Assembly: GCF_003003995.1 (NCBI RefSeq)
Contig: NZ_PVWF01000003.1
Coordinates: 1 to 64,000 of the forward strand
Source: Pleurocapsa sp. CCALA 161
GTDB lineage: Bacteria > Cyanobacteriota > Cyanobacteriia > Cyanobacteriales > Xenococcaceae
Direction: 5' to 3'
DNA: 64,000 nucleotides
How positions within the stretch are numbered: the stretch's first letter is position 1; every line of letters starts with the position of its first letter. Positions 1 to 64,000 of the stretch are shown piece by piece. The translations under genes were made by a program, and so were the position numbers. The notes beneath the pieces are model-generated. The model was not told the DNA's origin. It was given only the letters and a program-made list of their open reading frames with translations, and searched no databases.

Positions 1-104
1 CATAAATTAGTTACGATCAAAAAGCAAACAAAATTAATCAATACCCATCTTGAATTACGATACGCTAGATCGAGTGATTATTTGATTTTTTTAAACTACT
101 TCCT

Positions 105-1073
105 ATGACATCCTCCGTTAAAATTGATAAGCGTACTGTTCGTATTGGTACTCGCAAAAGCCAGCTTGCTTTAGTGCAAACCTACTGGGTAAAAGCTGAA
201 TTAGAAAAGCACTTTCCTGATATCAGTTTTGAAGTTGAGGAAATGAGTACTAAAGGAGATAAAATTCTTGATGTTCCATTAGCCAAGATTGGTGATAAAG
301 GTCTATTTACCAAAGAGTTAGAAGTGGGAATGCTCAACCACACCACAGATTTTGCCGTGCATTCCCTCAAAGATCTGCCAACTAACCTACCAGAAGGTTT
401 AATGCTAGGCTGTGTTACTAAAAGGGTCGATCCTGCTGATGCCCTAGTAGTCAATCAAAAGCATCAAGACAAACAGTTAGAAACCTTGCCAGCAGGTTCG
501 GTAATCGGCACATCTTCCCTCAGACGCTTAGCCCAACTTCGCCACCATTTTCCCCAGTTAGAATTCAAAGATATTCGAGGTAACGTTAATACTCGTTTGG
601 CAAAGCTTGATGCAGGAGAGTATGACGCAATTATCTTGGCAGTGGCTGGATTACAGCGATTAGATATGGGCGATCGCATTCACCAACATATTTCCTCAGA
701 TATTTCTCTCCACGCAGTGGGACAAGGGGCATTAGGGATTGAATGCCGTGCAGGAGATCGAGAAATTCTGAAGATTTTGAAAGCCTTAGAAGATGCTGAC
801 AGTTGCGATCGCGCATTGGCGGAAAGAGCATTTTTGAGAGAACTAGAAGGCGGGTGCCAAGTACCCATAGGTGTAAATACTCAAATTGAAAACGACCAGC
901 TAACTTTAATTGGGATGGTTGCTAGTCTTGATGGTCAACAATTACTTAAAGACTCTGTCAGGGGTAATAAAAATGAGTCAGAAAAATTAGGGGTAGAGCT
1001 AGCAGGGAAATTAAAGGAACAAGGGGCAGGAGAAATATTAGCCAAAATTTTTGCAGAAGTAGGACGTGGGTAA
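105..1073 (+). CDS. hemC: Porphobilinogen deaminase (hydroxymethylbilane synthase)
   Basis: Joins four porphobilinogen molecules head to tail into hydroxymethylbilane, the linear tetrapyrrole leading to heme, chlorophyll and phycobilins; cytosolic. The N-terminus has the family pattern [11 protein letters not shown], followed by FTKELE and the HSLKDLP segment. GTSSLRR and [10 protein letters not shown] are the substrate and cofactor-binding arginine motifs. The dipyrromethane-cofactor cysteine is C251 in EGGCQVPIG. The 322-residue length is normal for the family and the ATG start gives a full-length N-terminus. It stands alone on the plus strand with a short upstream leader at the window edge. 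Identity is very secure. Confidence 0.97.
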
Positions 1074-1171
1074 ATAAAACTAAATTTAATCAAAAATGCA
1101 CAATTGCTTTGACTCTACACAAATTATCGAGTATCAATTAGTAGTCTAATTAAATTTTTTGAATCTTGCAA

Positions 1172-1549
1172 ATGATGAATATGAAAATTAAAACCCTGGC
1201 TGTTCCCGCATTCGTTGCTTTGTCTTTATTGTTTACTGCTTGTGCAGGCGATCAAGTTGAAACTCCTGATGCTGACGGTGCTGCTGGTCAAGTACAAGAA
1301 GGTGCTGACGATACTGGCGATGCTATGCAAGAAGGCGCTGATGATGCTGGCGATGCTATGCAAGAAGGTGCTGATGATGCTGGCGATGCTATGCAAGAAG
1401 GTGCTGATGATGCTGGCGATGCTGTCCAAGAAGGTGCTGACGATACTGGCGATGCTATGCAAGAAGGTGCTGACAATATGCAAGAAGGCGCTGACGATGC
1501 TGGCGATGCTATGCAAGAAGGCGCTGACAATATGCAAGAAGGTCAATAA
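1172..1549 (+). CDS. Small secreted lipoprotein-like protein with acidic 11-residue repeats
   Basis: An N-terminal hydrophobic signal (about residues 6-25) ends in LLFTACAGD, which resembles a lipobox although Phe sits where Leu is usual. A membrane-anchored periplasmic lipoprotein is therefore likely. The rest is almost wholly a repeat of GADDAGDAMQE, an 11-residue unit encoded by 33 bases: about six full copies plus two shortened ones (GADNMQE). It is very acidic and rich in Ala and Gly. Hendecad repeats can form amphipathic helices, as in group-3 LEA proteins, but that similarity is inference from the period only. ATG codons at 1172, 1175 and 1181 are possible starts (TTG at 1166 also); 1172 is chosen provisionally. 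The neighbours give no functional clue. Confidence 0.75.
   Translation: MMNMKIKTLAVPAFVALSLLFTACAGDQVETPDADGAAGQVQEGADDTGDAMQEGADDAGDAMQEGADDAGDAMQEGADDAGDAVQEGADDTGDAMQEGADNMQEGADDAGDAMQEGADNMQEGQ
1301..1540 (+). repeat. 33-bp tandem coding repeat
   Basis: In-frame 33-base units inside the small lipoprotein gene, each encoding one 11-residue unit, with two 21-base deleted versions near the end. Near-identical units make copy-number change by slippage or recombination likely. Confidence 0.85.
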
Positions 1550-1708
1550 ATATAGTAGTTTAATTATTTATAATTTTTGCTGACTCAGGACAATTTAGAC
1601 TAGACAGCACAATTAATATTATCCTGAGAACTAGAGGTTGGATAGATGAAACTACCAACTTCTAGTTTTTTTAGTGCAAATTTGCTTAATCATCAGAGAC
1701 TGTTTCCC

Positions 1709-2221
1709 ATGATCGATCTTTTTACCTGTGCCAAATGGTTGGGAATTGCTACTGTTATTTCCTTAGTGGTGACAATTGCAGCGTTCGTCCTCGGTTGGGG
1801 CTTTCGTTTTCGCCTAGTAGGTGTGACCAGCTTTATGGGAGTGTTAACTGCTGGTTTTTTCGCTTTAGGTTTAGGTCTATTTCCCCATGCCCAAATTCCT
1901 GGTGCAGCTCGTTATACTCTAATTTACGATAATGGAGCTAATCAAGCCGTAGTAGCCGTATCTCCTGAGATAGAAGAATCAGCCATTGAGCCGACCTTAA
2001 TTCAGGCGGCAACCGATCTATACTCATATGGTAGAACAGGCACAGCAGGCAACGATCAGTTTACAATTAAGTTAAGAACTGTACTACATCCTCAGCCAGG
2101 AGTATCTAAACCTTTGTTTTTGGGGACAGCCAAACGCTCAATTACAGATCGTAGTAGCAAAGATATCGACATTGAAGTCTTTGCGGAAAATGTAGCGCAA
2201 CTGCCTCGACTATCAAGCTAG
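1709..2221 (+). CDS. ycf51: Ycf51-family (DUF2518) membrane protein
   Basis: Conserved protein of cyanobacteria and red-algal plastids whose function is not established. Two hydrophobic segments near the N-terminus (about residues 10-30 and 38-58) suggest a membrane anchor. The soluble remainder contains the family-like stretch RYTLIYDNGANQAVV. The frame is open from an earlier ATG at 1646, which would add 21 residues of atypical leader. The ATG at 1709 (MIDLFTCAKWLG) matches the usual family N-terminus and gives 170 residues. The next gene's start lies about 20 bases after the stop, so the two could be co-transcribed. The family assignment is by recognition of sequence pattern. Confidence 0.8.
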   Translation: MIDLFTCAKWLGIATVISLVVTIAAFVLGWGFRFRLVGVTSFMGVLTAGFFALGLGLFPHAQIPGAARYTLIYDNGANQAVVAVSPEIEESAIEPTLIQAATDLYSYGRTGTAGNDQFTIKLRTVLHPQPGVSKPLFLGTAKRSITDRSSKDIDIEVFAENVAQLPRLSS

Positions 2222-2240
2222 AGTGATTCAATCTAAGAAT

Positions 2241-3407
2241 ATGAATAAGCCAGCCACTGAAGCATTAAGCACCCAAGTAACCGAGTATAGTCCTTTAGCG
2301 ATCGCTCCGGCCAGAGTATTACGAGGTAATCATTGTCTGGCTAATTCAAGTCAGGAAATTGCTGCTTTGGGTGTTCGACCTTTAGTAATCGGCGGGAATC
2401 AAACCTTAAAAGTAGTAACAGCTTTTCTACAGCCTGCGCTTAAAGCAGCCAAGCTGACTAGTAAAACAGCTAGTTATACCCCTGACTGTGCCGAATCTTC
2501 TTTGGTGCGACTTAAAGAAATAGTTCAACAGCATCAGGCTGATGTAATTATTGGTGTTGGTGGTGGTAAGGCTCTAGACATGGCAAAATTAGTTGCTTAC
2601 CAGTGCGGTTTACCAATAGTCACGATTCCTACTTCGGGAGCTACCTGTGCAGCTTGGACAGCCTTATCTAATGTCTATTCTGAGGCAGGGGCATTTCAAT
2701 ATGATGTTACTTTGCGTCGCTGTCCCGATTTATTAATTCTCGACTATGAACTAGTCCGTACTGCTCCTCAACGCACTTTAGTGGCGGGGATTGGTGATGC
2801 GATCGCTAAATGGTATGAAGCCTCTGTTAGCAGTGGTAATTCCAACGCTACCTTGTTAATTTCAGCAGTACAGCAAGCGAGGGTATTGCGAGATATTTTA
2901 TTGCAAAAATCGGCGATCGCCCTGAAAGATACTGAGAGTGATGCTTGGCGGGAGGTAGTTGATGCCACAGTATTGCTGGCGGGAGTCATTGGCGGTATTG
3001 GCGGGGCAGACTGTCGTACAGTAGCTGCCCATGCGGTGCATAATGGCTTAACTCATCTGCTAGAAGCTCATGACGTACTCCACGGCGAAAAAGTAGCCTA
3101 TGGTATCTTAGTTCAGCTACGCCTAGAAGAAATGGTGCAGGGTAATCAGTTAGCAGCATCAGCCCGCCAGCAGCTACTTAAGTTTTATGGTGAAATTGGC
3201 TTACCCAAGTCCCTGGAAGATTTAGGTTTAGGTGAGATTACTCTGGCTCAACTGCGTCAGGTAACGGCGATCGCAACTCAACCCCAGTCAGACATTCACC
3301 GATTACCCTTCACTGTATCCGCCGAACAGCTAGCAGCAGCAATGGTGTCTACCGTAGCGGAAACTAGTAGGGGCGAGAAGCCACTCACTCCTAAAGAAAT
3401 GGCGTAG
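2241..3407 (+). CDS. Iron-containing alcohol/glycerol dehydrogenase family protein
   Basis: Member of the GldA-like group III dehydrogenases, which oxidise polyols or alcohols with NAD(P) and a divalent metal. Visible features are GVGGGKALDMAK (nucleotide-binding glycine loop), PTSGATCAAWTALS, and metal-ligand histidines in AAHAVHNGLTHL and HDVLHGEKVAYG. Those in cognate positions suggest an active metal site. A GTG at 2223 is also in frame, but the ATG at 2241 is preferred because the extra six residues are not family-like. It follows ycf51 closely and converges with the hydrolase downstream, overlapping it by 17 bases. The substrate cannot be read from sequence. Confidence 0.88.
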   Translation: MNKPATEALSTQVTEYSPLAIAPARVLRGNHCLANSSQEIAALGVRPLVIGGNQTLKVVTAFLQPALKAAKLTSKTASYTPDCAESSLVRLKEIVQQHQADVIIGVGGGKALDMAKLVAYQCGLPIVTIPTSGATCAAWTALSNVYSEAGAFQYDVTLRRCPDLLILDYELVRTAPQRTLVAGIGDAIAKWYEASVSSGNSNATLLISAVQQARVLRDILLQKSAIALKDTESDAWREVVDATVLLAGVIGGIGGADCRTVAAHAVHNGLTHLLEAHDVLHGEKVAYGILVQLRLEEMVQGNQLAASARQQLLKFYGEIGLPKSLEDLGLGEITLAQLRQVTAIATQPQSDIHRLPFTVSAEQLAAAMVSTVAETSRGEKPLTPKEMA

Positions 3408-4308
3408 ATTCCAGCCAGTCTAATAATAAAGAATTGAACTGTTCGGGATATTCATCATGGGGACAATGCCCCGCATTTTCTAATTCAATTAACTTTAAAT
3501 TAGTATTTAACTCGGCGATCGCTCTTGCTTGACCAGGCGGGATCATTCTATCTTGTAATCCCCAGATTAACAGCATAGGAACTCTAATTGGGGGTAATAG
3601 ATCTCTAACTGACTCGGCAAAGCTAGCTTTCCTTACGCTGCGAGTGAGGCGAAATAGGGTTTGGTCTGAACCATCATCGTAAGCAGGATTAGAGAGTATT
3701 GCTACCAACTCATCAGTAATCGCTTCTTTGTTAGGATAGGCAATCCCTGCCCATTTGCGAATTATGTTTGGTCTTCTAACTAGCTTAAGTAGGTTTTTAA
3801 TTAATAGAGGAGAAGCAAACAAGTTCTCAATCCCCGTCACTATTGGTCTAACTAGCGGTGGGAGGATATCCTCTCGCACCGACACGTCTGGTAAACTCAA
3901 CATCACTAAACCTTGAACCATTTCAGGATAGACAGCAGTAGCGTTTAAACAAACTAATGACCCAATAGAGTTGCCGACAAGAACGACAGGAACACCAATA
4001 AAAGTCTGCCAAAAATCATGAACTTGTTCTGTCCATAAAGCAGCACTATATTCTGTGTCAGCTTTTCTCGATGCACCGAAGCCTAGTAAATCTAAAGCAT
4101 ATACTGTATGATTCTGAGCGATTACAGGCAAATTATGACGCCAATGCTCGATACTTGCGCCAAAGCCATGAATAAAAATTATGGGTGGAGTTGCCGTAAT
4201 ATCTGTTTTTTGCTTCGCTCTGAGGTAACTATAGCGAGTTTGCCATCCTTGCCAAACCCACTCTCTTTGATTGCCGATGCGTTCTTGCCAAGATTGGTTT
4301 GTATTCAA
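3391..4308 (-). CDS. Alpha/beta hydrolase
   Basis: Alpha/beta-hydrolase fold protein of 305 residues, related to cyanobacterial chlorophyll-pathway and haloperoxidase-like hydrolases. The oxyanion-hole segment is IIFIHGFGAS, the nucleophile elbow is VGNSIGSLV (serine), the acid is probably the Asp in LLIWGLQDRMIPP, and the catalytic histidine is in ENAGHCPHDEYPE. No signal peptide or membrane anchor is evident. The start is a TTG at 4308, since no ATG or GTG lies in frame close by. Its 3' end overlaps the convergent dehydrogenase gene by 17 bases. The substrate is unknown. Confidence 0.85.
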   Translation of the reverse strand: MNTNQSWQERIGNQREWVWQGWQTRYSYLRAKQKTDITATPPIIFIHGFGASIEHWRHNLPVIAQNHTVYALDLLGFGASRKADTEYSAALWTEQVHDFWQTFIGVPVVLVGNSIGSLVCLNATAVYPEMVQGLVMLSLPDVSVREDILPPLVRPIVTGIENLFASPLLIKNLLKLVRRPNIIRKWAGIAYPNKEAITDELVAILSNPAYDDGSDQTLFRLTRSVRKASFAESVRDLLPPIRVPMLLIWGLQDRMIPPGQARAIAELNTNLKLIELENAGHCPHDEYPEQFNSLLLDWLESTPFL

Positions 4309-4517
4309 GTTAATTACTTAAAAAATATTTACAAAATAGCTCATGATGATGCAAAGTGTATCTGGTGCTGGTTAAGTCATAAGCATTAGTTGAAGATAAA
4401 ATTAACTTAACATTCTATTAATAATAAGATCGGTAAGATGGTAGATGATATTCAGTTTTTATCATCATATTTTGGTTCAAAATATTACTAACATAAAAGG
4501 AAAGAACAAGTACGCCT

Positions 4518-5054
4518 GTGAGAGATAGAAGACGCAGTAACAACAGTCGCGATTTAACCAAAACCAACGAAAGAATTCGCTTCCCCGAGATTCGCGTTAT
4601 CGACTCTGAAGGAGAGCAGCTAGGTATAATTACGCCTAAAGAAGCTCTCGCCAGAGCGCAAGAACAAGGCTTAGATTTAGTTCTAGTCAGCGAAACCGCT
4701 AAACCCCCAGTCTGTAAAATTATGGACTATGGGAAATATAAATACGAGCAAGACAAAAAGCTTAAAGAAGCGAAGAAAAAGCAGCATAACGCTGATGTCA
4801 AGGAAGTAAAAATGCGCTACAAAATTGAAGAGCATGACTATAATGTGCGCGTCAAAAATGCTCAACGCTTCCTCAAGTCAGGAGACAAGGTTAAAGCGAC
4901 CATTAGCTTTCGCGGAAGAGAGATTCAACACTCTAGATTAGCGGAAGATTTACTGCGTCGGATGGCTAAAGATTTAGAAGAGTATGCCGAAGTACAGCAA
5001 TTCCCTAAACGAGAAGGGCGCAACATGATGATGATGTTGTCACCAAAGAAGTAG
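4518..5054 (+). CDS. infC: Translation initiation factor IF-3
   Basis: Binds the 30S subunit, checks initiator-tRNA pairing and prevents premature 50S joining. The N-domain carries [20 protein letters not shown] and [16 protein letters not shown], then a lysine-rich linker, then the C-domain with [14 protein letters not shown]. The 178-residue length is typical. The start is GTG at 4518; a purine-rich AAAGGAAAG lies about 15 bases upstream, further than ideal. Rare start codons are a known feature of infC in other bacteria. It is not followed by rpmI/rplT here. A terminator hairpin follows. Confidence 0.96.
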
Positions 5055-5085
5055 GTTAGATTCACCTCTTATTCTGGCAAACAAG

Positions 5086-5118
5086 AGAGAAGGGCAGTTG
5101 ATCTCCTTCTCTTTTTTA
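5086..5118 (+). terminator. Rho-independent terminator after infC
   Basis: Stem AGAGAAGG (5086-5093) pairs with CCTTCTCT (5105-5112), an 11-base loop, followed by a run of T. Located 30 bases after the infC stop. Confidence 0.7.
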
Positions 5119-5131
5119 ATTGTGTCGCAAA

Positions 5132-5231
5132 TATAGCTGTACAAAGTTAGATTAGGACTTAGGTAGTAGATAGGGGCAAGGCAATGTCTTACCCGTACAG
5201 GTAGTAGGTAGTGGGTAGTAGATAACTACTA
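5132..5231. repeat. TATAG-ended dispersed repeat with GGTAGTA heptads (copy 1)
   Basis: The first 25 bases (5132-5156) match 54093-54117 with two differences. They are followed by imperfect GGTAGTA-type heptanucleotide repeats up to the neighbouring gene. The right boundary is uncertain. Confidence 0.5.
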
Positions 5232-6224
5232 CTAAAACAACTGCCAGTCTTGGCTACTTAATCTCTTCAGATGGTTTAAACGCCGATTAACGTAAAAGTC
5301 ATCTATTCTAGCCCAATTATGGACTGCGGAAGCTTTAATGCTAATTGCCCATGTCCAAATATGAGCCACTTGAGTCAAGGCTTGCAGAGAATTTACTTCA
5401 GCATCAGTTAATTGCTGAACATCCTCATAGCCTTTAAAAAAGGAATCTCTTACCTTACGATCAATTCCTGCGCTGAGAGACACCTGTAAAAATTTCGCCA
5501 GATCGAAAACACGCCAGCCATAGCCACATTGATCGAAATCAAATAAGGTAATCTGGTTATCTGTGGTGAAGTGGACATTGCCACTATGGGGATCGCCCCA
5601 GCAAACGCTCCATAGAGGAGCAGTTTTATCTAAGCAGGTTAGCTGCTGTTTGATCTCTTCAATTACTGCAAATAAATAAGGCTGATCTTGATGATGATTT
5701 CGAAGATAGGGCTTAATGGTTTTTAGAGAATCATCTAATAAATAATCTAGGTTGAGACATTGGCGTGGAGTTTCATTTTTAAACTGAAGAGAGGTCTGAT
5801 GAAGTTTACCTAAAGCTTGACCCATAATCCTGCTCTGCTCAAGATTGAGATCGCCTTGGGGAATTTCTCCTGGAGCGTAAGGAAAAAGGGCGGCATAGCG
5901 ATCGCCTTCAACTGCATTAATAGTTACACACAACTGCTCTGACTTGGTTTTTAAAGGACTAGCAATAGGTAAATTGTGCTGATCTAGAAAGTCAAGAAAT
6001 TCAAGCTCGAACTGGATATCTGATTGAGAACGCCAATGGTGATGAGAAATTTTGAGAATATAAGCTTTGTGCTTTGTTTCAATCAGATAAATATCACTTA
6101 AACCTCGATGCCAGAATAGACATTGATTAATCGTTCCTAGTTCATACTCTGTCAGTACACCTTCGATCAAGGCTTGGGGTGAAAGAGTAGAATAGATGGC
6201 TGGAAATACATCCATCGCTACCAT
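5232..6224 (-). CDS. Aminoglycoside-phosphotransferase-fold kinase (SrkA/HSK2-like)
   Basis: Protein-kinase-like small-molecule kinase of 330 residues, resembling the SrkA (RdoA/YihE) and type II homoserine kinase branch. The Lys of AYILKISHHH is the probable ATP-binding lysine. The catalytic loop is WGDPHSGNVHF (Asp, Asn) and the metal-binding Asp is in ITLFDFDQCGYGWRVFDLAKFL. No signal peptide. The start is ATG at 6224 or the fourth codon at 6215. It is isolated between infC and the Mrp operon, with a 12-base tandem repeat directly upstream that could affect its promoter. The phosphate acceptor is not predictable. Confidence 0.82.
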   Translation of the reverse strand: MVAMDVFPAIYSTLSPQALIEGVLTEYELGTINQCLFWHRGLSDIYLIETKHKAYILKISHHHWRSQSDIQFELEFLDFLDQHNLPIASPLKTKSEQLCVTINAVEGDRYAALFPYAPGEIPQGDLNLEQSRIMGQALGKLHQTSLQFKNETPRQCLNLDYLLDDSLKTIKPYLRNHHQDQPYLFAVIEEIKQQLTCLDKTAPLWSVCWGDPHSGNVHFTTDNQITLFDFDQCGYGWRVFDLAKFLQVSLSAGIDRKVRDSFFKGYEDVQQLTDAEVNSLQALTQVAHIWTWAISIKASAVHNWARIDDFYVNRRLNHLKRLSSQDWQLF

Positions 6225-6241
6225 TGATAATAAGACCTTTT

Positions 6242-6289
6242 ACTAACTACAGTACTAACTACAATACTAACTACAATACTAACTACAGA
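6242..6289. repeat. 12-bp tandem repeat, four copies
   Basis: Four consecutive units of ACTAACTACAAT (first and last units slightly diverged), starting 18 bases upstream of the kinase start codon. Likely hypervariable by slippage. Confidence 0.85.
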
Positions 6290-6559
6290 TTTAGTAATCT
6301 TCAGTTGGGGCTAAGTCAAGACTCGCGCATTCCTTTGTGCCTATCGGCAAGGAGGGTTTGCCTGTCGAGAGCGAAGATTCAAGCGCTAAGATCACCGTTT
6401 AGTAACTAAATTCCTGCCTTTAATCAAAAAATTATAGGTAAGCATTTTTATAATCTACTTGCTCGCGGGGGAAACATTAAGTATCAAATAATACTAAAGT
6501 TTGAGATTGCTAAAATTATGTGAGGAAAAGATAACTTTATCCCAATTTATTAGATTAGA
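6290..6559. other. Intergenic region with a cyanobacterial short repeat
   Basis: Between the kinase promoter side and the end of the Mrp operon. About 6327-6385 contains a GC-richer stretch (GCCTATCGGCAAGGAGGG and surroundings) of the kind dispersed through cyanobacterial genomes. The rest is AT-rich, and no gene was seen. Confidence 0.4.
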
Positions 6560-7222
6560 TTAAAGCAATCCTCGATAGCGAGTAAAAAGTAAGATTGCTG
6601 CCCAAGAACCCAAAGCTACTTTAACTGCCACTAAAATATTTAACAGGGGAATAATACCACCGCTAAATAATGCCCCTAATTCTCCATGGGGTAATTCCCA
6701 TCCAACCAAAGTAATGGCAGCTAAGATAACAAAAATTAGCACCGAAATCTTTTCCCAAGTGGCGGCATGATATTTTTTGTAAATTCCTTCCATCCATTCA
6801 GCAGATGAGGTGATGGCAATTAAGCCGATCGCTGTTCCTCCAGCTACTCCCGCAGCAAAACCCCCGCCAGGGCTAAGATGACCACGAATAGCCAATTCAA
6901 TACTTACGAGTGCAGCAATAGTTGCACCTAGGCGTGCGAGGATAATCGAAGGGCGATCGCTAAATTGAACCAGAGTTCTGATTGGTGTTTCGTTTGCCAG
7001 GAGAAACTTGACTCCTAAAATAGCGATGGTAAACACCACCACTTCAAAAATCGTGTCATAAAGACGGTTGCGGAAAATAATTCCCGATACGACATTGCTG
7101 ACACCAGTATCTTTGAGAATTGATTCGACAATTGATATTTCTGCTAATTCTGCTGTGGGATTAGGCATGACTATCATTTTGATCCATAAGGCGATGCCCG
7201 CGACAAGATAAGCCCATTTCAT
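6560..7222 (-). CDS. mrpB: Mrp-type Na+/H+ antiporter subunit B (MnhB/MrpB domain, MbhE-like N-terminus)
   Basis: Integral membrane subunit of a multi-subunit cation/proton antiporter. The N-terminal ~90 residues have two membrane segments and resemble the MbhE-type domain. From about residue 80 the MrpB domain is evident, with the glycine-rich signature GHLSPGGGFAAGVAGGTA. At least six hydrophobic helices are visible in 220 residues. It is the last gene of the operon, starting 2 bases after the upstream stop. In many bacteria the N-terminal part is carried by MrpA, so the split seen here fits an Mrp complex with a reorganised A subunit. Confidence 0.88.
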   Translation of the reverse strand: MKWAYLVAGIALWIKMIVMPNPTAELAEISIVESILKDTGVSNVVSGIIFRNRLYDTIFEVVVFTIAILGVKFLLANETPIRTLVQFSDRPSIILARLGATIAALVSIELAIRGHLSPGGGFAAGVAGGTAIGLIAITSSAEWMEGIYKKYHAATWEKISVLIFVILAAITLVGWELPHGELGALFSGGIIPLLNILVAVKVALGSWAAILLFTRYRGLL

Positions 7223-7224
7223 GA

Positions 7225-7782
7225 TTATTGATGCTCCTGATTGGCTATGGGTACATAAGTCAAAGTTGTTTCCGACGCTGTTAATTCTTGCTGCATAATT
7301 TCAAACAAGCGATGTACTCTGATTGCAGTTTGATATTTTGCTTCTAAGTTAGGTTGGGAATGCTGCTGTTCAATACAGGTGGCGTGAATTTCTTGACTAA
7401 CTAATGCCTGTTGTAAGGATTGATTGTCGGGATATTCGACTAGTTCTAAACGTAAATGATACTTATCGAGAGCTTTTTTTAAGCTAGTTACTAGTTCTGT
7501 AAAGTAACTTTCTGGCTGGGGAGTATTTTGCTTGAGTATTCCCAAACGCATGACTAGAGAAGAACGTACTGCAATTACATATAGGGTAACTGCCAACATT
7601 GTGCCAACTAAAGCTTCTGTTAAACCCACATCCGCAGCCCCTAAAATAACATAGACTAATACAGCGATCGCACCTAAAATAGCTCTGATGACGAGGGCAT
7701 GATAGGGATTGACCTGAAATACCAAGATGAAAGATGCCAAAGGCAGTAAAGCAACAATTATATAAATATATTTATCAGTCAT
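7225..7782 (-). CDS. DUF4040/MbhD-like Mrp antiporter subunit with soluble C-terminal extension
   Basis: The first ~80 residues contain three membrane segments and the MbhD/DUF4040 pattern GAADVGLTEALVGTMLAVTL, normally found in the C-terminal part of MrpA or as a hydrogenase-related subunit. The remaining ~105 residues are hydrophilic and not recognised. Overlaps the upstream mnhG-like gene by 8 bases and is followed 2 bases later by mrpB, so translation is probably coupled. The soluble tail is the odd feature and could be regulatory (inference). Confidence 0.85.
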   Translation of the reverse strand: MTDKYIYIIVALLPLASFILVFQVNPYHALVIRAILGAIAVLVYVILGAADVGLTEALVGTMLAVTLYVIAVRSSLVMRLGILKQNTPQPESYFTELVTSLKKALDKYHLRLELVEYPDNQSLQQALVSQEIHATCIEQQHSQPNLEAKYQTAIRVHRLFEIMQQELTASETTLTYVPIANQEHQ

Positions 7783-8071
7783 GTTTATTTGTGTTAGCTA
7801 GTTGTGAATTATCGCTAGCACAATAGGCAATAACATAGCCCAGCACTGTATTCCAGATTGCCAGGGTGATAATTGCTAGCAGTAACAAAGACCATTCGCT
7901 AGGTACTTTGAGTAGTAGTCCCACTAAAATTGCCATTGAACCCAGAGTATCGGCAACCGAAAGACTATGAAGTTTAAATAAGACAGATCTATTGCCAATC
8001 AGAGGCAAAGTTCCCCAAAACCAGAAGATAATGCCTAGAATTATCAAGCCATAGCTTAAAATATCAATCAT
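7775..8071 (-). CDS. mrpG: Mrp Na+/H+ antiporter subunit G
   Basis: Small membrane subunit (98 residues) with three hydrophobic helices. The family pattern FKLHSLSVADTLGSMAILVGLLL is visible in the middle. It overlaps the upstream mrpF-like gene by 4 bases and the downstream DUF4040 gene by 8, typical of translationally coupled mrp operons. Confidence 0.9.
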   Translation of the reverse strand: MIDILSYGLIILGIIFWFWGTLPLIGNRSVLFKLHSLSVADTLGSMAILVGLLLKVPSEWSLLLLAIITLAIWNTVLGYVIAYCASDNSQLANTNKHD

Positions 8072-8319
8072 GCTTCATTGATCCTTTTAATTAAATGTGC
8101 CATTAACATTAATCCTGCATTGCCTACACTGAGGATAATCACCGCCACCACGCCAATTGACCAATCATCTCTGGAAACTGAAATAACCAGCATCATAATT
8201 GAAGTTTTGGTGGCAATACTAGTAAATGCCAGTATTGTTTGCCAAATATCGTCATCTTGCCAAGCTTCGTAGATAGGGATTAATAAAGCTAAAATCATAG
8301 CGATTAAAATTGAATCCAT
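8068..8319 (-). CDS. mrpF: Mrp Na+/H+ antiporter subunit F
   Basis: 83-residue hydrophobic protein with three membrane segments, in the position expected for MrpF between E and G. The ATG at 8319 is clear. Its sequence is poorly conserved, so the call rests on size, topology and gene order (C-D-E-F-G-B). Confidence 0.82.
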   Translation of the reverse strand: MDSILIAMILALLIPIYEAWQDDDIWQTILAFTSIATKTSIMMLVISVSRDDWSIGVVAVIILSVGNAGLMLMAHLIKRINEA

Positions 8320-8351
8320 AGTTGTCCGTTTTTATCTTTCTTGCACTCTTT

Positions 8352-8738
8352 TTATTTCGGTTTAACTCGATGAACCTCATACCAACCTTGTTTATCGTAT
8401 TTAGTGACAATAGTTTTCGGGGTAAAAGTAATGAGAAAAATATCAAGAAAAATTAATCCTGGAGTGCGTTCTGCTTTGACTGTTTCTCGAACAAAATCTT
8501 CTTGGTTATGAGGACGCAGCATCATTTGAATCGCTTCGATATATGCTTGGGGAATTGCCTTGATAATCTTCCATGATACCTGTAGCCAATCCTTAATTTT
8601 CACTGGAGCGGTTCGACTTTGAGGTAACAACAAAGCGATCGCCAGACCGATAGCAAGATTAAGCAATCCAAAATTATTGGTCAGCAGCAACCAAATTGTT
8701 AGCCGTAAAATTAAGTTAAATATTGTGTTTGCGTCCAT
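8352..8738 (-). CDS. mrpE: Mrp Na+/H+ antiporter subunit E
   Basis: Membrane subunit with an N-terminal pair of hydrophobic helices and a cytoplasmic C-terminus ending in the family-like ITFTPKTIVTKYDKQGWYEVHRV. A TTG at 8747 is also in frame, but the ATG at 8738 removes three unlikely residues and leaves a 28-base overlap with mrpD. The gap to mrpF is 32 bases, the widest spacing in the core of the operon. Confidence 0.88.
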   Translation of the reverse strand: MDANTIFNLILRLTIWLLLTNNFGLLNLAIGLAIALLLPQSRTAPVKIKDWLQVSWKIIKAIPQAYIEAIQMMLRPHNQEDFVRETVKAERTPGLIFLDIFLITFTPKTIVTKYDKQGWYEVHRVKPK

Positions 8739-10219
8739 ACAATCCAAAAAAGTAAGATTAACATCAGGCTCATTACTCCCATTAAATGGTCGAACAGCTC
8801 TAAATCGCGCGGAATTTTAATTACTAATTTTTTAAAGACCGCCAGATACGCTGCCCAACCTAAAGCGATGGTTGCTAGGGGTTTGATTGTATTTTGTAGG
8901 CTATAAGCTTGATAGTAAAAAACATTAGCTCCCACTAAGCCACCCAGCAAAATAACCATTGCCCACCAAAACCCAGGCTGAATCTTTTTACCTTCGTCCC
9001 CCTGTTCCCCTGTCTTCTCGTCAAGCTTAATCATTTGATCGCCATTGCCTGCCAGTTTTTGATGGGGTAAAAAAATAAATTTGGCAAAGGAAATAGCTGT
9101 CCCCAAAGCTGCCAGGTTCATGCCAATCACTTGCCAGGGCAGTAAATTTTTACTGGTTAAAACTTTTGCCCCAAAACCAGACAGTAACGGAAAACCAGAG
9201 ATCGAAAAACTAGCGATCGCTAAAGCTAGCCAAATTTTAGTATCCATTGGCTGGTGTTGTAATTGTTTGAAGTCGCGACTCGGCAAAACTCCCGTAATCA
9301 GAAATAATGCCGATTTGACCAAACCGTGGGTTAGAGCATAAAAACCCCCCACCATTGGCGCAGCTAACACAAAACCCAACTGGGAAACAGTGTGAAATGC
9401 TAGCATCCGCTTGCTATCTTTTTCGAAAACAGCGAAACCTACTCCCAAAACTGCTGTAATCACGCCAAACAATCGCACAATTGGATCGATTTCTTCTAAT
9501 ATCAATGCACAACGCACCAGAGGAAATACCCCTGCCTTGACTACTACGCCCGAAAGGACCGCCGAGACTGGGCTTTCTGATTCAGAGTGGGTTAGGGGCA
9601 ACCATAAACCAGAGACAAAAATTCCCCCTTTGACTAATAATCCGAGAAAAATTAGCGCCACTGCTTCTGAGGGAGAACCGCGCAAACCCGCATAACTAAA
9701 AGAATTATGTGCCTGATATACTAGCACTGCCCCCACCAAGTAAAATAGCATGGCGACATTACTGGTAAATAAATAGCGCAACCCTACCCAAATCGATCTG
9801 TCCGTTCGAGGATAGGCAATTAACAAAAACGAAGCAATACTAATTACCTCTAATGCCACATACAGACTAATAAAATCGGCACAGATAAAAGTAGCGTTGA
9901 CGCTACCATGGAGAATAATTAGCTGCATGTAAAAGAAGGCGGTTTTACCAGTTTGCCAACAGTAAATAATTACTGCTGCTGTCACCAGAGCATTAGTTAA
10001 AATAAAAAAGCCACTTAATTGGTCAACGGTTAAAGTAACGCCAAAGTTATCTACTAGCTGAATATTTAAAACTAATTCCTCCACAAAGATCTGCGTGGCA
10101 TAAGCAGCGGAAATCACAGCTATACTTAATGCCAAAATGCGATCAAGCTTGGGAAATAGATAAATTACGAATCCTACAAAAAATGGTAAAGATAGCCAGG
10201 CGATTGTTATTTCGGTCAT
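8711..10219 (-). CDS. mrpD: Mrp Na+/H+ antiporter subunit D (NuoM/N-like)
   Basis: Large 502-residue, about 14-helix proton-channel subunit homologous to complex I NuoM/N. The key charged residues of the family are present: Glu in SLYVALEVISI (TM5), Lys in LGLLVKGGIF and VVVKAGVFPL, and Lys in THGLVKSALFL. This argues for a functional channel. Its start overlaps the stop of mrpC by 4 bases. A charged insert (EKTGEQGDEGKK) lies before the last helices. It is the only large antiporter-like subunit in the cluster; no NuoL-like MrpA is present. Confidence 0.93.
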   Translation of the reverse strand: MTEITIAWLSLPFFVGFVIYLFPKLDRILALSIAVISAAYATQIFVEELVLNIQLVDNFGVTLTVDQLSGFFILTNALVTAAVIIYCWQTGKTAFFYMQLIILHGSVNATFICADFISLYVALEVISIASFLLIAYPRTDRSIWVGLRYLFTSNVAMLFYLVGAVLVYQAHNSFSYAGLRGSPSEAVALIFLGLLVKGGIFVSGLWLPLTHSESESPVSAVLSGVVVKAGVFPLVRCALILEEIDPIVRLFGVITAVLGVGFAVFEKDSKRMLAFHTVSQLGFVLAAPMVGGFYALTHGLVKSALFLITGVLPSRDFKQLQHQPMDTKIWLALAIASFSISGFPLLSGFGAKVLTSKNLLPWQVIGMNLAALGTAISFAKFIFLPHQKLAGNGDQMIKLDEKTGEQGDEGKKIQPGFWWAMVILLGGLVGANVFYYQAYSLQNTIKPLATIALGWAAYLAVFKKLVIKIPRDLELFDHLMGVMSLMLILLFWIVWTQTQYLT

Positions 10220-10557
10220 GACATATTATTCTTTTCAATCGCCTTAATTTCTAAAGTAGGGTTGTTTTTCGCCAGCTTCATAACTCCTACCAGCATCAAA
10301 GCTTGAATCGAAAAACCAATGACAATCGCAGTTAAAATAACCGCTTGCGGAACAGGATCGGCATAAGCCACATTATTTTTATTCCCGACAATAGGCGTAA
10401 ATAAACCCGTGCGGGAAGCTACTAAGATATAGTAGGCAATCACTCCTGTACTCATGATGTCCATCGAGATGATTTTCATCACTAGATTTTGCTTAAAAAT
10501 GATGCCAAAAAAGCCACATAAAACTGTAGCGAATACAAAAGCTTCTAATACTGTCAT
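10216..10557 (-). CDS. mrpC: Mrp Na+/H+ antiporter subunit C (NuoK-like)
   Basis: Three-helix NuoK-type subunit, with the family pattern DPVPQAVILTAIVIGFSIQA near the C-terminus. The frame stays open to a TTG at 10611, but the ATG at 10557 (MTVLEAFVFATVL) starts exactly at the first membrane helix as in the family and gives 113 residues. Overlaps mrpD by 4 bases. Confidence 0.9.
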   Translation of the reverse strand: MTVLEAFVFATVLCGFFGIIFKQNLVMKIISMDIMSTGVIAYYILVASRTGLFTPIVGNKNNVAYADPVPQAVILTAIVIGFSIQALMLVGVMKLAKNNPTLEIKAIEKNNMS

Positions 10558-10698
10558 GAGTTGATACCAGTTGATAGCGTGAAAGATTGCAAAGCTGATA
10601 GCTGTCCTCAAGGGTAGCTTCTCACAAAGTTACCGATGCTGGCAACCCCCCCATATTGCTGAGTGTTGCGCTTCTCGTTAGCTAGCGCGTCGATTATT

Positions 10699-10911
10699 TT
10701 AAATGGCATTTTTGAGTAAAAATACCATCGGCAAAACCAAGGCAATTCTTAAAATAAACCGAGAAGTAAATTGCCAGACTTTTTGCTCAGAAACATCTAT
10801 GGTTGAGGATTTGAATTCAATGATGTTGGGCAATAAAAAAACTGCCGTCACAGCATACAGAGTGAAACAGAACCAAATCAAGGTATTTTTATCGGAAACT
10901 AAATAATTCAT
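10699..10911 (-). CDS. Small two-helix membrane protein upstream of the mrp operon
   Basis: 70 residues with hydrophobic segments at about 10-29 and 50-67. Not recognised. It is on the same strand, 141 bases upstream of mrpC, and is probably the first gene of the operon. A small subunit or assembly factor for the antiporter is an inference from position only. Confidence 0.6.
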   Translation of the reverse strand: MNYLVSDKNTLIWFCFTLYAVTAVFLLPNIIEFKSSTIDVSEQKVWQFTSRFILRIALVLPMVFLLKNAI

Positions 10912-11178
10912 AGTTTATATAGTTTTTTGCCTATGCAAGAATATTTATCATAGTAAATATACTATACAAGTTTGTAGAAAAAAACAATCTATTCAATTAT
11001 TTGTGACCTAATTGAGATGATCGCTGTCTGAGAAGGCAATTAAATCTTTCAATGTAATTTGTTTTTTCTGTCTCTTGTCGATGTGGCGCTATTTTTTCTT
11101 GGCGAATCAAATGCTTAAGACTATTTTGATGGACTATCAAAGTTTAAATATACAAGTACTTACAAATGTCATCAGTTG
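10912..11178. other. Intergenic region upstream of the mrp operon
   Basis: AT-rich, non-coding on inspection. It should hold the mrp promoter and the 3' end of the TetR-type transcript. No convincing dyad or gene seen. Confidence 0.35.
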
Positions 11179-12054
11179 TCACAAGTTAATTGCGGCGAAA
11201 TTAAGCCGATAAGAGCGTTGATCGGTGTTGCCTTGACACAGTAATAAGTTGCGATCGCTCAAAGTTTTTAAATCTCTTTGTAAAGTGCGTCGGGAAACAT
11301 TAGGAAACATATGCTCACAGTTTTTGATGGTAATTTCAGAATTACTGAAAGCGTAGTTGAGGATTAGACTTTGACGTGAATTAAGCTGATGGGAGCTAAT
11401 CAACTTATCCAGAGGTTGGATTGACTGATGAACTTCATCATCCCCTACATCAGCTTTTAAATAAGCTCTCAGCAGAGCTTCAATTTCTAGAGTTATTGCT
11501 TGGTAATGAGCTTGATTACTTTTCAAAGCTAGCAAAATAAGCGCATTAGTTGCGTTGACGCAGATTTCGGCTAAAATGAGACTTCTTTGAGTGGTTAACT
11601 TAGGATTACGAGCTTTTAATAACCTAGCTACAAATTCAATTGCTTCTTGAGTAAAGCTGGGATCTATGTTCCTAAAAATAGTCGGGGAAACAAAAAATTG
11701 AATAAAAACTATCCTAGAAGTAGGTTGCTCAAATAATTGTTCAACTTGAGTAACTAAAGCGTGAATAAAGTCCGCAAATGGTAGCTGGATGATTTCAGGA
11801 CGCAATAATTTGTCCCACATAATCTTTACCCGTTCTACGTGGCGCAACTCTAAAGCATTAAAAATGGCTAGCTTATCGGGAAAAAATTGATAGAGAGAAC
11901 CTACTGCTGTCTTCGCACGAGATGCGATCCCATGAGTCGTGGCTGCTTCAAAACCGACTTCATCAAAAACAATTGCTGCTGCATCTAAAATTCTTTCAAC
12001 ACGTTCTTGACTGCGTTTCTGTTGGGGTTGACGACGCAAAGAAGTTTTTTTCAT
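11179..12054 (-). CDS. TetR-family transcriptional regulator with a second C-terminal winged-helix domain
   Basis: The N-terminus (about residues 15-65) is a TetR-type helix-turn-helix: RILDAAAIVFDEVGFEAATTHGIASRAKTAVGSLYQFFPDK. The middle is a helical ligand domain. Unusually, the last ~70 residues look like a second DNA-binding winged helix of the DeoR/Fic-associated type, with SRRTLQRDLKTLSDRNLLL as recognition helix and wing. At 291 residues it is far longer than a usual TetR protein (about 200). It is divergent from a Rieske oxygenase, 187 bases away, so control of that gene and itself is likely. GACAA/TTGTC dyads lie next to both starts. Confidence 0.87.
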   Translation of the reverse strand: MKKTSLRRQPQQKRSQERVERILDAAAIVFDEVGFEAATTHGIASRAKTAVGSLYQFFPDKLAIFNALELRHVERVKIMWDKLLRPEIIQLPFADFIHALVTQVEQLFEQPTSRIVFIQFFVSPTIFRNIDPSFTQEAIEFVARLLKARNPKLTTQRSLILAEICVNATNALILLALKSNQAHYQAITLEIEALLRAYLKADVGDDEVHQSIQPLDKLISSHQLNSRQSLILNYAFSNSEITIKNCEHMFPNVSRRTLQRDLKTLSDRNLLLCQGNTDQRSYRLNFAAINL

Positions 12055-12056
12055 CT

Positions 12057-12079
12057 TGACAAAAGCGAATTTATTGTCA
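12057..12079. promoter_or_regulatory. Candidate operator dyad 1 (TetR side)
   Basis: TGACAA - 11 bases - TTGTCA, two bases upstream of the TetR-type start codon. It shares the GACAA/TTGTC half-sites with the dyad at 12177-12200. Binding is inference. Confidence 0.4.
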
Positions 12080-12176
12080 TATATTTAAAATCAAATAAAG
12101 ATAATTTTGTTTGGGTTTAGCCAAAAAATTCAGCTTAAAGCTATTAAATATTTAGATCTAAACGATCGCAAACTTG

Positions 12177-12200
12177 CGACAATATATATTTTAGTTGTCG
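12177..12200. promoter_or_regulatory. Candidate operator dyad 2 (Rieske side)
   Basis: CGACAA - 12 bases - TTGTCG, about 42 bases upstream of the Rieske gene, where a repressor would cover a promoter. A separate perfect 12-base palindrome, TTTAGATCTAAA, lies at 12151-12162. Confidence 0.4.
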
Positions 12201-12241
12201 TGGGCTAGTTATTGAGGCAAATTTTTAGTGATTTTTATTAA

Positions 12242-13228
12242 ATGAGTCTAATGAATATGAATATATCGATGTTAGAAGGTGCGCCCTGGCTAATAGCTCA
12301 TAGATCGATGCTACCTGTAAACCAACCATTCAAGGTTTCGCTCTATGGCAAAGATTATGTGATCTGGCAGGATAAATCAGGACAGATCAGCGGTTTGTCT
12401 AACGTCTGCCCTCATATGGGTGCAATGCTATCTGAAGGCTGGTGTAATATTCAAGCAGATGGTTCAAGTAACGTTGTCTGTCCGTTTCACGCTTTGGAGT
12501 TTGACCACCATGGCTGCACTATCTTACCAGGAACAAATAAGAAAACATTACCGCAATTAGAATCTTTAGAACTAATTATCCAGAGTGATTTCATTTGGTC
12601 TTACGGCGGATATGAACCGAGAATCCCCGTTCCTAATGTTTTAGCTGAAATCGCCCAAGAATACGAATTTATTGGCGCTACCGCTGATACTACTGTAGAA
12701 ACAGATTTGCGATCGATGCTATTAATTATGCACGACTATAATCATCAAAATGGAACTCATCGAGACTTGTTTGAAATTACGGAAGTCAGATTTAAAAAAT
12801 TCATTGATAACGGCTATCATTCGGCAGCTTTTTATGACATGCCAACTGCTCCAAAAACCTTCTGGCAAAAGCTTAAGCAACCTAAACAGTTTATAGTTCC
12901 TGATGTCATCGAAGCTCATTTAGAGAATTTTTTTCCTAGTTTAGTTGTTTTATACGGCAAAAGTCCCTTGGGAAAAATAGCTCAGTGTAATCTTTTTGTT
13001 CCAGAATCACCAACAAAAACTCGTGTATATGTTTTATTGTTTGGCGAAGCTACTAATCCGCTGAGTAAATTACTAAAAAATCAGCTTTTAGGGCTGAATC
13101 AAGTGGTCGTCGAACAAGATAGTGACATTTTGAGCAAGATATATGCTGATGCGCCCAAAAAAATTAGGTTAAATAACGAGGTGGGAATGGATTGGATCGA
13201 TCGCAATTTTGCCAATTGGCAAAGATAA
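12242..13228 (+). CDS. Rieske non-heme iron oxygenase
   Basis: Oxygenase alpha-subunit-type protein of 328 residues. The Rieske [2Fe-2S] ligands are C56, H58, C80 and H83 (CPHMG and CPFHALEF). The catalytic iron site matches DxxHxxxxH: D165, H168, H173 in HDYNHQNGTH. It would hydroxylate or dealkylate an unknown, probably hydrophobic, substrate using electrons from a ferredoxin. No reductase gene is adjacent. ATGs at 12242, 12251 and 12257 are all possible starts. The divergent TetR-type gene probably controls it. A terminator hairpin follows. Confidence 0.9.
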   Translation: MSLMNMNISMLEGAPWLIAHRSMLPVNQPFKVSLYGKDYVIWQDKSGQISGLSNVCPHMGAMLSEGWCNIQADGSSNVVCPFHALEFDHHGCTILPGTNKKTLPQLESLELIIQSDFIWSYGGYEPRIPVPNVLAEIAQEYEFIGATADTTVETDLRSMLLIMHDYNHQNGTHRDLFEITEVRFKKFIDNGYHSAAFYDMPTAPKTFWQKLKQPKQFIVPDVIEAHLENFFPSLVVLYGKSPLGKIAQCNLFVPESPTKTRVYVLLFGEATNPLSKLLKNQLLGLNQVVVEQDSDILSKIYADAPKKIRLNNEVGMDWIDRNFANWQR

Positions 13229-13263
13229 CTTGAAATAGTTAAATAAATGTTGGCGAGCAATGG

Positions 13264-13287
13264 CATGACTGGGGGAGTCATGTTTTT
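13264..13287 (+). terminator. Rho-independent terminator after the Rieske gene
   Basis: CATGACT (13264-13270) pairs with AGTCATG (13276-13282) around a GGGGG loop, followed by five T. Confidence 0.75.
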
Positions 13288-13420
13288 GGTATTTCATATA
13301 ACTAATGATTTGAGTTGATTAGTTAAATTAAATTAATCCATTGACAACTATGATAATTTTGTTGATTGTTTATTCAAGCTAAACTATGATGTAGGTAAAT
13401 AGTTACCAGGAATAATTAAA

Positions 13421-13762
13421 GTGTCCCAAAATTTTGGTGAATTGATTCGTCAAGCGCGAAAAGAGCAAAAGTATTCTCAAAGAGAATTAGCCAAACTATT
13501 GCAAATAGATTTTACCTATCTATCCAAGCTAGAAAACAATCGCGCCGACTATGCGCCTAAAGAAGATGTGATCCGAGGTTTAGCAAAGCATCTAAAATTA
13601 AATGAAGAACAGTTAATCTTTTTAGCAGGTAGAATTCCCCAGCAAGAAGAAGACTTGCTCAAGCAACATTATAAAGATCTGCCAGTTTTGTTTCGTCGGA
13701 TGCGAGAAAATCCTGAATTTGCTCAAAGAGTGTTTCGCGAAGCTTCTAAAACTGACGGTTAA
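13421..13762 (+). CDS. XRE-family helix-turn-helix regulator
   Basis: 113 residues. The N-terminal ~70 form a Cro/CI-type HTH: IRQARKEQKYSQRELAKLL and YLSKLENNRADYAP. The start is GTG at 13421, preceded by a GGAATAA motif. The stop is 33 bases before an ImmA/IrrE peptidase gene on the same strand, a classic pair in which the protease cleaves or destabilises the regulator under stress or prophage control. In cyanobacteria such pairs also occur outside prophages. No phage genes lie nearby. Confidence 0.88.
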   Translation: MSQNFGELIRQARKEQKYSQRELAKLLQIDFTYLSKLENNRADYAPKEDVIRGLAKHLKLNEEQLIFLAGRIPQQEEDLLKQHYKDLPVLFRRMRENPEFAQRVFREASKTDG

Positions 13763-13794
13763 TTAACGGTTAATCATGAGAACGGGTATTTTTT

Positions 13795-14421
13795 GTGAGT
13801 GTTTTTCGTCCATTTCGATTCATTTCTAAACTAGAAATCGAAGCTTACGCTTTAAATATTTGGTTGCAGATGGAGCGATCACACAATCCACTACAGTTAC
13901 CCATAGATGCCAGTATTATTGCCGAATTTTTAGATCTAAATTTGGTTTGGGACACAATACCCGATGACGAACAAGGAGCGATCGCTGCCAGAATTTTACC
14001 CCTAGAAAAACTGATCGAAATCAATGAAAATATTCCCCAATTAAAAGGAGGTTTTGGCGAATCAACTATTGCTCATGAAATTGGACATTGGGTACTGCAT
14101 ATTGATGTGGAACAAGTAGAACGCTACATTCGACTGAAACAAAAAGGTGTTGATGTTCAAGTAAAGCCTTTTCTTTGTCGCAGTAGTAATTTAGCAAGAA
14201 TTGAATGGCAAGCACAGTACTTTGCTGGATGTTTGCTCATGCCACAACACATACTTACAGAATTAAAGCAGGACAAAGATTTAACCAAATGGCAGCATCT
14301 TTATCAAATAGCGACAGATTTGGGAGTGACCATATCTAACTTAACGACTCGCTTACAAGATTTAGGTTGGATTTATCTAGACACTGATACTCGCAAAATT
14401 TATTTAAACCGCAGTTCATAA
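13795..14421 (+). CDS. ImmA/IrrE-family metallopeptidase
   Basis: Zinc metallopeptidase of 208 residues with the HExxH motif in STIAHEIGHWVLHI (about residues 98-107). A downstream FAGCLLMP segment is typical of the family (EWQAQYFAGCLLMPQHIL), and its Glu in IEWQAQ is a likely third zinc ligand. The start is GTG at 13795 following a T-rich stretch. Co-directional with the XRE regulator just upstream, its probable substrate or partner. It lacks any phage-type neighbours. Confidence 0.9.
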   Translation: MSVFRPFRFISKLEIEAYALNIWLQMERSHNPLQLPIDASIIAEFLDLNLVWDTIPDDEQGAIAARILPLEKLIEINENIPQLKGGFGESTIAHEIGHWVLHIDVEQVERYIRLKQKGVDVQVKPFLCRSSNLARIEWQAQYFAGCLLMPQHILTELKQDKDLTKWQHLYQIATDLGVTISNLTTRLQDLGWIYLDTDTRKIYLNRSS

Positions 14422-14824
14422 TTAATAGTTGAGTCACTAAGTTAATACAACTCATAAGCTGTTGAGCTTTAAATTTGTTGTTTTGGGAAAGTAGAGAAGT
14501 AGTGGAGTATTGGAGTAGAGGAGAGAGTTTACTGATTAGATTTCTAAAAGAATAATACACAGTTTAAATGCATCACAGCCTAAACTATTTTAACCTCTTT
14601 TAAAAACTAATATTTTTAGTTCAAATTAACTCTATTTTTAATATTCTTATTATTTCGCTATAACTTTATTTTTAAAAGATCAACTTTACTATTAATTTAA
14701 TTTTTAATCATTCTTTAGATAGAAGTTAGCTTATTAATAAATTGTTATTTTGGATTTGTTAATTAGAAACTACTTATTTCGAAAATAACTATTAACTCAA
14801 TCTAATATCATCTAAAAAAAAAAT
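14422..14824. other. AT-rich intergenic region
   Basis: About 400 bases, very AT-rich, with a purine-rich GGAGTA/GAGGAGAG stretch near 14495-14527. No gene, RNA or clear terminator recognised. Confidence 0.4.
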
Positions 14825-15412
14825 ATGGAAACTTCCAACAATCAAAATCAAAATGAGTTTGAAAATAGTATTAATGCTAGACCTATTACCGAATCAGAAA
14901 AAAGCTACCGAGACGGATATTATCAAGGTAAAAGGGAAGCAACCCCTTTGCCAATAGAAACTACTATCAAAGAACGTGATAATTCTACAGGATTATTTAT
15001 CGGATTTATGTTAGCCCTTCTGGCTGCTTTGGGTTTGGCAGCTTTATTCATTTTTAATGGTAATAATCAACCTACAACAGTTCCCGATAATTCAACTATT
15101 AATGAAAATGTCAAACCAGAAGCAGTAGAACCTGTAGATCGAGAAACAACTGTTATTGAAAGAACAATTGAAAAAACTCAAGAGGTAGTTCCTATCCCTC
15201 AAATACAACCTATTAATCCTACTCCTATTCAGTCTGAATCTAAACCTACTGAGAATTCAATTAATGTTCCTGCGACTACATCAGAAACTCCTAGAAATGA
15301 AATGAATACCACCCCAGAAACAACTGAAAAAGAACTAAAATCTTCAGAACCAGACTCTACTCTTAATCCAGAATTAAACCGAGATGAAACTCAAGTAGAG
15401 CCAAAACCTTAA
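14825..15412 (+). CDS. One-pass membrane protein with disordered Pro/Thr/Glu-rich C-terminus
   Basis: 195 residues. A hydrophilic N-terminus contains KSYRDGYYQGKREA, one hydrophobic segment lies at about residues 57-80 (FIGFMLALLAALGLAALFIF), and a low-complexity C-terminal half is rich in P, T, E and N with no folded-domain pattern. It resembles short membrane-anchored proteins of unknown function common in cyanobacteria. The start codon follows an A-rich leader. Function unknown. Confidence 0.75.
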   Translation: METSNNQNQNEFENSINARPITESEKSYRDGYYQGKREATPLPIETTIKERDNSTGLFIGFMLALLAALGLAALFIFNGNNQPTTVPDNSTINENVKPEAVEPVDRETTVIERTIEKTQEVVPIPQIQPINPTPIQSESKPTENSINVPATTSETPRNEMNTTPETTEKELKSSEPDSTLNPELNRDETQVEPKP

Positions 15413-15937
15413 CAAGTTATTACTAAAAAAAAAGATTTACAGCAGTCGAAGCAAAGGTTAAGACGCATAAACCCTTGCCATAACAATGTTCTAAACTATA
15501 GTTCGCTTACTATACAGAAATATTTGATCGTCTCTGTAAATCCTTAGCTTGTGACTGAATATTTTATAGTCATTCCAATTAATATCCTTATGGTAGTTTG
15601 GTATTGATAATAAGGTCAAATCTTATTTGCTACTTACTACTTTTCTCAGAGATCGTCTGGTTGTTATTTGGAATGACTATATATCTTTTTATTAAAAAAA
15701 GGACTAGATGTAGCGACACCATAGTCCTATGTTGTTTAGGTATTGTCTAGATTATAGTTACTGTGCTTTTACAACATCGCGGTTGCATATGCGCCCGTAG
15801 GTGGCGCATTCCCCGCGCTCAAATAAGTAGACCACAACAATAAAATTAAAAAAAGCTAAGAAGCTTAGAGCTAAAAGCTAAAAGCTACGAACTAATTAAT
15901 TCAAAACGTAGTCTATTCAAATGAAAATGACTGTAAA
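15413..15937. other. Intergenic region containing a MITE-like element
   Basis: Holds the element at 15565-15681. An inverted pair GGACTA/TAGTCC (15701-15706 and 15722-15727) follows it, and AAAGCT-type short repeats lie near 15853-15890. No gene seen. Confidence 0.5.
15565..15681. mobile_element. MITE-like element, copy A (117 bp, perfect 14-bp terminal inverted repeats)
   Basis: Left end TATAGTCATTCCAA (15565-15578) is the exact reverse complement of the right end 15668-15681. The interior has no coding capacity. It aligns along its full length to 25243-25364. TATA ends suggest TA target duplication as in the IS630/Tc1 group (inference). Confidence 0.75.
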
Positions 15938-16273
15938 TTAGCTATTAGGCACAGTGTTTACCGCAGTTGCACCTTCTACTCCCTTAGCTACTTTTTCTGC
16001 TTGAGCAAGAACACCTTCAGCATCAGGATTGTATTTCAAAACTACAGTGCTACCTGTTTGAGCAACCCATAGACCTACAGTATCGTCAATCCCAGCTTCG
16101 TCTAGTGCTTGGGCTACACGCTTGGCTAAACCGCTTTCATCAAACTGACCATCTAAACCAACTTTTTCAGGAGCAATGCTGTTGTTTTTTGATGATGCTG
16201 CTACGGCAACTTTACCAGCACTTTTGGCTTTATCTTCTTCTTTTTTACCGAATAGTTTTCCTAGAAAACCCAT
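15938..16273 (-). CDS. Small conserved hypothetical protein, BON-like
   Basis: 111 residues, starting MGFLGKLFGKKEEDK, a short amphipathic basic leader. After a low-complexity linker, residues ~45-108 (KRVAQALDEAGID...LKYNPDAEGVLAQAEKVAKGVEGATAVNTV) resemble a single BON or transport-associated domain, often found in envelope or phospholipid-binding proteins. There is no signal peptide, so a cytosolic, possibly membrane-associated role is likely. Single gene. The BON assignment is tentative. Confidence 0.7.
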   Translation of the reverse strand: MGFLGKLFGKKEEDKAKSAGKVAVAASSKNNSIAPEKVGLDGQFDESGLAKRVAQALDEAGIDDTVGLWVAQTGSTVVLKYNPDAEGVLAQAEKVAKGVEGATAVNTVPNS

Positions 16274-16394
16274 AATCTTAATTCCTCGTAATTTGTCTTA
16301 AAAGCACAATTATATTTTTGCACTTTGCTAGAAAGTATAGAGTCCGCCTGTTAAAACCCAGTGAAGAACTAACAAAGACTTTAGATTTATTTGC

Positions 16395-17006
16395 TCAGTT
16401 TTTTTGAATCATCTGACCGAGATATTTCTGTAAATAGGGAGAAAAGACTTCATATATTAAGGTCAGAGGTTGGCGATCATGCCAAAAAAGGTAATGACGA
16501 CCCCAAAATGGCGCTTTTTGCTCAAATGCTGTTTCTAATTCGGGACAATGACCATAATAAATTCCGCGCACGTCTCGATATAGTTCTGTATGTAGATCAG
16601 CCAAACTTCGCCATACAGGTAAAGAACGATTCTGAAGATAATCATCAACATTACTACCATTCCACCAAGAGGCAGCATAAGCTAATCTTTGACCTGAAGC
16701 AGTCCTCAGCCATACCTGCCTTCTTAATCGGGGTTCAGTGATAAATTTAATTTCTGCTGGTGCGCTATCATCTGTTGTGCCAATTAAGGACATATCAATT
16801 ACGTCTACTTCGGTTCTTTCTCCCGTAAGTAACTGCAACAAATGAGTTGGAGAACCATCACCTAGCAAGAGCATTTGCCAAGTTGGAGATAGCTGTTCGT
16901 GAGGTAGTCCTTCTTGTATGGCTTCTTTGTCTCCTGACCAAATAGGCTTGAGAGAGTGCCAGCTACGAGGGGTAGTGTAAAGATTTAATGGTTGAGTTGC
17001 AGTCAC
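16395..17006 (-). CDS. Chorismate lyase family protein (4-hydroxybenzoate formation)
   Basis: Cyanobacterial chorismate pyruvate-lyase (UbiC-related, DUF98) of 203 residues. It is expected to release pyruvate from chorismate to give 4-hydroxybenzoate, the ring precursor of plastoquinone. Family-like segments are SPTWQMLLLGDGSPTHLLQ, PRLRRQVWLRT (arginine that binds the substrate carboxylate) and PFWGRHYLFWHDRQPLTLIYEVF (C-terminal Glu). It is 108 bases upstream, in transcript order, of coaX on the same strand. Assignment is by pattern to the cyanobacterial family. Confidence 0.85.
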   Translation of the reverse strand: MTATQPLNLYTTPRSWHSLKPIWSGDKEAIQEGLPHEQLSPTWQMLLLGDGSPTHLLQLLTGERTEVDVIDMSLIGTTDDSAPAEIKFITEPRLRRQVWLRTASGQRLAYAASWWNGSNVDDYLQNRSLPVWRSLADLHTELYRDVRGIYYGHCPELETAFEQKAPFWGRHYLFWHDRQPLTLIYEVFSPYLQKYLGQMIQKN

Positions 17007-17114
17007 GTTTGGTTACAAAACTTTATTCTTATTAATAAAATCGTAACGCTCTTTGTGGAAAATTTCTTGCTTTTGATAAAATTTTTGAGGCGATCGCTCA
17101 ATTTAAATATAAAT

Positions 17115-17891
17115 TTATTGAGGATTTTTTTGGGCGTAAACTAACTTAATTCCCTGAAAAACTAAATGAGGCTCGACTGTAGCTTGAGCCGAAAGATCGG
17201 GAAACTGCTGATGCAATAAGCTTAAGAGTAATTCCCCATCTCCTCCTGTAAAAATGATTGGGCTATCAGGAAACTGCTTTAGCCAATCGAGAATGTAATT
17301 ATATACGCCTGAAATCGCCGTATATAAAACTCCGCTAGCGATCGCCGTATCGGTATCTAATGCCCAGCGAGGCGGTAGACTATCAGGAAGCTCTACTTCA
17401 GGTAAGGCAGAAGTTTTGTGCTTGAGGGTAAGTAACTGCGATCGCAACCCAGGTAAAATTGCCCCACCAATTAGTTGTCCTTGTTGATTTGCGCCTGTAA
17501 AAGTCAAGGCTGTCCCCCCATCAATTACTAGACAGGCTCGATCATAAGTTGCGATCGCTCCCCAAACCGCTAAAGCGCGATCAACTCCTATAGTGGGATA
17601 AAGATTAGTTAACTTGATATCTGACAAATTAACTAGGTTTAATTGATGATAATTTTGCCAGCGTTCTGTTTGATGAGATACCACGGAAGCTAGATATATG
17701 GGCACGGGAACATCAAACAAACCTTGTTTAATTAAATTAGAGGAAAAAAATAGCTGTGGTAGTTGATCTGGTTTAATCGTGTTGGAAATGTGAGGACTAT
17801 CCCAAGTATGCACTAGAGTATGATGCTTAAACCATCCCCAGTGTAGCCTAGAATTACCAGCAGCTAATGCCAACCAACTATACTCATTCAC
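17115..17891 (-). CDS. coaX: Type III pantothenate kinase
   Basis: Phosphorylates pantothenate in the first step of coenzyme A synthesis. ASKHA-fold motifs are ALAAGNSRLHWGWF (phosphate loop; the usual DxGN has Ala in place of Asp), the IDGGTALTF catalytic stretch with Asp, and IFTGGDGELL (adenosine loop). 258 residues is normal for the family. The first motif reads AAGNSR rather than the common DIGNT, a variant to note that is also known to me in other cyanobacteria. Monocistronic or downstream of the small secreted-protein gene. Confidence 0.92.
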   Translation of the reverse strand: MNEYSWLALAAGNSRLHWGWFKHHTLVHTWDSPHISNTIKPDQLPQLFFSSNLIKQGLFDVPVPIYLASVVSHQTERWQNYHQLNLVNLSDIKLTNLYPTIGVDRALAVWGAIATYDRACLVIDGGTALTFTGANQQGQLIGGAILPGLRSQLLTLKHKTSALPEVELPDSLPPRWALDTDTAIASGVLYTAISGVYNYILDWLKQFPDSPIIFTGGDGELLLSLLHQQFPDLSAQATVEPHLVFQGIKLVYAQKNPQ

Positions 17892-17952
17892 TTGAATTTT
17901 TAGATACTTTTTAATCTAGTTATATTGAAACAAAATTTTGCCAAAATTGTAG

Positions 17953-18519
17953 TTAATCAAAGATACTGATAATCGCTTTTTCAATTGAGCGCTCTACACC
18001 TCTTTGTAAAGTGTCAACCATTACCCTTTCAATTATCGAAGGGCGAGGCTGTGTTGAAGTTTGTGTCTGTGTTTGTTGATTTACTAACGTTTCACCCTTA
18101 AAGGTATAACTGAGATCGGTACTGACATGATCTTCACTTTTAACCTTATTTTGCTTACTTCCTGTATAAAACTCTTGTCCTTTAATTAATTCAATCTGAA
18201 TTGTTCCACCAGCTTCAGAAATCATGCCTGCATGAACCCCCGTGCTACAAATTCCCGAATCTAAAGTATAGAAATTAGTTCCCCATATGGAAGCATGAAT
18301 TAAATCTTCAGTGGCGGCTTGACAGTAAAAATCATAAGTTTTGCCAATATTTTCAATTTTGTTAATCCCCATACTGCTTAATTTGCTATTCCAGCCTATT
18401 TCTGGCACTTTTTCTTCAGCACTTTGAGCATGAATGGGTTGCCAAGAGCTTGTACTAGTTGCGATCGCTAAACTAGCAACGATCAATTTTATTGGTGAAC
18501 TAGCTTTAATAGTTTTCAT
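17953..18519 (-). CDS. Secreted protein of unknown function
   Basis: 188 residues with a clear Sec signal (about residues 1-31, ending near PIHAQSAEE). The mature part contains Cys residues in YDFYCQAATEDL and DSGICSTGVHAGMI, which could form a disulfide. The stretch from IWGTNFYTLDSGICSTGVHAGMI onwards resembles LCCL-domain proteins, which bind lipid or LPS, and GGTIQIEL fits that family. The LCCL call is tentative. The C-terminal ~40 residues are Gln/Thr-rich and then helical. Probably periplasmic. Confidence 0.7.
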   Translation of the reverse strand: MKTIKASSPIKLIVASLAIATSTSSWQPIHAQSAEEKVPEIGWNSKLSSMGINKIENIGKTYDFYCQAATEDLIHASIWGTNFYTLDSGICSTGVHAGMISEAGGTIQIELIKGQEFYTGSKQNKVKSEDHVSTDLSYTFKGETLVNQQTQTQTSTQPRPSIIERVMVDTLQRGVERSIEKAIISIFD

Positions 18520-18626
18520 AGTTTTGATGATTAAAGTAAGGGTGATTCAAACACAGCATTTTTATAATTTTGTCTAAAGCTTGTTGATATCTTTATCTAA
18601 CCCTGGGAACTTTATTTGTTCAGTGA

Positions 18627-20135
18627 CTATTCGCACGACTCAAGCTGGTTTACGATCACAACTATTTCATCAATTGCTTGGCGAATCTCTTTATTTTCTA
18701 GTTCAGAATTATTGACTAAAATACTTAAAATTAGAGTCGAGTTGGACTGAGTTTGTAGATATCCTGATAATCCTCCTACACCTGTTAAGGTTCCTGTTTT
18801 AGCCCAAAGACGATTTTCGATGGGAGTATCAATAAAACGATTTTTTAAAGTACCTTTAATTCCTGCAATAGCTAAGGATTGACGATAAGTTTGAGCTATT
18901 TTATTAGTTTTTAATTGAGACATTAAGCGCAAGATTTCAACCAATGTTTGAGGAGTCACTAGGTTTTGACGAGATAAACCAGAAGCATCAACTAGAACAT
19001 ATTCGTTTGGTTTAATGCCGATCTGTTTAAGACTTTGGTTAATGGCATCAATTGGTGTTGCTACTTGTAATTCTTGAGCTAGTATTTTACCTAATACTTC
19101 TGCATAGAGGTTATTACTCTCCTGATTAATTTCGGCTAATATTTTTTGTAGTGGTGGAGCATAAATTGCCGTTAATTCTGTATCTAATAAATCTTGATTT
19201 TCTCGCTCAACTTGTTGTTCAATTACAGTACCTCTACTCACATTAATACCACCCTGGGCGAGATGAAAACGTAGCGATTCTAAAAAATATTGAGCAGGAT
19301 CTACTACTGCTAAATCCCAAACATCAGGAGGTTGATTAACCGCCAATTCTCCACGAAGTTTTAACAGAGGTTGACCCAGATCTCCATCAATCTCCACCGC
19401 ATATTCAAGATCTGCTTTTCCTGTAGTCGCTTGGTTAATTACCCGCCATTGATTAGCGGCGATCGCATCATCCCAAAAGAATTTGACAGGTTGCCCAATC
19501 TGCTGAGGTAACAAAGTTAAAGTAACAGTGTTCTGATTAAGAATAGTGCTGTTAACTGCCGTGGCAAAATAACTATGAACATCTGCCCATTCCCAGGTTG
19601 GGTTAATTGTCGGTGGCGCAAAATAACTATCATCAATAATTAAGTTTTTAATTTGTTTAACTCCCTTGACCTGCAACTGATGTACTATATTTTTTAGGCT
19701 TTGAGTCGATATAGTGGGATCTCCTTGTCCTTTAACACGCAGAACGCTTAAAACTGGCCGATTTCCCTGGCTATAAATTGGTGTCTTAAGCCGATAATCT
19801 GCACCCAATTCTAGTAACCCCGCAGCAGAGACTAGTAGCTTTAGCGTTGAAGCAGGATTAAAAAACTTATCCCCATCAAGACTATATAAAGATTTCCCCG
19901 TAAGAGTTTGAACTTCAATTCCCCAACGCGATCGCGACAACTTAGGACGATTAATAACCTGTTCAATAGCTGGAGATAAATCTTGAGTACAAAACCGTTT
20001 CGGTTTCTTGTCTAAGTTTTGTAGAGTTGGTTTTGGCTTTCCTTCCGTACCCCAAGTTGCCGTAATCAAAAGAGAATTTCCCGAGAGCAAACACAATAGA
20101 CCAGCCAGCTTGAACCAACTAAAAACTAATTTCAT
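18627..20135 (-). CDS. dacB: D-alanyl-D-alanine carboxypeptidase/endopeptidase (PBP4, peptidase S13)
   Basis: Periplasmic penicillin-binding protein trimming peptidoglycan cross-links. Signal/anchor segment at residues ~9-28. All three active-site motifs are present: SxxK as STLK in NPASTLKLL, SxN as SNN in NQESNNLYAEVL, and KTG in LWAKTGTLTGVGG. 502 residues is family size, with the long insertion between SxxK and SxN as usual in S13 enzymes. Single gene. Confidence 0.93.
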   Translation of the reverse strand: MKLVFSWFKLAGLLCLLSGNSLLITATWGTEGKPKPTLQNLDKKPKRFCTQDLSPAIEQVINRPKLSRSRWGIEVQTLTGKSLYSLDGDKFFNPASTLKLLVSAAGLLELGADYRLKTPIYSQGNRPVLSVLRVKGQGDPTISTQSLKNIVHQLQVKGVKQIKNLIIDDSYFAPPTINPTWEWADVHSYFATAVNSTILNQNTVTLTLLPQQIGQPVKFFWDDAIAANQWRVINQATTGKADLEYAVEIDGDLGQPLLKLRGELAVNQPPDVWDLAVVDPAQYFLESLRFHLAQGGINVSRGTVIEQQVERENQDLLDTELTAIYAPPLQKILAEINQESNNLYAEVLGKILAQELQVATPIDAINQSLKQIGIKPNEYVLVDASGLSRQNLVTPQTLVEILRLMSQLKTNKIAQTYRQSLAIAGIKGTLKNRFIDTPIENRLWAKTGTLTGVGGLSGYLQTQSNSTLILSILVNNSELENKEIRQAIDEIVVIVNQLESCE

Positions 20136-20378
20136 CTAGTCAAGAAAAATTTAAATGATGTCGTTAAATATTAAATGCAACAGATAATATTTGAAAAATT
20201 AACAGAATTTGTTTTAGATATTGAGGCTATAAAAGCTTAGGGCTTATTAGGGCTGAAGGCTCAAAGCCAATATAGTGACAAGAGATTTCTAATGCTAGAT
20301 AATATTTGTTCAAGATCATGGAGGCTTAATCAGTCAACGGTACTTTGACTCTGATTCGTCCACACTACTAACATTCCT

Positions 20379-21380
20379 ATGTCATCTCCTTCTTTAGAAA
20401 ACCCTATCCGCGCCTCTGTCTTAGATTCACCCCAGCTAGATTTATCAGTAGTTGTGCCGATTTATAACGAAGCCGAAAGTATCGAAGCTTTAGTACAGGC
20501 GATCGCTAATGCTGTAGCCACAACCAATTTGCATTACGAAATCATCTGTGTTGATGACGGTTCAAAAGATGGTTCGACCGATGTCTTGACCGAACTTGCT
20601 CAAAGAAGAACAGATCTCAAAGCAGTAATCCTACGACGTAACTATGGGCAAACTCCAGCAATGGCAGCAGGATTTGAATTGGCTACAGGAAAAGTAATCG
20701 TGACTTTAGATGGCGACTTGCAAAACGATCCTGCGGATATTCCGCTGCTGTTGGGCAAACTGGAAGAAGGCTACGATCTAGTGAGTGGGTGGCGGATCAA
20801 AAGACAGGATGCAGCCTTGACTAGACTATTGCCCTCAAAAATTGCCAATATCATGATCGCCAAGGTGACAGGGGTAAAACTACACGACTATGGTTGTTCC
20901 CTCAAGGCCTACCGCGCTGAACTAATTGCCGACATGAACCTCTATGGTGAATTGCACCGTTTTTTACCAGCTTTAGCCTATATCGAAGGTGCGCGCATTG
21001 GCGAAGTACCAGTACGTCACCATGCCAGACGATTTGGTCAAAGTAAATATGGCTTAGGTAGAACGATTCGAGTCGTGATGGACTTATTAACTGTCTACTT
21101 CATGAAGAAATTTCTGACTCGTCCGATGCATGTTTTTGGTTTAGGTGGGGTGATTGCTTTATTAACGGGGATAGCCATGGGAACATATCTCACGATTGTC
21201 AAACTATTCTTCAATCAAAATATCGGCGATCGCCCTTTACTGATTTTGGCAGTTTTACTGATCATTACGGGAGTCAATTTATTTTGCTTTGGTTTAGTAA
21301 CCGAACTTTTAATGCGTACCTACCATGAATCCCAAAGAAGACCAATTTATCGGATCAGAGATATTGTGGGTAAAAAGTAG
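20379..21380 (+). CDS. GT2 family glycosyltransferase (polyprenyl-phosphate sugar transferase type)
   Basis: 333 residues. The N-terminal GT-A domain has VVPIYNEAESI, CVDDGSKDGSTD and the metal-binding VTLDGDLQNDP, with later QSKYGLGRTIRVVMDLL. Two C-terminal helices (about residues 253-275 and 288-313) anchor it in the membrane. This arrangement matches dolichol-phosphate-mannose-synthase/GtrB-like enzymes that load a sugar on undecaprenyl phosphate for surface glycans. Stand-alone gene with HIP1-rich codons typical of the host. Confidence 0.88.
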   Translation: MSSPSLENPIRASVLDSPQLDLSVVVPIYNEAESIEALVQAIANAVATTNLHYEIICVDDGSKDGSTDVLTELAQRRTDLKAVILRRNYGQTPAMAAGFELATGKVIVTLDGDLQNDPADIPLLLGKLEEGYDLVSGWRIKRQDAALTRLLPSKIANIMIAKVTGVKLHDYGCSLKAYRAELIADMNLYGELHRFLPALAYIEGARIGEVPVRHHARRFGQSKYGLGRTIRVVMDLLTVYFMKKFLTRPMHVFGLGGVIALLTGIAMGTYLTIVKLFFNQNIGDRPLLILAVLLIITGVNLFCFGLVTELLMRTYHESQRRPIYRIRDIVGKK

Positions 21381-21691
21381 ACTTGGTTTGGTATTAAAGA
21401 TCGCATTTTTGAGAGAACAAAGTGCATTTGGAGAGATCGAGGTTAAGATGGTACGACCCAAACATAAAGTATGATATCTAGAATAATTCTGGATAACTTC
21501 CCATACAGGGGAATTAGCTGAGAGCTTACTTGTCAGTGTTTAGAGTTTAGGTGGAATAAAATTGGTGGTGAAGTTTCCAAGATTCTATTTTTCTACTTTT
21601 CTCAGGAATCAGCTTCGCCTTTAACCACAGCAAAAAATCATTTAGTTTGGGTAAAATGTTGAATATTTGATCGAGAGCAGGAGAATAGACC
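21381..21691. other. Intergenic region upstream of the reverse transcriptase
   Basis: No confident gene. A 48-codon minus-strand frame (21547-21693) opens at an ATG overlapping the presumed RT start. This spacer should carry the RT promoter. A 5' non-coding RNA is possible but no strong fold was recognised by eye. Confidence 0.35.
21679..21684 (+). promoter_or_regulatory. Shine-Dalgarno-like AGGAGA before an ATC codon
   Basis: AGGAGA sits 7 bases before ATC at 21692, the first codon after the last in-frame stop (21686-21688) bar one. Spacing is optimal for translation initiation, which points to the ATC as a non-canonical or mutated start of the RT gene. Confidence 0.45.
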
Positions 21692-23605
21692 ATCAGCGTT
21701 CCAATTGGTTTTTTTTTAACAGAGGAACATGTCAGGAAGGCTATTGAACTTCTGACTTGTCAAATTCAATCTAACTCACGCAGTCATCGCAGCTTAGATT
21801 TAGAAATTCTTAGAAGGGAGAATGCTCTTGCTATAATTGTTTTAGAGCAGTTTTACACCAATTACGTTTGCAACGACCTCTGTTTTAACTATCCGGGCTT
21901 ATTCCGTGCTATTCCTTATTCTGTTCCTAAAGGTGACGGTGGAGTACGTCAGTTTCATTTTCTTGAAATTTCCCTCTGGATACTGTATTACGCTTTGGGA
22001 TTTTATTTTCTTGATTTAACGCAAGCAATGCGAATTGAATTGAATGCGATTCAAGAACGTGCATCAATTTATACCTATTATGGCGCAAATATTCGTTTAG
22101 AAAATCCAAAGGGAAGCCAGATCAATTATCAGGAAGATTATCAAGAATTTACAAGGAATATACGCAGAGCAGTACGTCGCCAAGTGCAGAATCATAAAGT
22201 TGCTGTTTTGCACCTAGATATTCAAGATTTTTTCCGTTCGATTGATCATTCTCGTCTCATGCAAGTTTTAGCAGATCAAGCTTTGCCAGCATCACGACTT
22301 CGCCTTCGTTATGACGAGCATACGCAGTTGACAATCCGAGAAATCTTATTTTTAATAATGCGGCGTTCAGAAGGTTTGCCTATATCTCAACAGAATATTG
22401 TCTCCAATCTTTTGAGCCATCTCTTTCTTTACCCGCTTGACTGTTGTGTACGTGAGATTCAGATGGAGAGTAATACATCCCTTACTTTTCATCGCTATGT
22501 TGATGATATGTTTCTCACTGTGCAATTCCCTAATGTAGAAATTAATGAGAATATTGGAACAAAAATGCTTGATATTTCGACTCGAATTGGTGAACATTTG
22601 TCAAGTAATCTTGGATTAACCCTAAATCCGCTTAAAACCAGATTAGATATTCTTACCTCAGAGGATGAGGTTGACGAATTGATTGAACGTAGTCGTCTTG
22701 TAAGTTTCTACCGTCCTTTACCAGAGGAAGGAGGAGAGCCGCCGCAAGAAACCTTAAATCGCGCAATTTTAGTTTTAAGCACGTTGAGAGAGCAGTTTAG
22801 ACAGCGAGGATATATAGATAGAATTGCAACTAATGATGATTTAGCTCTTAAACAGTGTTTTCAAAAAGCTGTTGTTCATTACACGCGCAGCGAGCAGGCT
22901 CAACAGCAACTTGAAGCAGTTTTCCAGGATTGGCATCCTGCTCTAATGTCAAAGAGCATAAAGGTTTTAGTTTTCTTAATATCTCGTGTACCAACTGCAC
23001 TAAATACTCTCTTTGCCTATGTTTGCGAGGGTTTGAGAAACCCACAACTATCCTTAACTATTGTTCATTTAGCTGAGTATTTAATGCTTATCGAGGAATA
23101 CAACGGAGAGTTCAATAATGAAGTAAGCCATCTTCTTAAAACATCTTCTAATCCATATACTCATTTGCTTGGTCGTCTTGTAAACCCACTTTCTCCTTCC
23201 AGTAATCGCTATATCAATATAGAAGATAGCTGCCTACAGGCACACAGAAGTATTATGCAACAAGTTCGCCGTACAATTATTGCGGAAAGACGTGGAGTAC
23301 ACGGTTTAGCTTATAACCATTTATTGAATGTTTTACAAGAATGGTGCTTTTGTAATCAGCAGTCAAGTGTAACCCGAAATCATTATGATCGAAATCATGT
23401 AGTAAATTGGCTTGAGTCCATTGCAGGTCATTCTGAAATTATGTTTGTAATAACAATATTTGATCGACGAAACCGTAATACAATTTCACATCCTGGAGAT
23501 GAGAGTATTGAGATTGCTCCAGTTAATCAAACTGAATATGAAGAACATTTAGCAAAGCTGAATCATCTTTTACCCAATTTTTGGAGGCGGCTGCCTAATT
23601 GTTAG
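21692..23605 (+). CDS. Reverse transcriptase with C-terminal HEPN-type motif (AbiA-like defence RT)
   Basis: RT domain: motif A Asp in VAVLHLDIQDFFRSIDH, motif B around GLPISQQNIVSNLLSHLFLYPLD, and catalytic YVDD at 22496-22507. The C-terminal ~250 residues are helical and end with RNTISH (23474-23491), which fits the HEPN ribonuclease pattern R-N/D-x3-H. RT plus helical region plus HEPN is the known layout of the abortive-infection protein AbiA. The conventional first start in frame is TTG at 21995, but 101 upstream codons are clearly coding (LFRAIPYSVPKGDGGVRQFHF belongs to the RT fingers). They contain no ATG, GTG or TTG. ATC at 21692, behind a good Shine-Dalgarno, would give 637 residues, about AbiA size. 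Solitary gene, no maturase/intron features or Cas1. Likely transferred anti-phage gene. Confidence 0.85.
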   Translation: MSVPIGFFLTEEHVRKAIELLTCQIQSNSRSHRSLDLEILRRENALAIIVLEQFYTNYVCNDLCFNYPGLFRAIPYSVPKGDGGVRQFHFLEISLWILYYALGFYFLDLTQAMRIELNAIQERASIYTYYGANIRLENPKGSQINYQEDYQEFTRNIRRAVRRQVQNHKVAVLHLDIQDFFRSIDHSRLMQVLADQALPASRLRLRYDEHTQLTIREILFLIMRRSEGLPISQQNIVSNLLSHLFLYPLDCCVREIQMESNTSLTFHRYVDDMFLTVQFPNVEINENIGTKMLDISTRIGEHLSSNLGLTLNPLKTRLDILTSEDEVDELIERSRLVSFYRPLPEEGGEPPQETLNRAILVLSTLREQFRQRGYIDRIATNDDLALKQCFQKAVVHYTRSEQAQQQLEAVFQDWHPALMSKSIKVLVFLISRVPTALNTLFAYVCEGLRNPQLSLTIVHLAEYLMLIEEYNGEFNNEVSHLLKTSSNPYTHLLGRLVNPLSPSSNRYINIEDSCLQAHRSIMQQVRRTIIAERRGVHGLAYNHLLNVLQEWCFCNQQSSVTRNHYDRNHVVNWLESIAGHSEIMFVITIFDRRNRNTISHPGDESIEIAPVNQTEYEEHLAKLNHLLPNFWRRLPNC

Positions 23606-23664
23606 GTGAAGCATCATAACAACGGTACAAAAGTAAAGATAACGTTTCCATATAAACATCAACC

Positions 23665-24660
23665 ATGAAAGCATTTGTCATTGAACATTTTGGCGCACCA
23701 GATAGTTTCCATCTGACAGATTTACCCAAGCCTGAATTATTACCTAATCATGTGCTGATAAAAGTTGCAGCAACTAGTGTTAACCCAGTAGACACTAAAA
23801 TACGTCGGGGTTTGATACCGAATATTACTCCAGATTTTCCTGCCGTTTTGCATGGGGATGTAGCGGGAGTCGTTGAAGCAGTAGGAAGTAAAGTCAATGC
23901 TTTTAAAGTAGGCGATGAAGTATATGGCTGTGCGGGTGGTGTCAAAGGAACAGGCGGTGCTTTAGCAGAATATATGCTGGCGGATAGCAATTTAATTGCT
24001 CATAAGCCCAAATCTTTAACCATGACGCAAGCAGCAGCACTACCTTTAGTATCAATTACCGCTTGGGAAGGATTAATCGATCGCGCCCAAGTACAATCTG
24101 GTCAAAAAGTTTTAGTTTATGGCGGTACTGGAGGAGTCGGTCATCTGGGAATACAGTTAGCAAAATGGGCTGGCGCAGAAGTGTATGCTACCGTTTCTAG
24201 TGAGAAAAAAGCGGCGATCGCTCTTACCCTAGGCGCAGATGTCGCCATTAACTATACTGATACTACTACAGAGGAATTTGTCGCCCAATATACTGATGGT
24301 CAGGGCTTCGATCTTGTTTTCGACACCGTGGGTAACGATAATCTACAAAATGCTTTCCAAGCAATAAAGCTAAATGGCACAGTGATATCGACAGTTTCGA
24401 CCTCCCAACAAGATTTGAGCCTGATGCACGCTAAAGGACTAACTTTACATTTGGTTTATATGCTTCTACCAATGTTGTCGGGCATTAACCGTGCCTATCA
24501 CGGCAAGATTCTAGTCAAACTAGCTGAGTTAGTTGATCGAGGACAAATACGTCCGCTTTTAGACGATCAAACTTTTACCTTTTCTGAAGTTGCTGCTGCT
24601 CATGCTCATCTAGAATCAGGACAGGCGATCGGCAAAATTGTTTTGAATCAATCTTTTTGA
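23665..24660 (+). CDS. Quinone oxidoreductase-like medium-chain dehydrogenase (NADPH-dependent)
   Basis: 331-residue zeta-crystallin/QOR-type MDR protein. An N-terminal GroES-like domain contains HGDVAGVVEAVGS and GDEVYGCAGG. The Rossmann motif is VLVYGGTGGVGHLGIQLAKWAGAEVYAT, and the C-terminus has GQAIGKIVL. Structural and catalytic zinc cysteines are absent, as expected for the QOR branch. Likely reduces quinones or enones. It starts 59 bases after the RT stop on the same strand and converges with a Uma2 gene. The good family match and HIP1 sites suggest a resident gene. Confidence 0.88.
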   Translation: MKAFVIEHFGAPDSFHLTDLPKPELLPNHVLIKVAATSVNPVDTKIRRGLIPNITPDFPAVLHGDVAGVVEAVGSKVNAFKVGDEVYGCAGGVKGTGGALAEYMLADSNLIAHKPKSLTMTQAAALPLVSITAWEGLIDRAQVQSGQKVLVYGGTGGVGHLGIQLAKWAGAEVYATVSSEKKAAIALTLGADVAINYTDTTTEEFVAQYTDGQGFDLVFDTVGNDNLQNAFQAIKLNGTVISTVSTSQQDLSLMHAKGLTLHLVYMLLPMLSGINRAYHGKILVKLAELVDRGQIRPLLDDQTFTFSEVAAAHAHLESGQAIGKIVLNQSF

Positions 24661-24676
24661 AAAATTATTTCTAATA

Positions 24677-25249
24677 TTACCAAATCTTAGCCAAATCCAG
24701 CACAAAACCCGATAAAATTGGCTCTCCACTGATAGTTTGAGGATTATCCAAACTGTTTACCTCACTGTTGGGTGTATAAATATGAACTTGACGAGTAGTG
24801 CGATCGATTAACCAGCCAAGGGATACACCATTATCAATGTATTCTTGCATTTTATCTTGAAGCATTTTCAAATTATCGCTAGGAGATCTTAGTTCCACTA
24901 CAAAGTCTGGACAAATAGGAGCAAACTTAGTTTTTTGTTGAGCAGACAAGCTATTCCATTTGGTCAACTTAATCCAGCTAGCATCAGGCGATCTAGTCGA
25001 TCCATTAGGTAAGGTAAATCCCGCAGAAGAATCAAAACCAATTCCACTACCATCTCGATCTGTCCAGTTAGCTAGTTGTTGAATTAATTTGAAATTGCGA
25101 TTTCCTGTTTCCGAACCCGCTGGGGACATGATCATTAGTTCTCCTGTAGCAGTACGTTCAATACGAAGATGAGAATTAAGTTGACAAAAATCAAAAAAAC
25201 TATCTGCGCTCATTTCCCATACAGGAGAAATCTGTAATACTATAGTCAT
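24677..25249 (-). CDS. Uma2-family (DUF820) endonuclease-like protein
   Basis: 190 residues of the PD-(D/E)xK-like Uma2 family, hugely expanded in cyanobacteria. Visible: RIERTATGELMIMSPAGSETGNRN, then SPDASWIKLTKW, CPDFVVELRSPSD (active-site Asp, Glu and following residues; the usual ExxS/K pattern) and GWLIDRTTRQVHIY. The role in the cell is unknown; a nuclease activity is predicted from the fold. The first codons ATG ACT ATA are part of the terminal repeat of the MITE-like element at 25243-25364, so the element supplies the start codon. Confidence 0.88.
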   Translation of the reverse strand: MTIVLQISPVWEMSADSFFDFCQLNSHLRIERTATGELMIMSPAGSETGNRNFKLIQQLANWTDRDGSGIGFDSSAGFTLPNGSTRSPDASWIKLTKWNSLSAQQKTKFAPICPDFVVELRSPSDNLKMLQDKMQEYIDNGVSLGWLIDRTTRQVHIYTPNSEVNSLDNPQTISGEPILSGFVLDLAKIW

Positions 25250-25364
25250 TTTAATTAATTTCCCTATGGTTACTTTGTATTAATGATGATGGTGAATTTT
25301 ACTTGTTACTTGTTACTTGTTACTTCGTTATAAGATCCACTGGTTGCTATTTGAAATGACTATA
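25243..25364. mobile_element. MITE-like element, copy B (122 bp)
   Basis: Left end TATAGTCATTTTAATTAA and right end TTGAAATGACTATA are imperfect inverted repeats that match copy A (15565-15681), and the interior also aligns, with an added run of TTACTTG heptads. The left end overlaps the start codon of the Uma2 gene. Confidence 0.7.
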
Positions 25365-25653
25365 GGTGATCATTGCTGTCGGATATCTTGGATAAAGTCA
25401 TAGCAAAATAATGAAATACCTATTGTTGATTATAGTTATAGAGAGAGCGATAAATTGCGCTTAGGCTTCCCCAAAGGCTCGCCTACGCTTTGCGATCGCC
25501 ATGGGTATTTGAGTAATTATTGCTGCTGAGATTTGCTTCTCTGCTAACTAAATAATTTGTAGTGTAATTACCACTCGAACTAAGAATCTATCTGAAAGCG
25601 AACCTTGGTATCATCTATAAAACTGTTCAAAGTAGCTTCACCTCTCTTATACA
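25365..25653. other. Intergenic region upstream of ftsY with a dispersed repeat
   Basis: About 25456-25500 is a cyanobacterial short repeat (GGCTTCCCCAAAGGCTCGCC followed by a HIP1 octamer). The remainder is AT-rich and should hold the ftsY promoter. Confidence 0.4.
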
Positions 25654-27180
25654 ATGTTTAATTGGTTTCGCCGTAACGAACAAGCACAGCAACCGCCTGA
25701 AACAAAACCTGCTGAAACTCAACCTGAAGTAACTACAGACGCTAAAGAGTCATCAGCAGATGTAGCCGAACCAGATTATCTTGCTTTTGCTAAGGCTGCC
25801 TATAAAAATATTCAGGAACGTAAAGGGGAAGCCCAACAAACAGTTGAACAGGCAAAAGAACCTAGAACAGAAGATATAGAAGAAGAATCCGAATCTGCTA
25901 ATGAAGTAGAGATAGTAGAACCTGATATCAATGAGCCAGATGTAGCAGAATCCGTACCAGAATCTACAGAAGCTCTAGAGGAAGAAATTGAGGGTGCAGA
26001 GGAAGTTACAGCGGAAACTACCGCCGAAAATGAAATTGAAAATCAAACTGAGTCACCAACTCCTCAAGCAGCAGCTAACGTTCCTGCCTGGATGCAAAAG
26101 TCCCAGGGATTAGCCAAGCTGAAAGAGACAGCTATTGAAACCCCTGTCGAAGAAGTTCCAGTATCAGAAACAGAATTAGACGAAGATTTTATTTGGTCAT
26201 CCCAAGTCCTCGCTAAAAGCGGTCGAACTGCTGAAAATATTTCAGAAGAAGAAATTAACTGGCTGACGAAACTGCGTCAGGGACTTGGAAAAACTCGTAT
26301 TGGCTTAGTCAATCAACTCAAGGCAATTGTCGGCAAAGGCCCTTTAAATGATGATGCGGTCATGTCGATTGAGAGTCTTTTATTACAGGCGGATGTTGGG
26401 ATTGAAGCTACTGATTACATTATTGAAACCCTGCAACGCAAATTAAAAGAAGAAGTTTTGCCTCCAGATCAGGCGATCGCCTATCTTAAAACTATTTTGC
26501 AAGATATTTTAGACAAACCTCTGCAAAATCGACCAAATAGCGACTTTGTACCTGAAAAAGATGAGTTTAATATCTGGCTGTTGACAGGGGTAAATGGCGC
26601 AGGTAAAACCACGACCATCGGTAAACTAGCAAACTTGGGTCAAAAGTCTGGCTATAGCTGTTTAATTGCTGCTGCGGATACTTTTAGGGCTGCTGCGGTA
26701 CAGCAGGTTAAGGTTTGGGGCGAACGGACGAATACTCCGGTAATTGCTAACCCAGGACAAAATACCGACCCTGCTTCCGTGGTCTTTGATGCGATCGCTG
26801 CTGCCCAGGCAAAAGATATTGAGTTACTTTTAGTTGATACCGCAGGAAGACTGCAAAATAAACAAAATCTCATGACGGAATTAGCAAAAATCCGTCGAAT
26901 TATTGATAAGAAAGCCCCCAACGCTAAAGTAGAATCTTTATTAGTTATAGATGCCACTTTGGGACAAAATGGTTTGCGCCAAGCCCAAGTATTCTCTGAA
27001 GCAGCAAATCTTAGTGGTGTTGTTTTAACTAAACTCGATGGTAGTGCTAGAGGTGGTGTGGCTCTAGCGATAACACAGCAATTAAATTTACCAATTCGTT
27101 TTATTGGTGCAGGAGAAGGAATTGAGGATTTGCGACCATTTTCTAGCTATGAATTTGTCGAAGCTTTACTTAATGGTTAA
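25654..27180 (+). CDS. ftsY: Signal recognition particle receptor FtsY
   Basis: Docks SRP-ribosome complexes at the membrane for co-translational insertion. Residues 1-~190 are an acidic, repeat-poor A domain (E-rich, typical of cyanobacterial FtsY). The N domain starts near NWLTKLRQGLGKTR. The G domain has GVNGAGKTTTIGKLA (G1), AADTFRAAAVQQ (G2), LLVDTAGRLQNK (G3), TKLDGSARGG (G4) and FIGAGEGIEDLRPF at the end. 508 residues. Single gene with a weak terminator after the stop. Confidence 0.96.
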   Translation: MFNWFRRNEQAQQPPETKPAETQPEVTTDAKESSADVAEPDYLAFAKAAYKNIQERKGEAQQTVEQAKEPRTEDIEEESESANEVEIVEPDINEPDVAESVPESTEALEEEIEGAEEVTAETTAENEIENQTESPTPQAAANVPAWMQKSQGLAKLKETAIETPVEEVPVSETELDEDFIWSSQVLAKSGRTAENISEEEINWLTKLRQGLGKTRIGLVNQLKAIVGKGPLNDDAVMSIESLLLQADVGIEATDYIIETLQRKLKEEVLPPDQAIAYLKTILQDILDKPLQNRPNSDFVPEKDEFNIWLLTGVNGAGKTTTIGKLANLGQKSGYSCLIAAADTFRAAAVQQVKVWGERTNTPVIANPGQNTDPASVVFDAIAAAQAKDIELLLVDTAGRLQNKQNLMTELAKIRRIIDKKAPNAKVESLLVIDATLGQNGLRQAQVFSEAANLSGVVLTKLDGSARGGVALAITQQLNLPIRFIGAGEGIEDLRPFSSYEFVEALLNG

Positions 27181-27197
27181 ACAAATTACATAATTCT

Positions 27198-27230
27198 TAA
27201 GTTGTCTGTTTTGCTCAACTTAGGTGTTTT
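27198..27230 (+). terminator. Probable terminator after ftsY
   Basis: TAAGTTG (27198-27204) pairs with CAACTTA (27216-27222), followed by GGTGTTTTT. Short AT-rich stem, so modest strength. Confidence 0.5.
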
Positions 27231-27409
27231 TACGATAAGTTTATGGGCGCACTAGCTATTTAGAGTTATCATAAATCAACCTATATTTTGAAATCAATTT
27301 ATTTGAGATAGTGGTCATTAGATAATATAAAAGTTACTCTCATAATTATCTAATTGAATATTTTAGTATTACTGTATTCAAAACCTATTTTTGACTAATG
27401 AACTAAAAA

Positions 27410-28840
27410 ATGTCTAAATTTGTAGAGGCAATGACTGTCGCATCTTCTCATAGCCATCCCTCTCAAGAAAACAATAGTGTTGGTGAGTCTGCCGTACAAA
27501 ATTCCAACGCCATTGTGGCGCTAAAAGAATTAGTAGCTAATCTCCAAAGGGAACAAAATAAAATTCAAGACCTGTTAAGCTCTTTGGGATTTGCCCTGCG
27601 TAGTTTTAGCAACCTCAATCAATTTTTGGAATTAACTCCCCTCATGGCAGCCAGAGTTACTGATTCCATTGGTGGGGCATTGATTTTATATAAAGACAGT
27701 AAAGTACATTTAGAGCAAATTCACTGCCAAGATCATCATGTTGGTTTAGAAGTTAGTGAAGTATTTAAACGAGTAAATTATCAAATTAATCATCAGCAAA
27801 CGGCTAATACTTCTGCTCAACTATCGGAAATTATCGATCAAAAAATGCGCCAAGAATTAGAACCGAAAGTGCATTTTTTTGGTACACCAATTTTAGTTAA
27901 GAATATTGAACAAGGTCGTCTCTATGTCTTTAGCACTGAGGCTGACTATACTTGGAGTCCTACTCGGAGAAAACTAACTCAGCTAGTAGCAGATCAGACT
28001 GCCGTAGCGATCGCCAATCATGAGTTGACGGTGGAGTTACGTTCTAAGGAAAGACAAGACCGTGAACTAGAAATTGCCTCGGAAATTCAGTTGCGCTTAC
28101 TGCCAAGTAAATGCCCCCAAATTAAGGGGCTAACCATTGCTGCCAAATGTGAAACTGCCAGTCGCGTGGGGGGAGATTATTATGATTTTATTCCCACTAA
28201 CTACGATCGCCTCAAAAATAGTGAGCCTGAAATTGGTTCAGACGTACCCTGGAGCATTGTGATTGGGGATGTTATGGGTAAAGGTGTTCCCGCTGGTTTG
28301 ATTATGACCATGACGAGGGGAATGCTGCGGGCTGAGGTGCTTAATCGTCATTCTCCTGCGCAAATTATGCGTCATCTCAATCGTGTCATGTACGCTGACT
28401 TAGAAAACTCACACCGCTTCGTGAGTATGTTCTATTCGGAATATGACCCCCTAAGACAAACTCTTTCTTTTACCAATGCTGCTCATAATCCTCCTTTGCT
28501 GTGGCGCAAAGCTACTAACACTCTAGAAAAACTCGATAGTTGGGGGATGTTAATTGGTCTGGATATGGAATCAGAGTATGAGGATGCTACGGTACAGCTT
28601 GCTCCTGGAGATACCATCATTTATTATACGGACGGGTTTACCGATGCTGCCAATGAAAACGGCGATCGCTTTGATGAAGAAAATCTTTGTCTCTGTTTTA
28701 AATGGGCTTGTCAGCATCTCGATACATCTGCCGAAATTCTCGACCATGTTTTTGGTCAAGTGAAGCAGTTTAGTGGTGCTAGTAAAAGTCATGGTGATGA
28801 TATGACTTCGATCGTTATGCAAATCCAAGCAATTGATTAA
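27410..28840 (+). CDS. SpoIIE/RsbU-type PP2C serine/threonine phosphatase with N-terminal GAF-like domain
   Basis: 476 residues. The N-terminal third contains a coiled stretch (NLQREQNKIQDLLSSLG) and a GAF-like sensor region up to ~residue 200 (ADQTAVAIANHEL). A linker helix ELEIASEIQLRLLP precedes the SpoIIE domain. Metal-binding aspartates occur in RVGGDYYDF, IGDVMGKGVPAGLIMTMTRG, YYTDGFTDAAN and GDDMTSIVMQI. It probably dephosphorylates an anti-anti-sigma factor or similar partner. It lies upstream of a small protein gene and argH on the same strand, probably an unrelated regulatory link. Start could be residue 9 (MTVASS). Confidence 0.9.
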   Translation: MSKFVEAMTVASSHSHPSQENNSVGESAVQNSNAIVALKELVANLQREQNKIQDLLSSLGFALRSFSNLNQFLELTPLMAARVTDSIGGALILYKDSKVHLEQIHCQDHHVGLEVSEVFKRVNYQINHQQTANTSAQLSEIIDQKMRQELEPKVHFFGTPILVKNIEQGRLYVFSTEADYTWSPTRRKLTQLVADQTAVAIANHELTVELRSKERQDRELEIASEIQLRLLPSKCPQIKGLTIAAKCETASRVGGDYYDFIPTNYDRLKNSEPEIGSDVPWSIVIGDVMGKGVPAGLIMTMTRGMLRAEVLNRHSPAQIMRHLNRVMYADLENSHRFVSMFYSEYDPLRQTLSFTNAAHNPPLLWRKATNTLEKLDSWGMLIGLDMESEYEDATVQLAPGDTIIYYTDGFTDAANENGDRFDEENLCLCFKWACQHLDTSAEILDHVFGQVKQFSGASKSHGDDMTSIVMQIQAID

Positions 28841-28909
28841 TAGCTGAATAAGTTACTTATACTGGCGGTTTAAGCAATCTGAGATTAGATTAGGTGCGAA
28901 TCCTACACT

Positions 28910-29146
28910 ATGGAAAATTTTAAGCTGATGGAAATCTTATTCAATAATCAGTTAATTCAGATGATATTTGACCTGGATCACAATTACCTACTATCTGTTG
29001 CTAATCTTTTGGCTCAAAATATTGAAGATCCTGATGTTTTAGGTCAAATCCAAGATGCTTGGTACAACTTTATTGATTCAGGTCAAGTTTGGGCATTATT
29101 AATTGGCTCATTTTTTGGCTATACCTTCAAAGGTTTTACTGGCTAA
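28910..29146 (+). CDS. Small hypothetical protein between the PP2C and argH genes
   Basis: 78 residues with an acidic helical N-terminus and a short hydrophobic C-terminus (VWALLIGSFFGYTF, about residues 59-72) that could touch the membrane. Not recognised. ATG at 28910, or 28928 in frame. It lies in the same direction as both neighbours with short spacers, which favours a real gene over chance. Confidence 0.55.
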   Translation: MENFKLMEILFNNQLIQMIFDLDHNYLLSVANLLAQNIEDPDVLGQIQDAWYNFIDSGQVWALLIGSFFGYTFKGFTG

Positions 29147-29232
29147 AGTTAATTATTATTTTGGCAGGTGCAGAGGAAACAATAGCTAATGACTTAGAAT
29201 AATTGAGTCGTAATAATTGATGATTTGATATT

Positions 29233-30627
29233 GTGAGCAAGCAAAAAACCTGGAGCGATCGCTTTGAATCGGCTCTGCATCCTGCGATCGCTATTTTTAA
29301 TGCCAGTATTGGTTTTGATCTTGAATTAATTGAATACGATTTAACTGGTTCGATTGCCCATGCCAAAATGCTTGCTAAAACTAAAATTATTACCGATCAA
29401 GAAGCCCAGCAACTTGTCTTGGGTTTAGAACAAATTCGGCAGGAGTATCAAGCAGGAAACTTTAATCCTGGAGTAGAAGCTGAAGACGTTCATTTTGCTG
29501 TCGAGAAAAGATTAATTGCCATTATTGGGGATGCAGGTAAAAAACTGCATACGGCGCGATCGCGAAACGATCAGGTGGGAACTGACATCAGGCTATATCT
29601 CAGAGCCGAAATCAGAGAAATTCAGCAGTATTTACGACGGTTTCAAGCAGCATTACTCAATCACAGTGAGCAGCACGTGGAAACCTTAATTCCTGGCTAT
29701 ACTCACCTCCAAAGAGCGCAACCAATCAGTTTAGCTCATCATCTTTTAGCATATTTCCAGATGACCCAACGCGACTGGGAAAGATTAGAAGATGTTTTCA
29801 AGCGGACGAATATTTCTCCTCTAGGCTGTGGTGCTTTAGCGGGAACGACCTTTCCCATTGATCGACATTATACGGCTGAATTACTAGGCTTTGAGCGGAT
29901 TTACGAAAATAGTTTAGATGGAGTTAGCGATCGCGATTTTGCGATCGAATTTCTCTGTGCTGCCAGTTTAATCATGGTGCATTTGAGTCGCCTTAGTGAA
30001 GAGATGATTCTTTGGGCATCCCAAGAGTTTAGTTTTATTGCCCTGAAAGATACCTGTGCCACAGGTTCAAGCATTATGCCCCAGAAAAAGAATCCTGATA
30101 TTCCTGAACTAGTACGGGGGAAAACAGGTCGTGTATTTGGTCATCTTCAGGCTTTATTAGTTATCATGAAAGGCTTACCTTTGGCGTACAATAAAGACCT
30201 CCAGGAAGATAAAGAAGGAGTTTTTGATGGAGTTAAAACTGTTAAAGCCTGTCTCGAAGCGATGACTATTTTGCTCAATGAAGGGATTGAATTCAAAACC
30301 CCTAGACTGGCAGCAGCAGTTGCGGAAGACTTTTCTAACGCCACTGACGTTGCCGATTATTTAGCATCTAAAGACGTTCCCTTTCGGGAGGCTTATAATT
30401 TGGTAGGTAAGGTAGTAAAAACCAGTATCGCTGCGGGAAAACTGCTCAAAGATCTAAGTTTAGAAGAATGGCAACAACTGCATCCCGCCTTTGAAGCCGA
30501 TATCTATGAAGCGATCGCTCCAAAACAGGTAGTTTCGGCTCGTAATAGTTATGGGGGAACGGGGTTAGTTCAAGTAAAGCAAGCAATCGACCGAGCAAAG
30601 TCTTTATTAAATGATCAGATTAAATAA
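29233..30627 (+). CDS. argH: Argininosuccinate lyase
   Basis: Splits argininosuccinate to arginine and fumarate, the last step of arginine synthesis. Fumarase/aspartase-superfamily signature [12 protein letters not shown] is intact (catalytic Ser loop), plus [20 protein letters not shown] and the [11 protein letters not shown]-type stretch (here [17 protein letters not shown] with the catalytic His). 464 residues, GTG start at 29233. argF lies 2 kb downstream on the other strand, so the genes are near each other but not in an operon. Confidence 0.96.
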
Positions 30628-30688
30628 CTAGATTCTTGGCTTTGAGAGTTGAAATTAAACATTACATACATACTTAATATCTTTTCCT

Positions 30689-31144
30689 ATGGGTCGTTCT
30701 TGGCGATTTATTTCTACAGTACTTGGTATTATCTTTCGTCATCCTGTTACGGGGACAACAATTATTCCTGTTTTGCCTGATGGTCGTATTGTCATGATTC
30801 AGCGTAGGGATTCAGGTCAGTGGGGTTTGCCTGGGGGAATGGTTGATTGGGGAGAAGATATACCCCATGCTGCCAGCAGAGAATTAAGAGAAGAAACGGG
30901 GTTGAACCTGATCAAAATTAAAAGTTTACGGGGTATATATTCCGATCCTCAGCGGGATCCTCGTTTACATTCAATCTCAATTTTGTTAGAGGTGTTAGCC
31001 GAGGGAGAATTAGAAGCTGAAGATAAGTTAGAAGTATTGCAGGTGAAAGCTTTTACCAGGGATGAGTTGCCTTTGGGGGATCTCTGCCACGACCATGATC
31101 GACAGTTACAAGACTACCTTAATGATCGAGTTGCGATCGCCTAA
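30689..31144 (+). CDS. Nudix hydrolase
   Basis: 151 residues with the Nudix box G(x5)E(x7)REUxEExGU: GGMVDWGEDIPHAASRELREETGL is present in full. It hydrolyses a nucleoside diphosphate linked to some moiety; which one cannot be read. HSISILLEV and a C-terminal FTRDELP region complete the fold. ATG at 30689, 61 bases after argH on the same strand, so co-transcription is possible. Confidence 0.92.
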   Translation: MGRSWRFISTVLGIIFRHPVTGTTIIPVLPDGRIVMIQRRDSGQWGLPGGMVDWGEDIPHAASRELREETGLNLIKIKSLRGIYSDPQRDPRLHSISILLEVLAEGELEAEDKLEVLQVKAFTRDELPLGDLCHDHDRQLQDYLNDRVAIA

Positions 31145-31171
31145 TATTTAGCAAATTAACCAGCAATGAAA

Positions 31172-31564
31172 TCACTGTAAGGGCGAAGGGCTGTTCGCCC
31201 TTACCTCAGTTTCCAAATAGTTTAAAAGCCAATTAGCAGCGGTGGCGCGACGAGTTTGCCTGGGACCAAATTCGCCCAATTTATAGCCTTTAAATCCTAG
31301 TTTGTCTTTAAGTAACTGCTTATTCTCTTTGGGAATGGAGCGAGTTAGTTTTACTGTTGGGGGACGGTTGGCAATAAAGTCTGGCGGTTCTGGGTATTGT
31401 TCCCCCCAATCGTCTACAACTTCTGTCAGATCCCAAGTTTGATTAACTTCATCGTAGCGATAGCCGAGATAATGCCAGACTAGCTGATTAACGACTGTAT
31501 CGGCGATTTCTTCGTTGAGAATAGACCAGATTATCTCGGTATTTAATGGAGGTAAGTTAGACAT
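31172..31564 (-). CDS. DUF1823-family protein
   Basis: 130-residue protein conserved in cyanobacteria and plants, function unknown. Recognised from LVWHYLGYRYDE, PPDFIANRPPTVKLTRSIPKENKQLLKDKLGFKGYKLGE and RRATAANWLL, the conserved core. No membrane segment. The last ten or so codons and the stop come from a palindromic repeat (31177-31204), suggesting the original stop was replaced by repeat insertion. Divergent from the EamA gene starting 36 bases away. Confidence 0.85.
   Translation of the reverse strand: MSNLPPLNTEIIWSILNEEIADTVVNQLVWHYLGYRYDEVNQTWDLTEVVDDWGEQYPEPPDFIANRPPTVKLTRSIPKENKQLLKDKLGFKGYKLGEFGPRQTRRATAANWLLNYLETEVRANSPSPLQ
31177..31204. repeat. Palindromic repeat inside the 3' end of the DUF1823 gene
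   Basis: GTAAGGGCGAA (31177-31187), 6-base loop, and TTCGCCCTTAC (31194-31204). A common type of dispersed cyanobacterial palindrome, here translated. Confidence 0.75.
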
Positions 31565-31599
31565 AGATTAAAGATATTTATTTAGGGAATCGATGTTTA

Positions 31600-32502
31600 A
31601 TGATTAAGCCTGCTCGATCGCAAATCTTGCTAGTGGTCGTAATTGGCATTATTGGGGTTTCTCTGGCTGCAATCTGGGTTCGTTTGGCGGCTGATGCCGT
31701 CACCATTAATAACAAGCTGGGTTTTAGTCTGTTTTTAGCAGCCTCACGGATGATCTTGGCTGCGATCATTCTCTTACCTAGCTGGAAGAATCTACAGTTA
31801 GACCACAATAAGTCTCATGCTTATTATTATGCGATCGCCGCAGGGTTATGTTTAGCAATTCATTTTGCGACCTGGATTACCTCTCTAGCTTATACTTCCA
31901 TCACTGCTTCTACAGTGCTAGTGACCACCAATCCGATTTGGGTAGGATTGTTTTCTTGGTGGTGGTATGGAGAACAGTTGAGTCCACAAGGCATAATTGG
32001 CATTGCCATTGCCTTATGTGGTGGGATGATCATGGCGATCGCTGATAGCGGCCAAGGAGGAGGGTATAGTAATCCAATTTTAGGCGACATACTGGCTTTA
32101 ATCGGTGCCGTAATGTCTAGTTTATATATTATCTTTGGTTCTCAGGCGCAGCGCAGGGGTTTAGATACGGGTAATTATATTGCGATCGCCTATTCCACGG
32201 CTGCATTCTGTTTGTTGCCCCTGCCGTTTTTATTTGGTGTTAGTTACTTCGGTTATGAGGGCAAAGTTTATTTATATATATGCTTAATGGCGGTAATGTC
32301 GCAAGTTATCGGTCATACCAGTCTCAATTGGTCAGTGCGTTGGGTTTCGCCGACGGTCATTAGTTTGAGTTTATTATTTGAGCCAGTGATAGCTAGTTTG
32401 GCTGGAGCGATCGTCTTTAGAGAAGTTCCCTCAATTAATCTCTTGCTAGGAGGTTTAATAATTTTATGGGGAATAGGAGTATTTATCAAACCATCAGCCT
32501 AG
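31600..32502 (+). CDS. EamA/DMT-superfamily transporter
   Basis: 300 residues with ten predicted membrane helices arranged as two EamA repeats. The first repeat ends near GIIGIAIALCGGMIMAIAD, and the second includes LGDILALIGAVMSSLYIIFG. Typical family phrases are THLTSLAYTSITASTVLV-like (here TWITSLAYTSITASTVLVTT) and LLFEPVIASLAGAIVFREVPS. It exports or imports a small metabolite across the plasma membrane; substrate unknown. Converges with argF at a strong palindrome. Confidence 0.9.
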   Translation: MIKPARSQILLVVVIGIIGVSLAAIWVRLAADAVTINNKLGFSLFLAASRMILAAIILLPSWKNLQLDHNKSHAYYYAIAAGLCLAIHFATWITSLAYTSITASTVLVTTNPIWVGLFSWWWYGEQLSPQGIIGIAIALCGGMIMAIADSGQGGGYSNPILGDILALIGAVMSSLYIIFGSQAQRRGLDTGNYIAIAYSTAAFCLLPLPFLFGVSYFGYEGKVYLYICLMAVMSQVIGHTSLNWSVRWVSPTVISLSLLFEPVIASLAGAIVFREVPSINLLLGGLIILWGIGVFIKPSA

Positions 32503-32523
32503 AGAATGAACATAGGGGCTAAC

Positions 32524-32558
32524 GTAGGGGCGTTTCGCGAAACGCCCCTACTACTGAT
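32524..32558. terminator. Perfect 28-bp palindrome, likely bidirectional terminator
   Basis: The halves GTAGGGGCGTTTCG and CGAAACGCCCCTAC (32524-32551) are fully complementary, with T-rich sequence after. It lies between the convergent EamA and argF genes and could also be a dispersed REP-like repeat. Confidence 0.7.
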
Positions 32559-32562
32559 TTTT

Positions 32563-33483
32563 TTAGACTAATCCTAATAAACTCGCCATTAATGCTTGCT
32601 GGGCGTGCATTCTATTCTCTGCTTGATCCCAAACGCGAGAGCGATCGCTTTCTATGGCTTCAGCGGTAATTTCTTCTCCTCGGTGAGCAGGTAAACAGTG
32701 CAAGATAATTGCATTAGTATCGGCATGTGACAAAAGCTGAGAATTAACTTGGTAGGGTTGAAAGACAGGGATTCTTTGGTCGGCCAGCTCTTCTTGCCCC
32801 ATACTTGCCCAAACATCGGTATAGACCACCTGAGCATTTTCCACAGCGGCGATCGCATCTTGGGTAACGACGATTTCTGACTTACCCTCAGCAATTGCTT
32901 GAGCCTGTTTGACAATTTCTGGGTCGGGTTCATATCCTTTGGGAGCAGCAATTCTCACATTTAAACCAGTCAATGCTCCACCCAACAACAAAGAGTGGGC
33001 CATATTATTGCCGTCCCCTAAATAAGTTAGAGTCTTGCCCTCCAGCGAGCCAAAACATTCCTCAACCGTCATTAAGTCCGCCAAAATCTGACAGGGATGT
33101 TCTAAATCTGTAAGGGCATTAATTACAGGAATTTGAGCATAGTTGGCAAAAGTTTCCAAGTCAGCTTGAGCAAAGGTACGGATTGCCAAAATATCAAGGT
33201 AGCGGTCTAAAACCCTAGCAGTATCTTTGATTGGTTCACCACGACCAACTTGAGTCACACTCGGATTAAGATCGATTACCTGTCCTCCCAGCTGATACAT
33301 TGCCACGCTAAAAGAAACTCTGGTACGAGTTGAGGCTTTATAAAACAGCAAACCCAGAACTTTATTGCATTTAAGCTCTAATTCATGGCTTTTGAGCTGA
33401 CGAGCAAGTTTTAATATGCCCATAATTTCTGCTGTACTCAAATCGGCAGTGCCAAGTAAGTCTCTTCCTGTAAGCTGTTTCAT
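32563..33483 (-). CDS. argF: Ornithine carbamoyltransferase
   Basis: Makes citrulline from ornithine and carbamoyl phosphate in arginine synthesis. Carbamoyl-phosphate site STRTRVSF, DLEHPCQILADLMT with the HPCQ loop, and the ornithine site HCLPAHRGEEI with the catalytic Cys. SMG loop in DVWASMGQEEL. 306 residues, normal length, ATG start. Cytosolic. Confidence 0.96.
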   Translation of the reverse strand: MKQLTGRDLLGTADLSTAEIMGILKLARQLKSHELELKCNKVLGLLFYKASTRTRVSFSVAMYQLGGQVIDLNPSVTQVGRGEPIKDTARVLDRYLDILAIRTFAQADLETFANYAQIPVINALTDLEHPCQILADLMTVEECFGSLEGKTLTYLGDGNNMAHSLLLGGALTGLNVRIAAPKGYEPDPEIVKQAQAIAEGKSEIVVTQDAIAAVENAQVVYTDVWASMGQEELADQRIPVFQPYQVNSQLLSHADTNAIILHCLPAHRGEEITAEAIESDRSRVWDQAENRMHAQQALMASLLGLV

Positions 33484-33648
33484 GTTGCTAAATATTTAGA
33501 TAATGAGTGGAGACATCAGATGAGAAGAGTTAATTCTAAAGCCAAAGGTAGACTACAATCAATGCTCGATCGCCAATTGATGAGATTAAATTAGGCTGAG
33601 AAGAAATGTTACAACTGGAATAGTTTCATTGCTTTGCTCGCAAATTCC

Positions 33649-35310
33649 ATGACGAACCCGATAGCTTTTGACCGTAGTAAATTTTGCTCTTGTCTAGCTG
33701 TGGGAATGTTGCAGCTTGGATGTTGTATCGGGTTAGAAGCATATTTAGGGAAGAAGGCTGTTGCCGCAGAAGAAATAATTTTAAATTATGGAGTGCTAGA
33801 GTTTGCGGTTTCGGTTGATTCGCTGGAAACCTATGCTAAGACTGGAAAAATTAGTAGTGAATTAAAAAGCTATACGGATTTTCTGACCCCCGAACAGTTA
33901 GCGCAGTTTAAGGTTGGTCTAACTAGTAGTGCTGATTTTAGTCATTTAGCGATCGCTCAATTTCTCTATTCATATCAGGGAGAGAAGATCTTAGAGCGTA
34001 TGTCACGAGTTTTTAAAACTCAGGGTCGTCAACCAGGTTTTTATGCGATTCGTTCAGCATTAATTTTGGCAGCAGCAGACCAAGATGAAGGCTTAACTCC
34101 TCTCAATGTACTCAAAAAGTTTCCCACTGATGCCCTAAGAGTCGATTCTCGCCAAGGATTTGAAATTTTCAAAGATTTGAGTAAAGTAGTTCAAAATAAT
34201 GCTCTGTCTGTAGCAGCGGTAGAACAACAAGTAATTACAGAAAGCCAAGATGTTACAAGTTTTGCACCTCAAGAAAGAAATCTCAACTTATTAAATTCTG
34301 GAGCCTATCCCTATCGCCAGCAGAAGTTAACCATACGCGATCGCCGTCGAGATCGCACTTTCCCCGTAGATTTATACTTACCCCAGGTCAAAGAACGGCG
34401 GAAATTACCTTTAATCGTCATTTCCCACGGTTTAGGCGGCGACTTAACTACTTTCGCCTATCTGGCGCAACATCTCGCTTCTCACGGTTTCGCCGTGGCA
34501 GTACCAGAACATCCAGGCAGCAGTGCCAAGCAAATTGAAGGCTTGTTAAATGGCTTAGAAAGCGATGTAACTCCTCCAGAAGAACTAATTAATCGTCCCT
34601 TAGATATCAAATTTTTACTCGACCGACTTGAGGCTAGTTTTGGTCATAAAATTGATGTTGATAACGTCGGTGTGATCGGTCAATCCTTCGGTGGTTATAC
34701 TGCCTTGGCATTAGCAGGAGCAGAAATCAACTGGAACTCCCTCAATCGTGATTGCCCTAACCTAGATAACTCTTGGAATTTATCTTGGCTTATTCAATGC
34801 CTAGCACTACAAATTCCTTTAGTTGCTACCCAAACAGAACTCAAGGATGAGAGGATTAAAGCAGCGATCGCCATTAATCCCTTAGTTAGTTCTATTTTTG
34901 GCGAAGAAAGCTTGAGCAAAATTGATCTTCCCGTCATGTTCATCTCAGGTAGTTCAGACCCGATCACTCCTGCCTTATCTGAGCAAATTATTCCTTTTAC
35001 TTGGTTAACCACCCCTAAAAAATATTTGGTGCTGCTCAAAGGCGGTACTCATTTTTCCACTTTAAATGAATCAGCAGGGAGTATTCCTGTTCCCGAAAAA
35101 GCGATCGGACCTAGTCCCAAAATTGCTCATGATTATGTCAGACAGCTTGGATTAGCTTTTTTTGGCAAATATCTTACCGAAAAAGAAGCCTATGAAAATT
35201 ATCTTAACGCCGAATATGGTGCAGTTATGAGCAGGCAAAAATTTCCTCTCAGATTAATCAAATCTCTAAACCCCGATATTTTAAAACTAAAATCTCAAGA
35301 ACAGAAATAA
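33649..35310 (+). CDS. Secreted or membrane-linked alpha/beta hydrolase with DUF1400 domain
   Basis: The N-terminal ~150 residues match the cyanobacterial DUF1400 domain (ILNYGVLEFAVSVDSLETYAKTGK and following) after a hydrophobic signal region near residues 10-38. An alpha/beta-hydrolase domain follows: LPLIVISHGLGGD (oxyanion hole), VIGQSFGGYTAL (nucleophile Ser in GQSFGG), ISGSSDPITP (acid) and KGGTHFSTL (His). It belongs to the dienelactone-hydrolase-like or PAF-acetylhydrolase-like group. The frame opens at TTG 33634, but ATG 33649 is the better start. Substrate unknown. Confidence 0.87.
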   Translation: MTNPIAFDRSKFCSCLAVGMLQLGCCIGLEAYLGKKAVAAEEIILNYGVLEFAVSVDSLETYAKTGKISSELKSYTDFLTPEQLAQFKVGLTSSADFSHLAIAQFLYSYQGEKILERMSRVFKTQGRQPGFYAIRSALILAAADQDEGLTPLNVLKKFPTDALRVDSRQGFEIFKDLSKVVQNNALSVAAVEQQVITESQDVTSFAPQERNLNLLNSGAYPYRQQKLTIRDRRRDRTFPVDLYLPQVKERRKLPLIVISHGLGGDLTTFAYLAQHLASHGFAVAVPEHPGSSAKQIEGLLNGLESDVTPPEELINRPLDIKFLLDRLEASFGHKIDVDNVGVIGQSFGGYTALALAGAEINWNSLNRDCPNLDNSWNLSWLIQCLALQIPLVATQTELKDERIKAAIAINPLVSSIFGEESLSKIDLPVMFISGSSDPITPALSEQIIPFTWLTTPKKYLVLLKGGTHFSTLNESAGSIPVPEKAIGPSPKIAHDYVRQLGLAFFGKYLTEKEAYENYLNAEYGAVMSRQKFPLRLIKSLNPDILKLKSQEQK

Positions 35311-35330
35311 TTACTGCTCACTGCTCACTG

Positions 35331-35600
35331 CTAAAGGACTCCTGCGTTGCCCAAACCCAAAATAATTCCAGCTCCTAATATGTGACCTAAACTTGTGGTT
35401 GCCAGCAATTCGGGTAGACCAAATTTATCCCACACTTCAGGTTTAGGTACTGGTAAACTTGGTCCTTGTCCAGAATTTTGAATCGCGTAGCGACCAATAG
35501 CTATACAAAATAAGTTTGACATAATCATTACTAAAGCCACCGAAGGATTCCAGTCAATAGTGGAAGGAGTAGATTGAACTGCCAAAATAAAGTTAGTCAT
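35331..35600 (-). CDS. psaK: Photosystem I subunit PsaK
   Basis: Peripheral two-helix membrane subunit at the outer edge of PSI, involved in antenna and phycobilisome interactions. 89 residues. Two hydrophobic segments (about 20-40 and 62-85) and family phrases VALVMIMSNLFCIAIGRYAI and ATTSLGHILGAGIILGL. ATG at 35600. Short stop-to-stop distance from the convergent DUF1400 gene. Confidence 0.93.
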   Translation of the reverse strand: MTNFILAVQSTPSTIDWNPSVALVMIMSNLFCIAIGRYAIQNSGQGPSLPVPKPEVWDKFGLPELLATTSLGHILGAGIILGLGNAGVL

Positions 35601-35767
35601 AATAAATTTAGTTTCCCTTGCTAATCAAATATTTTTATTTCTATCGACTGTGTTTTGTTTATAGGAATTATAAAAATCTCTCTGTACAAAACGGTGTTTC
35701 TTTTAAATAATTAACAGTAAGGCAAACTTTTACAACCAAATCCTTTAATTAGCCAACTATTGAACCA

Positions 35768-36400
35768 ATGCGAGTTAAAATATGCGGAATTACCCAGATT
35801 GAGCAGGGTCAGGCAATTGTTAAACTGGGAGCAGACAGTATTGGTTTTATCTGTGTTACCCAATCTCCTCGATACATCACTCCCGATCGCTTAAGAGCGA
35901 TCGCCGACGCGCTACCCAAGGCAACAATCAAGGTGGGGGTCTTTGCCAATCACGATTTAAGAGAAATTTGTTCGGTTCTCCACCAGGCTCATTTGTCGGC
36001 GATTCAGCTACACGGTGCAGAATCTCCAGAATTTTGTCGACAACTACGTCAAGAAATTGCACCAGAAATTGAATTAATTAAAGCCTTGCGGATTAAGTCG
36101 GCGGAATCTTTAGCCCAAACCTCAGCTTATCTAGATTGTGTAGATACTTTATTGCTAGATGCCTATCATCCTCAGATGTTGGGCGGAACAGGTCACACTA
36201 TTAACTGGCAAGATCTGGCTCAGTTTAAACCAGCTATTCCTTGGCTGCTGGCAGGGGGATTAACTCCAAATAACATAGGCGAGGCTTTATCTCGTTTACA
36301 GCCTAATGGAATTGATCTTTCTAGTGGTGTAGAGCGATCGCCAGGAGATAAACATTTGGGTCAAGTGGCTCAATTATTTGCAGCAATCAACGGCAATTAA
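35768..36400 (+). CDS. trpF: Phosphoribosylanthranilate isomerase
   Basis: Converts phosphoribosylanthranilate to CdRP in tryptophan synthesis, a TIM barrel of 210 residues. N-terminal VKICGIT carries the catalytic Cys. DSIGFI, QLHGAESPEFC, LLLDAYHPQMLGGTGHTINW (catalytic Asp) and PWLLAGGLTPNNIGEAL and DLSSGVERSPG (phosphate binding) are all recognisable. It stands alone rather than in a trp operon, as is usual in cyanobacteria. purD follows 72 bases later. Confidence 0.95.
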   Translation: MRVKICGITQIEQGQAIVKLGADSIGFICVTQSPRYITPDRLRAIADALPKATIKVGVFANHDLREICSVLHQAHLSAIQLHGAESPEFCRQLRQEIAPEIELIKALRIKSAESLAQTSAYLDCVDTLLLDAYHPQMLGGTGHTINWQDLAQFKPAIPWLLAGGLTPNNIGEALSRLQPNGIDLSSGVERSPGDKHLGQVAQLFAAINGN

Positions 36401-36472
36401 TAATTAATTTTGATTTGTTAATTATGAGTCGTGGGATAATTACAGCCTTGCTAAAGTAATGAGCTTCAATTT

Positions 36473-37729
36473 ATGAAAGTACTAGTAGTCGGCAACGGCG
36501 GTAGAGAACACGCCTTGGGCTGGACATTACTACAGTCGCCTAATGTCGAACAGGTGATTTGCACTCCTGGCAATGGCGGTACAGCGACCCTGCATAACTG
36601 TCTCAACCTGTCGATCGCCGTAGATGATTTTGCGGGTATTGCTCAAGCAGTGGCAGAATACCAAATTTCTTTGGTAGTGGTTGGGCCAGAAGTTCCCTTG
36701 TCTTTGGGTATTGTCGATTATTTAAGAGAACGTCAGATTGCCGTTTTTGGCCCAACCCAGTCAGGGGCAAAAATTGAGTCGAGCAAGTCTTGGGCAAAAG
36801 AGATTATGACTCAGGCAAAAGTGCCCACGGCTAAGTCTCAAACCTTTACTGATGCCGAGACAGCTCAAGTCTATATTCAGTCAGTTGGTGCGCCCATTGT
36901 GGTCAAAGCGGATGGTTTGGCTGCGGGAAAAGGGGTGATTGTGGCGACGACTATCGAAGAAGCGATCGCCGCAGTAGCTGAATTACTAGAGAACTCAGGT
37001 AAATTGATCATTGAGGAATTTTTGACAGGTTCGGAAGTATCGGTTTTAGCCGTCACTGATGGTTTAACCATCCGTCCTCTCTCTCCCGCTCAAGATCACA
37101 AACGCATTGGGGAAAAAGACACGGGCAAGAATACAGGGGGGATGGGGGCATATTCTCCTGTGCCTTTGGTGACGGAGGAATTGAGCCTAAGAATTGAACA
37201 AGAAATATTGCAGCCAACCTTAAAAGCTCTTCAGCAACAAGGAATCGACTATCGTGGTGTTCTCTATGCAGGCTTGATGATTACCCCTGCGGGCGAACCA
37301 AAGGTGATTGAATTTAACTGTCGCTTTGGCGATCCTGAAACTCAAGTGGTTTTACCTCTATTAAAGACTCCTTTGGATGAAATTCTGCTTGCCTGTGTCG
37401 AACAAAGACTAGCACAATTGCCTCCCCTACAGTGGAAATCAGGGAGCGCAGTCTGTGTCGTCGCTGCTGCGGGTGGTTATCCTGATGCTTATCAAAAGGG
37501 AAAAGCGATCGCTGGTATTCTTGAAGCTGAACAAAAAGGCGCGATCGTTTTTCAGGCTGGAACAAAATTACACCAAGCAGAAATATTAACAGACGGCGGT
37601 AGAGTACTGGGTATCACTGCGGTGGGGGATACTTTTGCTGAAGCGGTAGCGATCGCCTATGCTGCCATGGAATCGATCGAGTTTGAGGCTATGTATTATC
37701 GTCGTGATATTGGACACAAGTACAGATAA
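36473..37729 (+). CDS. purD: Phosphoribosylamine-glycine ligase
   Basis: ATP-grasp enzyme joining glycine to phosphoribosylamine in purine synthesis. MKVLVVGNGGREHALGW is the N-domain start. ATP-grasp core: VVKADGLAAGKGVIVA, LIIEEFLTGSEVSVLA and the RFGDPETQVVLPLL metal site (EFNCRFGDPETQ). Hinge NTGGMGAYSP. 418 residues, normal length. The adjacent nblS downstream (111 bases) is a pairing often seen in cyanobacteria. Confidence 0.96.
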   Translation: MKVLVVGNGGREHALGWTLLQSPNVEQVICTPGNGGTATLHNCLNLSIAVDDFAGIAQAVAEYQISLVVVGPEVPLSLGIVDYLRERQIAVFGPTQSGAKIESSKSWAKEIMTQAKVPTAKSQTFTDAETAQVYIQSVGAPIVVKADGLAAGKGVIVATTIEEAIAAVAELLENSGKLIIEEFLTGSEVSVLAVTDGLTIRPLSPAQDHKRIGEKDTGKNTGGMGAYSPVPLVTEELSLRIEQEILQPTLKALQQQGIDYRGVLYAGLMITPAGEPKVIEFNCRFGDPETQVVLPLLKTPLDEILLACVEQRLAQLPPLQWKSGSAVCVVAAAGGYPDAYQKGKAIAGILEAEQKGAIVFQAGTKLHQAEILTDGGRVLGITAVGDTFAEAVAIAYAAMESIEFEAMYYRRDIGHKYR

Positions 37730-37840
37730 TCGTAGTCGTTAAGCGAAAAGCATGAATCACAACATTTAATTATCATTTTGTTTCACAATTGGTAAACTAT
37801 AATTCAAGTAACTTAACATTTATTATCACTACCAAATCTC

Positions 37841-39826
37841 TTGTTGACTTTTCTGACCAAAATCAAAGAAATTATTGCCCTCTGGTGGTCTGAGTTTACT
37901 CTCCAGACGAAGCTGATGGCTGCTGCCACTTTGGTTGTTTCCTTGATTATGAGTAGTTTAACCTTTTGGGCAGTAAACACAATTCAACTGCAATCTAATA
38001 TTAACGATACTCGTTTTGGTAGTGACCTCAGTATCTTGATTGCTTCTAATGCTGCGCCTTTGGTGGCAGAAGAAGATCTTCAAGGACTAGCGGATTTCTC
38101 AACTCGTTTTTATCGCAGCACTTCAAGTATTCGCTACATCATCTATGCCGACAAATCGGGCAGTATCTTTTTTGGCATTCCCTATTCCCAAGCAGAAATT
38201 CAAAATGATCTAACTATCGAACGCCGAATTTCTTTACCTGAAGACTATGCTCAAAACAGCGATTTACCCTTTGTCCGACAACATCAAACCCCCAATGGAC
38301 AGGTGACGGATGTATTTGTGCCTCTGCGTCATAATGGAGAGTACTTAGGAGTATTAGCAGTTGGCATTAATCCTAATCCAACCATTGTGGCATCTTCTAA
38401 CCTAACGCGGGATGTGACTATTGCCGTATTTATTACCATTTGGGCGATGGTGATCTTGGGTAATGTATTTAATGCCTTGATGATCACCCGACCAATTAAA
38501 GAGCTTTTAGTGGGAGTCAAAAACATTGCCGCCAAAAACTTTAAGCAAAGAATCGATCTCCCCCTAAGAGGAGAGTTGGGAGAATTAATTTCTAGCTTTA
38601 ATTTAATGGCCGAAAAGTTGGAAAACTATAACGAACAAAACGTTGAAGAAATAACTTCAGAAAAAGCCAAGCTAGAAACCCTAGTTTCTACTATTGCCGA
38701 TGGTGCAGTGCTAATTGACCCTGAAATGCATATTATTTTGGTAAATCCAACGGCTAAAAGTATTTTTGGTTGGAAAGAAGATGCCCTTGGTGATAATATT
38801 CTGCATCGTCTTCCTTCTGAGTTGACGACTAAATTGACCAAACCTCTTTATCAGATGATCGAGAGAAAGATTGAGCCGACAAAAGAAAATACTTTAGAGC
38901 ATAACCAACAACATCATTTAAATCAATTAAGCGATCGCGATGAATTCCGCATTACTCTACAAAAGCCCGTTTCCCGAACGATCCGCGTTTTATTAAGTCG
39001 AGTTTTAGACGGTGGCAGCGAAAATATTAAAGGTATTGCCATGACGATTCAGGATATCACTCGCGAGGTGGAACTAAACGAGGCTAAAAGTCAGTTTATT
39101 AGCAATGTTTCCCATGAGTTAAGAACACCTTTGTTCAATATCAAGTCTTTTATCGAAACCCTCTCCGAATATGGCGAAGATCTAACTCATGTACAGCGCC
39201 GAGAATTTTTAGACACTGCCAACCACGAAACAGATCGTTTAACTCGTTTGGTTAATGATGTTTTAGATTTATCACGCCTAGAATCATCTCACACCTATGA
39301 TTTAAGTGAAGTTTATCTCAGTCAACCTATAGAACAAACTTTAAGAACTTGTCAGTTAAATGCCAAGGATAAGGGTATTGAGCTATATCAGGAAATAGAA
39401 ACCGATCTGCCTCCTGTCTTGGGTAATTACGATTTGCTGCTGCAAGTACTAACTAATTTAGTCGGTAATAGCCTCAAGTTTACTAACGCAGGGGGTAAAG
39501 TAACGGTGCGTGCTTATCAAACTAAAGCAGAATCAAATACCTTAAATCAATCTGCCGTCAAAATTGAAATAGCCGACACGGGAATTGGTATCTCAGCAGA
39601 GGACAAAGAAGCTATTTTTGAACGCTTTTTCCGCGTTGAAAATCGAGTTCATACCTTGGAAGGGACGGGCTTAGGTCTTTCAATTGTGCGAAATATTATT
39701 GAAAAGCATAATAGTAGAGTTTATATCGACAGCGAAGTAGGGGTAGGTACAAGCTTCTGGTTTGAACTCCCTATTTATCAAGCAAAAGTTGAGCAACCCG
39801 TAGAAATAATAAAAAATAATAGGTAA
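37841..39826 (+). CDS. nblS: NblS/Hik33 sensor histidine kinase
   Basis: Essential cyanobacterial kinase for high-light, cold and nutrient stress; regulates phycobilisome degradation. TM1 about residues 27-48, extracytoplasmic sensor with FYRSTSSIRYIIYADKSGSIFFGIPYSQ, TM2 about 186-206, HAMP, a PAS domain near residues 275-340, then HisKA with phosphorylated H425 in SNVSHELRTPLFNIKSF, and HATPase with NLVGNSLKFTNAGG, IADTGIGIS and GTGLGLSIVRN. The start is TTG at 37841 (or the second TTG at 37844). 661 residues, normal. It follows purD. Confidence 0.93.
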   Translation: MLTFLTKIKEIIALWWSEFTLQTKLMAAATLVVSLIMSSLTFWAVNTIQLQSNINDTRFGSDLSILIASNAAPLVAEEDLQGLADFSTRFYRSTSSIRYIIYADKSGSIFFGIPYSQAEIQNDLTIERRISLPEDYAQNSDLPFVRQHQTPNGQVTDVFVPLRHNGEYLGVLAVGINPNPTIVASSNLTRDVTIAVFITIWAMVILGNVFNALMITRPIKELLVGVKNIAAKNFKQRIDLPLRGELGELISSFNLMAEKLENYNEQNVEEITSEKAKLETLVSTIADGAVLIDPEMHIILVNPTAKSIFGWKEDALGDNILHRLPSELTTKLTKPLYQMIERKIEPTKENTLEHNQQHHLNQLSDRDEFRITLQKPVSRTIRVLLSRVLDGGSENIKGIAMTIQDITREVELNEAKSQFISNVSHELRTPLFNIKSFIETLSEYGEDLTHVQRREFLDTANHETDRLTRLVNDVLDLSRLESSHTYDLSEVYLSQPIEQTLRTCQLNAKDKGIELYQEIETDLPPVLGNYDLLLQVLTNLVGNSLKFTNAGGKVTVRAYQTKAESNTLNQSAVKIEIADTGIGISAEDKEAIFERFFRVENRVHTLEGTGLGLSIVRNIIEKHNSRVYIDSEVGVGTSFWFELPIYQAKVEQPVEIIKNNR

Positions 39827-39961
39827 ATAAACGTAACTATTCAAACTCCAATTACCTGAAAAACTTGTCATTCGCCAGAGGGATGAAAGCGAGCTTGGCA
39901 AGATATAGTTTGAACATATAGCCTAATATTAGTAGCTGTTCCTTCCAAATTGAATGAAAAT

Positions 39962-40480
39962 ATGAAACGAGAGCCATTACGAGAATCATTAATAAACTTG
40001 ATTCTTCCCCTCACACTGATTCTGGGATTAGTTGCTCTTTTAAGTTTAAACACAGAACAAGTCGCAGGAGAACCTCAGGTAATCAGTCCTTTAGAGGAAT
40101 GGCTGAGGGTTATCGTCGGCTATTTAGCAGCAGGGGCAGAGATTGCAGCAGCGATCGTCATTGGCGGTGCAGTCGTACGAGGCATTACCCTTTATCTGCG
40201 ATTATTTTTTGCTCGCTCTAGCCTTCATTTTGATTCTACTGAAGGAATTCGCCTGCAATTAGGACGAGTACTGGCGTTAGGCTTAGAATTTACCGTAGCT
40301 AGTGATATCCTCCGCACCGCAGTTGCACCGAGTCGGCAAGACATTTTGAGTTTAGGCGAAATCGTCTTGTTACGAACTTTGTTAAATTATTTCTTAGAGC
40401 GAGAGATTCAGCAGGGGGAACAGCGCCGAATACCGCAGCAGCAAAGCGATCGCAGTGAAATGAACAGGAGAATAGGATGA
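39962..40480 (+). CDS. DUF1622-family membrane protein
   Basis: About 172 residues with three hydrophobic segments. Family core: YLAAGAEIAAAIVIGGAVVRGITLYL, RLQLGRVLALGLEFTVASDILRTAVAPS and RTLLNYFLEREI. Conserved in many bacteria, function unknown, often beside other small membrane proteins. The ATG at 39962 is preferred over TTG 39950. Its stop overlaps the next gene's start by 4 bases (ATGA), so the two are translationally coupled. Confidence 0.85.
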   Translation: MKREPLRESLINLILPLTLILGLVALLSLNTEQVAGEPQVISPLEEWLRVIVGYLAAGAEIAAAIVIGGAVVRGITLYLRLFFARSSLHFDSTEGIRLQLGRVLALGLEFTVASDILRTAVAPSRQDILSLGEIVLLRTLLNYFLEREIQQGEQRRIPQQQSDRSEMNRRIG

Positions 40481-40992
40481 ACCGCCATTCTAGCTTACAG
40501 CCACTTCAAGGAGCAAAGCGATCGCTACGTCGCCGACTGGATTGGAAGGGAGAACTGGCACTGGCTTTTGCTCCGACTGTCGTTGTTTTAACAGTACTGG
40601 CTTTGGTTGAGTCGTTGAGTCATCAACGGTTGTTATTTGCTTCTCTTGCCTCTAGCGCATTTCTAATTTACCTCGATCCCCAGCATGGCACAAACACTGT
40701 GCGAACACTGATAACTTCTCAAACAATGGCAGCTCTAATCGGATTTACAACCTACACATTGTTTGGCTCAGGCTACTTTTCAGGTGGTAGTGCCATGGTT
40801 ATTACAATCGTGTTGATGATTTTGTTAGATGCAATGCATCCTCCAGCGGTTTCTACATCCTTAAGCTTTGCGTTACGTACTGGTAGTCAAAATAATTTAG
40901 TTTTGTTTAGTTTGGCTTTGAGTATCATACTCTTGTTAGTTGGTTTGCAACGCTCTGCTTTGTGGTTGTTGGCAAGACTCAGTCGTAAGTAA
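40477..40992 (+). CDS. HPP-family membrane protein
   Basis: 171 residues with four or five hydrophobic helices. The diagnostic His-Pro-Pro lies in LLDAMHPPAVSTSLSFALRTG, and DPQHGTNTVRTLI is also family-like. Some HPP proteins in plants and cyanobacteria move nitrite across chloroplast or plasma membranes, but that role is not certain for this one. Coupled to the DUF1622 gene upstream by a 4-base overlap. Confidence 0.85.
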   Translation: MNRHSSLQPLQGAKRSLRRRLDWKGELALAFAPTVVVLTVLALVESLSHQRLLFASLASSAFLIYLDPQHGTNTVRTLITSQTMAALIGFTTYTLFGSGYFSGGSAMVITIVLMILLDAMHPPAVSTSLSFALRTGSQNNLVLFSLALSIILLLVGLQRSALWLLARLSRK

Positions 40993-41008
40993 CCTCAGTT
41001 CGGCATAA

Positions 41009-41032
41009 GAACATTAATTGGTGGAAGTAGCT
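41009..41032. repeat. 24-bp dispersed repeat
   Basis: GAACATTAATTGGTGGAAGT and adjacent bases match 59671-59694 with 2 differences. Both sit just after a gene. Meaning unknown. Confidence 0.5.
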
Positions 41033-41222
41033 ATGCGATATAAGCTTTTAAGATATTTTCAATAAAACCAAAAGTAAAAACTTAATCGTTCTCAATGTGC
41101 GGAGGCGATAACAGGATAGTTTAGCAAAGAATGTTGGTAAAGTATTTGTAGCACTTTTAGGCTTAAAGCTTAAAGCTACAAACTGACGAGTTTTAATGCA
41201 GGCATAAGATCGAACACAATAT

Positions 41223-42224
41223 ATGAAAATCGTTTTTTTTGGTACTCCGCAATTTGCTGTTCCTACTCTAAACAAGCTCTTGTCAGACTCGTCAATTGAA
41301 GTGATAGGAGTGGTAACGCAACCTGATAAGAGAAGGGGACGTGGTAGTAAAACTCAGCCTTCAGCCATTAAACAAGTCGCTCTAGAGCATAATTTACCTG
41401 TATGGCAGCCCACAAGAATCAAGAAAGATCGTCAAACCTTAGATGATCTGATCGCGACTGAAGCAGATGCTTTTGTCGTTATTGCCTACGGACAAATTTT
41501 ATCTGCGGAAATTCTCCAGATGCCTAAGCTTGGCTGTATCAATGTTCATGGTTCTTTGTTGCCTAAATATCGTGGTGCAGCACCAATTCAGTGGAGTATT
41601 GTTAATGGCGATCGCACGACAGGAATTACGACGATGTTGATGGATATTGGAATGGATACGGGAGATATGCTGCTCAAAGCCAAAACAAAAATTAATTTAC
41701 TCGATAATGCTCACGATCTAGCTGTAAATCTAGCTAATCAGGGTGCAGACTTGCTGTTAGAAACTCTATTTCAACTAGAACAGCAAGCTCTAACTCCTAC
41801 ACCTCAAGATGATAGTCAGGCTAGTTATGCGCGCCTGATTGACAAAGCTGACTTTGCTATTGATTGGTCAAAAAGCGCGATCGCTATCCACAACCAAGTC
41901 AGAGGATTTTTCCCTAACTGCTTCGCCACCTTAGCAGACAAAACCTTAAAAATAAGCGCTACAGTACCAATTACTCAAAACACAATTAATGATTTACCCG
42001 CAGAGTATGGGAATATTAAGCAACATTATGCTGAATTAGCAACCCTTACAGGTAAACCAGGAGAGATTGTTAAAAACCTCAAAAATCATGGTGGATTAGT
42101 CCAAACAGGTTTGGGGTTGCTACTCCTTAAACAAGTCCAGCTTGCAGGTAAACGCCCTCAGTCTGGCTGGGACTTTGTTAACGGTATGCGGATCGAAGTC
42201 GGTACCGTAATTGATAACGGTTAA
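41223..42224 (+). CDS. fmt: Methionyl-tRNA formyltransferase
   Basis: Formylates initiator Met-tRNA using 10-formyl-THF. [14 protein letters not shown] (N-terminus), [12 protein letters not shown], and catalytic site [21 protein letters not shown] with Asn/His and the later Asp in [18 protein letters not shown]. The C-terminal domain (residues ~215-333) binds tRNA. A charged insert [19 protein letters not shown] occurs in the C-domain. 333 residues. ATG with a short leader. Confidence 0.96.
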
Positions 42225-42279
42225 CGGTAGGGAAAATTCGCGCATTGCTCCTAGCATATACATGGTATAAATAAACAAA

Positions 42280-43341
42280 TTAGGCATAGGCAGCAATAGA
42301 TACCTTAGCAGCAATTTGTTCGGCGATCGCCACTAAAGCTTGAGCAGATTTAGATTCAGGCGCAGAAACTACAATAGGAGTCCCGTTATCCCCTCCTTCT
42401 CTCAGGGCAATTTCTAGGGGAACACAGCCAAGTAAGGGAACATTCAATTCTTGAGCCGTTCTGGTGCCACCACCTGAACCAAATAAATCGTAGCTTTTCT
42501 CTGGCTGATCGGGAGGAATAAAATAGCTCATATTCTCGACAATTCCTAAAAGGTTTACCCCTAGCTGCTGGAACATTTTTAAGCCACGCCGCGCATCAAT
42601 TAAAGATACCGTCTGAGGTGTGGTCACAATTACTGCCCCTGCCATAGGGACAGCTTGCGCCATAGTCAACTGAGCATCTCCCGTACCAGGTGGCATATCA
42701 ACAATTAGATAATCTAATTCCCCCCACTCTACCTGGTAGAGAAACTGACGAATAATTCCATTCAGCATTGGTCCTCGCCAAATGACGGGCTGATCTGGAT
42801 CGATCAAGAACGCCATGGAAACAAGCTTTACCCCATGATTAAAAGCAGGTTCGAGTATTTCGCCAGTTTTACCCTGTTTCACCGCAATTTTGGCATCAGA
42901 CAAACCCAACATATTCGGGGCATTTGGACCATAAATATCGGCATCTAACAAGCCTACCTTAGAACCTTTGGTAGCTAAAGCAACAGCTACATTTACGGCA
43001 ACGGAACTTTTACCCACTCCACCTTTACCACTAGAAATAGCCAGAATATTTTTAATTCCTGGGATAGAAGCGCGATCGGGCAAGGATTTCTGCTGAGGAG
43101 TTTCGGCAGTAACTTCTACCTCCACGGTTTCTACTCCAGGTAGCTTTTTAACTGCTGTCTGACAATCTTCGACAATGAATTCTCTCAAAGGACATGCAGG
43201 AGTAGTTAAGACCAAAGTAAAGCTAACTTTTCCTCCCTCAACCACGACGTTGCGAATCATATTTAGCTCGACAAGACTCTTTTGTAGCTCTGGATCTTGT
43301 ACGGGACGTAATACTTCTAAAACTGATTTACTATCCAACAT
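42280..43341 (-). CDS. Mrp/NBP35-family P-loop ATPase (ApbC-like)
   Basis: Iron-sulfur cluster carrier family. N-terminal MIP18/DUF59 domain: VLRPVQDPELQKSLVELNMI with TPACPLREF cysteine. ATPase domain with deviant Walker A ISSGKGGVGKSSVAVNVA and VDMPPGTGDAQL. The CxxC that bridges the cluster at the dimer interface in ApbC/NBP35 is absent: the NMSYF motif is followed by IPPDQPEKSYDLFG. So direct cluster binding by that route is doubtful. 353 residues. Converges with fmt. Confidence 0.92.
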   Translation of the reverse strand: MLDSKSVLEVLRPVQDPELQKSLVELNMIRNVVVEGGKVSFTLVLTTPACPLREFIVEDCQTAVKKLPGVETVEVEVTAETPQQKSLPDRASIPGIKNILAISSGKGGVGKSSVAVNVAVALATKGSKVGLLDADIYGPNAPNMLGLSDAKIAVKQGKTGEILEPAFNHGVKLVSMAFLIDPDQPVIWRGPMLNGIIRQFLYQVEWGELDYLIVDMPPGTGDAQLTMAQAVPMAGAVIVTTPQTVSLIDARRGLKMFQQLGVNLLGIVENMSYFIPPDQPEKSYDLFGSGGGTRTAQELNVPLLGCVPLEIALREGGDNGTPIVVSAPESKSAQALVAIAEQIAAKVSIAAYA

Positions 43342-43625
43342 TATTTTTATCCTCTAAAAAGCGATCGCCATTCTTGATCAAAACCAAGTATTGTTACCTA
43401 TGCTTAATTATCAGTGTAAAAGGGCAGGCTAATCAATTAACAATTAATAATGCTGTAATTCAAAGTGGCGATCGCAGGTAGTTAATTTAAAAGTTTAGAT
43501 TCTAGAGCTTAAAGCTTTTTGATAAATTTTGCTAATCAATGATAAAAAATAATTATATTAAAGTGCTAAAAAGATTGTGTTAGCTTATTTGTATAGCAAT
43601 AGTTAAACAAAATAAATTAAACAGG

Positions 43626-43925
43626 ATGACAACTTTAATTCAGAAACGACAACAGAAAACTTTCAAACTTGTACTATTTCTCCAGCAGTGGCTCAATAAT
43701 TTAGAGATCAAACAAGAGCAAACTGCAAGACGTATTGTTAGATTGATTCCTGCTCAATGTCCTTTTGCCAGAGAAATACGAGCATTTGATCGAGTTATAG
43801 TGAAAATTCCTGCTTTGTGCAAATTCAATCCCTTATACGAGGAGTTGATCGGCTTGAGATTTCGCGCCCTGTGTTTTCTTGCCGATGAATGTGGCGAAGA
43901 CATTACTCCCTATTGTTCATACTAA
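43626..43925 (+). CDS. Mo-dependent nitrogenase C-terminal-domain family protein
   Basis: 99-residue protein made almost wholly of the domain found in cyanobacteria and named after its presence near nitrogenase genes. RRIVRLIPAQCPFAREI and LCKFNPLYEELIGLRFRALCFLADECGEDITPYC are characteristic. No nif genes are seen here, and such proteins occur in non-fixers too. ATG at 43626. Function unknown. Confidence 0.82.
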   Translation: MTTLIQKRQQKTFKLVLFLQQWLNNLEIKQEQTARRIVRLIPAQCPFAREIRAFDRVIVKIPALCKFNPLYEELIGLRFRALCFLADECGEDITPYCSY

Positions 43926-44041
43926 TTCTCAGCAGTCATGCACTCAATTAATCAGAGTTAGGGGCAACAGTTTCATTAGCTTTTTATTACGGATACTCTC
44001 ATTAACTCATCTTTTGAGCTTAACCGAACAGTATTGGCTGG

Positions 44042-44770
44042 CTACCAAGGTACAGGAGTACGAGAATTGAAAAAGCCTCCTGTGAAACCCTCAGTAGATA
44101 ATGTTGCTAACCACACGGGTGTATCTGCGCCTTCTTCAGCAGAATGAGTTGCCGCTTCTGTCCCCATATCTGTACGACACCAATCAGGATCAGCAGAGTT
44201 TACTTTAATAACTGTGTCTTTCAGTTCCGCTGCTAGCATGACTGTAAACGAATTAAGAGCCGTTTTAGATGAGTTGTATGCCAAAGTCTTAGCGTAGTGA
44301 CAATTGGGGTCGCTATGTTGTGTGAGTGAACCACGCCCGCTACTCATGTTCACAATCCGACCTGCTTTACTCTTACGAATCAGTGGTAGTAATGCTTGAG
44401 TTATTGCCACAGCACCAATGAAATTTGTTTCCAATGTTTGTCTGATAACTTCTAGGCTAACTTTGCTGGATTTCTGTCCTGAATCAAGACAGATACCAGC
44501 ATTATTAATCAGGATATCTAGCTTGCCGTATGTCTTGTCTATGTAGCTACGAATAGCCTCAATGCTCTCACCATCGGTCACATCTAAGCACTTAAACTCA
44601 ACATCCAGACCATTTTGCAATAGTTGATTTACAGATACGTCTCCTCTGGTAGCATCCCGAACGCCCATCACGACTTTAATACCCAGTCGAGCTAACTGGC
44701 GACTGATTTCAAAGCCAATCCCCTTGTTAGCCCCAGTGATAAGTGCAATTTTCTTTTGACTCAAACTCAT
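44042..44770 (-). CDS. Short-chain dehydrogenase/reductase
   Basis: 242-residue classical SDR resembling plant menthone/carbonyl-reductase-type enzymes (TGANKGIGFEIS). Cofactor motif TGANKGIG with VMGVRDATRG suggests NADPH. NNAGICLD, active-site Ser in NMSSGRGSL, and Tyr-Lys in AYNSSKTALNSF (YxxxK). The C-terminus EGADTPVWLATL and FFNSRTPVPW is family-like. Isolated gene, substrate unknown. Confidence 0.92.
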   Translation of the reverse strand: MSLSQKKIALITGANKGIGFEISRQLARLGIKVVMGVRDATRGDVSVNQLLQNGLDVEFKCLDVTDGESIEAIRSYIDKTYGKLDILINNAGICLDSGQKSSKVSLEVIRQTLETNFIGAVAITQALLPLIRKSKAGRIVNMSSGRGSLTQHSDPNCHYAKTLAYNSSKTALNSFTVMLAAELKDTVIKVNSADPDWCRTDMGTEAATHSAEEGADTPVWLATLSTEGFTGGFFNSRTPVPW

Positions 44771-45101
44771 ATGTGCTTTTCAGCAAAACGGTCGGTGTAC
44801 AATCAGATTGTTAGGTGGCGGATTCACACTACGTCAATCCCAGAAGACTTTGTGTTTCACTACTTTCAAAAAGTTAAATCTGTCCTGAGTCAATTCCAAT
44901 TTGATCACATAATTAATTTAAACCTCGTCTACATAGAAAACCATAGTTTTTTAACAAGTTTAACAGAAGTTCATTGCTACGCGGGTGTGGAACTTGCTAC
45001 TTGAGACCGAAGGGAATCCTTTAGGGCTACTTGCGCAGAGTTAACTTAAAAACCCCTGGTTTCAAACTGGATGCGGTTTAGGTAGTAATAAAGCATTTGA
45101 T
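44771..45101. other. Intergenic region with a dispersed repeat
   Basis: No gene supported. An 82-codon plus-strand frame (44756-45004) overlaps the SDR start and looks non-coding. 45005-45028 holds a dispersed repeat (GACCGAAGGGAATCCTTTAG) found again in reverse orientation at 55770-55790 and partly at 58100-58113. Confidence 0.4.
45005..45028 (+). repeat. Dispersed repeat, GACCGAAGGGAATCC type
   Basis: The reverse complement is present at 55770-55790 (21 identical bases). A shorter match, AATCCTTTAGGGCT, is at 58100-58113. Confidence 0.65.
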
Positions 45102-46190
45102 TCAAAGAAAAGAATAATCTGTATAGCCAACTTTTGCGTTTTCAGTATCACCTCTACCGTAAAAAGTTCTGGGGTCAGGTTCATTTAAGGGAGCATTAGC
45201 AACAAATCTCTTGACCAAATCAGGATTAGCTAGATATGGTCTACCGTAAGAAACTAACTCGGCATTTCCAGAAGCGATCGCGCTATTTCCTGTCTCTTTG
45301 TTATAACCACCATTGGTAATAATATTTCCCTGATAAAGAGGACGAAAAATGGGTAAAACGGGATCAATAACCTGACGAGTCTTTAGGTCAACTTCATTGG
45401 CTTCCATTAGATGAATATATGCCAAATTAAAATTATTCAAGGCTTTGATTACGTAGCTAAAAGTGGCTTGAGGATCGGAGTCAACCATGCCATAAAAAGT
45501 ATTACTAGGAGATAATTTAATTCCAATACAGTCACCTCTCCAAACTTGAGTTACTGCTTCAACTACCTCTAGTAAAAAACGAGCGCGATTTTCTATCGAT
45601 CCACCATACTTATCCTGGCGTTGATTTGAACCATCCTGTAAAAATTGATCGATTAGATAACCAAAGGCGCCGTGTAACTCTACTCCATCAAAACCAGCCT
45701 GTTTTGCATTGACTGTTGCTTGACGAAATTGAGCAATAATTTCGGAGATTTCTGAGGTTTCCAAAGCATGAGGAGTTTCTATCTCTACCTTACCAATAGG
45801 AGTATGTAATTGACCTGTAGCTGCGATCGCACTTGGTGCAACTGGTTTTTCTCCATTAAGTAGAGCGGAATGAGCTACTCTGCCACTATGCCAAATTTGT
45901 AAAAATATTTTACCGCCCTGAGCGTGAACTGCATTAGTAACTAATTTCCAACCTTGAATTTGCTCCTCGTTATAAATACCAGGTACATTCATATATCCTT
46001 GACTGAGGGGAGATATCATAGTGCATTCAGTAATAATTAAACCAGCAGTGGCACGTTGAGCATAATATTCTGCCATTAACTGAGTGGGAATTGTCCCATC
46101 AGCACGTAAGCGAGTCATGGGAGCCATCACCACACGGTTGTCTAAATTATTTGAGCCTAATTGAAAAGAGTCAAAAAGATTAGAGTTCAT
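45102..46190 (-). CDS. Old Yellow Enzyme family alkene reductase
   Basis: FMN-dependent NAD(P)H oxidoreductase of 362 residues. NRVVMAPMTRLRAD binds FMN. The substrate-binding pair typical of OYE (His-Asn/His-His) lies in the GVELHGAFGYLIDQFLQDGSNQRQDKYGGSIENRARF stretch. C-terminal VSYGRPYLANPDLV. It reduces alpha,beta-unsaturated carbonyls or nitro compounds and is commonly induced by electrophile stress. Divergent from an HxlR regulator 108 bases away, its likely controller. Confidence 0.94.
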   Translation of the reverse strand: MNSNLFDSFQLGSNNLDNRVVMAPMTRLRADGTIPTQLMAEYYAQRATAGLIITECTMISPLSQGYMNVPGIYNEEQIQGWKLVTNAVHAQGGKIFLQIWHSGRVAHSALLNGEKPVAPSAIAATGQLHTPIGKVEIETPHALETSEISEIIAQFRQATVNAKQAGFDGVELHGAFGYLIDQFLQDGSNQRQDKYGGSIENRARFLLEVVEAVTQVWRGDCIGIKLSPSNTFYGMVDSDPQATFSYVIKALNNFNLAYIHLMEANEVDLKTRQVIDPVLPIFRPLYQGNIITNGGYNKETGNSAIASGNAELVSYGRPYLANPDLVKRFVANAPLNEPDPRTFYGRGDTENAKVGYTDYSFL

Positions 46191-46254
46191 AATTTGGATT
46201 TAGTTAATTTTTGCTTGAGTAGTAAATACCCTACTGATATCATTAAGCCTATCC

Positions 46255-46276
46255 GTACCATCAATCAAGAAGGTAC
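46255..46276. promoter_or_regulatory. Candidate HxlR operator
   Basis: GTACC - 12 bases - GGTAC dyad, 22 bases upstream of the HxlR start in the divergent OYE/HxlR spacer. HxlR proteins bind similar dyads; binding here is inference. Confidence 0.4.
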
Positions 46277-46298
46277 TCAAAAGTAAGATACATACCAA

Positions 46299-46652
46299 AT
46301 GGTGCGTAAATTAATCCGTAATCGTCCAGAACCCGAAATATTCACTCTTGATTGTCCTACTCAACAAGTTTTGGATATTATCGGCAATAAATGGAGTGTA
46401 ATTATTATTTATTGTCTTGCTTATCAAACCAGACGTTATAAACAATTGGAACGTAAAATAGAAGGGATTTCTCAAAAAGTTTTAACTCAAACTCTTCGTA
46501 AATTAGAACAGAATGGCTTGGTCAAAAGAAAAGTTTATCCAGCAGTTCCTGCACAGGTTGAATATTCTCTCACGCCTTTGGGTGAAACCCTAGTCGAACC
46601 TTTGTCTTTACTGGCAGAATGGAGCGAACAAAATGTATCAAAAATAAATTAA
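46299..46652 (+). CDS. HxlR-family transcriptional regulator
   Basis: 117-residue winged helix. Cys19 in LDCPTQQVLDIIGNKWS is the conserved position that senses electrophiles or redox in the HxlR/QorR/HypR group. RRYKQLERKIEGISQKVLTQTLRKLEQNGLVKRKVY is the recognition helix and wing. Divergent OYE suggests it derepresses the reductase on quinone or aldehyde stress. Its last codons and following bases occur again at 47443-47490. Confidence 0.9.
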   Translation: MVRKLIRNRPEPEIFTLDCPTQQVLDIIGNKWSVIIIYCLAYQTRRYKQLERKIEGISQKVLTQTLRKLEQNGLVKRKVYPAVPAQVEYSLTPLGETLVEPLSLLAEWSEQNVSKIN

Positions 46653-46704
46653 TAAATCAAACTTATGCTTGAAAATTCTGCTGCAACTATCCAAAAGCGA
46701 TCGC
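46613..46704 (+). repeat. Junction duplication, copy 1 (HxlR tail plus alpha-mannosidase head)
   Basis: End of the HxlR gene (from GGCAGAATGGAGCG) runs straight into a decayed copy of the first ~13 codons of the alpha-mannosidase gene (ATG at 46665, then LENSAATIQK-like and a HIP1 site). Matches copy 2 at 47443-47531. Confidence 0.8.
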
Positions 46705-46747
46705 AAACTTCTCCGCATTCTTTTTTAGATTTTAGATAGTCTTTTTT

Positions 46748-47341
46748 CTAAGAAATTTCAGATTGCTGCTCGAAAACAATTTCTTCATAGAACTGCTCGA
46801 TCGCTAAACTTAAACTAATACTTTTAAGCTCTACGAGATCGCCCGCTCGATAGCTTAGAATCAACCAATCTCCCGCATCGTTTTTGTGATAAATATCAAT
46901 CGCTATCTCATCAGAACTCACTAAAACATAATCAACCAAATTTGGATTGCGGCGATATTTTTCAAACTTTTTGCCTCGGTCATAAGCCTCAGTGCTATCC
47001 GATAAAACCTCAACAATTAAACAGGGATAGGTAATATATTGAGTGCTAGAATTATCTTGCGGATCGCAAGTGACACTTAGATCGGGATAGGTATAGTTGT
47101 GAGTATTGAAGATATTAACCTTTAAGTCTGAATTAAAAACACTACACTTACTACCCCGCAAGTGAGTCTTGATTAAAATGCCAATATTCAGTTTAATGGC
47201 ACTATGATTTTTTGTGCCTCCACTCATCGCATACACGCGACCATCGATTAGCTCATGCCTTTCTAATTGTTGCTCCTCCCAAACAAAATACTCTTCAGGT
47301 GTAAAGTGTCGCTCTTGCTCTCTAGCTGCAATCATAACCAT
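46748..47341 (-). CDS. Uma2-family (DUF820) endonuclease-like protein
   Basis: 197 residues. RHFTPEEYFVWEEQQLERHELIDGRVYAMSGGTKNHSAI is the typical Uma2 start. The core has YTYPDLSVTCDPQDN (Asp), YPCLIVEVLSDSTEAYDRGKKFEKYR (Glu and downstream Lys) and VDYVLVSSDEIAIDIYHK. It belongs to a different subgroup from the one at 24677. Two junction duplicates flank it, so it sits inside an insertion zone. Start ATG at 47341 or 47335. Confidence 0.9.
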   Translation of the reverse strand: MVMIAAREQERHFTPEEYFVWEEQQLERHELIDGRVYAMSGGTKNHSAIKLNIGILIKTHLRGSKCSVFNSDLKVNIFNTHNYTYPDLSVTCDPQDNSSTQYITYPCLIVEVLSDSTEAYDRGKKFEKYRRNPNLVDYVLVSSDEIAIDIYHKNDAGDWLILSYRAGDLVELKSISLSLAIEQFYEEIVFEQQSEIS

Positions 47342-47762
47342 CTCCTATTTAAAAGTAGTGATACCAACTTAAAGTTCATACCCTAATCCTCGCAAATTCT
47401 CCCGAATTGCCACCTCTAACTTAGCCGATTCTTTATTTTTACGGGCAGAATGGAGCGAACAAAATATATCAAAAATAAATTAAGAAATTAAACTTATGCT
47501 TGAAAACCCTGCTGGAACTATTCAAAAAGCGGTTAGGCTTCGCCTAGCCTTTGGATCGCCAATTAACGATAGTTAGTGAAGTTAGAGATACAGCATAGTG
47601 TATTTGTTGGGTTTCGCGGACTCTATCCAACCTACAAGATCGGCGATCACACTAACGTTATTTAAGCGTATTTTTATTTTACAGTAGCAAAGAACTGAAC
47701 GTCGCATTTTGAGATATAATCATATACCCAGAACACCTGTACAACAAGCCCTTGAAACCTCG
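47342..47762. other. Intergenic region before the methyltransferase, with junction copy 2
   Basis: Contains the duplicated junction (47443-47531), followed by a small palindromic repeat (about 47531-47560, TTAGGCTTCGCCTA). The rest is AT-rich; no gene seen. Confidence 0.5.
47443..47531 (+). repeat. Junction duplication, copy 2
   Basis: Repeats the HxlR gene end (GGCAGAATGGAGCGAACAAA) and the alpha-mannosidase start (ATG at 47496, LENPAGTIQK-like). The intact third copy of the second part is 50488-50536 at the true start of the mannosidase. Confidence 0.8.
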
Positions 47763-48821
47763 ATGAACTCTCATCTTACCGCTCTAAATACTCTACGCTT
47801 GCCCCAGAGAAGGAGCAAGGAGTTAGTTGCTGTTTCGTTATTTTCAGGTGGTGGTGGATTAGATCTAGGCTTATCGCTGGCAGGGTTTGACTTCAGGTAT
47901 GCGAATGATGAAGTTCAATATTATTGCGATACCATTTCCTATAATTTTCAAAACTGTGTAACAGAACCTAAAGACATCAGAGACTTGAAGGGGCAAAAAA
48001 TCAAAGAGCTTGTGAAGTCAGAGAGAATAAGCCTCATAGCAGGAGGTCCCCCATGTCAGGCATTTAGCATTTTAGGCAAAAGAGGCTCATTCTCAGATTT
48101 ACGAGGACAACTTGTTTTTGACTATATTCGTCTTATCAATGAGTTAGAGCCTGAAGCCTTTGTTTTTGAGAATGTTCCAGGTCTATTAACTCTTAATGGT
48201 GGTGAAGATTGGGAAAAGCTTTATTACCATTTTCAAGTTGAAACTGGATATGACCTTTACACTTCCACTCTAAATTCTGCTAATTATGGAGTACCGCAGA
48301 TCAGAAAGAGGGTCTTTGTTGTGGGCTTCCGCCAGCCTACTGAATTTGTATTTCCTGATCCTGAGTACCGTGATCCATCAAGTTTAGATTTGCTTAATCA
48401 GCACTTACCAGACTGGATACCTGCAAAGTTTGCCTTAGAAAACGTCGATGGACTGTGCAACCATGACATTCGTATTCATGGGGATAGAGTACGTAGTCGA
48501 TATGAGCAAATCCCTCAAGGTGGAAGAGACAAGATAGACCACACAGATAGAATTGACCCTGAAAGACCTTCAGGGACAGTGTTAGTTGGTTCTAAAGCTG
48601 GAGGTGGTAGACCTCATATTCATCCATATCATCCTCGGCACATTACTGTAAGAGAAGCAGCACGTCTTCAATCATTTCCAGACTGGTATAGATTTTTGGG
48701 AACCTCGACAGCACAGTACAGGCAGGTCGGTAACGCGGTACCTCCATTGCTTGCGCTTGCAGTCGGAAAGTCTATCAGGACTGCCCTGGAAAGCCTGAAG
48801 AAAAAGGAGTTAGTATTTTGA
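47763..48821 (+). CDS. DNA (cytosine-5) methyltransferase
   Basis: C5-MTase of about 352 residues. Motif I VSLFSGGGGLDLGLSLAGF, motif IV GGPPCQAFSILGKRG with the catalytic Cys, motif VI FVFENVPGLL, motif VIII PQIRKRVFVVGFR, motif IX/X TVREAARLQSFPDWYRF and RQVGNAVPPLLALAVG. The variable target-recognition region (about 215-290) is short. TTG 47709 is also in frame, but ATG 47763 is better. Its stop overlaps the next gene by 4 bases, forming a type II-like restriction-modification unit. Confidence 0.95.
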   Translation: MNSHLTALNTLRLPQRRSKELVAVSLFSGGGGLDLGLSLAGFDFRYANDEVQYYCDTISYNFQNCVTEPKDIRDLKGQKIKELVKSERISLIAGGPPCQAFSILGKRGSFSDLRGQLVFDYIRLINELEPEAFVFENVPGLLTLNGGEDWEKLYYHFQVETGYDLYTSTLNSANYGVPQIRKRVFVVGFRQPTEFVFPDPEYRDPSSLDLLNQHLPDWIPAKFALENVDGLCNHDIRIHGDRVRSRYEQIPQGGRDKIDHTDRIDPERPSGTVLVGSKAGGGRPHIHPYHPRHITVREAARLQSFPDWYRFLGTSTAQYRQVGNAVPPLLALAVGKSIRTALESLKKKELVF

Positions 48822-50317
48822 CACTTCCTTACCCTGGATATTCATGGTCTTTCAATCACCATATGGGAAGAGTAAACTCAAGAGAAGTTTTTGCTCTTCT
48901 TGATTCAGCGTATCGGTTCAGGCGATATTCTAACTATCGTGCATTGGTTAACCAGGCTTTAGTCGCCGAAGGAATTTTCACCCCAAATGTTAGAGCAGAT
49001 TCTGGTCAAATAGATGCTTGGCGTGATTACCAGCAGATCCTACCTGATTTAGGTTTAATTTATTCGACAAGATATATTAAACAACCACAATTAACACCAA
49101 TCGGATTAATGTTCATTGATGGTACGATTGGTTACTCTGAACTTTTTTCTACTCAAGTTCTTGCTTATCAATACCCGAATGGACATAAGACAGCTATATC
49201 TCCTGCGGTGAAAGGAGAATTATCACAAGCAGGAATCAGTATTCCAGCAAATAGAATGGAATTGGATATCAATTCAGGAATTCTGATAAAGCCAGGAGTG
49301 TTGATTCTACAAATCTTGCTTGAACTGTATCGGCAAGGATATTCTCCAACTCTAGACACTCGTGAATGTCTTCTAGCGCTTGTACCAACAATTCGCAATA
49401 GCGACTGGCAAGAGGCTTACACAAGATTATTGCAACTGAGACAAACGGGTAACACGTCCGAAGCAGATCAGCGAAGACTGCGAGATGTTCAAGAGTGGTT
49501 TCAGTTTCTGGGTCAAGGTGATTTTGCTGTTAAACAAGGCAATAGAATCTCTTTGGCACCTAGCGTTTTGGCAGAAATTGAGCAGCTTCAAACTATTTTA
49601 GATTTTCATGCTGATCCAGTAACTTTTTGGATACCACAAAGTTCAGTTGAGCTTGAAAATGCTCTAGCTTGGTATGGCTTCTTTGGTAGCCCAAGCATTG
49701 AATCTCAATGGATAACACCAGATGAGTTACGTAGCCAAGAATACCTCTCAGAGAATTATCCTGATCACGAATTACTAGATGAAATCGATAGTCCTTCTGT
49801 AATTGTCGAGATATCAGAAATTAATCTCAGACCTTTTTCACCAAGCATTCCTGAGATTGTTGATGTTGATGTCACCGTTGATGTAGAAAGTCTGATTCAG
49901 GGCAGGCTACGATTGCGTGATAAAACACGTCAACATCAAGAAATCGTTGCACGGCTTGCTACAAAACTGACAGAACTCTCGTATAACGTGGCAGACGATC
50001 CGAACTCAGTAGATTTGCTTGCGGAGAAAGACGGTTTTGAAACTATTTTTGAGGTTAAGACTATCAATCGTCGGAATTTTCAACCACGTATCCGTTTGGG
50101 TGTAGGGCAACTATCGGAGTATCGATACAGAAGGCAACTTCAAACTCAAGTAAGACCAAATTCTATCTTGGTTCTTGGCAACACTCTGCAACTTCCAACA
50201 TGGACACCCGATTATTTTTCATCTGATATAAATATCGGACTCCTCTGCTCAAGGGCAGACTCATTTTTAGCGTTAACTGCTGGAGCGGTTGAGCTTGAGG
50301 TTCAAAATGCTAGTTGA
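48818..50317 (+). CDS. Probable type II restriction endonuclease, partner of the C5-methyltransferase
   Basis: 499 residues, not recognised as a known enzyme. The C-terminal ~140 residues carry a PD-(D/E)xK-like core: SVDLLAEKDGFETIFEVKTI with D, then E-V-K, after a helix TKLTELSYNVADDP, then RLGVGQLSEYRYRRQL. This matches nucleases that read as DxxxxxxxxxExK. The N-terminal ~250 residues could be the target-recognition or helical domain. It starts at TTG 48818, overlapping the methyltransferase stop by 4 bases, which implies coupled expression. The nuclease call comes from motif plus gene pairing. Confidence 0.75.
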   Translation: MTLPYPGYSWSFNHHMGRVNSREVFALLDSAYRFRRYSNYRALVNQALVAEGIFTPNVRADSGQIDAWRDYQQILPDLGLIYSTRYIKQPQLTPIGLMFIDGTIGYSELFSTQVLAYQYPNGHKTAISPAVKGELSQAGISIPANRMELDINSGILIKPGVLILQILLELYRQGYSPTLDTRECLLALVPTIRNSDWQEAYTRLLQLRQTGNTSEADQRRLRDVQEWFQFLGQGDFAVKQGNRISLAPSVLAEIEQLQTILDFHADPVTFWIPQSSVELENALAWYGFFGSPSIESQWITPDELRSQEYLSENYPDHELLDEIDSPSVIVEISEINLRPFSPSIPEIVDVDVTVDVESLIQGRLRLRDKTRQHQEIVARLATKLTELSYNVADDPNSVDLLAEKDGFETIFEVKTINRRNFQPRIRLGVGQLSEYRYRRQLQTQVRPNSILVLGNTLQLPTWTPDYFSSDINIGLLCSRADSFLALTAGAVELEVQNAS

Positions 50318-50495
50318 GGGCTTAGAACACCTTACCATCAACTACCATCACAAGTATTTCTACGTACTGCCCTCACCGAGGACTAAAACAAGCTAAATAT
50401 TTATTATGCGGAATAATTCCGTATAACCACTCTTTTCGAGGAGAATATACAGAATCTTTCCTTAGTATTTACTTTGCAAACAGTCTCTTAAACTT

Positions 50496-53400
50496 ATGCT
50501 GGAAAACCCTGTTCTAACTATCCAAAAAGCGATCGCTAAATTACGACAATTAGTGCAATCAGAGGTACAAGCTAGTTGGCAGGATTTAGGCAATACTTCA
50601 GTACCAGCAGATCTGATTAAATCTCCCACAGCAACACTGAACGACAAAGGCTATGTAGTTTTTCCTTCAGGACAAGAGGTTAAATGGCTAGGGCAGCAGA
50701 TTGTTATTCCCCAAACACTACAGGGTTATCCCATCGAGGGGTTGAGTTTACGTTTAGTCTTAACTTGGTGGGCGACAGATGCTCAAATATTTATTAACGG
50801 GGAGTTGGTGCAGCAGGGGGATTTATTTGATTCTTCAGCGCGGGTATTAATTACAGATTATGCTCAACCAGGACAAGAATATCTGGTTACTATTCGCCTG
50901 GTTAGTCCGCATCATGATATTGGGGCTTTAATGCGATCGCATTTGATTTATGAACAAGTAAATACTCCCCAAAATATCGACCCTGGTTTAGTTGCGGATG
51001 AAATTACTGTTTTAAGCAAGTATCTGTCTCAATTTAAACCCGCAGATTTAGAGGTGTTAGCAGCAAAATTAAATCGGTTTGACTGGCAGCATCTAGCACA
51101 GGCTGATAAGTTTAACGATGATTTGGCACAGTTGCGATCGCGCTTATTACCCTTGGCACAGGATATTAAACAGCGTCGTTTTAATTTACTCGGTCATGCT
51201 CACCTGGACATGGCTTGGTTATGGACAACAGATGAAACCTATGAAGTTGCGGAACGAACTTTTAAATCTGTCCTGAATCTACAGCAAGATTTTCCCGCTC
51301 TTACTTTTGGTCATACTAGCCCTGCCTTATACGAGTGGATTGAGCATAATCGCCCTGAGTTGTTTAAGTCAATTCAGGCTGCCGTTAGATCCAATAAATG
51401 GGAAATATTAGGCGGGATGTGGGTTGAACCTGAAACTAACTTAGTGAGTGGTGAATCGTTAATCCGACAATTTATCTATGGACAGCAATACAATCAGGAG
51501 AAGTTTGGCGAAATAGCTAAAGTTGCTTGGCTACCTGATAGCTTTGGGTTTACTTGGCAACTACCCCAAATTATGCAACAGTGCGGGATTGAATATTTTG
51601 TAACGGGTAAACTGCACTGGAATGACACGACCAAGTTTCCTCATGGCTGTTTCTGGTGGGAGTCTCCCGACGGGACGCAGTTATTAACTCTCATGTCTCC
51701 TCCCAATGTGACGGGAGTAATGGATACGAACCCGATTACCATGACTAACTATGGAGTTGATTGGGAAGTGCAGACAGGTTTACAGGAGATATTTTGGCTA
51801 CCAGGAGTAGGCGATCATGGCGGTGGCCCAACTAGAGATATGTTGGAGGTTGCTGCTAAATGGCATAACTCCCCATTTTTTCCGCAAATTGAGTTTGTTA
51901 CTGCTAGGGATTATTTGAGGCGGATTGGAGGAGGTTTCGCGCAAAGTCGTTTATCCCGCTTAGTTTGGGGCCAAGACGCAAAGGAAGATAAGAAGAAGAT
52001 GTCAGGGAATGCTCAGGGCGCAGCAGGTATGGAAGAGGATAAAGGGATTACTCGGCATCAGTTTCCGATATGGCGAGATGAGCTTTATCTAGAATTGCAC
52101 CGTGGTTGTTATACGGTTCATGCCGATCAGAAAAAATATAATCGCCGTTGTGAAAGGTTACTCTATGAGGCGGAGTTGTGGTCAACTTTGGCAATGCTGC
52201 TTTGTGGAGACAGGTTTGATATTCAGCCACTATTTCCCAATATAAAAAAAATAATTGAAAAAGCAGGTTTTTGTCAAGCAAATCCTCAACAGCTAGTGGA
52301 AATTGCCTGGAAGAAGGTTTTATTTAATCAGTTTCACGATATCTTGCCTGGAACATCGATCGCCGAAGTTTTTACAGAAGCTAATCGAGACTGGGAGGAG
52401 GCGATCGCTCTAGGAGAAAGTCTTTTGCAACATGCTTTGAATACCATTGCTACAAGTATTAAGTTGCCTGACGCGCCCGAAGCGAATGCTGTACCTATAG
52501 TTGTGTTTAACTCTCTGAACTGGAAGCGATCGCAAATAGTAACTCTAGAAGATTCTAGATTTAATGATGAACATCTCTTTTGGCTCTGGGATCATCAAGG
52601 AAACAGAATTTCTGCTAATAGCAATCAAGCAGGTAAATTGAGTTTTCTGGCTCAAGATATTCCAGGGGTAGGCTACAGTCTGTATTGGTTGTGTCAAGAG
52701 TTGGGAACTAGATCGCAGGATGAATTTAAAGTGGATTACCTGTTAGAAAATAATTATTTAAAAGTTATTGTTAATCCCCAAACTGGCAATTTAGATAGTA
52801 TTTTTGACAAGATCAATGAACGAGAAGTATTGCGATCGCCTGCCAATAAACTACAGGCTTTTACAGACCAAGGACAGTATTGGGATGCTTGGAATATCGA
52901 TCCAGAATATGAGCAGCAGCAATTATCTGATACTCAACTAACATCAATTGAGTGGTTAGAAGATAGCGAATTCAAACAGGTAATTAGAGTAATTAAACAG
53001 TTTAATAGTTCAGAATTTATTCAAGACTATATATTAAAAACACAGGAAAATCTCTTAACCATAAAAAACACGGTTGATTGGCAGGAAACCCATATCATGG
53101 TCAAGGTGGCATTTCCCTTAAATCTAACTAGCGATTATGTTACCTACGAAATTCCCTGTGGCACAATTCAACGTACTACCAAACCGCAAACACCAGCAGA
53201 AAAAGCTCAATGGGAAGTACCCGCCTTAAATTGGGCGGATTTAACAGACGAAAAAGCAAACTACGGAGTTAGTTTACTTAACGATTGCAAGTATGGTTAT
53301 GATGCTCAACCAAATCAACTGCGCCTAACTTTATTGAGGGCAGCGACTTGGCCAGATCCACAGAGCGATCGCAGAATCCATCATTTTACCTATTGTATCT

Positions 53401-53777
53401 ATCCCCATCAAAATAGCTGGCAAGAAGCCAACACTGTCCAAAAAGGTTATGAATTAAATACGCCCTTGCAGACAGTAATTCTGACTCAACCAGAGCAAAA
53501 TAATCATCATAGTCAGCAACTACCAACTGAAAGTGAATTATTAAATTTATCTACCGACAACTTAATTTTAATGGCGTTGCAGTTATCTAATCATCAATTA
53601 ACTTTACGTTGCTATGAAGCGTGGGGAACAGAAACGAAGCTTAAGCTTAGAAGTGACTTAAATCTAGAGTTAGATAAGCAAATTGATTGTTTAGGGAGAA
53701 AACAGCTGAACAATCAAAAACTAAATCAACTTAAACCTTATCAAATTAGTAGTTTTCAACTCAAAAAATATCTCTAA
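50496..53777 (+). CDS. Alpha-mannosidase (glycoside hydrolase family 38)
   Basis: 1,093 residues. The N-terminal ~230 residues form a helical/beta domain. The GH38 catalytic core begins at FNLLGHAHLDMAWLWTTDETYEVAERTF with the zinc-binding HxD. WLPDSFGFTWQLPQIMQQCG contains the catalytic Asp nucleophile. HDILPGTSIAEVF follows, then C-terminal beta domains. It likely trims mannose from glycans, possibly intracellular recycling since no signal peptide is seen. ATG at 50496. Its first ~13 codons are duplicated twice upstream (46665 and 47496), with an RM unit between. Confidence 0.93.
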   Translation: MLENPVLTIQKAIAKLRQLVQSEVQASWQDLGNTSVPADLIKSPTATLNDKGYVVFPSGQEVKWLGQQIVIPQTLQGYPIEGLSLRLVLTWWATDAQIFINGELVQQGDLFDSSARVLITDYAQPGQEYLVTIRLVSPHHDIGALMRSHLIYEQVNTPQNIDPGLVADEITVLSKYLSQFKPADLEVLAAKLNRFDWQHLAQADKFNDDLAQLRSRLLPLAQDIKQRRFNLLGHAHLDMAWLWTTDETYEVAERTFKSVLNLQQDFPALTFGHTSPALYEWIEHNRPELFKSIQAAVRSNKWEILGGMWVEPETNLVSGESLIRQFIYGQQYNQEKFGEIAKVAWLPDSFGFTWQLPQIMQQCGIEYFVTGKLHWNDTTKFPHGCFWWESPDGTQLLTLMSPPNVTGVMDTNPITMTNYGVDWEVQTGLQEIFWLPGVGDHGGGPTRDMLEVAAKWHNSPFFPQIEFVTARDYLRRIGGGFAQSRLSRLVWGQDAKEDKKKMSGNAQGAAGMEEDKGITRHQFPIWRDELYLELHRGCYTVHADQKKYNRRCERLLYEAELWSTLAMLLCGDRFDIQPLFPNIKKIIEKAGFCQANPQQLVEIAWKKVLFNQFHDILPGTSIAEVFTEANRDWEEAIALGESLLQHALNTIATSIKLPDAPEANAVPIVVFNSLNWKRSQIVTLEDSRFNDEHLFWLWDHQGNRISANSNQAGKLSFLAQDIPGVGYSLYWLCQELGTRSQDEFKVDYLLENNYLKVIVNPQTGNLDSIFDKINEREVLRSPANKLQAFTDQGQYWDAWNIDPEYEQQQLSDTQLTSIEWLEDSEFKQVIRVIKQFNSSEFIQDYILKTQENLLTIKNTVDWQETHIMVKVAFPLNLTSDYVTYEIPCGTIQRTTKPQTPAEKAQWEVPALNWADLTDEKANYGVSLLNDCKYGYDAQPNQLRLTLLRAATWPDPQSDRRIHHFTYCIYPHQNSWQEANTVQKGYELNTPLQTVILTQPEQNNHHSQQLPTESELLNLSTDNLILMALQLSNHQLTLRCYEAWGTETKLKLRSDLNLELDKQIDCLGRKQLNNQKLNQLKPYQISSFQLKKYL

Positions 53778-54092
53778 ATACAGCTAATCTAAATTAATTT
53801 CTTTTATCAACCATCAATAATTAGAAATTACTCTAAATAGTTCAAAAGTAAAAATATTAATAACTACTCCATAATTTTACTAAGATTGCTTTAAACTTGA
53901 CTATGTTATTGTAATGCAGTTAGAGAATAATCCTTTGCTCTAGCCTGGGTTAAGATTTATTTCTCTTAGGAAAAGAAGTTCTCATAACTGGATGCACTGG
54001 AGGAAAGAGACAAATTTATTCTTAAATAAGTGGGTGAAATTAAATAGACAATGCTTAAATCATTGATTTGTAGAGAAAGCAAAGCTGGCTAC

Positions 54093-54237
54093 TATAGCCG
54101 TACAAAGTTATATTAGGGCAAGTTTAGTTAACTGTTCGTAGGTAGTACGGCGCGTTTTTGGTAAGAGTATTCTTACCAAAAAGCCGCCTTAGGTAGTAGG
54201 TAGTAAATGTCCGAACTTGAGTACGTATTACTATAGT
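54093..54237. repeat. TATAG-ended dispersed element (copy 2) with internal hairpin
   Basis: TATAGCCGTACAAAGTTATA at its left end matches 5132-5156 (25 bases, 2 differences). The right end reads CTATAG near 54232-54237. It carries GGTAGTA heptads. Boundaries are approximate. Confidence 0.5.
54155..54182. repeat. 12-bp-stem perfect hairpin
   Basis: TTTTTGGTAAGA (54155-54166), GTAT loop, TCTTACCAAAAA (54171-54182), flanked by GGC/GCC. It could be a terminator-like or repeat-derived structure upstream of rfbC. Confidence 0.6.
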
Positions 54238-54319
54238 CGTTAGTTGCTGTATCTTTGATAAATAATTATGCCTGCTTCCCTAAATACCAATAGCAAATAA
54301 CTATTAGATCAAAAGCTTT

Positions 54320-54865
54320 ATGGAAGTTATTCAAACCAAAATTCCCGATGTTTTAATTATTGAACCCAAAGTCTTCGGTGATGAGCGCGGTTTTTTTCTG
54401 GAAAGCTTTAATGAAAAAACTTTTAGAGAGAAAACTGGTGTGACTAATGGTTTTGTCCAAGATAACCATTCTCGTTCTGCTCAAAATGTATTACGAGGTC
54501 TACATTATCAAATCCAAAACCCTCAAGGAAAACTGGTGCGGGTGACGACTGGTTCAGTATATGATGTGGCGCTAGATATCCGTAAGAGTTCACCAACTTT
54601 TGGACAATGGACGGGATGCCTTTTAAGTGAAACTAACTACAGACAACTCTGGGTTCCTCCTGGTTTTGCTCACGGGTTTGTGGTTTTATCAGAAATGGCA
54701 GACTTTTTATATAAGACCACTGATTATTATTCGCCAGAACATGAACGTTCGATTTTGTGGAACGATCCTGCACTTAATATAGACTGGAAAATCGAGGGAG
54801 AACCAGTGTTATCGGTGAAAGATCGCTCTGGCTTACCTTTAGAAAAAGCTGAGGTGTTTGCATGA
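54320..54865 (+). CDS. rfbC: dTDP-4-dehydrorhamnose 3,5-epimerase
   Basis: Third enzyme of dTDP-L-rhamnose synthesis. Cupin fold of 181 residues: EPKVFGDERGFFLESF, FVQDNHSRSAQNVLRGLHYQ (catalytic His), and GFAHGFVVLSEMADFLYKTTDYYSPEHERSI with the Tyr. ATG at 54320. The stop overlaps the start of rfbD by 4 bases, so translation is coupled. First gene of the four-gene rhamnose cluster. Confidence 0.96.
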   Translation: MEVIQTKIPDVLIIEPKVFGDERGFFLESFNEKTFREKTGVTNGFVQDNHSRSAQNVLRGLHYQIQNPQGKLVRVTTGSVYDVALDIRKSSPTFGQWTGCLLSETNYRQLWVPPGFAHGFVVLSEMADFLYKTTDYYSPEHERSILWNDPALNIDWKIEGEPVLSVKDRSGLPLEKAEVFA

Positions 54866-55755
54866 GCAAAATATTGTTAATTGGCATCACAGGACAAATA
54901 GGACAAGAACTACAGCAGACTCTACCAAGCATCGGCGAAGTGATTGGTGTTGGTCGTCAATCACTAGATTTAAGCCAACCTGAACAAATTCAGGAGCGAA
55001 TTGCCGAAATTAAGCCTAATGTAATTGTTAATGCTGCTGCCTATACTGCCGTGGATAAATCGGAAAGCGAATCTGATCTGGCTATGGCAATTAATGCCAC
55101 AGCACCCAAAGCGATCGCCGTTGCCGCTCAAAATATAGGTGCAACGGTACTGCATATTTCCACCGACTATGTATTTAATGGTCACAATCATACTCCCTAT
55201 CAAGAGCGCGATCCCACTGATCCCTTGGGAGTATACGGCAAGTCTAAACTACTGGGGGAAATTGGCGTAAGAGAAAATTGCGATCGCCATTTAATTTTGC
55301 GTACTGCTTGGGTATATGGTTCTAAAGGTCATGGCAACTTTGTTAAAACCATGCTGCGCTTGGGTTCAGAGCGAACAGAGTTAAAGGTAGTCGCCGATCA
55401 GATTGGGAGTCCTAGTTGGTCTTATGATATTGCCCTGGCAATTACTCAGTTACTACCCAAATCTTGGGCAGATGAAAATATTAACGGGATATATCACTTT
55501 ACTAATAGTGGTGTAGCTAGTTGGTACGATTTAGCCCTAGCAACTTTTGACGAAGCTAAACAACTGGGATTTCCTGTAAAAGTTAAACAGGTTATACCCA
55601 TCACTACCGCCGAGTTTCCCACTCCCACTCAACGTCCAGCCTATTCCGTATTAGCCAAAACCAAAATCACGGAAACACTAGGAATTCATCCTCCCTACTG
55701 GCGGGATTCTCTAAGAAAGATGCTTAGTGAATGGAAATCGATTAGTAATTACTAA
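54862..55755 (+). CDS. rfbD: dTDP-4-dehydrorhamnose reductase
   Basis: Last step to dTDP-L-rhamnose. Extended SDR of 297 residues: ILLIGITGQIGQELQQ (cofactor), VNAAAYTAVDKSESE, HISTDYVFNG, and YGKSKLLGE with the YxxxK pair. C-terminal AEFPTPTQRPAYSVL is characteristic. Overlaps rfbC by 4 bases. A dispersed repeat lies shortly after its stop. Confidence 0.96.
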   Translation: MSKILLIGITGQIGQELQQTLPSIGEVIGVGRQSLDLSQPEQIQERIAEIKPNVIVNAAAYTAVDKSESESDLAMAINATAPKAIAVAAQNIGATVLHISTDYVFNGHNHTPYQERDPTDPLGVYGKSKLLGEIGVRENCDRHLILRTAWVYGSKGHGNFVKTMLRLGSERTELKVVADQIGSPSWSYDIALAITQLLPKSWADENINGIYHFTNSGVASWYDLALATFDEAKQLGFPVKVKQVIPITTAEFPTPTQRPAYSVLAKTKITETLGIHPPYWRDSLRKMLSEWKSISNY

Positions 55756-55769
55756 AAGCTAAAAGCTAT

Positions 55770-55790
55770 CCTAAAGGATTCCCTTCGGTC
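55770..55790 (-). repeat. Dispersed repeat, inverted copy of 45005-45028
   Basis: CCTAAAGGATTCCCTTCGGT plus one base is the reverse complement of 45005-45025. It is embedded in AAAAGCTA-type short repeats between rfbD and rfbA. Confidence 0.65.
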
Positions 55791-55850
55791 AAAGCTAAAA
55801 GCTAATACAGTCTCACCCTAAACGAAGCTAGCCAATTACAAGTATTAAAA

Positions 55851-56924
55851 ATGAAAGCAATTATTCTATCTGGTGGGAAAGGTACGAGATTACGTCCCCT
55901 GACTTATACAGGTGCAAAACAATTAGTTCCCGTCGCCAATAAACCGATCCTTTGGTATGGCATTGAGTCAATCGTTGCCGCAGGAATTAGCGAAATCGGC
56001 ATTATCATTAGTCCTGAAACGGGGGGGGAAGTACAGACTAAAACAGGAAATGGCGATCGCTTTGGGGCAAACATTACTTATATTCCCCAAGATAAGCCTT
56101 TAGGACTGGCTCATGCGGTTAAGGTGGCGCAACCCTTTTTAGGGGATTCTCCTTTTGTGATGTATTTAGGAGATAACTTAGTTCAGAGTGAACTCGATTT
56201 ATTTATTGACAAGTTTAAAGCGCAACATTTAGATGCTCTGACCTTACTATGTGAAGTAGAAAACCCCAGTGCCTTTGGGGTGGCGCGGGTAGATGCCAAT
56301 GGAAAAGTTTTAGAGTTAATTGAAAAACCGCAAAATCCGCCGTCTAATTTAGCTTTAGTGGGAGTTTATCTCTTCTCGCCCAAAATTCATCAGGCGATCG
56401 CCAATATCCAGCCATCTCCTAGAGGAGAGTTAGAAATCACCGATGCCATCCAGTATTTAATCGATCAACAAGAGGCAGTAGCTTCTCACAGATTAACAGG
56501 ATGGTGGCTCGATACAGGGAAAAAAGACGACCTGTTAGCAGCCAATCAGATTATTCTGGATACTTGTCTGGAATCTACCCATGAAGGAACGATCGATGAC
56601 CAGAGTAAAATTAGTGGTCGAGTACATGTCGGGCAAAACTCTCAGATCACCAATTCAATGATTCGTGGTCCAGTGACTATTGGTAAAAACTGTAAGATTC
56701 AAAACTGCTTTATCGGTCCTTATAGCAGCATTGCCGATAACACCACCCTAATCGACATTGATATTGAGCATAGCGTAGTTCTTCAAGGAGCAACCTTAGA
56801 AGGAATTAGTTCGCGGATTGTCGATAGTCTGATTGGTGAAAGAGCGCACCTGAAGGTTGCACCTCAACGCCCAAAAGCATTACGGTTTATGATTGGTGAC
56901 GATTCCCAAATAGAATTAACCTAA
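55851..56924 (+). CDS. rfbA: Glucose-1-phosphate thymidylyltransferase, long StrD/RmlA-like form
   Basis: Makes dTDP-glucose, the first step of rhamnose synthesis. [29 protein letters not shown] is the nucleotidyltransferase signature, with Lys of PVANKPI. The C-terminal ~120 residues have left-handed beta-helix hexapeptides ([25 protein letters not shown]). At 357 residues it is the long form, typical of antibiotic-sugar and cyanobacterial pathways, rather than the ~290-residue RmlA. It starts 95 bases after rfbD. Confidence 0.94.
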
Positions 56925-56988
56925 TACATCTCAGCTAAAAACGAGATCACTATCAATTCATGCTTCAAATCAGCAAAGCCTAAAATAT

Positions 56989-58071
56989 ATGCAGCAAGAT
57001 AATCATCAAATACCCCGAAATCTTCTCATTACAGGAGGTGCAGGGTTTATTGGTTCTAACTTTGTTTATCATTGGAGTAAAAGTTATCCCAAGGATCGCC
57101 TGGTGGTATTGGATGCTTTGACTTATGCAGGCAATAGAAATACTCTAGTAAATTTAGAAAATAATCCTCAGTTTAAATTTGTCCAGGGAGATATCTGCGA
57201 TCGCACTTTGATCGACAATCTTTTAGAATCAGACAATATTGATACCGTCGCCCACTTTGCTGCTGAGTCTCATGTCGACCGTTCTATATTAGGGCCTGGG
57301 GCATTTGTGCAGACTAACGTGGTGGGAACTTTTACCCTCTTAGAAGCCTTTCGCCAACGCTGGAATCAAAGAGAGCAACCTCAAAGCCATCGCTTTCTGC
57401 ACGTTTCCACTGATGAAGTTTATGGCAGTCTACAAGCAGATGATCCCGCCTTTACCGAAACTACGCCCTATACCCCCAATAGTCCCTATTCAGCCTCCAA
57501 AGCGGGAAGTGATCATCTAGCGCGGGCATATTTTCATACTTACGGTATGCCCACCATAATTACCAACTGTTCCAACAACTATGGCCCGTTCCATTTTCCT
57601 GAAAAGTTAATTCCTTTGACCTGTATTAATATCCTGCTAGGAAAACCTCTACCAGTATATGGTGATGGACAAAACATTCGGGACTGGCTTTATGTAGAAG
57701 ATCACTGTCGAGCATTAGACGTGGTGATTAATCGTGGTACGCCAGGAGAAACTTATAATGTGGGGGGAAATAACGAGGTGAAAAACCTCGATCTGGTGCA
57801 ACAACTGTGTGAATTGATGGATGAGCTTGCGCCCAATCTCCCTGTACGTCCTTCAAAAGAACTAATTACCTTTGTAAAAGACCGCGCAGGACACGATCGC
57901 CGTTATGCGATCGACGCTAGCAAAATCAAGCGAGAATTAGGCTGGAGTCCCCAAGAAACCGTTGAGGGAGGTTTACGACGCACCGTAGAATGGTATTTAG
58001 CTAACCAAGATTGGTGGCAGCCTTTACTTAGTGATGAGTATAAAAATTACTACGACCAAGTGTATGCCTAA
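56989..58071 (+). CDS. rfbB: dTDP-glucose 4,6-dehydratase
   Basis: Second step of dTDP-rhamnose synthesis. Extended SDR of 360 residues: [17 protein letters not shown] (NAD), [24 protein letters not shown] with the catalytic Thr/Asp/Glu, and [20 protein letters not shown] (YxxxK). [10 protein letters not shown] and [12 protein letters not shown] are family-typical. ATG at 56989, 64 bases after rfbA. The four rfb genes give a complete pathway from glucose-1-phosphate. Confidence 0.96.
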
Positions 58072-58146
58072 ATAGCTATGATGCAAAGGACGGGAGGGTA
58101 ATCCTTTAGGGCTCCCCCTGTTAACAGAGTAAGAATAGTCAATAAG

Positions 58147-59652
58147 ATGGCAATGTCAGACAAAAAAAAGATTGTAGTCATAGGTGCGGGATGGGCAGGT
58201 TTAGGCGCAACCCATCATTTAGCCCAACAGGGATATGATGTTACCTTGCTAGAAGCCGCACCCTATCCTGGTGGTTTGGTTGCAGGTTGGAAAACCCCAG
58301 GAGGCAGATCCGTTGAAGGTGGCATTCATGGTTTTTGGTATCCCTACTGCAATATTTTCAGCCTCGTTAAACAACTCAATCTCGATCCCTTTACCCGTTT
58401 TACTCGTTCGTCTCAGTATTCTCCTGCTGGTTTGGAAGTAGAGTCGCCCATCTTTCAGGATCGCCCCCGTTTACCCTCTCCACTAGGTACTTTTATCTAT
58501 ACTCGCTTTCAACGTCTACCATTGAGCGATCGCCTTTCTGCTTTACCCTTGCTATATGCAGTGGTAGACTTTGATAATTCTGATGAGGCCTGGCAACGCT
58601 ACGATAAAGTCACTGCCAGAGAATTATTTAAACAGTTTGGGGTTTCGGCAAGACTATATCAAGAATCTTTTGAACCTATGCTGTTAGTGGGTTTATTTGC
58701 CCCAGGAGAACAGTGTTCCGCTGCTGCTGCTTTGGGAATGCTCTATTACTTTATCCTGGCTCATCAACCAGATTTTGACGTGGTTTGGTGTCGGGGAACA
58801 GTGGGGGACAAGATTTTTAAACCCTGGATTGATCGAATAGAAAAAGCAGGGGGCAAAGTTTTAACCAATCAACGAGTTAGCGATATTGTCATTGATGATA
58901 GAGGTCAAGCTACTGGCGTGATCTGCGGTGAAGAATTCTTTGCTGCTGATGCGGTTATATCTGGTGTTAGTGTCAGTGGCATCAAGAAAATAGTTGCCAG
59001 TAGTAGTAAGTTAAATAGTTATGCTCAATTTCGCAACTTGGCTAATCTTAAAGGTATTGATGTCTTAGCTACTCGCCTCTGGTTTGACCGCAAAATTAAT
59101 ATCCCTCTTCCTTCTAATGCCTGTTTTGGCTTTGATCCCACTACTGGGTGGACATTCTTCGATCTCAACGATCTCCATGACGAGTATCAAAATGAACCCA
59201 ATACCGTAGTCGAAGCAGATTTCTATCACGCCAATCAACTTTTACCCATGAGCGATGCCCAAATTATTGCTAAGGTACAGCAAGATCTAGCCACCTGTCT
59301 TCCCGCTTTTGCTGAAGCCCAAGTAATAGACAGCAGCGTCATTCGCGTCAAAGAAGGAGTAACTCACTTCTTCCCTGGTAGTTATCAAAATTTACTCCAG
59401 GCTCAAACTGATATTCCCAATTTATTTATGAGTGGGGATTGGATTGTCACCCAACACGGTTCTTGGTCACAAGAGAAGGCTTATGTCACTGGTTTAGAAG
59501 CAGCTAACTTAGTTGTGAAGAGATTTGGTATAGGTGCAGAAGCGAAGATCATTCCGATTGAACCCGATGAACCTCATATCCAGTTTGCCCGAAGTGTGAA
59601 TAAAGCAATGCGGGATCTAACTAAGGTTTTTCCTGGTTACTGGTTGCCTTAA
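58147..59652 (+). CDS. FAD-dependent oxidoreductase, carotenoid-desaturase-like
   Basis: 501-residue amine-oxidase/phytoene-desaturase superfamily protein. N-terminal dinucleotide fold KIVVIGAGWAGLGATHHLAQQGYDVTLLEA and PGGLVAGWKTPGGRSVEGGIHGFWYPYCN. C-terminal FAD motif around LFMSGDWIVTQHGSWSQEKAYVTGLEAANLV. The closest named family by eye is zeta-carotene desaturase-like, but cyanobacteria have several paralogues with other or unknown roles. So the substrate stays open. It lies 75 bases after rfbB with the same direction. Confidence 0.85.
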   Translation: MAMSDKKKIVVIGAGWAGLGATHHLAQQGYDVTLLEAAPYPGGLVAGWKTPGGRSVEGGIHGFWYPYCNIFSLVKQLNLDPFTRFTRSSQYSPAGLEVESPIFQDRPRLPSPLGTFIYTRFQRLPLSDRLSALPLLYAVVDFDNSDEAWQRYDKVTARELFKQFGVSARLYQESFEPMLLVGLFAPGEQCSAAAALGMLYYFILAHQPDFDVVWCRGTVGDKIFKPWIDRIEKAGGKVLTNQRVSDIVIDDRGQATGVICGEEFFAADAVISGVSVSGIKKIVASSSKLNSYAQFRNLANLKGIDVLATRLWFDRKINIPLPSNACFGFDPTTGWTFFDLNDLHDEYQNEPNTVVEADFYHANQLLPMSDAQIIAKVQQDLATCLPAFAEAQVIDSSVIRVKEGVTHFFPGSYQNLLQAQTDIPNLFMSGDWIVTQHGSWSQEKAYVTGLEAANLVVKRFGIGAEAKIIPIEPDEPHIQFARSVNKAMRDLTKVFPGYWLP

Positions 59653-59670
59653 ATAACATTAGTTTGGGTT

Positions 59671-59694
59671 GAACATTAATCGGTGGAGGTAGCT
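59671..59694. repeat. 24-bp dispersed repeat
   Basis: Second copy of the sequence at 41009-41032 (2 differences), again just after a gene. A GTAGCAAG/CTTGCTAC inverted pair follows at 59723-59746. Confidence 0.5.
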
Positions 59695-59918
59695 CTAAGC
59701 TTTCACAAGTAGTAGGTAGCAAGTAGCAAGTTTTACCTCTTGCTACGACTTTATGAAAATAATAAGGTTGCAAAAAGCTTGATTTATGGGGCTTTAAGCA
59801 ATTAACTACAGACTATAAATCAAGAAACAATTAATTTAAGTTGTCAATTGGCTAATTCAATGTTAAGTTCTGCGATTAGTTGCACCCATAAGTTAATTTC
59901 TTCTCACCCGATTTGAAA

Positions 59919-62900
59919 ATGCTCCAAGTAGACGAGGCTCAAGCTTGTTTAGAACAAGCACAACAATACTGGCAGTCTAAGCAATGGCAGAAAACTATTC
60001 AAGCCTGCGCTCAAGCTCTTGTTTTAAATCAACATTCCTCTCTGGCTCATAAGCTGATGGGAGACGCTCTGCAACGAACTGATCAAGCAAAAGAAGCGAT
60101 TGGCTATTATGAAGAAGCGATTAAGCTTCAGCCTAATTTTGTGGAAGTTTATGCCAACTTGGGAACTCTCTACGTTTGTCAACAAAATTATCAGCTAGGG
60201 ATCAACTATTATCAACAGGCTCTCAAGATCGACCCCAATTTAACTGCGGTCAAGAAGCATTTGGCTAGAGCCAGATTGTTATCAAAGCAACATATTTCTC
60301 AAAATGACCAAATCTCACCCCAAGTTGATTTAATAGATAATTATTTAAAACAAGGGCGGAATTTACAACAGCAGGGAGAGTTTAAAGCTGCTCTAGAACA
60401 ATATTTGACAGCAGCTAAACTTAAACCTCAACGGGTCGAAACCTATAAGGAAATTCTCAAGCTCTGTGAATGCTTAGGATTATGGTCGGAGGCAGCTAAA
60501 TATTGTCGTCTTATTTTAAAGTTGACCAACGGTACTAATAATATTCAAGCAGTCGATCTGCGATCGCTAAATTCTCCACCAGCTTCAGACTTGAGTGCGA
60601 TCCCTGTTAAAAAAGCTTCTGGTGACTCACCGCAGTCTCATGAATTATTACAGGGTAAACGTTTTGCCAGTCAAGGTCAGCACGAGTCGGCTATTGCCTG
60701 CTATCGTCGAGCAATTAAGCAACAGCCTCAGTTAATTGAGGCTTATCTGGCTTTGAGCGAGTTATTAATCCAATCAGGTCAGCTAAAAGCGGCAATTTCC
60801 TGCTATCTATTAGGTTTAAAACAGCAACAGCATCCTCAACTATATTTTGCCTTGGGTAATATTTATCAAGGGATACAGCAGTGGTCACGGGCTGTCTTAT
60901 GCTATCAAAAAACAGTTCAATATGATCCTCAGCATGTCCAAGCCCATCATGAACTAGGAGAAGTACTAAGCCAGCAAAAACAATGGTCAGATGCGGTTAA
61001 GGCTTATAGTCAGGCGATCGCTTTGAAAACTAAAGTTTCTTGGTCATACAATAATCTTGGCTATGCTTTGATTCAGTTAGCTAGATGGTCAGAAGCGATT
61101 CCTGCATATCGACAGGCAATCAAACTTAATCCTGATTTTCCCTGGTCGTATTATAATTTGGCTGAAGCCTATAGCAAGTTAGGTCAATGGGGCAAAGCAA
61201 TTGCTGCATACCAACAGGCAGTTGAACTTCAAGCGGATTTGCCCCAAGTACAGCAAAAGTTAGGGGAGGCTCTTTATCGTCGTAGTGAGCAAGATCGTCA
61301 GCAAGCCTTAGATTATTTTCTCCTAGCTATCCAACAAGATCCCCATAATCCTGATGTTTATCATCAAGCTTTGGCGATCGATAATCGCAACGTAGCTTTA
61401 TATCTTAAGTTAGGAGATATTTTGGCAGAGTCGGATAAACCAGATCAGGCTCTAGTTACCTATCAAATGGCACTTCAGGTACAGCCCAAAAATATCGATG
61501 TTTTGAGCAGAATTCAGCAATATCAGGGAAGTTTTGCTTTATCTAAAGCAATTACCCCCATTGTTCCCGACCCAATCGACTGTGTTGCCTTCGCTGCTGA
61601 GTTACAGCAATTTTTACCTCACAGCAAAACTCCAGAAGTATCGATTATTATTCCTGTTTATAATCAGTTAGATTACACTCTTAGATGTCTCAAGGCGATC
61701 GCTTCCAACTTTGATCGATCTATTCCTGTCGAAATTATTGTGGTTAACGACTGTTCGACGGATCAAACTGAGTCAATCATCTCATCCCTGAAGGGGGTTA
61801 ATTTAATCAATCAACCAGCCAATCAAGGCTTTATTTGTTCCTGTAACCAGGGGGCAGCGATCGCCAAAGGTAAATATCTTTATTTTCTCAACAACGATAC
61901 GCAAATTAGGGCGAACTGTATTGCCAGTTTGGTTCAAGTTTTGGCGGAAAACGATTCAGTTGGGGCGGTAGGTTCTAAGTTGATTTATCCTCAAGGAATT
62001 CTTCAAGAAGCGGGAGGAATTGTCTGGCAAGATGCTTCAGCCTGGAACTATGGCAGACAGGACAATTCTTATGCCCCTGAATATAATTATCTGCGCCCTG
62101 TAGACTATTGTTCAGGAGCAAGTTTAATGGTTAAAAAAGAGGTTTTTGAGCGCTTGACAGGTTTTGAAACCAAGTTTGCTCCTGCTTATTATGAAGATAC
62201 CGATCTGTGTTTTGCAATTCGCCATCAGTTAGGTATGAAGGTGATGTATCAACCGAAGTCTGAAGTAATTCACTATGAGGGAATTACTTCGGGAACTTCA
62301 ATTACTAGCGGCACTAAAAAACATCAGGCAGTTAATGCCATCAAGTTTAAACAGAAGTGGCAAGCTAATTTAAGCCAGGATCATTATTTATCGAGTACGG
62401 AAACAGATCATGTTGCTCTAGCTGCCAGAAAGCATCTTGGCTACCAGACTATCTTGGTGATTGATAGCTATATGCCTAGCTATGATCGCGAATCTGGTTC
62501 GCGCAGGTTATTTGAACTGTTGAAAATCTTGAAGGAGTTAAACTATCATGTTATCTTCGCTGCGGATAACGGATTTAAGGAAGAACCTTATACTTCTATT
62601 TTACAGAACCTACAGATTGAGGTTTTATATACTCAATCAGGCTACGGTAAGGGAATTCAAGAGCAAATTGAGTCTCGCCTGAATTTAATCGACCTAGCCT
62701 GGATCTGTCGTCCTGAACTGAATCAAAAATATGCTGCGCTCATTCGCCAGAAATCCTCAATAAAGCTGATTTACGATACGATCGATCTCCATTATTTACG
62801 ACTAAAAAGAGCCTGGGAAATTAATCCCACCCACTGCACTAAAGAACAATGGGTTGAAATGCAAGGACAAGAATTAAAAATGGCTCATTTGGCAGATCTA

Positions 62901-63542
62901 ACAATTACGGTAACAGCCACAGAACAAAAGATCCTGGAAATGCAAGGTGTCGATGAAGTTGCCGTAATCCCGAATATTCATCTTGCCTATGATGGCGATC
63001 TTGCCGATTTTGATCGACGTGAAGGAATTTTATTTATCGGTAGCTACAATCATTTGCCTAATGTGGATGCGGTGCTATGGCTTTGCCAAGAAATCATGCC
63101 TCTGGTATGGAAAATTAACCCTGAGATTAAAGTAACGTTGCTGGGTAATAACCCTAGCGCTGAAGTTTTGGCTTTAGCAAGCGATCTCATTATTGTCCCT
63201 GGCTATATTGATGATGTTAGTCCTTATTTTTTGAGTCATAAACTGTCTGTCTCTCCCCTCAGATATGGCGCAGGGATGAAGGGTAAAATCGGTCAAAGTT
63301 TGGAATACAGTTTGCCCATAGTTTCTACTCAAATTGGCACAGAAGGGATGAATCTCGTTCCCGAACAACATGTTTTAGAAGCAGATAATTCTTTTAACTT
63401 TGCTCAACAAATTCTCCGTCTTTATACAGATAAGTCTCTTTGGAATTTAATCTCTAGCAATTCTCATCAAGCGATCGCTTCTTATACTCCTAATCTAATT
63501 AAGGAAAAGTTAAGGCAATTATTGAAATTTTCTCCAACCTAA
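59919..63542 (+). CDS. TPR protein with GT2 and GT4-like glycosyltransferase domains
   Basis: About 1,207 residues. Residues ~1-545 hold at least ten tetratricopeptide repeats (34-residue units such as AIGYYEEAIKLQPNFVEVYANLG). Residues ~575-800 form a GT2 GT-A domain with VSIIIPVYNQLDYTLRC, VVNDCSTDQTES and FLNNDTQIR (DxD-like NDT), then YYEDTDLCFAIRHQLG. Residues ~845-1200 resemble a GT4/GT-B C-terminal half (FIGSYNHLPNVDAVLWLCQEI, RYGAGMKGKIGQSLEYSLPIVST). Likely assembles a surface glycan, consistent with the adjacent rhamnose genes. TTG 59913 is also in frame; ATG 59919 preferred. Confidence 0.9.
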   Translation: MLQVDEAQACLEQAQQYWQSKQWQKTIQACAQALVLNQHSSLAHKLMGDALQRTDQAKEAIGYYEEAIKLQPNFVEVYANLGTLYVCQQNYQLGINYYQQALKIDPNLTAVKKHLARARLLSKQHISQNDQISPQVDLIDNYLKQGRNLQQQGEFKAALEQYLTAAKLKPQRVETYKEILKLCECLGLWSEAAKYCRLILKLTNGTNNIQAVDLRSLNSPPASDLSAIPVKKASGDSPQSHELLQGKRFASQGQHESAIACYRRAIKQQPQLIEAYLALSELLIQSGQLKAAISCYLLGLKQQQHPQLYFALGNIYQGIQQWSRAVLCYQKTVQYDPQHVQAHHELGEVLSQQKQWSDAVKAYSQAIALKTKVSWSYNNLGYALIQLARWSEAIPAYRQAIKLNPDFPWSYYNLAEAYSKLGQWGKAIAAYQQAVELQADLPQVQQKLGEALYRRSEQDRQQALDYFLLAIQQDPHNPDVYHQALAIDNRNVALYLKLGDILAESDKPDQALVTYQMALQVQPKNIDVLSRIQQYQGSFALSKAITPIVPDPIDCVAFAAELQQFLPHSKTPEVSIIIPVYNQLDYTLRCLKAIASNFDRSIPVEIIVVNDCSTDQTESIISSLKGVNLINQPANQGFICSCNQGAAIAKGKYLYFLNNDTQIRANCIASLVQVLAENDSVGAVGSKLIYPQGILQEAGGIVWQDASAWNYGRQDNSYAPEYNYLRPVDYCSGASLMVKKEVFERLTGFETKFAPAYYEDTDLCFAIRHQLGMKVMYQPKSEVIHYEGITSGTSITSGTKKHQAVNAIKFKQKWQANLSQDHYLSSTETDHVALAARKHLGYQTILVIDSYMPSYDRESGSRRLFELLKILKELNYHVIFAADNGFKEEPYTSILQNLQIEVLYTQSGYGKGIQEQIESRLNLIDLAWICRPELNQKYAALIRQKSSIKLIYDTIDLHYLRLKRAWEINPTHCTKEQWVEMQGQELKMAHLADLTITVTATEQKILEMQGVDEVAVIPNIHLAYDGDLADFDRREGILFIGSYNHLPNVDAVLWLCQEIMPLVWKINPEIKVTLLGNNPSAEVLALASDLIIVPGYIDDVSPYFLSHKLSVSPLRYGAGMKGKIGQSLEYSLPIVSTQIGTEGMNLVPEQHVLEADNSFNFAQQILRLYTDKSLWNLISSNSHQAIASYTPNLIKEKLRQLLKFSPT

Positions 63543-63891
63543 AAAGTATCAGCGGATAAATTAGCCAACTATGTTTTATTTATCCGTTAAAACTATTAAA
63601 TATATTTAATTATTTTTTCATGAGCAAATGCTAACAATTGACAGTTATACTTAAAAGAAAATAATGATTTATCCGTAATTACACTAATGTTTTTTATATT
63701 TGAATAGTGCTATTTTTATGTAGAAATTAACTAGTAAATAATATGTATTGATTTAAGATAATTAAGCAAAATTGTTAACTTAAAAAAATACATAACCTAT
63801 TTTTAGCAATAGCTAAAATAAATTTTTTCAGAAATAGTTCTCGCCAAAATCCACTGTTGATTCATTCACTTGTGTACCATAATTTATTTCG
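63543..63891. other. AT-rich intergenic region before the last gene
   Basis: CGGATAAA (63553-63560) and TTTATCCG (63579-63586) form a possible terminator stem just after the TPR-glycosyltransferase stop, without a strong T-tract. The remainder is very AT-rich and shows no gene. Confidence 0.4.
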
Positions 63892-64000
63892 ATGACTACC
63901 AAAACACAAAGCCAAAATATTGAGAATCAAATTGAAGAGCTACATACTCAAGCAGTCACTAAGCATAAGCAGAATCAGTTAGGAGATGCGCTTAATCTCT
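63892..64000 (+). CDS. N-terminal fragment of a protein, probably TPR-containing (cut by window edge)
   Basis: Opens with ATG at 63892 and stays open to the window end, 36 codons. The segment QIEELHTQAVTKHKQNQLGDAL looks like the first helix of a TPR repeat, as at the start of the upstream gene. Probably another surface-glycan protein, but only the N-terminus is seen. Confidence 0.55.
   Translation, partial: MTTKTQSQNIENQIEELHTQAVTKHKQNQLGDALNL

Follow-up and report, generated by a model that had tools for sequence, protein, structure and literature searches.

We examined a 64,000-nucleotide stretch of DNA from the cyanobacterium Pleurocapsa sp. CCALA 161 (hereafter the window, meaning the whole stretch at its full length), in which a frame of 637 codons without internal stops at 21692-23605 very likely encodes a solitary AbiA-type protein, with an RT core, a region predicted to be helical and a C-terminal HEPN domain. 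The original prediction had already extended this frame back to 21692, which we confirm, and carried no remark on its start codon. On the 5' side lies what we take to be a glycosyltransferase-like gene (20379-21380) and on the 3' side what is presumably an oxidoreductase-like gene (23665-24660). The features of the coding sequence are as follows.

21692..23605, forward strand: AbiA-type gene, 637 residues from ATC to stop (open frame, AbiA profile, fold)
22217..22219, forward strand: catalytic Asp176 of RT motif A, invariant in 14 of 14 rows
22496..22507, forward strand: RT motif YVDD with Asp271 and Asp272, both invariant in 14 of 14 rows
22709..22711, forward strand: Tyr340, situated behind the RT domain and a candidate for priming, nearly invariant (His in L019)
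23192..23602, forward strand: HEPN domain as modelled, residues 501-637 (separate structure model and fold searches)
23468..23491, forward strand: HEPN motif R593-N-x-N-x-x-S-H600 (R-x6-H) from the alignment of relatives, with R593 at 23468-23470 and H600 at 23489-23491

The protein and its domains

Among PADLOC profiles, the best match is AbiA (PDLC03741; E 8.5e-42, residues 44-630), followed by two more AbiA models; the best non-AbiA model is Drt8 (E 6.5e-16), which leaves about 26 orders of magnitude in E between the AbiA and Drt8 profiles. The same AbiA model is matched by all 14 aligned relatives, including all nine sister rows scanned. The NCBIfam AbiA model TIGR04499 matches with E 1.9e-35 and 122.7 bits, below its curated cut-off of 250, and the window protein is thus a distant AbiA that lies outside this strict model. 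Pfam RVT_1 scores 29.5 against a cut-off of 29.6, and a SAVED match (E 0.015, below its cut-off) was taken as chance.

When a weak model of the whole protein (mean pLDDT 51) was searched with Foldseek, four chains of Lactococcus AbiA (8OZ7) ranked first, with E values of 2.1e-6 to 1.1e-5 and TM scores by query of 0.21-0.24, and Abi-P2 came next. Helices are predicted for the region between RT and HEPN, and 8OZ7 is aligned across 627 columns, at this mean pLDDT and a TM score of 0.24. The structure found by fold was missed by sequence and profile searches of the PDB: the single protein retrieved only a retron RT (E 0.23), a sister protein only an RT (E 0.12), and a 14-row profile returned 11 sequences at E ≤1 (DRT1, retron and intron RTs and a designed peptide), with 8OZ7 absent. 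AbiK and Abi-P2 were set apart from the window protein by profiles and fold, and the tree described below holds AbiA rows only. With the PADLOC match, its recurrence in every aligned relative and 8OZ7 as the nearest solved structure, the earlier proposal of an AbiA-like RT-HEPN protein is borne out; its role would be in anti-phage defence.

The intact RT core that had been predicted is present, as motif A Asp176 and YVDD are both in place and D176, D271 and D272 are invariant in the 14 aligned relatives. Tyr340 may be the equivalent of Tyr298/Tyr303, given as the priming tyrosines of Lactococcus AbiA in the portion of the study used here (PMC11077055). At the C terminus, five models of residues 501-637 were obtained, of which the best has a pLDDT of 72.5 and the other four 45-53. 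A fold search with the HEPN model placed AbiA 8OZ7 first (Z 9.3, a value that helical bundles can reach by chance with this tool; rmsd 4.0, 119 aligned), and most chains ranked after it are HEPN. In Foldseek alone, the HEPN model gave no rows at E 0.001, and nine of the ten best rows were labelled HEPN or AbiA.

The HEPN-type fold that had been proposed for the C terminus is therefore supported, and the motif assigned to it needs to be moved. That motif was RNTISH (23474-23491), whose arginine, R595, is not conserved: 7 of the 14 rows keep Arg, while Ser stands there in 5, Cys in one and His in one. The block that is invariant across the 14 relatives consists of F590, D591, R592, R593, N594, N596, S599, H600 and P601 and, as R593 and H600 are both part of it, the HEPN pair is R593-x6-H600. 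Its spacing equals that of RNSNPVSH in Lactococcus AbiA, as given in the part of the published account consulted (PMC11077055).

Lactococcus AbiA is thus like the window protein in its RT core, in a HEPN domain with R-x6-H and as the nearest solved fold, whereas identity in the structural alignment is about 13% and the window gene stays below the TIGR04499 cut-off. The comparison with Lactococcus AbiA covers features of the protein; the window gene probably has a non-canonical start codon. The portion of that study cited here reports that no RNase activity was seen for the HEPN domain, that without the HEPN domain both dimerisation and polymerase activity were lost, and that AbiA with R-x6-H mutated retained defence (PMC11077055). 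Because the Lactococcus domain showed no RNase activity in that account and its R-x6-H mutants still defend, we do not favour reading the HEPN domain as an RNase toxin.

Relatives and genomic setting

Protein searches covered overlapping sets of 386, 388, 388, 50 and 27 genomes. Close relatives (61-86% identity) were found in eight genomes including the window's own (G000, G014, G133, G388, G435, G474, G546 and G558), where loci L002, L003, L004 and L005 belong to G558, G546, G133 and G388, respectively. In a 17-row tree, a branch supported at 100/100 has all eight close loci on its one side. This tree omits L030 (its picked frame has 108 residues), L042 and L043, as well as the other AbiA copy in G474 and duplicate loci from the same genome.

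A sister AbiA branch, also cyanobacterial, comprises eleven near-full-length members (L013, L014, L024-L031 and L042) at 23-28% local identity. It has the same architecture and the invariant FDRRN-x-N-x-x-SHP block, whereas identity over the alignment is 21-25%. AbiA is not new to cyanobacteria, and the expectation that a cyanobacterial member would broaden the family does not hold given these eleven proteins. One genome, G474, holds both branches (L019 and contig C89:17920-19812). No relatives of the window protein were found in viral contigs, plasmids or phages. Weak matches to the AbiA model in 41 of 45 genomes (E 7.3e-9 or weaker) look like cross-matches to the RT core and were not counted as AbiA.

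Within the genus, 11 of 12 other genomes have no close relative of the gene. The AbiA copy of G558 and its glycosyltransferase match lie on different contigs, and in G466 the interval behind the glycosyltransferase gene holds other genes between flanks that are 91% identical; these (L092:3520-5934) are presumably two HxlR-like regulators and a second quinone-reductase-like gene. This interval is a variable spot in the genus, and a clean empty site was not found. As neighbours differ among the relatives examined, we regard the AbiA gene as a solitary accessory. Two relatives are adjoined by what we take to be DNA cytosine methyltransferase-like and HNH-nuclease-like genes (L021:3479-4624 and L062:7300-7749), hinting at defence islands.

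The start of the reading frame

The frame opens on ATC, and the features around it are these.

21692..21694, forward strand: inferred start codon ATC, aligned with ATT/ATC in 8 of 8 clade loci (selection downstream)
21679..21683, forward strand: Shine-Dalgarno AGGAG, spaced 8 bases from the ATC; found at a spacing of 5-9 bases in 7 of 8 loci
21686..21688, forward strand: in-frame TAG stop, two codons 5' of the ATC, ruling out an earlier start in frame
21995..21997, forward strand: first in-frame ATG/GTG/TTG, a TTG at codon 102, unlikely to be where translation begins
21652..21657, forward strand: tentative -10-like TAAAAT, to which six relatives align TAAACT or TACACT (box in 7 of 8 loci)

From the TAG at 21686-21688 to the TTG at 21995, the window frame contains no ATG, GTG or TTG, and L003 also has an in-frame TAG two codons upstream, so that an earlier start is excluded in both. 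The aligned first codon is ATC in the window and L002 and ATT in L011, L003, L004, L005, L021 and L019; its A and T are invariant across the eight loci and its third base is T or C. Here the shared protein sequence begins, as I-S-V-P-(I/L)-G, and no protein sequence upstream is common to the clade. About 225-239 bases of upstream DNA are common to L004, L005 and L011, with 96.6% identity between L011 and L005 over 236 bases.

AGGAG stands 8 bases before this codon in five loci. The spacing is 9 in L002 (8 from AGGAGG) and 5 in L021, which carries two adjacent ATT codons and has the motif 8 bases before the second; L019 is the sole locus without AGGAG. Whereas the window clade thus combines ATT/ATC with AGGAG in seven of eight loci, the sister branch has ATG at the N terminus in all members examined except L029 (GTG or TTG), and AGGAG occurs within 25 bases before the assumed ATG in none of nine sister genes (a count from which L029 and L042 are left out). 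As background, AGGAG lies at most 15 bases from 83 of 5,039 internal ATT/ATC codons, exactly 8 away in 5 of them; among 274 frames that reach 200 codons, it is near an early ATG in 20.

Between its upstream stop and its first canonical start codon the gene counts 102 codons, which ranks first among the window's 30 frames that reach 300 codons; the next has 28. The G014 relative, with 85 codons, ranks first of 159 in 400 kb of G014 (next 57), of which one stretch was picked because it holds this relative. Over codons 2-101, dN/dS against the window copy is 0.10 for L011, 0.09 for L004, 0.10 for L003, 0.10 for L019 and 0.14 for L021, compared with 0.06-0.13 for the remaining gene in the five computable comparisons, all of them rough values as dS is 1.0-2.6 and near saturation; against L002, synonymous change is saturated and pN/pS is 0.22. 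Codons 2-101 thus look to be under purifying selection (dN/dS of about 0.1), and, as judged from selection, translation covers the stretch ahead of codon 102. Nine residues before codon 102 are invariant: F8, L20, F71, P79, K80, G84, R86, Y99 and Y100.

Taken as a start, the ATC of the window gene is likely, and initiation at ATT/ATC throughout the clade is a little less so. A nearby TTG exists in four of the eight loci, at 13 codons before the position in L004, three codons past it in L019 and eight past it in L002 and L021, and these four could use it as the start instead. The window, L011, L005 and L003 offer no comparable alternative, with no TTG inside 25 codons. Apart from this, the window has a run of nine T at 21709-21717 (codons 6-9) that is not found as such in the seven aligned relatives, a possible slippage site.

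RNA folding of six of the eight leaders gave none clearly better than shuffles (z -0.18 to 0.91), and the pairing of the Shine-Dalgarno sequence with downstream U-rich codons in four of the six minimum-energy folds is unsupported. The -10-like box would imply a leader of about 30 bases, and a promoter scan found nothing. In a literature search of titles and abstract openings, no non-canonical start in an Abi gene appeared among the matches listed.

Initiation, dose and competing readings

We assign a probability of roughly three in four to an AbiA polymerase that is throttled at initiation through its AUC/AUU start. By homology with its Lactococcus counterpart, the polymerase would make untemplated DNA primed on its own tyrosine; the rest of the protein would consist of a helical region and, at the C terminus, the HEPN domain through which it would dimerise. 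The AUC (AUU in most relatives) would serve as initiation codon, presented to the ribosome by the strong Shine-Dalgarno sequence. IF3 disfavours such codons, which would make a low, buffered dose of the polymerase their most likely purpose; on our reading, this start would keep a costly polymerase at a limited dose, and we give about even odds that IF3 is what throttles it.

The comparison is with genes that may work alike. Repression of non-canonical starts by IF3 is described for infC, the IF3 gene, with ATT in E. coli and ATC in Streptomyces, in the portion of the source used here (PMC5472188). According to the same portion, Streptomyces sigR has a GTC start and an extensive AGGAGGTG site, was shown to be repressed by IF3 and is overproduced with a canonical codon (PMC5472188). 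To infC the window gene is likened by its non-canonical start codon, and to sigR, as far as this partial account goes, by a non-canonical start together with an extensive Shine-Dalgarno sequence; both encode proteins unrelated to AbiA, and repression by IF3, tested in those genes, is carried over to the window gene as a supposition. In cyanobacteria, ATT and ATA starts are reported from Nostoc 7120 proteomics, in the part of that study consulted (PMC8557916).

The gene for IF3 lies in the same window (infC, 4551-5051). Its best match has GTG at the conserved N terminus in eight of ten genomes; of the other two, L057 has ATC there and L058 has CTA and then ATC. The codon read is that at the conserved N terminus and may differ from the true infC start. 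With GTG in eight of ten, these genomes do not establish AUU-type autocontrol of IF3 for the lineage.

Against dose control through the start codon stands, as a possible though somewhat unlikely reading, a tolerated quirk of no regulatory meaning, in which the strong Shine-Dalgarno sequence rescues an ancestral start mutation. The eight ATT/ATC loci form a single clade, so that the codon may trace to one event, a strong Shine-Dalgarno sequence could compensate for it, and we found no evidence of regulation. However, ATG is one substitution away from ATT or ATC and synonymous sites are near saturation, yet none of the eight loci has ATG, even as the third base of the start position varies between T and C.

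Throttled initiation could also take a stronger form, which we consider improbable: the AUU/AUC start would act as a sensor of translation initiation, with IF3 keeping the AbiA of this clade nearly off until phage take-over of the ribosome or lower initiation fidelity released a burst of polymerase. If true, the start codon itself would act as the trigger of a defence gene.

Initiation at a downstream canonical codon, which in the window would be the TTG at 21995 and give a protein of 536 residues, is more doubtful still. This TTG is the first in-frame ATG/GTG/TTG and would be called by a gene finder limited to those codons, and the TTG codons of L002, L021, L019 and L004 noted above make a canonical start possible there. 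The first downstream canonical codons nevertheless fall at unlike offsets (101 in the window, 77 in L011 and L005, 25 in L003, 20 in L004, and 8 in L002 and L021), and a start at 21995 would lose all nine invariant residues from F8 to Y100, in a stretch that looks purifying.

Decay into a pseudogene after loss of the start codon is very improbable, even with three of the eight loci broken: L003 is truncated and has lost the last third of the gene (L003:6323-6400), L004 is interrupted (L004:6086-6238), its match ending after codon 362, about 150 bases short of the contig end, and L005 is frameshifted near codon 327, where an assembly error is possible. Past codon 362, L004 enters an apparent transposase gene that we take to be IS630-like. 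In contrast, the window copy, L011, L002, L019 and L021 remain open to the end, dN/dS is about 0.1 on either side of codon 101, and AT(T/C) and AGGAG are kept in 8 of 8 and 7 of 8 loci, respectively, across 61-86% protein identity.

Membership in another RT class (retron, group II intron or other DRT) is scarcely credible, since, although numerous RT models match more weakly, AbiA leads by a wide margin, retron and group II intron models score far below it, among the 25 rows listed only an AbiA model passes residue 348, an Rfam search of 21350-23680 at E up to 1 matched none of the described families, and shared upstream DNA is limited to L004, L005 and L011, so that no clade-wide ncRNA is evident.

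What seems new here is that one AbiA branch would initiate at AUC/AUU behind a strong Shine-Dalgarno sequence; AbiA as a kind of protein is known. A non-AUG start conserved in this branch suggests that the dose is controlled where translation begins. A gene finder that accepts only ATG, GTG and TTG would cut 101 conserved residues from the window gene, and defence surveys may record such genes as truncated.
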